Below the pieces are notes generated by a model, which had not been told where the DNA came from, made no database searches, and saw only the letters and a list, made by a program, of their open reading frames with translations. The translations under genes were made by a program, and so were the position numbers. Source: a virus. Taken from it: DNA of 21,965 nt. Location: positions 1-21,965 of the IMG/VR virus record IMGVR_UViG_3300008448_000757; one strand, given 5' to 3'. Of the stretch, positions 1 to 21,965 are shown piece by piece; position 1 is the stretch's first letter, and the number at the start of each line of letters is the position of its first letter.

Positions 1-1124
1 CAGGAACTACCCGAGTTTTAAATTACATTGAAGCTCCTGTTGAATTCGCATCCCCGATTGCAGGTACAACATCAGCGGTTGATCATGTTATTAGGAGAAA
101 TATCCTTATTCCTGAACCAGGAACTATTACAACATTAAATTGTGCGGTTGAATTAAACTATAACACCGCAGCTTCTGCTACACCTCAAGTAAAAGGACAA
201 ACACAAGCCACATACAGGTCTTATGCAATGATTGCTAACGTTAGTGCAGGATCATTTTCATTACAGCATAGAATAGATTCTGGTTCAGCTTTATCATCTA
301 CCTTTGCTTTAGTAAGAGGAGAAAACCCAATAGAAGTTTCACTATACAGATCAGCTGGAGCTATGAGTAATGTTAGTGGTATTTTAAAATTACTGTACCT
401 ATCAGATGTTTCAACTAGCGGAATTGATGCACACAGCCAAACTTGCCATTCTCTTATAAGACAATTAAACTTAAATACAATAACAGATGATACAGTTACA
501 GGTGACTCTTTTCAAATTCCTCAAGCTAATTACTGGATACAGGGTGCTGGATTACAGTATACTCTTTGGACTTCAACATCACTAATGTCTCTAATGGTTC
601 AAGCAAGAGTACAGCCGGGAGAAGGTGCAGGTGGCGGTTGGAGAGAATTGTACAATGATGTCTACTTATCAGATGCTGAACTTGCATACGGGGGATGGAC
701 AGTTAGAGCTAGAGATGAATTTAAGCGGTATCCAAATGATCCCGATACTAATAGAATGGATATTGAAGTAGCTAGAAATTTTAGAATAACTACGTCAGTA
801 GCATCAAGATATGGTGCAAAATGGACTGTAGCACTTCATAGCATTACTCACACAATTTCAGGTACAATATCTAGCAGTACTGGAGGAACTGTAAATATAG
901 CATTATATAAAAAGAATTCATCAAATGAATTTGAATTATTTGACCAAACAAGTAGATCAGGAAATGGATCATACTCATTTACAGTATATGATGATACACC
1001 TGATTATTATGTAACCGCTTTTGAATCCGATAGTTTAAAAGGGCTATCTAAACAAGACCCTCCAGGAACTGGATTTGATATAGATCTAGCCGGAGGTGGC
1101 GGAGGAGGTGAATTTTACTTCTAA
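1..1124 (+). CDS. Probable virion structural protein with Ig-like, Gly-rich C-terminus (5' partial)
   Basis: The reading frame is open from base 3 to the TAA at 1122-1124, so the gene begins before the window and the ATG at 228 is only an internal methionine. The product is rich in Ser, Thr, Gly and aromatic residues, as in beta-rich virion proteins. The last ~90 residues look like an Ig-like or carboxypeptidase-regulatory type beta-sandwich: a GTISSSTGGTVNIALY strand pair, then GNGSYSFTVYD and YYVTAFESD. The protein ends in a run of six glycines followed by EFYF. It lies upstream of small phage genes and the tail sheath, so a fibre, neck or capsid-decoration role is possible. No specific family was recognised and the function is inferred from composition and position only. 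Confidence 0.7.
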   Translation, partial: GTTRVLNYIEAPVEFASPIAGTTSAVDHVIRRNILIPEPGTITTLNCAVELNYNTAASATPQVKGQTQATYRSYAMIANVSAGSFSLQHRIDSGSALSSTFALVRGENPIEVSLYRSAGAMSNVSGILKLLYLSDVSTSGIDAHSQTCHSLIRQLNLNTITDDTVTGDSFQIPQANYWIQGAGLQYTLWTSTSLMSLMVQARVQPGEGAGGGWRELYNDVYLSDAELAYGGWTVRARDEFKRYPNDPDTNRMDIEVARNFRITTSVASRYGAKWTVALHSITHTISGTISSSTGGTVNIALYKKNSSNEFELFDQTSRSGNGSYSFTVYDDTPDYYVTAFESDSLKGLSKQDPPGTGFDIDLAGGGGGGEFYF

Positions 1125-1165
1125 TAAAACTAACAAAATAACAACAAAATAAAAACAAAAACAAA

Positions 1166-1570
1166 ATGATAGCAGTAGTAACAACAACCCCAAAGTATTA
1201 TACACAAAATAATACACATTGTAGATTAAGAACAGTAATTAGTAGTTTTAGGTATGATATAAATTTAGGTATAAATAACCTTATATTTGATCAAGCAATA
1301 GATGAAAATGGTAACGTATTGGAAATACTAAAAGAAAGAAATAGTTTTTATTCTTTCGATGAAGTAAACGGACTATTTCAGTATATTCAAGAACCAATTA
1401 CATTGGATGCTCCATTTGTAGATCAATTTTCTACATTACTAGCAACAGCCCTACTGTTAGAAACTAAAAATAGACCTCATAGAGGAACTACAGCAGATGA
1501 TTGGGAGTTGTACGTAGAATCTGTTCCTGTAGTAGAGGAACAAGCACCACCAGAAGAACCTGGAGTATAA
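1166..1570 (+). CDS. Hypothetical phage protein, 134 aa
   Basis: The ATG is preceded by a long A-rich leader without a Shine-Dalgarno site, as for the other genes here. The protein has no signal peptide or membrane segment. The body mixes beta-prone and helical stretches, and the C-terminus is a short acidic, proline-rich tail (EEQAPPEEPGV). The stop codon abuts the ATG of the next gene (TAA then ATG at 1571), so the two are probably co-translated. No family was recognised. Its position between a probable virion protein and the tail genes is compatible with a minor structural or assembly protein, but nothing in the sequence proves that. Confidence 0.7.
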   Translation: MIAVVTTTPKYYTQNNTHCRLRTVISSFRYDINLGINNLIFDQAIDENGNVLEILKERNSFYSFDEVNGLFQYIQEPITLDAPFVDQFSTLLATALLLETKNRPHRGTTADDWELYVESVPVVEEQAPPEEPGV

Positions 1571-1924
1571 ATGGAGTTTTTAGTTTTTTTAGCAGCTGTA
1601 ATATTATTTTTACCGCTAACTACTCTAAACTTACTTGTAGTATGTATAAAGTACAAATTCAAATGGCAAGTGATAAAAGATTACTTTTACGAAACAGCAG
1701 TAGATATTGATAGGTTCGGAAATAAAAATTTAAGAACATTATTAAACCTAACTTTAATAACTAAACAAGGATATAAATTTGGAGATCCAAGAGAAACAAT
1801 ATCCTCAGCATTAGGAAAAAATAAATTAAAAAATACATTAACCAAAACAGGTAAAGTACTATGTGCTATTTTAGATTTTTTAGATAAAAATCACTGTATA
1901 AAATCAATTAGATATTATGAGTAA
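1571..1924 (+). CDS. Small membrane-anchored phage protein, 117 aa
   Basis: Residues 2-27 form a strongly hydrophobic N-terminal segment followed by a basic stretch (KYKFKW), consistent with one membrane span and a cytoplasmic body. The body contains DRFGNKNLRTLLN and GDPRETISSALGKNK, which have the look of a conserved phage family, but I cannot name the function. The gene starts directly after the previous stop and overlaps the next gene by 8 bases (1917-1924), so 134 aa, 117 aa and 125 aa form one translational cluster. Two adjacent membrane proteins in a phage suggest lysis or host-envelope modification, but there is no holin or spanin signature strong enough to call it. Confidence 0.7.
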   Translation: MEFLVFLAAVILFLPLTTLNLLVVCIKYKFKWQVIKDYFYETAVDIDRFGNKNLRTLLNLTLITKQGYKFGDPRETISSALGKNKLKNTLTKTGKVLCAILDFLDKNHCIKSIRYYE

Positions 1925-2294
1925 ATTTTACTTTGAATGCACAATTTGCCCAATTATTAAACAGAACATCATCAACTACATCTCAGATATTAAAAAGATA
2001 TTTGGACCTGACTTTGTAAAACAGAATTACCACAAGCATTTTGGTTATTCACTAGTATTAACTTTTTTTAGTATTTGGTTACTATTCCTTTATGCACACC
2101 TGGGAGATACGGGATATTTCTTTCCTATCTTTTTAGGAGGATTTGGAGCTTATGCTGTTAACTTTGCTAGAGAATGGTATTATGGGTATAAGTATAATGC
2201 TCCTTGGGATGATACAGACCTTAATATGGGTAGTTATGGAGGTATAGTAGGAACTGCTATATTCTTAGCAACAATAGCACAGTTGATTTATTAA
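1917..2294 (+). CDS. Small multi-pass membrane protein, 125 aa
   Basis: After ~40 mostly polar residues there are about three hydrophobic segments: around residues 43-61, 68-83 and 106-124. Between the last two sits REWYYGYKYNAPWDDTDLNMGSYGG. This resembles the pattern seen in some small YfiM/DUF2279-like envelope proteins, with a charged residue and aromatics after one helix and Asp plus Gly before the next, but the match is only by eye. The ATG lies inside the end of the upstream membrane-protein gene (8-base overlap), so both are probably made together. A role at the host envelope is likely; the exact function is unknown. Confidence 0.7.
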   Translation: MSKFYFECTICPIIKQNIINYISDIKKIFGPDFVKQNYHKHFGYSLVLTFFSIWLLFLYAHLGDTGYFFPIFLGGFGAYAVNFAREWYYGYKYNAPWDDTDLNMGSYGGIVGTAIFLATIAQLIY

Positions 2295-2332
2295 AAAAAA
2301 TTAACTAACTTAAAATAAAAAATAAAAATTTA

Positions 2333-2593
2333 ATGGAAACAAAAGAGTTATCACAAGAGGTTATTGATCAAATAAAATCAATACAACAAAGAAATCAAGC
2401 AGTAGAAATCGAACTAGGGCAAATAGAGCTAGTAAAATTAGCAGTAAAGCAAAGAAGAGCAGTAGCAGAACAGTTCTTAGCTGAGCTAAAAGACGAAGAA
2501 GTAACGCTAGGACAATTTCTGCAAAACGAATACGGAAACGGAACCATAGATATCGAACAAGGTGTTTTTGTTCCAAGCGAACCACAACAATAA
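2333..2593 (+). CDS. Small helical hypothetical protein, 86 aa
   Basis: The first ~60 residues are almost entirely helix-forming and rich in Gln, Glu, Lys and Leu, with heptad-like spacing (ELGQIELVKLAVKQRRAVAEQFLAEL region split over residues 27-52), suggesting a coiled coil. The C-terminal ~25 residues are acidic and look extended. The gene is separated from the upstream membrane gene by an A/T-rich gap and is followed by a hairpin that probably ends the cluster before the sheath gene. No enzymatic motif is visible. The family is not identified. Confidence 0.65.
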   Translation: METKELSQEVIDQIKSIQQRNQAVEIELGQIELVKLAVKQRRAVAEQFLAELKDEEVTLGQFLQNEYGNGTIDIEQGVFVPSEPQQ

Positions 2594-2610
2594 TAAAATA
2601 GTAATAGTGA

Positions 2611-2646
2611 AATAGTTAAGGAGGGTTTTGACTCTCCTTTCCTATT
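2611..2646 (+). terminator. Hairpin, probable terminator before the sheath gene
   Basis: AAGGAGGGT (2618-2626) pairs with ACTCTCCTT (2631-2639) around a TTTG loop, including one G-T wobble. The outer AATAG (2611-2615) can pair with CTATT (2642-2646) across a two-base internal loop. There is no clean T-run downstream, so termination may be weak, or the element may be an RNA-processing or mRNA-end structure. It occupies most of the signal in the 140-base gap between the small genes and gp18. Confidence 0.6.
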
Positions 2647-2650
2647 TATT
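2643..2650 (+). promoter_or_regulatory. TATTTATT, weak match to the recurrent upstream motif
   Basis: This 8-mer differs by one base from the TATTTATA element found upstream of six other genes in the window. It overlaps the 3' arm of the preceding hairpin and lies 83 bases before the sheath ATG. That is farther than at the other sites, so its assignment to gp18 is uncertain. Confidence 0.25.
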
Positions 2651-2733
2651 AAGGAATAAAAGACCTTCCTACATAGTTTAGGTTTTATCCATACATAGAT
2701 TACTAAAAAATAACTAACACAATTTTTAAAAAC

Positions 2734-4512
2734 ATGGCAGAATCAATTATCTCTCCAGGGGTATTTACAAGGGAAAATGACATTTCTTTTGTGCAACCAG
2801 CACCAGTTGCAGCAGGAGCAGCATTTATTGGACCAACAGTAAAAGGGCCTGACAATCAGCCAACTATCGTAACTTCGTATAACGACTATACAAGAAGGTT
2901 CGGTGAAACATTTACTTCAGCGTCTAGCAATTACGAATTCCTAACTTCAGTTGCTGTAAAAAACTACTTTTCTCAAGGAGGTCAGACAGCATTGATAACT
3001 AGAGTCGTTTCAGGATCATATACACCAGCAACAAATACATTCATATCAGCTTCTGCAAAAGGAAGTACAGAACCTTTCAGCATCGTTACTTTAGGAAAAG
3101 GAGTAATGTATAACAATGCAGCAGGACAATTCTCAGCAACAGGAAGTAGCACAACATACTATAATTCAGATGGATCATTAGTATCTGGATCTGCTGACAA
3201 CCTAAGATGGGAAATTGCAAACGTAAATAGTTCACTAGGTACATTTACTGTATTAGTAAGACAGGGTGACGACAACACAAACAACCAAACAATCCTAGAG
3301 ACATTTACTAATGTATCACTAGATCCAAGTTCACCTAACTATATAGAAAGTGTAATTGGTAACCAATATGTAACAGTAGCAACAGATTCTTCAACAGGAA
3401 CATCTTATAACTACTTCCAAGGTACTTTCCCTAACAGATCAAACTACATCAGAGTATCCGCAGTAAATTTATCAACTCCAAATTACTTGAAGAACGATGG
3501 AATTACTGTTAACACAGATGCAACAAATACATCATACTCAGCATCATTACCAATTAGCTGTTCAGGATCATTCTACAATGCAACAGGAGTAGTAAAAACA
3601 GGAGCAAAATATTTTGCAGAGATTTCAAATACTTCAACAGATATCCAAGGATTAGTTGGAGCAAACTACAGCACAGCGATCTCATTACTATCAAACAAGG
3701 ATGATTACCAGTTCAATATAATTTCAACACCAGGTTTAATCAACCAAAATTCAACAGCTGGAGCTAACTCAACAATTGCATCGATTATCTCACTAGCAGA
3801 GTCAAGAGGAGATTGTATCGCAGTAGTTGACTTAGTAAAAACAGGATCAATTTTAAGTGATGTAACAACACAAGCAGTATCGATCAACTCATCATACGCA
3901 GCAACATACTGGCCATGGGTACAAATGCAGTCAGCTACAGGTAGAAACGAATATGTACCAGCAGGAACAATTATTCCAGGAGTATATGCATTTACAGATG
4001 CAGCAGCAGCACCATGGTTTGCACCAGCAGGACTTGTAAGAGGTGGTCTTCCAGGAGTAATTCAAGCTGAGAGAAAATTAACTAAAGGTGATAGAGATAT
4101 TCTTTATGCAGCTAAAGTTAATCCAATCGCTACATTCCCAGGAACAGGTATTTCAGTATTTGGACAAAAAACTCTACAAACTAAAGCATCTGCATTAGAT
4201 AGAGTAAATGTAAGAAGATTGTTAATTGAACTTAAAAAATTCATTGGAGATCAAGCTAAAAACTTAGTATTCGAACAAAATACTATTGCAACTAGAAATA
4301 GATTCTTAGCAACAGTTAATCCATACTTAGAATCAGTAGTACAAAGACAAGGTCTTTATGCTTATAGAGTAGTAATGGACGATACTAATAACACAGCAGA
4401 TGTTGTAGACAGAAATCAATTAGTAGGACAAATTTATATCCAACCAACTAAAACTATTGAATTCGTAGTATTAGACTTCGTAGTTGAACCAACTGGAGCT
4501 ACTTTTGTATAA
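2734..4512 (+). CDS. gp18: Contractile tail sheath protein (gp18-like)
   Basis: The protein polymerises around the tail tube and contracts to drive the tube into the host. The N-terminus (SPGVFTRENDISF, then AAGAAFIGPTVKGP) is the classic sheath N-terminal arm and first strand. The C-terminal ~170 residues carry the conserved sheath core: WFAPAGLVRG, GDRDILYAAKVNPI, an FGQKTL strand, and VNVRRLLIELKKF leading into the helical and beta domain that ends near VVEPTGATF. At 592 residues it is slightly shorter than T4 gp18 (659). The middle, roughly residues 80-330, is Ser/Thr/Asn-rich and likely holds variable surface-exposed domains. It is followed directly by the tube gene, the standard sheath-tube order. 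Confidence 0.97.
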   Translation: MAESIISPGVFTRENDISFVQPAPVAAGAAFIGPTVKGPDNQPTIVTSYNDYTRRFGETFTSASSNYEFLTSVAVKNYFSQGGQTALITRVVSGSYTPATNTFISASAKGSTEPFSIVTLGKGVMYNNAAGQFSATGSSTTYYNSDGSLVSGSADNLRWEIANVNSSLGTFTVLVRQGDDNTNNQTILETFTNVSLDPSSPNYIESVIGNQYVTVATDSSTGTSYNYFQGTFPNRSNYIRVSAVNLSTPNYLKNDGITVNTDATNTSYSASLPISCSGSFYNATGVVKTGAKYFAEISNTSTDIQGLVGANYSTAISLLSNKDDYQFNIISTPGLINQNSTAGANSTIASIISLAESRGDCIAVVDLVKTGSILSDVTTQAVSINSSYAATYWPWVQMQSATGRNEYVPAGTIIPGVYAFTDAAAAPWFAPAGLVRGGLPGVIQAERKLTKGDRDILYAAKVNPIATFPGTGISVFGQKTLQTKASALDRVNVRRLLIELKKFIGDQAKNLVFEQNTIATRNRFLATVNPYLESVVQRQGLYAYRVVMDDTNNTADVVDRNQLVGQIYIQPTKTIEFVVLDFVVEPTGATFV

Positions 4513-4527
4513 TTTAGTAACAACGTA

Positions 4528-4535
4528 TATTTATA
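4528..4535 (+). promoter_or_regulatory. TATTTATA element upstream of gp19
   Basis: An exact TATTTATA followed by ATAAA lies 19 bases before the tail tube ATG. It differs from the T4 late promoter core TATAAATA at two central positions. It is a candidate phage-specific promoter between sheath and tube, where extra transcription of the abundant tube protein would make sense. This is inference. Confidence 0.45.
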
Positions 4536-4554
4536 ATAAAATAAATAAAGAAAA

Positions 4555-5043
4555 ATGGCAGTATTAGATCCAAACGAAATAATGTTCAGAGCCTTCGAAC
4601 CAATGGTTCAACACAGGTTCGTAATGTACATCGATAACATTCCAGCATTCATGGTTAAAAACGTGAAAGCTCCTACCTTCACAGATCCTGAAATTAAACT
4701 AGATCACATCAACACTTATAGAAAGATAAGAGGAAAGAGAAACTGGGAGAACATGGATATGACTTTATATTCACCAATCACTCCTTCCGGAGCTCAAGCA
4801 GTAATGGAATGGGCTCGTTTAGCACATGAATCTGTAACAGGTAGATCAGGATACTCCGATTTCTATAAAAAAGATTTAACTTTAAACATTTTAGGTCCTG
4901 TAGGAGATATTGTAGGAGAGTGGATTATTAAAGGTGCATTCTTAACTAAAGGTGATTTTGGTCAGTTTGACTGGACATCTCAGGATGGAATTGTAGAGAT
5001 AGCAATCACAGTAGCAATGGATTATTGCGTCTTAAATTATTAG
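4555..5043 (+). CDS. gp19: Tail tube protein (gp19-like)
   Basis: This is the inner tail tube subunit, through which DNA passes. At 162 residues it matches T4 gp19 (163). Conserved features include the N-terminal FEPMVQHRFVMYI strand, the KAPTFTDPEIKLDHINTYRK segment, the GKRNWENMDMTLY strand, and the C-terminal GAFLTKGDFGQFDW followed by the IVEIAITVAMDY strand, all typical of the T4-like tube family. It follows the sheath gene by 42 bases and is followed by a strong terminator-like hairpin at 5078-5111. In such phages the tube gene is usually followed by portal or baseplate genes; here an endonuclease gene has been inserted. Confidence 0.96.
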   Translation: MAVLDPNEIMFRAFEPMVQHRFVMYIDNIPAFMVKNVKAPTFTDPEIKLDHINTYRKIRGKRNWENMDMTLYSPITPSGAQAVMEWARLAHESVTGRSGYSDFYKKDLTLNILGPVGDIVGEWIIKGAFLTKGDFGQFDWTSQDGIVEIAITVAMDYCVLNY

Positions 5044-5077
5044 AGTCGCATACTGAACTACTGGTTTTTAAAATTTA

Positions 5078-5111
5078 TGCCTATTTATACTAAAGTAAAT
5101 AGGCATTTTTT
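5078..5111 (+). terminator. Intrinsic terminator after gp19, with embedded TATTTATA
   Basis: TGCCTATTTA (5078-5087) pairs perfectly with TAAATAGGCA (5096-5105) around an 8-base loop. Six T residues (5106-5111) follow directly. The T-run ends at the base before the ATG of the HNH gene. The stem and loop also contain an exact TATTTATA (5082-5089). Confidence 0.85.
5082..5089 (+). promoter_or_regulatory. TATTTATA element inside the terminator hairpin, before the HNH gene
   Basis: An exact copy of the recurrent motif sits in the left arm and loop of the terminator, 22 bases before the HNH ATG. The following CTAAAG matches the copy before gp32 (17640), giving a shared 14-base TATTTATACTAAAG. If it is a promoter, the transcript would start within or after the loop, lack the left arm, and so escape termination. 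Confidence 0.45.
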
Positions 5112-5738
5112 ATGAAACAGTATTTTAAATTAGTTAGACAAATTCTACAAGAGGGTAGAAAAAAGAATGAAGGAATCTACTATGAGGCCCATCATATCAT
5201 TCCTCAAAGTTTTGGAAAGAGATCAGCAACAGTATTAGTAACACCTGAAGAACATTATACAGTTCATAAAATGTTAGCAGAGTACTGGAAAAAGCATTCA
5301 ATCTACGGAAAAAAAATGTTATGGGCATTTCACCGAATTTCTTATGATGGAAAAAGAAAACTAACAAAAGAAGAGTATGGAGAGGCTAGGAGATTGTTAC
5401 AAGACTTGTGGCAAAGTGAAAAAAGTATTTCACATAAGGAAAAAATATCAATTGCGTTAAAAGGAAATACGAATAATTCTACAAGAGTTTACAAGGGAAT
5501 GAAATCCGATATGACCGAAGCAGGTAAAGCCTCTTTATCAAAAAAAACAACAGAAAGACAATTAGGAAATAAACAGTGGACAAAAGGACCGTATACAGTA
5601 ACCTTTGAAAATGGGAAAACAATAAGCAAACAATCCTACCCAGATTTATCTAAAGAAGTAAACATACCCTACGCAACACTACAACACAGACATAAGAACA
5701 GTCCAGGAGTGTTTATGAAAGGGTGGAAGATAGAGTAG
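5112..5738 (+). CDS. Free-standing HNH-type homing endonuclease
   Basis: The N-terminal domain has the phage HNH layout: EAHHIIPQSFG (His27-His28), then TPEEHYTVHKML (His48, His52), as in T4 Mob-type homing enzymes. The usual central Asn appears to be Thr or Val (ATVLVTP), so the motif is non-canonical. Residues ~105-119 (SISHKEKISIALKGN) resemble a NUMOD3 DNA-binding helix. The C-terminal segment (TVTFENGKTI, then SYPDLSKEVNIPYATLQHRH) looks like a NUMOD/HTH specificity region. The gene sits alone between tail tube and gp26-like genes, flanked by terminator hairpins on both sides, as expected for a selfish insertion. No intron boundaries were seen. Activity is uncertain because of the altered Asn. 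Confidence 0.88.
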   Translation: MKQYFKLVRQILQEGRKKNEGIYYEAHHIIPQSFGKRSATVLVTPEEHYTVHKMLAEYWKKHSIYGKKMLWAFHRISYDGKRKLTKEEYGEARRLLQDLWQSEKSISHKEKISIALKGNTNNSTRVYKGMKSDMTEAGKASLSKKTTERQLGNKQWTKGPYTVTFENGKTISKQSYPDLSKEVNIPYATLQHRHKNSPGVFMKGWKIE

Positions 5739-5761
5739 CCTGGTTAATCCAGGCTTTTTTT
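5737..5761 (+). terminator. Intrinsic terminator of the HNH gene
   Basis: AGCCTGG (5737-5743) pairs with CCAGGCT (5749-5755) around a TTAAT loop, followed by a run of seven T residues (5755-5761, overlapping the last stem base). The stem begins within the TAG stop codon, a compact gene end. Confidence 0.9.
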
Positions 5762-5779
5762 ATAAATTTTATTTTGATA

Positions 5780-5787
5780 TATTTATA
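5780..5787 (+). promoter_or_regulatory. TATTTATA element upstream of the gp26-like gene
   Basis: An exact TATTTATA lies 30 bases before the ATG at 5818 and 18 bases after the HNH terminator. It would restart transcription of the baseplate block. The surroundings are very AT-rich, so chance occurrence is possible. Confidence 0.4.
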
Positions 5788-5817
5788 TATAGAACTAGTT
5801 ACTAACAAATAAAATTT

Positions 5818-6558
5818 ATGGAACAAAAACAAAAATTTCCTACCGAAATGGTAGAACTTCCTTCAAAGGGTTTACTTTACCCAAAAGATTCCCCACTAGC
5901 ATCAGGTAAAATTGAAATGAAGTACATGACAGCTCGTGAGGAGGATATCTTAACAAATCAAAACTATATCCAATCAGGAGTAGTTATTGATAAATTACTG
6001 CAATCACTTATTGTAACTCCAATCACATATAGTGATTTATTAGTAGGAGATAAAAATGCAATACTAATTGCTTCTCGTATTTTAGGTTATGGAAAAGATT
6101 ATGAATTTGAATATGCAGGAGAAAAACAAGTAGTCGATCTATCTTTACTTGAACCAAAGGAATTAGATCAATCGTTATTCAAATCAGGAGAGAACAATTT
6201 TACTTTTGTAACTCCAACTACAAATACTGTTTTAACTTTTAAGCTACTTACTCATGGTGATGAACAAGCAATCGACCAAGAGATAAAAGGACTCAAAAAG
6301 CTGAATAAAGACTCTTCAGCAGAACTATCCACAAGACTAAAAAGAATGGTTACTTCAGTAAATGGAGATGCAGAATTAAAAACAATTAGAGACTTTGTTG
6401 ATAATCACTTCTTAGCTAGAGATTCTAGAGCATTTAGAGAATACATTAGAAGTTTTCAACCTGATGTTAACCTAAGGTTCTATCCAGAGAACGGACCAGA
6501 CGGAGGGGTCGATATTCCAATTGGAGTTACCTTTCTATGGCCTGACGCCGGAGTATAG
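5818..6558 (+). CDS. gp26: Baseplate protein of the T4 gp26 family (PF12322-like)
   Basis: The conserved N-terminal region LPSKGLLYPKDSPL, IEMKYMTAREEDILTNQ and VIDKLLQSLIVTP, followed by LLVGDKNAILIASRILGYG, is characteristic of the T4 baseplate family that includes gp26 (hub assembly). These phage proteins take part in building the central hub or priming tail assembly. At 246 residues it is a little longer than T4 gp26. The C-terminus (IPIGVTFLWPDAGV) overlaps by 38 bases a second reading frame that has no ATG, right before the tape measure gene. This mirrors the frameshifted tail-assembly chaperone pairs of many other tailed phages, so a chaperone role is an alternative reading. The family call is firm; the exact function is less so. 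Confidence 0.88.
   Translation: MEQKQKFPTEMVELPSKGLLYPKDSPLASGKIEMKYMTAREEDILTNQNYIQSGVVIDKLLQSLIVTPITYSDLLVGDKNAILIASRILGYGKDYEFEYAGEKQVVDLSLLEPKELDQSLFKSGENNFTFVTPTTNTVLTFKLLTHGDEQAIDQEIKGLKKLNKDSSAELSTRLKRMVTSVNGDAELKTIRDFVDNHFLARDSRAFREYIRSFQPDVNLRFYPENGPDGGVDIPIGVTFLWPDAGV
6505..6508 (+). promoter_or_regulatory. Candidate +1 frameshift site (GGGG) in the gp26-like gene
   Basis: In the gp26 frame the codons are GGA GGG GTC, with GGG at 6505-6507. A glycine tRNA on GGG could slip +1 onto the identical GGG at 6506-6508 and continue in the frame of the 88-codon ORF, which is open from 6476 onward. This would fuse most of the gp26-like protein to the downstream ORF. The site is proposed from sequence only. 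Confidence 0.3.
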
Positions 6559-6787
6559 AGCGTCTCTATTCAATCAACTCCATGATATATGTTTCCATGG
6601 CAAGGGAGGGTACTTCTTCGGGGAGGTATACGAATTTCCTATTTGGTTACGAAGATTCATACATAGAACAATGATTGAGTTTTATGAAAATGAAAACAAA
6701 CAAACACAGACAGCCTCAGGAAAGCAATCACTACTTGACAATGGAAAAATTAAAGCACCTGACTATAGTACAAAAGCTTCTAGATAA
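6521..6787 (+). CDS. Small baseplate/tail-assembly ORF without ATG (88 codons), possible frameshift product
   Basis: This reading frame is +1 to the gp26-like gene and overlaps it by 38 bases. It encodes LPFYGLTPEYRASLFNQLHDI, FHGKGGYFFGEVYEFPIWLRRF and a polar tail. The FYGLTPEYR and PIWLRRF blocks look like a conserved small ORF that follows gp26 in T4-like phages. The only start codon ahead of the conserved block is TTG at 6521; no ATG or GTG precedes it. Expression may therefore use TTG, re-initiation, or a +1 frameshift from the gp26-like gene (the frame is open from 6476). The position directly before the tape measure suggests a tail-assembly chaperone or hub-assembly factor. Function is inferred from context. 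Confidence 0.8.
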   Translation: MELPFYGLTPEYRASLFNQLHDICFHGKGGYFFGEVYEFPIWLRRFIHRTMIEFYENENKQTQTASGKQSLLDNGKIKAPDYSTKASR

Positions 6788-6797
6788 TAGAAGCTTT
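6773..6797 (+). terminator. Perfect 10-bp hairpin spanning the stop codon before the tape measure gene
   Basis: AAAGCTTCTA (6773-6782) pairs perfectly with TAGAAGCTTT (6788-6797) around a GATAA loop containing the stop codon. Only three T residues end the stem, so it may be a weak terminator or an mRNA stabiliser. A TATTTATA element follows three bases later. Confidence 0.55.
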
Positions 6798-6800
6798 AAC

Positions 6801-6808
6801 TATTTATA
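6801..6808 (+). promoter_or_regulatory. TATTTATA element upstream of the tape measure gene
   Basis: An exact copy preceded by AAC and followed by ATAAAC, identical over 15 bases (ACTATTTATAATAAA) to the copy at 9649 before the 69-residue gene. It lies 16 bases before the tape measure ATG. Confidence 0.5.
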
Positions 6809-6824
6809 ATAAACTATTTTAACA

Positions 6825-9632
6825 ATGGCTCAACTTGATTTTAACGCACTTAAGAAACAGATAGAAGATGCTGGGCTTTCTGCAGCTGCATTTGAAGCAG
6901 AATTTATTAAAATAAGAAATGCAGGAGGAGATGTAACTAAGGTGCTTAAGACAATGCAGGCAACTGTTGACGGTATCAACGATACAGCCAGAGACATAGT
7001 TGGATCATTTACAGATTTATCTGCACAACTAAAAGCTAACTTAGCTGAACTAGGAAAGACCAACTCAGCATTGAGTATTTCAAAAAAATCATATCAAGGA
7101 ATTACCTCAGTTGTTGATAAGCTTAAAAACGAAGAACAAGGGATATATGATTTTAATGTAAAGCAATTAAAAAGTCTACAAGAAAAAGCAAGAGTAGGTT
7201 ACGATGACTTACGTAGATCTGTTCAGCAACTAACCGCAGAAGAAAGAGCTACTGAAGCAGGACAAGCTATGCTAAGAGCTAGAAGAGCAGGCTATGAGGT
7301 AGAAAAGAAAGCACTAAAAGCTATAGAGGAGCGATTAGAGTTAGAAAAGAAAGTAGAAAAAACTATAGGAGCTACAGGAGCTATCCTACAAACATCTTCT
7401 AAATTATTTGATAAACTAGGATTTGGACACTTATCATCAGAACTAGATGAGTTAAATAAAAAGCTAAAAGATGAATTACGAGAAGAAATAAGTAGGAGTA
7501 ACGGTGCAGCAGCTAATCTAGCAACATCTTTTAAATATGTAGGAAAAGCTATAGGAGGTTCGGTAAAAATACTTACTGAAGGATTAAGAGATCCTCTTAT
7601 CATACTACAATTCATAACAGCAGAACTTCTCAAAGGTAGCCAAAACATGGCTGATTTCAGAAAACAAACTGGAATGTCGTACGAAAGTGCCTATAAGCTT
7701 AATATGGAGATGAAAGGAGTCGCTGCAGCAAGTGGGGACAGCTTTATAACATCAGAAAAGCTAAATAAGAGCTATGCAATGCTAACCGAACAGTTAGGAG
7801 TATCGGCAGATATTCTAGGTGGAGAAGCATTAGTTAGTGCAACTAATCTTGAACAAAGGTTAGGAATGTCAGCAGAGCAAGCAAGTAAGTTAACCGTCTT
7901 TTCCAGATTACAAGGAAAAAATACCGAAGATATCCTAGCTAAATCCTACGATGTAGTAGGTGCCTTTAACCAACAAAATAAATCAGCACTTAACGTAAAT
8001 GCTGTAATGGATTCTGTTTCTAGTGCTAGTACAGCAACATACCTGACTATGGGTAAAAACGTAGTAGCTTTAACAAAAGCCGCTACTGCTGCTGCAGCTT
8101 TAGGATTAAGTATGCAACAGATAGAGAAGGTATCGGAAAGCATGCTTAACTTTGAAGATTCGATAGGTAAGGAATTAGAAGCACAATTATTGACTGGTGG
8201 TAACATTAACCTAGCTAAAGCGAGAGAGTATGCTTTAACAGGGGATATGGAAGGATTAACACAAGAGATAGGTAAGCAAGAAGGTATATTAGACGCATTT
8301 AGGACTAAAAACGTAATAGCACAAAAAGCAGCAGCAGAAGCCTTAGGATTATCAAGAGAGGAACTAGCTGATATGACAATGAAGCAAGAGCTTCTTACAC
8401 TAGGTGCAGAAGGCTTTAAAAAACAGTATGGAGAAACAGCTTACGAATCAGCTAAGGCTAGAAGTGCTTCTGAAAAGTTTGCAGATACAATTGAGAAGGT
8501 AAAAGACATATTAGGAAGTATATTACAAGGGTTTTCACCGATACTAGATATATTAGCAAAAATTTTAGACATACCACTTGTTCCTTATATTCTTGCAGGA
8601 GTAGTAGCGGTAAAAGCACTAGGCCTATCAGTATCAGGAGTTGGAAAAGCTTTTGGATCAATGTTTAGTTTAGGTAAGCAAGCACTTACAGGACTAGCAG
8701 GCTTATTCAAAAAAGGAGGATTTGCAAGTGCACTAGGAGGACTAAAGGATATGCTAACTGGAGGATTTCAACAAGGAGCTACAGGAATGGGAGCTTCTTC
8801 GCCTTGGTCACCAGGTAAACAAGCACCAGGAGCAGGACCAGGAAAAGCAGGAGGTGGAATGGTGGAAAGTTTCTCTAAAATTAATACAACAGCACTACTA
8901 AAAGGAGCAGCGGCAATGGCTATCGCAGCAGTTGGAATTTACGTATTTGCAAAAGCAATTCAAGAATTTGAAAAGATAGAAGACTGGACAAGTATTGCAA
9001 TAGGTTTAGGAGCTTTTGGAGTATCCATGGGTATAATCGGAGCCGTAGGAAAATTTGCAGCAGTAGGACTTGAAGCATTGGCAATAGGACTAACATCCTT
9101 TGGAGCTGCTATGATGGGACCAGGTGGATTAGGGTTAGCAGCTTTAATAGGAGCAGCAATAGGATTAGGAGCAGCACTTAACCTAGCAGCACCAGGTATA
9201 GAGGCATTTGGAAAAGTAATAACAGCAGTATTTACAGGACTTGCAACACTTATACCGGTTATTGTAGACGGATTTGTCAATCTAATCTCAGCAGTAGCAG
9301 GAGGTATAGGACCACTACTTCTATTAGGACCTGCTTTATTTGGAATAGCAGCAGGATTAGGAGCAGTAGGAGCAGCAGGATTAATGTCGCTACCAGGAAT
9401 CGGAGCTCTAGCAATAGTATCTAAAATAGCTCCATCAATAGTTTCTGCAGGAGGAAAAACAGCAGGAGCAGCAAAAGGAAAAGCTGAAGAAGGATCAATG
9501 GCAGCAGTAGCACAAAAATTAGATGTGCTTATTGAACTAGCTAAGAAAGGAACAGTAGTGATGCTAGATGGAAAGGTATTAGCTACCTCAAATGCACAAA
9601 ATCAAAAACAAGTACTATCAAATCAAAGATAA
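6825..9632 (+). CDS. Tail tape measure protein
   Basis: It sets tail length and is threaded in the tube before DNA ejection. At 935 residues it is the longest product here. The N-terminal ~250 residues are charged and coiled-coil-like (Lys, Glu, Leu and Ala heptads). A middle part of alpha-helical, Ala/Ser-rich sequence follows. Residues from ~583 on contain long hydrophobic Gly/Ala/Ile/Leu stretches, notably ~583-610 and ~690-870, typical of tape measure membrane-interacting regions. The C-terminus ends in a short amphipathic helix and VVMLDGKVLATS, a form common at tape measure ends. It follows the gp26/88-codon pair and precedes the baseplate genes, the usual position. No peptidase or lysozyme motif was seen. 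Confidence 0.9.
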   Translation: MAQLDFNALKKQIEDAGLSAAAFEAEFIKIRNAGGDVTKVLKTMQATVDGINDTARDIVGSFTDLSAQLKANLAELGKTNSALSISKKSYQGITSVVDKLKNEEQGIYDFNVKQLKSLQEKARVGYDDLRRSVQQLTAEERATEAGQAMLRARRAGYEVEKKALKAIEERLELEKKVEKTIGATGAILQTSSKLFDKLGFGHLSSELDELNKKLKDELREEISRSNGAAANLATSFKYVGKAIGGSVKILTEGLRDPLIILQFITAELLKGSQNMADFRKQTGMSYESAYKLNMEMKGVAAASGDSFITSEKLNKSYAMLTEQLGVSADILGGEALVSATNLEQRLGMSAEQASKLTVFSRLQGKNTEDILAKSYDVVGAFNQQNKSALNVNAVMDSVSSASTATYLTMGKNVVALTKAATAAAALGLSMQQIEKVSESMLNFEDSIGKELEAQLLTGGNINLAKAREYALTGDMEGLTQEIGKQEGILDAFRTKNVIAQKAAAEALGLSREELADMTMKQELLTLGAEGFKKQYGETAYESAKARSASEKFADTIEKVKDILGSILQGFSPILDILAKILDIPLVPYILAGVVAVKALGLSVSGVGKAFGSMFSLGKQALTGLAGLFKKGGFASALGGLKDMLTGGFQQGATGMGASSPWSPGKQAPGAGPGKAGGGMVESFSKINTTALLKGAAAMAIAAVGIYVFAKAIQEFEKIEDWTSIAIGLGAFGVSMGIIGAVGKFAAVGLEALAIGLTSFGAAMMGPGGLGLAALIGAAIGLGAALNLAAPGIEAFGKVITAVFTGLATLIPVIVDGFVNLISAVAGGIGPLLLLGPALFGIAAGLGAVGAAGLMSLPGIGALAIVSKIAPSIVSAGGKTAGAAKGKAEEGSMAAVAQKLDVLIELAKKGTVVMLDGKVLATSNAQNQKQVLSNQR

Positions 9633-9648
9633 TAAAAAGTATTACAAC

Positions 9649-9656
9649 TATTTATA
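9649..9656 (+). promoter_or_regulatory. TATTTATA element upstream of the 69-aa gene
   Basis: An exact copy with the same flanks as the one before the tape measure gene (AC before, ATAAAC after), 21 bases before the ATG at 9678. It could drive the baseplate genes that follow. Confidence 0.5.
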
Positions 9657-9677
9657 ATAAACAAAAAAACAATACAA

Positions 9678-9887
9678 ATGGGACTATTAGACTTACTACC
9701 ATCAAGTAATTTAGGTTTAGACGGACTTACACCAGCACAAATTGCAAGTGCCAATCCTAACTCAACTCTACATTACCAATCATCAATTAACAACAATCCG
9801 AATTTACCGAACGGATACCCAGCTCCATCTGCGTTAGATTTAGATGGAAATACACCACCAAAGTATTTAGATAATCCTCCAGGATAA
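9678..9887 (+). CDS. Small Asn/Pro-rich protein between tape measure and baseplate genes, 69 aa
   Basis: The protein starts with a short hydrophobic helix (GLLDLLP) and continues as a Pro/Asn/Ser-rich, probably extended chain with two LDLDG/LGLDGLTP-like turns. It has no cysteine and no membrane span. It is preceded by a TATTTATA element and followed after eight bases by the gp48/gp54-like gene. The composition suits a linker or staple protein in the baseplate, but no family was recognised and the gene call rests on its start context and its place in a gap that would otherwise be empty. Confidence 0.65.
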   Translation: MGLLDLLPSSNLGLDGLTPAQIASANPNSTLHYQSSINNNPNLPNGYPAPSALDLDGNTPPKYLDNPPG

Positions 9888-9895
9888 TATAAGCT

Positions 9896-11779
9896 ATGGC
9901 AAACGGATTAATAAATCTCCAAACAGACTTAAAGAGTCTTCGTTATGGAAGCGATAAACCTTATATCACTAAGAACATAGGAGATGCTCCTGGAAGTCAA
10001 ATAGGATTAGAGGTTCAAACTCGTATAGACGATACTTCCCGTATTGCCCAAATGCTTATTGATAAGCCTGGTATAAAGTACTTGCTAAATGAAGCACTAC
10101 TACAGCAAATAAATATTGACGATAAAATAAGAAATAGAGGCAATAAAACAGTAGCTGGAGCAGTACTAGGTCAATTAGGAAATACCTTAGTTGGTACAGC
10201 AAAGATATTAGGATCAACTCTAGCACAAGTTCCTGTAAATGGAACAGGACTTCATTTCTTAAAAGGATTCAGAACCGACACATATTTACAGCCAACAAAC
10301 GGAAATCCAGCTTCTGGTTTTGCTCAATTCTTTGGAGCAGGAGGAGTAGAAGGAGCACCACTTGCTTTACAAGGAAAACCTATTGAAGGAGAGGCTGAAT
10401 CAAACTTTGGTACAAAAGTATCACCTACTGAATTTAAAGTTACAAGAAAAAGTAGTTTTGATTATGACGATTACCTTAATTCACCTATCCCTAAAGATAG
10501 TGAACAAGGAGTAACTAAGGAATACGCACAACAAGGAAAAGTAATTCCAATCTCAGGTTCAAGTATACAAACAACTATTGCACAAGGTGAGTTAGGAATA
10601 ACTAACCAGAACGTAACAGGAAGTAATGATAACCTTAATAAGTACTTAGCAGAATCAGGTAGTGTAATTAATATTAGCGGTTCTGTAATAGAAACTACAT
10701 TAGCTTTTGGATCCGAAGGAATAAGTAACCAAAACGTAACAGGAAGTAATGATAACCTTAATAGTCAAAAAGCTAAAGAAGGTAAACGTATATTTGTAGG
10801 ACAGAAACAAGAAGATTACTACATAACTCCTTCTGCATACCAAAAAACTGATGGATCAAATATAACCATTGAGGGACAGAAAATTACTGCAGGAGAAAAG
10901 AGTATTCCAAAAATTACAGAACTTAGTACACTAAGAACCGACATCAACTCAGGTTCAGTAGAAATAGCATACAGAGATGGAGACGTAGTAGACTACTCTC
11001 CTAAATTACAAGACTTTAGACAGGGTGGAGATACTTTCTATTCTTTTGATTACAACAATGCTCAAATAAAAAGAGAGACAAGAGTTAATCTAGGAGATCA
11101 AGGTAAACTTAAACCTTCAGGATTCTACACAAGCTACAGCAATGTAGATCCAGATGCCGTAGATAAACTAAATGCATTAGACATAAGTAATACAAGAATA
11201 GATGGAACTCAAGCAGCTAGAGATTTAGCTAAGCTATATTTTGAAATAATCACACCAGACGGATCAAAATTCCTACACTTCAGAGCATTTATTGACTCAA
11301 TAGATGATAACTATAATGCAGATTGGCAAGGAAGTAAGTATGTAGGTAGAGCAGAGAACTTCTACACGTACGGAGGATTTGAAAGAGATATAACTATTTC
11401 TTTTAAAATAGCAGCAGCAACAAGAAGTGAGATGAAACCATTATACAAAAAAATGGTATACTTAGCTTCTTCGACAGCACCAACTTATGGAGGACAAGGA
11501 TTTATGAGAGGTTCGCTTGCTAGAATAACAGTTGGTTCGTATCTTAGTCAAATACCAGGAGTAATAACTTCTGTAAAATTTAGTTTAATAGATGGAATGC
11601 CATGGGAAATTGCAATGCAAAACCCAGAAGCAGGTACAGATGATGATGTTCAAGAATTACCAATGGGATTACAGTGTAGTATATCATTTAAAGCAATTCA
11701 CGACTTTGCACCACAAACCGGCTTGCAACATTATTTCACAAATCCAAATCCGGTTAACGGATCACAACCTTTCTTTTAG
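9896..11779 (+). CDS. Baseplate protein, tentative tail-tube initiator/cap (gp48/gp54-like), with internal 41-aa repeat
   Basis: The C-terminal ~200 residues carry a tube-like beta domain: KFLHFRAFIDSIDDNY, FYTYGGFERDITISFKIAA, a MKPLYKKMVYLAS helix, GSLARITVGSYL, PGVITSVKFSLI and MPWEIAM. Such a fold is used by baseplate proteins that cap the hub and nucleate the tube (gp48/gp54 in T4). The N-terminal part includes a hydrophobic Gly/Ala region (~residues 85-120). Residues ~215-300 contain two copies of a 41-residue unit with a perfect NQNVTGSNDNLN core, plus the beginning of a third. The gene lies between the tape measure and the LysM gene, as expected. At 627 residues it is longer than T4 gp48 or gp54, partly because of the insertion. 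Assignment to one of the two is not possible by eye. Confidence 0.7.
   Translation: MANGLINLQTDLKSLRYGSDKPYITKNIGDAPGSQIGLEVQTRIDDTSRIAQMLIDKPGIKYLLNEALLQQINIDDKIRNRGNKTVAGAVLGQLGNTLVGTAKILGSTLAQVPVNGTGLHFLKGFRTDTYLQPTNGNPASGFAQFFGAGGVEGAPLALQGKPIEGEAESNFGTKVSPTEFKVTRKSSFDYDDYLNSPIPKDSEQGVTKEYAQQGKVIPISGSSIQTTIAQGELGITNQNVTGSNDNLNKYLAESGSVINISGSVIETTLAFGSEGISNQNVTGSNDNLNSQKAKEGKRIFVGQKQEDYYITPSAYQKTDGSNITIEGQKITAGEKSIPKITELSTLRTDINSGSVEIAYRDGDVVDYSPKLQDFRQGGDTFYSFDYNNAQIKRETRVNLGDQGKLKPSGFYTSYSNVDPDAVDKLNALDISNTRIDGTQAARDLAKLYFEIITPDGSKFLHFRAFIDSIDDNYNADWQGSKYVGRAENFYTYGGFERDITISFKIAAATRSEMKPLYKKMVYLASSTAPTYGGQGFMRGSLARITVGSYLSQIPGVITSVKFSLIDGMPWEIAMQNPEAGTDDDVQELPMGLQCSISFKAIHDFAPQTGLQHYFTNPNPVNGSQPFF
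10603..10763 (+). repeat. Direct repeat inside the baseplate gene (123-base period)
   Basis: Bases 10603-10640 recur at 10726-10763 with one mismatch (G at 10609, A at 10732), a period of exactly 123 bases or 41 codons. Flanking codons are also similar at the protein level (ISGSSIQTTIA and ISGSVIETTLA). The near-identity at DNA level suggests a recent in-frame duplication or maintained recombination. Confidence 0.9.
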
Positions 11780-11788
11780 TAGAAAAAA

Positions 11789-12094
11789 ATGGCAAATAGG
11801 TACAGAGATATAAAACAGTTTAATACATCTGACGGAATTACGTATAGAGCAAATAGCATATACCCACAAGTTCCGTTGTCAGATAAAGACTACTATGTAA
11901 TAACAACAGCAGGAGATAGGTATGATACTTTAGCACTGCAATTCTACAATGACACATCACTATGGTGGATTATTGCAGCTGCAAACAATTCAGAACAGGC
12001 ATCATTGGTAGTTGAACCAGGAGTTCAAATTAGAATTCCGTACGACAAAACAATAGCACTAGATCTATATAATCAGGTAAATAAGACAAGGTAA
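11789..12094 (+). CDS. gp53: gp53-like baseplate wedge protein with LysM domain
   Basis: Residues ~35-85 form a LysM-like module: YYVITTAGDRYDTLALQFYND, SLWWIIAAANN and a VEPGVQIRIP end. In T4-like phages, gp53 and similar small baseplate proteins (for example P2 gpX type) have this domain, where it is used to join wedge parts to the hub instead of binding cell walls. At 101 residues it is mostly the LysM module plus a short N-terminal arm. The gene follows the gp48/gp54-like gene by nine bases, and its TAA shares a base with the ATG of the hub gene (TAATG), so translation is probably coupled. Confidence 0.82.
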   Translation: MANRYRDIKQFNTSDGITYRANSIYPQVPLSDKDYYVITTAGDRYDTLALQFYNDTSLWWIIAAANNSEQASLVVEPGVQIRIPYDKTIALDLYNQVNKTR

Positions 12095-14829
12095 TGGCAG
12101 AGGGAGTAGGCTCAAAAATAAGTAATGAAGTAGTAGCCCAAATTGAAGCTAGAAAAGCAATCGTAGGTAAACAAGTAGGAAGAACCTCCGACGATTTGCT
12201 ATATCTAAACAGCAAAACAGGTTGGATAAGATTATCATCAGGAGTTAATACAATCACTGATGAAGAAGCAGATCAATTCCTAGAGCAAGAAGGTAGAATT
12301 GAAATAATTGGGGACAATAGACTTGCCGGGTATAATATACTTCAAGGAGGATTACTAAATCCAAATAGAACCATTAGAGTAGGCATAGATACTGCTCCAT
12401 CCACAACTGCTGAAGATACATCGTTATCTGATAAAGCTGCTTATCAAAATAGGGTTAATAGTACAGGTATTCGACCAATGCCAGGAATAACAGGGCTGTC
12501 TGTACAATCAAAAAACACATACGGTACTTTACGAGAAGCAGAAGTAAAAATAATGGTATGGACTTTGGAAGATTTTGAAATGATAGAAAGAATCTACCTA
12601 AGACCTGGATTTACGATGCTACTTGAATGGGGACATACAATCTACGTTAATAACTCAGGAGGAGTTGAGAAAAACATTAAAACCATAGGTAATAAGTTTT
12701 TCAACTCAGGAGTTACGATGTCTCAGATATTAGATGAGATAGCAGAGTATAGAAAATCTACTGACTACAACTATGAAGGTATGATTGGCTATGTAAAAAA
12801 CTTCTCTTGGAATTACAGACCAGATGGAGGATATGAATGTTCAGTCAATATAATATCTACGGGAGAGATTTTAGATTCTCTAAAAATGAGAATAAATCCG
12901 AAGTTAAAAATAGAATCTGAAGAATTTGCATCAACGGATAGTGAAAAAGGAAAAGAACAGCAGAAATCTCCTTTTCACTTTTTTTTCAATAAGTTAGAAT
13001 CAATAACATCACCTAAATTTACAAGAGAAGACCTAAGTGGTGTTTCTCCAAACCTTTATAAAAACCTACAAGATTTCACAGGATATTATAAAGAAGTAGA
13101 AGCAGAAGATCATCCTGACGCTCCTTGGTATGGAGATAAAAATATAAAGCACTATTGGATGCCTCTAAGAGTGTATCTAGAGATATTTAACAAGTACATA
13201 GTCCCAGTTGACAATACAAAAAGTCAAACTGATCCAAATTACGGAATAACAAAGTTCAATGTAGACTATACAAAATCAAGTAAGTTCCTAACAATACCAG
13301 AACACTTCTCAATAGATCCAACAGTATGCGTACTAGCAACTAAACACAAAAAACCACCCGAAGTTGCAGGAGATGAATTTGGAGAGGTTGATGTAGTTAT
13401 CGATAACTTAGTTAAGCCAACTAATGACTATGATGATGTACTAAATATATTAGTTGCTTCACCGTATGTAAAAGGTATTCTTGATGGAGCATTTGGTGAG
13501 GATTATGAGAGCGAAAAAGGATCTACAGAGATCGTGCAAGAAATTTTAGGAGGAATAAATACAGCACTTGGAGGAATAAATGATTTATCTATTTCATACG
13601 AAGAAGAAGTTGATGGTGGAACATTTTTCATAGTAGATAGAAACAATACACCTAAGGATGTACCACCAACTTTAACTCTAGCAGGTATTGATAGTATTTT
13701 TACTAGTGTAAATATTAATAGTAAAATCTCAAATGAAATAGGAAGTAACATTGCTATAGCAGCTCAAGGATCAGCTCAAAACTTTTCTGAGAACGTAGAG
13801 AACATCTTAAAATGGAATCCTAATGTAATTGATAGAGTAAGGCCAACAAAAGACGATCGAACTAAAAATAGCAAAGGACAAGAGGAGGTAAAAAAAGATC
13901 AAGAAGAAGAAAAGAAAGAGTGGTATAAAGATGTTGTTAATTTCTTTGGTGAGTTTAATGGAACCGGATATGAAGATAGCGATATGCAAGCTGCTAAAAC
14001 TCAGCACAAAGATTACATTAAGTACTGGCTATACTACAATAATTACGAAAACGGAAACCCACCACCAGGATTAGTACCTGTAGAATTATCTCTACAGTTA
14101 GAGGGTATTGGAGGAATGAAAATTGGACAGTCGTTTAAAATCAAATCAGGAATACTGCCTGCAAAATACCAAGATAAGTTTGGATATATTATAACGGGAT
14201 TAGGTCATAGTGTAGAAAGCAATAGATGGCTGACAGATATTAAAACTCAATTTTACCTAACAGAAGGAGGACAGCCAAAAGGAATTCCAGCAGGACAAGC
14301 TAGAACAGGTGCAACAGTTGATTATGCACAAGCTAAGCCAACTCCAATTTCAACAACAGGAGGAGGTACATCTAAGACAATTGAAGGAACTGTTTACAAA
14401 AACGGTGAAATACCTGAGAATAAATTAAGGTATATTAATAATTGGAAGAAATATGTAGGAGCTATTCAAAGTGATGGAGGTAGAATTAGACTATATACAA
14501 AAGCTTCTAGAGCATTAGATGATTTATTAGCAGCAGCCGATGCAGCTAAAGTAACTTTTAAAATTAACTCTGCATATAGAACATTACAAGATCAACAAAG
14601 AGTACGTGCTAAGAACTGTACACCTGCTGGAGTTTGTAACCCACCAACAGCAAGACCAGGTACTTCCAATCACGGATTTGGAATAGCAGTTGACTTTGCA
14701 AATAAATCAGGAATGAAAATGTCAGAGGGAATGGCTGAGTATAAGTGGTTAGCTGCAAATGGACCAACCTACGGCTTCAGAAGAATTAGAAGTGAGGCAT
14801 GGCATTGGGAATATCAAAATATAAGTTAA
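12094..14829 (+). CDS. Baseplate hub protein fused to a C-terminal M15 peptidase
   Basis: This 911-residue protein likely combines a hub/spike part with a peptidoglycan-cleaving tip. The N-terminal ~250 residues (GITGLSVQSKNTYGTLREAEV, MVWTLEDFEMIERIYLRPG, LLEWGHTIYV) look like a gp27-like hub beta domain. The middle is polar and contains a highly charged Lys/Glu stretch near residue 600. Residues ~762-911 match the M15 (VanY/Ply500) peptidase: NSAYRT with Arg829, SNHGFGIAVD with zinc ligands His860 and Asp867, and EAWHWEY with Glu901 and His904. M15 enzymes cut peptide bonds in peptidoglycan, so this would open the wall during injection, in place of the T4 gp5 lysozyme. Start chosen by the TAATG coupling. 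The hub assignment is less certain than the peptidase. Confidence 0.85.
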   Translation: MAEGVGSKISNEVVAQIEARKAIVGKQVGRTSDDLLYLNSKTGWIRLSSGVNTITDEEADQFLEQEGRIEIIGDNRLAGYNILQGGLLNPNRTIRVGIDTAPSTTAEDTSLSDKAAYQNRVNSTGIRPMPGITGLSVQSKNTYGTLREAEVKIMVWTLEDFEMIERIYLRPGFTMLLEWGHTIYVNNSGGVEKNIKTIGNKFFNSGVTMSQILDEIAEYRKSTDYNYEGMIGYVKNFSWNYRPDGGYECSVNIISTGEILDSLKMRINPKLKIESEEFASTDSEKGKEQQKSPFHFFFNKLESITSPKFTREDLSGVSPNLYKNLQDFTGYYKEVEAEDHPDAPWYGDKNIKHYWMPLRVYLEIFNKYIVPVDNTKSQTDPNYGITKFNVDYTKSSKFLTIPEHFSIDPTVCVLATKHKKPPEVAGDEFGEVDVVIDNLVKPTNDYDDVLNILVASPYVKGILDGAFGEDYESEKGSTEIVQEILGGINTALGGINDLSISYEEEVDGGTFFIVDRNNTPKDVPPTLTLAGIDSIFTSVNINSKISNEIGSNIAIAAQGSAQNFSENVENILKWNPNVIDRVRPTKDDRTKNSKGQEEVKKDQEEEKKEWYKDVVNFFGEFNGTGYEDSDMQAAKTQHKDYIKYWLYYNNYENGNPPPGLVPVELSLQLEGIGGMKIGQSFKIKSGILPAKYQDKFGYIITGLGHSVESNRWLTDIKTQFYLTEGGQPKGIPAGQARTGATVDYAQAKPTPISTTGGGTSKTIEGTVYKNGEIPENKLRYINNWKKYVGAIQSDGGRIRLYTKASRALDDLLAAADAAKVTFKINSAYRTLQDQQRVRAKNCTPAGVCNPPTARPGTSNHGFGIAVDFANKSGMKMSEGMAEYKWLAANGPTYGFRRIRSEAWHWEYQNIS

Positions 14830-14837
14830 GGTAGAAT

Positions 14838-15761
14838 ATGGCAACTATTAAAGTACAGAATTTTACAGTTAGATCAGTAGTAGATGGTTCAACAATAATT
14901 GTAACCACTTTTGCTGATGGATTAGCTGTACGAGAAGATTTTTACGCAATACCAAACTATACCGTTGCTACAGCAGAAAAAGATGTATTATCTCGAGCAG
15001 AAGCATTTGGAGTAACCAATGTATCTACAGGTAATCAATATATAAAAGAAGCACCACCACCTCCACCACCAGCAGCTCCAGTAGATAAAGATACAAACCT
15101 ACAGCAACCAAGATACATCCCAGAAACAAGATACCAAAAACCAAAATCAACAAGAGGAGGTGAGTTTACAGTTAAGAAAACTGGAGAAGATTATATAGGA
15201 AAGTATATTGAGACTTTTGATAAAAAGTACTATGCGGGATCAACACCTGAAGAGAATGGAGTAGAATTAGAGAAAGTAAATGAAGAGTTTCCAATAGGAC
15301 TAGCTTTTGCTGCACTACCTGTTCTTTTAGGATTGTTAAAAGGATTTTTTAAACCAAAATTAAAAAAAGGAGATAAAGAAAAAGGGTTTACTAAAAGATT
15401 TTTTGTACAAGATAAAAAAAATAATAAAATACAGGAAACAGATCAAGAGACCTATAATCAAGCAAATGGACTACCTAATCTAAATTTAGTACAAGTTAAC
15501 TGGATAATAAAAGGACCAGCCGAAGATAAAAACTTTAACGGATACCCTTTCGAAGGAGCAGCATCAAAGAACAAGAAGACAATCAATGCACTAGAATCTC
15601 AGATGCCAGGAATATCAACCTTCATAACAGATTATGCATTCCTAGTAGAAGATCCAGCCACAGGTCAAAAACCAACGCTATCAACTTCTACAGAAGTAGA
15701 AAAAGATCCGCTTATAAAATTACAAAACGATCGAAAAGCAAATTTCGATTTGAGAAAATAA
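14838..15761 (+). CDS. Putative baseplate-associated protein with Pro-rich linker and membrane-type helix
   Basis: The N-terminal ~65 residues form a small beta-rich domain. Then comes a linker with six consecutive prolines (residues ~73-78), then a GEFTVKKTGEDYIGKYIETF segment with KYYAG that resembles a small domain seen in other phage structural proteins (YxGxY followed by YxG). Residues ~152-167 are hydrophobic (IGLAFAALPVLLGLL), flanked by a very basic stretch (PKLKKGDKEKGF). The C-terminal ~120 residues are polar. It is the last gene before a strong terminator and probably belongs to the tail block. No enzyme motif was seen and the family is not known. Confidence 0.7.
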   Translation: MATIKVQNFTVRSVVDGSTIIVTTFADGLAVREDFYAIPNYTVATAEKDVLSRAEAFGVTNVSTGNQYIKEAPPPPPPAAPVDKDTNLQQPRYIPETRYQKPKSTRGGEFTVKKTGEDYIGKYIETFDKKYYAGSTPEENGVELEKVNEEFPIGLAFAALPVLLGLLKGFFKPKLKKGDKEKGFTKRFFVQDKKNNKIQETDQETYNQANGLPNLNLVQVNWIIKGPAEDKNFNGYPFEGAASKNKKTINALESQMPGISTFITDYAFLVEDPATGQKPTLSTSTEVEKDPLIKLQNDRKANFDLRK

Positions 15762-15765
15762 AAAT

Positions 15766-15791
15766 AAGGCTTGCTTCGGTAAGCCTTTTTT
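15766..15791 (+). terminator. Intrinsic terminator with C(UUCG)G loop closing the tail block
   Basis: AAGGCTT (15766-15772) pairs with AAGCCTT (15781-15787). The stem continues through a G-T wobble and a C-G pair to a TTCG tetraloop (15775-15778), the very stable C(UUCG)G form also common in T4. A run of six T residues (15786-15791) follows. It separates structural from replication genes. Confidence 0.93.
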
Positions 15792-15800
15792 CGTATATTG
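15771..15800 (+). promoter_or_regulatory. Possible Bacteroidetes-type promoter for the polymerase gene
   Basis: TATATTG (15794-15800) resembles the Bacteroidetes -7 element (TAnnTTTG) with one missing T, and a TTG (15771-15773) lies 20 bases upstream, near the expected -33 spacing. It sits within and just after the terminator and 18 bases before the polymerase ATG. The match is imperfect and the upstream part overlaps the hairpin. Confidence 0.25.
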
Positions 15801-15818
15801 TAGTAAAGGTTATAGAAA

Positions 15819-17144
15819 ATGTTTTACATCGTTGAATCGGATCAGCAATTAGATATACTTAAGAGTTATAGTGAAAAGGGAGCATACATAAAAGTAATCT
15901 CCTCAAACGATAACTATCACCCACTTCTTACAAAAACCATAGCAGTTTATCTACGACCACTAAATCATGAGGAAGGATATATTATTCCAATAAATCACGA
16001 TGAAGGACTTAATGTAGATAAACATCGTATCTACGACATTTTAAAGCAATACAAAACACTTTATACCATAGATAAGAAAGAGTTGCTGTATCACTTTATA
16101 TTGAAGGATGTTATAGATATATCACTACTATACTCAATGACAAACTACGATAGGTTAGAATTAGGTAGGAATAACTCAACTTATAACTGGTTCTATAGTA
16201 GATTACATGACTTCAAAGAAGTAAATGCTTTGATTCCAATTTCAAAGTTATATGAAAAATGCGAAGAAGATTATCAAGCAGTATATTCCATATTGCAATA
16301 TGCAATACCAAACGGATTTGATTTCTACAACAAAACAGCAACATCAGTATTTTTTGCAATAGAGCATACGGGACTAAGAACAATTCATCAGCCATATATA
16401 GATTTATTCAAACCAAATAATCCTATATTCAATATGCAAGATAATATTGCATATACTTCATATAACCTATATAACACAACTTCTCGTCCAACAAATGCTT
16501 TTAATTCAGTTAACTATGCTGCAATACCAAAAGCACCGGAATTCAGAAAAGCAATCATACCTCAGAACGATTACTTTGTGGAAATGGACTTTGATGGATA
16601 CCATTTGAGATTGTTATGTGAACAAATAGGTTATGAACTGACAGATGAACCAGCTCACATGCAACTTGCAAAATTATACTTTGGTAAGGATGAAATAGCA
16701 GAAGAGGATTATGCAAAAGCAAAACAGATTAACTTTCATGCCATTTATGGAAAGATTCCACCTGAGTATGCTTTTTTAGAGGTGTTTGAAAAGATACAAG
16801 CACATATAGATAAGCTATGGAAACAGTTTCAAACTCAGGGATATATACAAGATCCAATCTCAGGAAAAAGATTTACTACTGAATTAAAAGATATGCATCC
16901 GCAAAAACTTATGAACTACATGATGCAATCGTTGGAAACAAGTAGAAATATTGGTATATTAAAGGATCTGGTGATGTACTTACATGGTAAAAATACTAAA
17001 ATAGCATTGTATACATATGATGCAATAGTATTTGATTTTGACAAGAAAGAAGGAAAACACATACTAGAAGGTATAGAAAAGATAATGAACAAGGAAGGAA
17101 ATTACCCAGTTAAGTTTAAATACAGCAATAACCTAGTTTTATAA
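15819..17144 (+). CDS. Short family-A DNA polymerase, divergent active site
   Basis: The C-terminal ~230 residues carry the polymerase I motifs: the TTSRPTNAFNSVNYAAIPK template/primer segment, motif A (MDFDGYHLR, Asp257), motif B (KQINFHAIYG: Lys302, Phe306, Tyr310) and motif C (YTYDAIVF, Asp401). Both catalytic aspartates are present. The Glu of DYSQIELR is His262, the HDE of motif C is YDA, and the Arg of motif B appears as Tyr298. Residues 1-165 have the rough length and hydrophobic pattern of a 3'-5' exonuclease domain but none of its acidic motifs are visible, so proofreading is probably absent. The gene starts the replication block with gp32, UvsX and gp41. T4 uses a family-B polymerase, so this is either the replicase or an auxiliary polymerase. 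Confidence 0.85.
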   Translation: MFYIVESDQQLDILKSYSEKGAYIKVISSNDNYHPLLTKTIAVYLRPLNHEEGYIIPINHDEGLNVDKHRIYDILKQYKTLYTIDKKELLYHFILKDVIDISLLYSMTNYDRLELGRNNSTYNWFYSRLHDFKEVNALIPISKLYEKCEEDYQAVYSILQYAIPNGFDFYNKTATSVFFAIEHTGLRTIHQPYIDLFKPNNPIFNMQDNIAYTSYNLYNTTSRPTNAFNSVNYAAIPKAPEFRKAIIPQNDYFVEMDFDGYHLRLLCEQIGYELTDEPAHMQLAKLYFGKDEIAEEDYAKAKQINFHAIYGKIPPEYAFLEVFEKIQAHIDKLWKQFQTQGYIQDPISGKRFTTELKDMHPQKLMNYMMQSLETSRNIGILKDLVMYLHGKNTKIALYTYDAIVFDFDKKEGKHILEGIEKIMNKEGNYPVKFKYSNNLVL

Positions 17145-17154
17145 AATAAAATCA

Positions 17155-17162
17155 TATTTATA
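17155..17162 (+). promoter_or_regulatory. TATTTATA directly before the 151-aa gene
   Basis: An exact copy of the motif ends one base before the ATG at 17164. As a promoter it would start transcription inside the gene, so either the true start is Met24 (17233) or this copy is incidental. Another copy lies inside the same gene at 17330-17337, showing that chance copies occur in this AT-rich DNA. Confidence 0.2.
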
Positions 17163-17163
17163 A

Positions 17164-17619
17164 ATGATAACAAACACTATAAGCCCCAATAGTTTCGATT
17201 ACGATATCGAACAACTAAGCAATTACCTAGACATGTCAAATAAATTAGTTTGTACTTTTTCTACCGAAGAAACCTTGGAGGGAACTTTAAGTACAATCCA
17301 AGATAGATATAAGATTATATATAATAAAATATTTATACTGTACGCAAAAAGCCAAGAGGAATTTGTAATTACATATAATGTTGATTTGGATAATGTATCA
17401 AACTTTATTCCAAACACAGTATTAGTACATAGAAAGAAAGAATCAAATACTCTTTACACGATCAATTCATTGAATAGATTAATCGAATCTCTTAATGGAG
17501 GAACATTGGATAAAAATTTTAAAATCAACTGGCCTGACTATGCAAACTGCATACTACTAACAAAAGGTCCAGAACTAAAAAGAGTAAATACAAAGCTGTA
17601 TAAAATAGTAGAATTATAG
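17164..17619 (+). CDS. Conserved-looking phage protein of unknown function, 151 aa
   Basis: The protein is soluble, with an N-terminal helical part and a C-terminal region with strong blocks: NFIPNTVLVHRKKESNTLYT, INSLNRLIESLNGG and ILLTKGPELKRVNTKLYKI. The basic HRKK and KRVNTK groups could bind nucleic acid, but no named motif is present. It lies between the polymerase and gp32 genes, in a position where T4-like phages often keep replication accessories or regulators, so a replication-linked role is a reasonable guess. The ATG at 17164 has a TATTTATA immediately before it; Met24 (17233) is an alternative start. Not related by eye to T4 RegA. Confidence 0.75.
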   Translation: MITNTISPNSFDYDIEQLSNYLDMSNKLVCTFSTEETLEGTLSTIQDRYKIIYNKIFILYAKSQEEFVITYNVDLDNVSNFIPNTVLVHRKKESNTLYTINSLNRLIESLNGGTLDKNFKINWPDYANCILLTKGPELKRVNTKLYKIVEL

Positions 17620-17639
17620 TTGTTTCCATAAAAAATTGC

Positions 17640-17647
17640 TATTTATA
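17640..17647 (+). promoter_or_regulatory. TATTTATA element upstream of the gp32 leader
   Basis: An exact copy followed by CTAAAG, sharing 14 bases with the copy at 5082 before the HNH gene. It lies 236 bases before the gp32 ATG and would give a long leader transcript. Confidence 0.4.
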
Positions 17648-17682
17648 CTAAAGGAAAACGTTATAAAAACTACATAAAAACA

Positions 17683-17690
17683 TATAAATA
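17683..17690 (+). promoter_or_regulatory. TATAAATA, T4-type late promoter core, upstream of gp32
   Basis: This is the exact T4 late-promoter core on the + strand. Initiation a few bases downstream would place the 5' end of the transcript at the base of the hairpin at 17695-17725, giving a structured 5' end. A second TATAAATA occurs inside the 134-aa gene (1270-1277), so the motif alone is not proof. Confidence 0.35.
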
Positions 17691-17694
17691 ATAT

Positions 17695-17725
17695 AGGATA
17701 AGCTACCACTTTGGTAGCTCTTCCT
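17695..17725 (+). promoter_or_regulatory. Hairpin in the gp32 leader
   Basis: AGCTACCA (17701-17708) pairs perfectly with TGGTAGCT (17712-17719) around a CTT loop. AGGA (17695-17698) can pair with TCCT (17722-17725) across a small internal loop. The downstream CTTCCTGTCTT is only moderately T-rich, so it could be a weak terminator of the upstream gene or a structural element of the gp32 mRNA leader. Confidence 0.7.
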
Positions 17726-17820
17726 GTCTTATGCGATCAAGTCACGGAGTATTAATTATTAAAAAAGAAAGGAACAGCAGTTGTAAAACAGAAAAAAAAT
17801 TCATATATTAAAAGAGTAAG

Positions 17821-17862
17821 AGCAAGTAAAAAGCAAGAACAAGTAAGCAAGTAAAAAGCAAG
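17821..17862 (+). repeat. Two 17-base A-rich direct repeats in the gp32 leader
   Basis: AGCAAGTAAAAAGCAAG occurs exactly at 17821-17837 and 17846-17862, a 25-base offset. AAAGAGTAA also occurs at 17811-17819 and 17872-17880, flanking them. The purine-rich sequence cannot fold and lies 21-63 bases before the gp32 ATG. Such unstructured A-rich repeats are plausible cooperative binding sites for gp32 on its own mRNA. Confidence 0.85.
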
Positions 17863-17883
17863 TTAAATTAAAAAGAGTAAAAA

Positions 17884-18702
17884 ATGAATTTAGACGCAAT
17901 TAAAGCCAAATTGGCAGGATTAAACAACAACGGTCAAGAAAGAGAAAAAGTAGACTACGAGAAAATCTTTTGGAAACCAACAAACGGAAAACATAACGTA
18001 AGAATCGTTCCTTCTGTTTACGACCCATCATTTCCTTTTAAGGAATTAAAATTCCACTACAACATTGGTAAATTCCCAATGATTGCCTTATCAAACTTCG
18101 GTAAGCAAGATCCAATCGAAGAATTCGTAAAAGAACTAAGAAAAACTTCTGACAAAGAGAACTGGTCACTGTCAGGAAAACTATCTCCAAAAACTAGAGT
18201 ATTTGCTCCAGTAATTGTAAGAGGAGAGGAAGACAAAGGAGTTCGTTTATGGTCATTCGGTACTAACATCTACAAAGCACTACTTGCTTTAGCAGAAGAT
18301 GAAGATATCGGAGATTACACAGACGTAATGAATGGGTATGACATGGTAGTTGAACAAACACCAGGAAATCCATATCCAACAACAACTGTTCGTATCAAAC
18401 CTAAAACCTCAGCTTTATCAACAGATAATGCAAAAGTAGACCTTTGGTTAAAGGAACAACCAAACCCAGTTGATACATTCACTCAGTTTGATTATGAGTA
18501 TATCAAAAAACAACTTCAAGGGTACCTATCTCCAGGAGAAGCTGAACAACCAGCTGAAGCAGCAGAATCAATTGCACCAGTTGCACAAGAAACTGACTTA
18601 GATAAAGCATTAGGAAGTAACAAAACAGACTTCACTTTAGAAACTGCAACTGTTGGAAAGAAAAACACAGTAAACAAATTTGACGATCTATTCAACGAAT
18701 AA
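17884..18702 (+). CDS. gp32: Single-stranded DNA-binding protein (gp32-like)
   Basis: It coats single-stranded DNA at the fork and in recombination. Residues ~22-44 (VDYEKIFWKPTNGKHNVRIVPS) match the start of the gp32 OB-fold core, followed by FPFKELKFHYNIG and a central WSFGTNIYKALLAL segment. The C-terminal ~50 residues are acidic and end in KFDDLFNE, like the T4 acidic tail that contacts replication partners. The N-terminus is short and has a basic LDAIKAKLAG helix for cooperativity. There is no cysteine in the protein, so the zinc site of T4 gp32 is missing. The gene has a 264-base leader with a hairpin and A-rich repeats. Its TAA overlaps the ATG of uvsX (TAATG). Confidence 0.93.
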   Translation: MNLDAIKAKLAGLNNNGQEREKVDYEKIFWKPTNGKHNVRIVPSVYDPSFPFKELKFHYNIGKFPMIALSNFGKQDPIEEFVKELRKTSDKENWSLSGKLSPKTRVFAPVIVRGEEDKGVRLWSFGTNIYKALLALAEDEDIGDYTDVMNGYDMVVEQTPGNPYPTTTVRIKPKTSALSTDNAKVDLWLKEQPNPVDTFTQFDYEYIKKQLQGYLSPGEAEQPAEAAESIAPVAQETDLDKALGSNKTDFTLETATVGKKNTVNKFDDLFNE

Positions 18703-19778
18703 TGGCAGGAAAAAAAGAAACAGCAAAAACCGCTAGCGAAATAATCAAAGGCGGTTTTAGTTTGGATAAGTTCAAAAAGAATAAAGGTTTTAGTTCACAA
18801 TCTGTAAAGTTTAAAACACAAGACTGGATTCCAGTTTCGAAAGCTTTTCAAGACATTGTTTCATTACCAGGTATTCCAACAGGACACATTACCTTACTAA
18901 GAGGACATTCCGATACAGGAAAAACAACACTATTATTAGAAGCTGCTGTACAAGCACAGAAAGCAGGCATACTACCAGTATTTATTATTACTGAGATGAA
19001 ATGGTCATGGCCACATGCTCAGACTATGGGACTTCAAGTAGAAGAAGTGGTTGATGAAGAAACAGGAGAAATTACTGACTACGAAGGATTTTTCTTGTAT
19101 GCTGATAGAGGTAGTTTGAATACTATCGAAGATGTAGCAGCATATATCCTAGACTTAATTGATGAACAAAAGAAAGGAAACTTGCCACACGACTTATGCT
19201 TCTTTTGGGATTCCGTAGGATCTGTTCCATGTGACTTATCTGTTAGATCAAATAAGAACAACAACGAATGGAATGCAGGAGCTATGTCAACTCAATTCGG
19301 AAATAACTTGAATCAAAAAATTCTACTATCAAGAAAAGAGGGAAGCAAATATACAAATACTTTAGTTGCAATCAACAAAGTATGGACTATGAAACCTGAG
19401 CATCCAATGGGACAACCAAAGCTTCAGAACAAAGGAGGAATGGCTATGTGGTATGATGCAACACTAATTGTTACGTTTGGTAATATAACAAATTCAGGTA
19501 CTTCTAAAATCAAAGCAATTGCTAAAGGTAAGGAGTATGAGTTTGCAAAGAAAACAAAAGTACAAGTAGAAAAGAACCACATCAATGGTATTCAATCCAG
19601 AGGATCAATTGTAATGACTCAACACGGTTTTATTGAAGATGAGAAAAAAGCTATCGATGCCTACAAAGATACGTACAAAGGTACTTGGTCAAACATTTTA
19701 GGATCAGTAGATTTTGAAGTAGCAGTAGAGGCTGAGGTTGGAGAAGACATTAGAGATATTGGATTAAATGATGAATAA
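18702..19778 (+). CDS. uvsX: UvsX/RecA-type recombinase
   Basis: It forms a filament on single-stranded DNA and catalyses strand exchange for recombination-dependent replication. The Walker A motif is GHSDTGKTT (residues 68-76). The catalytic Glu is Glu98 in IITEMKW. Walker B is LCFFWDSVGS (Asp170). These lie in the RecA core (~45-300), with loops containing NEWNAGAMSTQFG and the later KLQNKGGMAMWYDA segment. At 358 residues it is close to T4 UvsX (391). The C-terminus is acidic. The first ~40 residues are basic and probably form the polymerisation arm. It is coupled to gp32, its natural partner on single-stranded DNA, and overlaps the nuclease gene by 11 bases. Confidence 0.95.
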   Translation: MAGKKETAKTASEIIKGGFSLDKFKKNKGFSSQSVKFKTQDWIPVSKAFQDIVSLPGIPTGHITLLRGHSDTGKTTLLLEAAVQAQKAGILPVFIITEMKWSWPHAQTMGLQVEEVVDEETGEITDYEGFFLYADRGSLNTIEDVAAYILDLIDEQKKGNLPHDLCFFWDSVGSVPCDLSVRSNKNNNEWNAGAMSTQFGNNLNQKILLSRKEGSKYTNTLVAINKVWTMKPEHPMGQPKLQNKGGMAMWYDATLIVTFGNITNSGTSKIKAIAKGKEYEFAKKTKVQVEKNHINGIQSRGSIVMTQHGFIEDEKKAIDAYKDTYKGTWSNILGSVDFEVAVEAEVGEDIRDIGLNDE

Positions 19779-20793
19779 CTATCTAGAACTACTTAATAGT
19801 ATTGAGCAAAAACCAGATAGAAAACTTAATGATCATGTATTAATTGTAGATAGTATGAATACTTTCATACGATCATTTGCAATGCTACAATCAATAAACC
19901 CTCAAGGCCATCACACAGGTGGTCTTGTTGGTTTCTTAAGGTCATTAGGGTTTCTAACTAGGACAATTGATCCTACTAGAATCATTTGCGTATTCGATGG
20001 ACAGGCTTCTTCCTCAAGCAGAAAGAACATCAATCCTGAATACAAAGCAACTAGAAATGTCAAGAGGATTACTAATTGGGAATTGTTTGATGATAAAGAT
20101 GATGAATTTGCATCAATGACTATGCAAATGCATAGATTAGTTGAATACCTTCAGTGTTTACCACTTACTTTAATTTCTATTGATAAAGTAGAAGCAGATG
20201 ATACAATTTCATACCTAGCTCAAAAATTTGCAGCTAACAATAAAAAAGTAACGATTGTTTCTTCTGATAAGGATTTTTTACAGATAGTAGATGAGAACAT
20301 AGAGGTTTATTCTCCTATCAAGAAAAAAACCTACCAAAAAAAAGATATACAACAAGAAATAGGTGTACTTCCTGAGAATTATCTAATAATGAAAGCACTA
20401 CTGGGTGACAACTCAGATAATCTTTCAGGAGTTAAATCATTAGGACCAAAAACACTATTGAAAGAATTTCCAGGATTAATAGATAATCCAAAATTTTCAC
20501 TATGGGATATTTATGAAATTTGTGAGCAAAAGTTGCAAACTAAGAAAATATTTGCTAGTATTATCTATGATTGGGAAAAAGTAAAAACTAACTATGAATT
20601 AATGAATTTATCCGAGCCAAGGTTGGGAGATCACGAAATTTTTCATATATTAGAGAAGATAAAAGAGCCAACACCAAATTTACAGGTAGTTACTTTTTTG
20701 AGCATGTTAGAGTCAGATCAAATCGAAGCTCTAAACAAAAACGTTGAAGGATGGTTGGAATTATTCAGACCACTTGCAACATACCAAAAATAA
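19768..20793 (+). CDS. rnh: 5'-3' exonuclease / flap nuclease (T4 RNase H-like)
   Basis: It removes RNA primers and 5' flaps of lagging-strand fragments. The FEN-family acidic motifs are in order: LIVDSMN (Asp28), CVFDGQ (Asp77), VEADDTISYLA (Glu142, Asp144, Asp145), SSDKDFLQI (Asp167, Asp169) and LLGDNSDNLSGVKSLGPKT (Asp214, Asp217, followed by the helix-hairpin-helix DNA-binding turn). At 341 residues it is slightly longer than T4 RNase H (305). The start ATG ATG at 19768 lies inside the end of uvsX (11-base overlap). The second ATG (19771) is equally possible. Because the polymerase here lacks a 5' nuclease domain, this separate enzyme would process primers. Confidence 0.93.
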   Translation: MMNNYLELLNSIEQKPDRKLNDHVLIVDSMNTFIRSFAMLQSINPQGHHTGGLVGFLRSLGFLTRTIDPTRIICVFDGQASSSSRKNINPEYKATRNVKRITNWELFDDKDDEFASMTMQMHRLVEYLQCLPLTLISIDKVEADDTISYLAQKFAANNKKVTIVSSDKDFLQIVDENIEVYSPIKKKTYQKKDIQQEIGVLPENYLIMKALLGDNSDNLSGVKSLGPKTLLKEFPGLIDNPKFSLWDIYEICEQKLQTKKIFASIIYDWEKVKTNYELMNLSEPRLGDHEIFHILEKIKEPTPNLQVVTFLSMLESDQIEALNKNVEGWLELFRPLATYQK

Positions 20794-20814
20794 GTTTTAA
20801 AATAAATAAGTTAT

Positions 20815-21965
20815 ATGACATCACTATCAAAATTATCGCAGTACGGAAAAGGATTTCAATTAAAGGTACTCGGAGCATTCCTTACCGATAAAAAGTTTAT
20901 TCTTAATGCAAGAGACTTAATTCGATCTGAATACTTTGATTCAGATGCACATAAGTGGATTATAGAAACAATTGTAAAGTACTTTGACAAATACCATACC
21001 ACTATTACGATGGATATTTTAAAAGTAGAATTACAAAAAGTAGAAAATGATATTCTACAAACTGCAGTTAAATCTGAATTAAGAGGATGTTACGAATCAA
21101 CTCAAGAGGACTTAGCATATGTTCAAGAGGAGTTTATAACTTTCTGTAAAAACCAAGAACTAAAATCAGCATTACTAAACTCAGCAGATCTACTTAATCA
21201 GGGAGATTTCGACGGAATTAGAAATATGATTGAGAGAGCAATGCGAGCTGGTATGGATAAAAACATTGGTCATGAATATAACAAAGATATTGAATCTCGT
21301 TACAGACAAGACTACAGACCAACCATTCCAACACCATGGCCGGTACTAAATGACGGTATCCAAGGAGGATTTGGACCAGGTGATTTAGTTATTGTGTTTG
21401 GAAATCCTGGAGGAGGAAAATCTTGGACAATGGTTGCAGCAGCAGGTCATGCAGTTCAATTAGGTTTCAATGTGAATTACTACACACTAGAACTTGGAGA
21501 AGACTATGTAGGTAAACGATTTGACTGCTATTTTACAGGATACTCGATAGAAGATGTAAACAAACACAGACCAGAAGTAGAGAAAATTGTTAACAATTTA
21601 AAAGGAAAGTTAATTGTAAAAGAATATCCACCAAAAGGAGCTTCAATCAGTACAATCAAAGCACATATCCAAAAGTGTATCGATATGGATCACAAACCAG
21701 ACATGATTGTTATTGATTACGTAGATTATTTAAAAGCACCTTCTAAATCTCGTTTCACAGAAAGAAAGGATGAAATCGATGATGTATTCATTGCAACAAA
21801 AGGATTGGCTAAGGAACTAAAAATACCTATCCTAACCCCTTCTCAAGTAAATAGAATGGGTGCTAAGGATGATGTTATCGAAGGAGATAAGGCAGCAGGT
21901 TCTTATGACAAGATGATGGTTGCAGATATATGTTTATCACTATCAAGAAAGAAAGAGGATAAGGT
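20815..21965 (+). CDS. gp41: Replicative DNA helicase, DnaB/gp41-like (3' partial)
   Basis: It unwinds DNA at the fork as a hexamer and binds primase. The gene runs open for 383 codons to the window edge. Residues ~15-110 look like a DnaB N-terminal helical domain (LKVLGAFLTDKKFIL, FDSDAHKWIIETI). The RecA-like motor starts near 170: TPWPVLNDGIQGGFGPGDL, Walker A GNPGGGKS (196-203), catalytic Glu226 in YTLELGED, Walker B MIVIDYVDYL (Asp301), and the sensor segment TPSQVNR (341-347). The last visible part (GDKAAGSYDKMMVADICLSL) is the normal continuation toward the arginine finger, so only the C-terminal end is outside the window. It starts 21 bases after the nuclease gene, in the same operon. 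Confidence 0.95.
   Translation, partial: MTSLSKLSQYGKGFQLKVLGAFLTDKKFILNARDLIRSEYFDSDAHKWIIETIVKYFDKYHTTITMDILKVELQKVENDILQTAVKSELRGCYESTQEDLAYVQEEFITFCKNQELKSALLNSADLLNQGDFDGIRNMIERAMRAGMDKNIGHEYNKDIESRYRQDYRPTIPTPWPVLNDGIQGGFGPGDLVIVFGNPGGGKSWTMVAAAGHAVQLGFNVNYYTLELGEDYVGKRFDCYFTGYSIEDVNKHRPEVEKIVNNLKGKLIVKEYPPKGASISTIKAHIQKCIDMDHKPDMIVIDYVDYLKAPSKSRFTERKDEIDDVFIATKGLAKELKIPILTPSQVNRMGAKDDVIEGDKAAGSYDKMMVADICLSLSRKKEDK

What the first reader, a model, noticed from the sequence alone, without database searches (positions are those of the whole stretch)
6476..6787. Possible programmed +1 frameshift joining the gp26-like protein and the 88-codon ORF before the tape measure gene
The downstream frame holds conserved-looking blocks (FYGLTPEYR, PIWLRRF) but no ATG or GTG before them, only a TTG at 6521. 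It is +1 to the gp26 frame, overlaps it by 38 bases, and is open from 6476. A GGGG run at 6505-6508 would let a P-site GGG tRNA slip +1 and re-pair perfectly. In many tailed phages the two tail-assembly chaperones just before the tape measure gene are made by programmed frameshifting (lambda G/GT, P2 E/E', Mu). A comparable device in a T4-like gp26 locus would be new to my knowledge. TTG initiation or re-initiation are the simpler alternatives.
Basis: partly seen in the sequence, partly recalled or inferred. Interest (0 to 1): 0.7.

Follow-up and report, generated by a model that had tools for sequence, protein, structure and literature searches.

The report
Frameshifted tail chaperone in T4-related phages
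Just before the gene that sets tail length, this phage appears to make a short and a long form of a tail-building helper protein by letting some ribosomes skip one base at a conserved run of U's, a known phage trick used here in the less common forward direction and at a different spot from the one first proposed.

Summary
The two overlapping frames are real, and +1 frameshifting is the best explanation, but not at the site proposed. Among 216 distinct related junctions, the small downstream frame is +1 to the gp26-like frame in 214. In 117 of 213 of these it carries a stop codon after the position of the GGGG run, and 94 of 213 have no ATG, GTG or TTG before the conserved FFGLT block. What never varies is a U-rich site at the very end of the overlap: TTT_CTA_TGG here (6532-6540), TTT_CTT or TTT_TTT in most relatives. 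The TTT codon shows no synonymous change in the window clade, against 6-13 in seven other conserved Phe columns. Three lineages that gave the downstream frame its own start have all lost it. The +1 frame is homologous to the C-terminal part of T4 gp51. So this is a tail assembly chaperone pair: TAC-N (246 aa) and a frameshifted TAC-NC (322 aa). Frameshifting in T4-like chaperones is already in print (Vladimirov 2022, not readable here; a later paper cites it for -1 U-run sites). The conserved +1 version is a new variant as far as I could check. Nothing has been shown experimentally.

The parts
5818..6558 (+). TAC-N: gp26-like tail assembly chaperone, short form, 246 aa
   Evidence: ORF with ATG; phrog_150 'baseplate hub' (T4 gp26/gp51 family) E 3e-6; AlphaFold2 pLDDT 92.3
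6532..6540 (+). Predicted +1 slip site TTT_CTA_TGG (P-site TTT 6532-6534 re-pairs with TTC 6533-6535)
   Evidence: Homologous position is TTT_CTT, TTT_TTT, TTT_CTA, TTC_TTT or CTT_TTT in 213 junctions; no synonymous change at the Phe codon on the window-clade tree
6536..6787 (+). TAC-C: C-terminal domain in the +1 frame (83 codons plus stop), part of the 322-aa TAC-NC
   Evidence: C-part homologous to the C-terminal part of T4 gp51 and of -1 frameshift relatives; 60-row alignment
6476..6787 (+).
   Evidence: +1-frame stops in many relatives between here and 6532
6505..6508 (+).
6502..6508 (+). Anti-Shine-Dalgarno-complementary GGAGGGG, conserved as such in the window clade; role unknown
   Evidence: Mean duplex energy -9.8 against -6.6 for synonymous shuffles; as strong with as without a +1-frame start codon
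6521..6523 (+). TTG, the only standard start codon of the +1 frame before the conserved block; not conserved
   Evidence: TTG in 37 of 81 window-clade junctions at this position
6825..9632 (+). Probable tape measure protein (935 aa), the expected client of the chaperone
   Evidence: Position; the matching gene in Immutovirus is annotated tail tape measure protein; weak phrog_167, E 0.1
4555..5043 (+). Tail tube protein (gp19-like)
   Evidence: phrog_4542 E 6e-18
2734..4512 (+). Tail sheath protein
   Evidence: PF04984 E 7e-14

Best explanation
The locus encodes the tail assembly chaperone pair of a T4-related contractile-tailed phage. Most ribosomes read the gp26-like gene to its TAG and make TAC-N (246 aa). 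A minority, with peptidyl-tRNA-Phe on UUU (6532-6534), slip one base forward to UUC (6533-6535), where the GAA anticodon pairs fully. They continue in the +1 frame at UAU GGC CUG and add an 83-residue helical domain, making TAC-NC (322 aa, junction ...PIGVTF-YGLTPEYR...). As in lambda gpG/gpGT, TAC-N would coat the tape measure protein and the few TAC-NC molecules would recruit tail tube subunits. Shown by sequence: the frames, the conserved site, the lack of a general start codon, and the homology of the +1 domain to the C-terminal part of gp51. Inferred: that the slip happens, that it is on UUU, its frequency, and the chaperone role.
For: (1) 214 of 216 distinct junctions have the downstream frame at +1; the other 2 are at +2 with their own ATG. 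(2) 94 of 213 have no ATG/GTG/TTG in the +1 frame between its last stop and the conserved block; 70 of 213 also lack CTG, ATT, ATC and ATA. (3) Of 213 junctions, 200 have UUU followed by U or C at the first codon and the other 13 at the second. (4) The slip Phe codon has 0 synonymous changes on the window-clade tree, against 6-13 in seven other conserved Phe columns. (5) All three lineages whose TAC-C has its own start lost the site: L198 TTC_TTG_TAT, L203 TTC_CTT_TGG_CCA, L236/L237 TTC_TTC_TGG. (6) The C-part alone aligns with the C-part of T4 gp51 plus -1-type relatives at score 46.1; the best of 30 column shuffles scored 14.6. (7) Order sheath, tube, TAC-N, TAC-C, tape measure matches Immutovirus. 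(8) In a fold comparison of TAC-N, the top two of 524 chains are YqbN (Z 5.6) and the HK97 tail assembly chaperone (Z 4.5).
Against: No peptide, ribosome profile or reporter exists. The window protein itself has no PF12322 hit, and its phrog_150 match is modest. No stimulatory RNA structure was found next to the site (mean z -0.06 and -0.36), and the SD-like element ends about 24 nt before the slip codon, too far to match the release-factor-2 arrangement. UUU_C/U strings are common in genes, so the site alone would not predict a shift. In 119 of 213 junctions some standard start codon is available in the +1 frame, so initiation is not excluded in each single phage, this one included. The fold matches have Z below 8, which the tool warns may mean only a common arrangement. 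Where the U-run continues (TTT_TTT), the exact slip codon cannot be told.
Confidence: 0.88

Rival explanations
1. The small ORF is a separate protein started at TTG 6521 or another weak start codon.
For: A TTG lies at 6521, with GGAGGGG upstream; a TTG sits at this place in 37 of 81 window-clade junctions. Annotators gave Mel-JY01 a separate CDS. L198 and L203 do have a separate ATG ORF.
Against: 94 of 213 junctions have no standard start there and 70 of 213 not even a rare one. In 38 of 211 the +1 frame opens only two bases before the slip codon. The SD-like element is as strong without a start (-10.17, n=37) as with one (-10.11, n=44). Initiation would not explain why the 0-frame TTT never becomes TTC.
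Confidence: 0.06
2. +1 frameshift at GGGG 6505-6508.
For: The run is there, and GGG would re-pair perfectly after +1. GGG is enriched at this Gly column (52 of 68 Gly codons against 61 of 1006 elsewhere in the gene).
Against: GGGG is at this place in only 41 of 81 window-clade and 43 of 213 related junctions; a +1-frame stop lies after it in 43 of 81 and 117 of 213.
Confidence: 0.02
3. The slip occurs one codon later (CUA/CUU_UGG, as in release factor 2), or is -2 rather than +1.
For: 65 of 213 junctions have CUU_U, the release factor 2 shift codon, as second codon, and 131 of 213 have UUU_U there after a first UUU. In 13 of 213 only the second codon can re-pair. -2 gives the same frame.
Against: CUA_UGG, as in this window and 3 others of 81, re-pairs badly at +1, while UUU_C works. 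For -2, the tRNA pairs badly at TTT_CTT and TTT_CTA, and the product would be one residue longer. The in-frame remnant in L236 (GLNLFNITP) has the length of the +1 product (GLNFFGLTP) (one sequence in two identical contigs).
Confidence: 0.1
4. RNA polymerase slippage on the T-run, not ribosomal frameshifting.
For: 127 of 211 junctions have seven T in a row (TTT_TTT_TGG).
Against: In this window and all TTT_CTT/TTT_CTA relatives (69 of 213) the run is broken by a C, leaving three T, too short by established knowledge of slippage.
Confidence: 0.01

Closest known systems
[quoted passage not shown] not held, seen only as citation and through citing papers)
   Same: Same protein family (gp26/gp51), same locus logic, a short form and a form with an added C-terminal domain. 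Relatives examined here (Atu_ph07, XacN1, CBB, S-CAM9, phiM12, PA5oct, RAS14) show a -1 layout at T_TTT_TTY.
   Different: Here the shift is +1 at TTT_YTN. In T4 itself, gp26 and gp51 are separate genes on opposite strands. Whether that paper also reports +1 cases could not be checked.
Lambda G/GT and the -1 tail chaperone frameshifts of long-tailed phages
   Same: Two overlapping frames directly before the tape measure gene; a short product and a long fusion.
   Different: -1 at a different kind of site; no sequence homology shown. [quoted passage not shown]
HSTV-2 (archaeal myovirus), described as very likely +1 in the tail chaperone gene (PMC5009743, passages)
   Same: +1 direction in a myovirus tail chaperone.
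   Different: Archaeal host; its site was not compared here.
Bacterial release factor 2 +1 frameshift (CUU_UGA)
   Same: +1; CUU_U or UUU_U re-pairing; GGG-rich SD-like element upstream.
   Different: No stop codon in the A site here, and the SD-like element is about 24 nt away rather than about 3 (the 3-nt spacing is recalled).
Influenza A PA-X shift site (UUU_C type, recalled)
   Same: P-site UUU followed by C. GXN1 reads TTC_TTT_CGT_C and BRock CTG_TTT_CGC.
   Different: Unrelated gene, virus and ribosome.

Membership tests
Frameshifted tail assembly chaperone (G/GT type) | Two overlapping frames between the tail tube and tape measure genes | tested here: met
   a homing endonuclease gene also lies between tube and TAC-N in this window
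Frameshifted tail assembly chaperone (G/GT type) | Downstream domain lacks its own conserved start | tested here: met
   94 of 213 junctions without ATG/GTG/TTG; this window has a TTG that is not conserved
Frameshifted tail assembly chaperone (G/GT type) | Conserved slippery site near the end of the first frame | tested here: met
Frameshifted tail assembly chaperone (G/GT type) | Fold like known tail assembly chaperones | tested here: inconclusive
   YqbN Z 5.6 and HK97 chaperone Z 4.5 are the top two of 524 chains, but Z is under 8; Foldseek E 2.7 for HK97
Frameshifted tail assembly chaperone (G/GT type) | Both products made, long form in the minority, both binding tape measure protein | not testable with these tools
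   Needs protein experiments
T4 gp26/gp51 family | Sequence homology of the N part (PF12322 / phrog_150) | tested here: met
   phrog_150 E 3e-6; no PF12322 hit for the window protein, but relatives SP-15, RM378 and BRock pass its cut-off; fused profile against the -1 group plus gp51: probability 99.6
T4 gp26/gp51 family | C part homologous to the gp51 C-terminus | tested here: met
   score 46.1 against at most 14.6 in 30 shuffles
T4-like -1 frameshift at T_TTT_TTY | Downstream domain in the -1 frame | tested here: not met
   +1 in 214 of 216 junctions; the 2 others have their own ATG
Release factor 2-type +1 site | Stop codon in the A site and SD-like element close upstream | tested here: not met
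   A-site codon is CTT, TTT or CTA; SD-like element near -33 to -24

The most novel reading that the evidence does not exclude
At one homologous U-run at the end of the gp26-family gene, different lineages of T4-related phages have settled on opposite frameshift directions: -1 at T_TTT_TTY in cyanophage- and jumbo-phage-like groups, +1 at TTT_YTN in the large aquatic clade of this window and in Bacillus, Listeria, Streptococcus, Rhodothermus and Streptomyces phages, with reversions to a separate gene. A conserved recoding site would thus have switched direction during evolution while keeping the same two products.
Probability: 0.6. Interest if true: 0.65.

Novelty: new variant of a known kind. 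Interest (0 to 1): 0.5.

Why it matters
The domain is mis-annotated in isolates: Immutovirus lists only a 36-aa hypothetical protein inside it, and in LIS04 no gene is annotated there. Reading it correctly restores the chaperone pair in a large group of aquatic phages. It gives a natural series of -1, +1 and unlinked versions of one gene pair, so the evolution of frameshift direction, and the sequence rules for +1 slippage on UUU, become directly testable. +1 shifts are less common and less well understood than -1 shifts in phage tail genes.

Tried and rejected
Considered and rejected: GGGG as slip site; TTG initiation; re-initiation after the TAG (it would lose the conserved GLTPEYR); transcriptional slippage; -2 shift (reasons under rivals). 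A stimulatory RNA structure was sought in 60-nt windows: mean z -0.06 starting at +6, -0.36 at +12, -0.94 at +40, -0.85 at -60, over 81 junctions, with mononucleotide shuffles; nothing convincing. The SD-like element 24-33 nt upstream is under synonymous selection, but no role could be given.

Led nowhere: global hhalign against T4 gp26/gp51 as single sequences; hmmscan of single C parts of the window, Mel-JY01, SP-15 and LR756508, no useful family; solved-structure search by sequence (one chance-level match); fold comparison of the C part with PDB (no chain) and with BFVD (none at E <= 0.001). Fused products gained little over the N part alone against phrog_150: Mel-JY01 46.0 to 48.1 bits and LR756508 65.8 to 68.6 bits, with the match extending across the junction; the window, SP-15 and BRock matches did not extend, and RM378's only by a few positions. 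A tree of 24 N parts does not make the +1 rows one group (3 changes); its long branches (BRock, gp51, RM378) are unsure, so the number of direction switches is open.

Rows dropped: 5 loci cut at the contig end and 9; L236/L237 (inserted gene) counted apart; L228 left out because its gp26-like ORF is interrupted upstream, though its site reads TTT_TTT_TGG_CCT in the +1 layout. The loci were found mainly by gp26-like similarity plus 17 by the small ORF. Result lists were capped at 80 per scan, so counts are samples, and related sequences are not independent.

Full report
What is there. The window carries a T4-like tail module on the + strand: sheath (2734-4512), tube (4555-5043), a homing endonuclease (5112-5735), a gp26-like gene (5818-6558), the small overlapping frame (to 6787) and a probable tape measure gene (6825-9632). 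The gp26-like protein matches phrog_150, the T4 gp26/gp51 family, at E 3e-6. Isolates of Immutovirus have the same gene order, annotated as sheath, tail completion, baseplate hub, hypothetical, tape measure.

Comparative test. Scans of viral contigs gave 80 loci by the gp26-like protein and 17 by the small ORF. Of these 97 plus the window, 93 have a readable junction, and 81 are distinct. In all 81 the small frame is +1 and overlapping, and the DNA at the end of the overlap is TTT_CTT_TGG_CCT_GAC (61), TTT_TTT_TGG_CCT_GAC (14), TTT_CTA_TGG_CCT_GAC (4, this window included) or a one-codon variant (2). More distant scans brought the set to 275 loci plus the window: 265 with both parts readable, 9 without the second part (short contigs), 2 with the parts separated. 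Of 216 distinct junctions, 214 are +1 and 2 are +2.

Why not GGGG.

Why not a separate start. 94 of 213 junctions have no ATG, GTG or TTG between the last +1-frame stop and the conserved block, and 70 of 213 have none of seven possible start codons. In 38 of 211 the +1 frame opens only two bases before the slip codon. The TTG at the window's place is present in 37 of 81.

Why the TTT codon. Across 78 complete window-clade loci the Phe codon at this place is always TTT, while the gene elsewhere uses TTT 527 and TTC 231 times. On a tree of these loci it needs no synonymous change; seven other conserved Phe columns need 6 to 13. The next codon changes 10 times but only among CTT, TTT and CTA, though TTA is the commonest Leu codon in the gene (909 of 1913). 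Part of this is forced by double coding (TGG CCT GAC against GGC CTG AC), but the TTT is not: the +1 frame upstream of it is closed in many loci. Of 213 junctions, 200 have UUU followed by U or C at the first codon and the other 13 at the second. UUU re-pairs with UUC or UUU on a one-base forward slip. CUA, as in this window, would re-pair badly, so here the slip should be on UUU.

Natural controls. L198 and L203 have the second domain at +2 with an ATG just after the gp26-like stop, and their sites have become TTC_TTG_TAT and TTC_CTT_TGG_CCA. In L236 and L237 (identical) a GIY-YIG-type endonuclease gene (named by eye) lies between the two parts. The site there has become TTC_TTC_TGG, and the downstream part begins in an ORF that reads GLNLFNITP in one frame, the same length as the expected +1 product GLNFFGLTP. 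Three lineages is a small number, but all agree.

What the second domain is. Its profile alone aligns with the C-terminal parts of seven -1-type relatives plus T4 gp51 (score 46.1; 30 shuffles reach at most 14.6), and the fused profile aligns along nearly its whole length (probability 99.6). T4 gp51 matches phrog_150 to position 280 of 282, while gp26 stops at 235. So gp51 corresponds to the fused product and gp26 to the short one. By recall this agrees with Vladimirov et al. 2022; PRFect (PMC10885494, passages) reports from that work that some T4-like phages carry a short gene and a longer fused gene. AlphaFold2 gives a confident N part (pLDDT 92.3) and a three-helix C part (79.9, tail uncertain). 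For the N part the two best fold matches among 524 chains are YqbN (Z 5.6) and the HK97 tail assembly chaperone (Z 4.5); that YqbN is a chaperone-family protein is recalled. These Z values are suggestive only.

Breadth and direction. The +1 layout with a U-run also appears in Immutovirus, Microcystis phage Mel-JY01, LR756508, SP-15, LIS04, GXN1, RM378 and BRock. Seven other T4-like phages have the second domain at -1 behind T_TTT_TTY. LR756511 did not show a clear second frame in the stretch read. groups the -1 rows in two places and does not unite the +1 rows, so the number of switches is open.

What is known. The 2016 review says G-T frameshifting is conserved in long-tailed phages except T4, and that HSTV-2 is very likely +1 (PMC5009743, passages). 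The Adele paper reports -1 at GTTTTT and cites Vladimirov for U-run sites in T4-like TAC-N genes (PMC12846349, passages). Searches for the +1 form in T4-like chaperones (open-licence full texts only) listed no paper whose title or abstract start describes it. The key paper itself was not readable, so I claim a new variant, not a new kind.

Verdict. A +1 programmed frameshift producing TAC-NC is very likely. The site is 6532-6540, not 6505-6508. Frequency, exact slip codon in TTT_TTT relatives, stimulators and chaperone activity remain untested.

Noticed in passing
window 5112-5735: Homing endonuclease-like gene (phrog_655, E 2e-17) between the tail tube and TAC-N genes.
   Followed up: no
window 6502-6508 and the same place in the window clade: GGAGGGG/GAGGAGGGG complementary to the anti-Shine-Dalgarno sequence, under synonymous selection, about 24-33 nt before the slip codon; role unexplained. 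A second Gly codon at -9 is also enriched in GGG (41 of 75 against 61 of 1006).
   Followed up: partly
L236 and L237, 2196-2960: Endonuclease-like gene (GIY-YIG by eye) inserted exactly between TAC-N and TAC-C; the slip site has decayed and TAC-C has a new start.
   Followed up: partly
L099 3193-3303 (Immutovirus), L106 3709-3938 (LIS04), L103 3755-3874 (SP-15): Public annotations miss or truncate the +1 chaperone domain.
   Followed up: partly
L104 (GXN1) and L217 (BRock): The slip region reads TTC_TTT_CGT_C and CTG_TTT_CGC, like the influenza PA-X shift site (recalled).
   Followed up: no
window 15819-21965: By eye, not by any search: DNA polymerase-, RecA-, 5'-3' exonuclease- and DnaB-like genes follow the tail module.
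   Followed up: no

Follow-up and report, generated by a model that had tools for sequence, protein, structure and literature searches.

The DNA analysed here (the window) is a stretch of 21,965 nucleotides from a virus, in which a region of 264 bases (positions 17620–17883) precedes a gene for a gp32-like single-strand DNA-binding protein. The question raised by this locus is whether the region is an operator through which gp32 represses its own translation. In phage T4, repression by gp32 of its own mRNA begins with nucleation at a pseudoknot, from which the protein spreads across UUAAA/UAAA repeats; both elements are essential (PMC535899). The gene 32 leader of phage RB49 has been described as having no pseudoknot and keeping UUAA/UUAAA units (PMC535899), and a 2010 review gives the A+U-rich sequence as absent too (PMC3014915). 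The literature leaves unsettled whether a gp32 without a leader pseudoknot still controls itself (PMC535899, PMC3014915).

No ORF of at least 50 aa was found between 17619 and 17884. The gene that follows encodes a homologue of gp32, matching Pfam family gp32 above the family cut-off (E = 6e-11) and phrog_1192 (E = 9e-17), and sharing 71% identity with the SSB of Flavobacterium phage immuto; among solved gp32 structures, none was near enough by sequence to be found. The 6-kb replication block around the gene has 78.5% identity to that of immuto and the same order, namely a polymerase A-type gene, a small gene, gp32, a RecA/UvsX-like gene, a 5'-3' exonuclease and a DnaB helicase. On account of this identity and gene order, the window, which is of the freshwater Flavobacterium-phage type, most likely comes from a phage with a Bacteroidetes host. 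Comparison of the leader with other phage records gave no similarity of note. The features of the region are listed in the table.

Features of the gp32 control region and their positions in the window
Feature	Position	Strand	Basis or reading
TATTTATA, motif in this phage group that resembles a late promoter	17640–17647	+	intergenic concentration before structural genes
TATAAATA, non-conserved, probably chance	17683–17690	+	other letters in all four aligned relatives
Hairpin 5' of the main promoter, with stems of 8 bp and 6 bp around an internal loop	17693–17727	+	fold z, relatives
ACGGAGTATTAATT, unpaired and conserved block 3' of the hairpin	17744–17757	+	present in the hairpin-bearing leaders
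GTTG, -33 element of the gp32 promoter	17780–17783	+	pattern in 79 of 81 leaders, genome-wide spacing test
TATATTAA, -7 element (positions -12 to -5)	17804–17811	+	leader pattern, spacing test, Flavobacterium consensus
AAAGAGTAA, copy 1, across the predicted start site	17811–17819	+	exact copy
Predicted gp32 5' UTR (68 nt with 41 A, purine content 79%, predicted to be unfolded)	17816–17883	+	putative track for gp32 binding and site of translation initiation
AGCAAGTAAAAAGCAAG, first 17-base repeat	17821–17837	+	exact repeat
AGCAAGTAAAAAGCAAG, second 17-base repeat	17846–17862	+	exact repeat
GCAAGTTAAATTAAA, most conserved UTR block, two UUAAA units	17858–17872	+	leader comparison
AAAGAGTAA, copy 2	17872–17880	+	exact copy
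gp32-like single-strand DNA-binding protein, 272 aa	17884–18702	+	Pfam gp32 (PF08804), phrog_1192, immuto SSB

A comparison set of 81 gp32 leaders was searched with the strict pattern GTTG-N20-TANATTR, which was found in 79 of them at a single spacing (shuffled expectation 0.3), the remaining two carrying near variants with equal spacing. Four genomes that are complete or nearly so have 38, 27, 31 and 44 sense copies at spacing 20; other spacings in the range 17–23 gave 0–4, and five antisense copies have spacing 20. Promoters of the Bacteroidetes primary sigma factor were defined by a TTTG-type -33 element together with a TAHHTTTG -7 element, the latter being the Flavobacterium consensus at positions -12 to -5 (PMC6847099). 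The window element GTTG-N20-TATATTAA has four of the six fixed letters of TAHHTTTG (T-12, A-11, T-8 and T-7) and lacks T-6 and G-5, the consensus being that of Flavobacterium and the host a presumed one. Judged by this pattern, the gp32 promoter, located between the hairpin and the repeats, appears to be an ordinary host-type (host-sigma-type) promoter. Because it puts the predicted start at about 17816, the main gp32 mRNA would contain the repeats and exclude the hairpin.

The first-pass annotation had described two exact 17-base repeats, bracketed by AAAGAGTAA copies, in an unstructured A-rich leader running up to the gp32 ATG, and this description was borne out. The longest repeated word within the 264 bases has 17 letters, whereas dinucleotide shuffles average 9.6 and only 2 of 1000 reach 17; for 17811–17883 alone, none of 1000 do so. 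The 5' part of the leader holds AGCAAG purine repeats, and five UAAA units are present, two of them UUAAA, so that an unstructured UUAAA/UAAA-repeat region of T4-like character extends to the start codon. The minimum free energy of the UTR is 0 and no stems of 4 bp or more were found in it.

The length of this leader is unusual among relatives. In most of them gp32 starts 28–38 nt after the -7 box, compared with 64–85 nt in seven freshwater leaders (the window, L001, L002, L003/L004, L007, L009 and L010), which corresponds to a leader of ~55–80 nt in this subclade and ~30 nt in the short-UTR relatives (immuto and marine phages). Since the gp32 DNA tree places all seven long-leader sequences, each with the long A-rich leader, in one group (support 85/88), the extension probably arose once. 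The repeats and GCAAGTTAAATTAAA are conserved between leaders. In six of the seven, TTAAATTAAA is found in the 3' half with GCAAG just before it and UUAAAUUAAA lies at about the position of the T4 operator; GTTAAATTAAA is duplicated in L002, L003 and L007. Outside these leaders, GCAAGTTAAATTAAA was rejected as a widespread leader motif: viral contigs contain at least 120 exact copies, and those before open frames lie mostly in unrelated contexts, and the matches elsewhere are therefore mostly chance.

The related genome G001 allowed the leader to be ranked among other genes. Its gp32 has a UTR of 71 nt, while the median for promoter-bearing genes is 24 nt; in our reading of the list, longer leaders are mostly those whose promoter match falls within an upstream gene. 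Among 207 genes, the 60 nt preceding gp32 rank second for A and also for purine content, and the segment from -40 to +20, at 0 kcal/mol, ranks first of 207, ties included. The ~30-nt leaders of immuto and the marine relatives are not unusually unstructured. The immuto leader shares with the window the gene order and the promoter with spacing 20, but has a UTR of 30 nt and neither AGCAAG repeats nor hairpin.

The stable hairpin, with an 8-bp stem (17701–17708/17712–17719) and an extension, was also found as previously described, its extended form having a predicted energy of -19.6 kcal/mol (z = -6.3 against shuffles; -3.4 to -5.2 in relatives). The whole 281-base leader folds no better than its shuffles (z = -0.41), which only the hairpin exceeds. 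The hairpin is retained in five of the seven subclade leaders (the window, L003/L004, L007, L009 and L010), missing in L001 and L002, and absent from all short-UTR relatives. In the five leaders it forms a perfect 7-bp inverted repeat with a variable centre of 5 bases and an invariant upper stem, and pairing of the lower stem is mostly kept despite base changes; covariation among these five sequences, an analysis proposed in the first-pass annotation, was not above that of shuffles. L001 has a different insert at the hairpin place. As the hairpin-less L001 and L002 group with the window in the gp32 DNA tree (support 83/95), the hairpin was probably lost or replaced in them while the long leader stayed.

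The earlier proposal that the hairpin is the nucleation element of the repeat leader was not supported by this comparison, since the promoter conserved across the 81 leaders lies between the two and L001 and L002 keep the long leader without the hairpin. For these reasons the hairpin appears to be a separate, dispensable element that is not required for gp32 control in this clade, and it may serve as a processing signal, a regulator site or an element of late transcripts. Exact scans of the collections found the hairpin only in gp32 leaders of already known contigs, other matches of CACGGAGTATTAATT lying in unrelated contexts. No tRNA or tRNA relic was found in the hairpin region by ARAGORN, and Rfam gave sub-threshold chance matches only and no known RNA family. 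The hairpin was likewise not called as an intrinsic terminator of the T-run type.

Both promoter-like motifs named in the first-pass annotation are present upstream of the hairpin, and their fates differ. TATAAATA was rejected as a T4-like late promoter because the letters at that place differ in all four aligned relatives. TATTTATA is concentrated in intergenic DNA, with 22 of 26, 28 of 34, 23 of 39, 26 of 30 and 7 of 8 copies being intergenic in five sequences where such DNA makes up just 5–11%. On the sense strand it precedes structural genes in the window and immuto, among them those for tail sheath, tail tube, terminase, a gp20-like protein and tape measure; the plus-strand copies of the window are at 4528, 5082, 5780, 6801, 9649, 17155 and 17640. 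In Immutovirus-like phages it may well be the core of the late promoter, for which a literature search for this motif with late promoters found no description. The copy at 17640 has a counterpart at the matching place in L001, L003 and L007 and none in L009 and L010, and could begin a second, longer gp32 transcript at about 17653 that would include the hairpin. TATTTATA corresponds, on the opposite strand, to TATAAATA, the late motif of T4, and immuto, G001, G007 and G008 likewise carry it in sense orientation immediately ahead of structural genes.

The region shares with the T4 gene 32 operator a gp32 homologue, a leader of ~70 nt, and an unfolded 3' part with UUAAA/UAAA repeats to the start codon, with TATAAATA also lying ~155 nt upstream of the T4 gene. 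It had been suggested that the two agree in outline and differ in sequence; the purine-repeat 5' part of the window leader does differ, but TTAAATTAAAAAG / UUAAAUUAAAAAG is shared exactly with T4 at a distance from the ATG that is equal within one base. Where the subclade leaders have TTAAATTAAA, T4 has TTAAATTAAATTAAAAAGG. Taken alone the shared sequence is weak evidence, because G001 and immuto each have an unrelated gene that is preceded by a 12-base match. In contrast to T4, the presumed host of the window is independent of Shine-Dalgarno pairing, and no pseudoknot-compatible stem pair was found in 17620–17883 by a script which recovered the T4 pseudoknot as a positive control, so that the region falls outside the T4 type in this respect. 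The window leader resembles the RB49 leader as described in PMC535899, which has UUAA/UUAAA units without a pseudoknot, but RB49 belongs to another phage group with another host. An operator of the T4 type as first proposed, with gp32 nucleating at the hairpin of a long transcript and spreading over the A-rich stretch that runs from hairpin to ATG, is consistent with the stability of the hairpin in five leaders and with the upstream late motif, whose transcript would include it. It is nevertheless improbable: besides lacking a pseudoknot, the hairpin is cut off from the repeats by the conserved promoter, is absent from L001, L002 and all short-UTR relatives, and is kept in L009 and L010 without the late motif.

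The main alternative is that the A-rich repeated leader is a strong initiation region only, serving a protein needed in quantity in a host without Shine-Dalgarno pairing, with no autoregulation. In Flavobacterium, high translation is associated with low structure and with A at positions -3, -12 and -13 (PMC6847099); in the window, A stands at -3 and throughout -10 to -14, structure is low and the -7 element is like that of the host, and the promoter and the kinship with immuto both indicate a Bacteroidetes host. However, the gp32 leader is repeated and about three times as long as other G001 leaders, and since most other promoter-bearing genes there use leaders of ~24 nt, the ~40-nt repeat expansion exceeds what initiation needs; UUAAAUUAAA is also kept in six of the seven leaders. 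This explanation is possible, though we would not call it probable. That a regulator of the downstream promoter instead binds the hairpin and ACGGAGTATTAATT as DNA, or that they are an RNA processing or termination signal for upstream transcripts, with the repeats being functionless slippage products, we consider unlikely. The perfect inverted repeat with its invariant upper stem would suit a palindromic protein site as well as an RNA, and the ACGGAGTATTAATT block ends ~22 bases before the -33 box. Against this, pairing in the lower stem is largely kept, though not above shuffles, the palindrome occurs once in each genome possessing it, no T-run terminator was called, and the conservation of the repeats and GCAAGTTAAATTAAA does not suit slippage products.

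The explanation that we prefer, while giving it an equal chance of being wrong, is a composite control region with two promoters and a 68-nt leader that may act, with no pseudoknot, as a track for gp32 binding. The two promoter motifs, the distribution over the clade, the absence of predicted structure and the outlying leader length can be read from the sequences, and the start site, host class, gp32 binding and repression are deduced from them. The host-sigma-type promoter would start the main mRNA, whose unfolded, purine-rich leader with AGCAAG and UUAAA repeats would offer an open A-rich landing site to ribosomes of a Bacteroidetes host. Most likely the same leader would also be a track on which surplus gp32 polymerises and blocks its own translation, and the upstream TATTTATA would act as a second, late promoter whose longer transcript carries the hairpin. 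For gp32 binding and repression at the window leader, we take the chances to be about even. The only computed features separating such an operator from a plain translation enhancer are the excess length and the conserved repeats. Such an operator would not be common to the whole family, since the immuto and marine leaders are short and not unusually unstructured. More tentatively, and with the balance leaning against it, the region may represent an operator without a folded nucleator, in which a purine-repeat RNA track, expanded in one subclade, is read by cooperative gp32 binding alone. The subclade provides a natural series with the same promoter, nearly the same protein, and leaders of ~30 or ~55–80 nt with and without the hairpin, and a comparison of its members would tell apart a repeat track, a fold and a plain translation context.

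Several further observations were made on related promoters and neighbouring genes. The pattern GTTG-N20-TANMTT has 27–44 sense copies per genome at one invariant spacing in immuto, G001, G007 and G008, and may represent a class of early promoters. In marine gp32 leaders (e.g., L047, L062, L076 and L080), inverted repeats such as AGAACT...AGTTCT or AGAAAT...ATTTCT fill the spacer between the -33 and -7 elements; these differ among relatives and are possibly operators. In L002 a GIY-YIG homing endonuclease gene (2274–2906) lies directly upstream of gp32, its position and nuclease family being those of SegG in T4, while in L009 gp32 is preceded by tandem related ORFs of 169 aa (1718–2227 and 2260–2769), both with a MENFNLKKFLVENKLTTNS start and the second without a Pfam match. 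In the window, a T-run hairpin at 15766–15787, directly 5' of the DNA polymerase A-type gene, is the most terminator-like site nearby, and a homing-endonuclease-like gene (5112–5738; phrog_655, E = 2e-17) separates the gene for the tail tube from the tail gene that follows.
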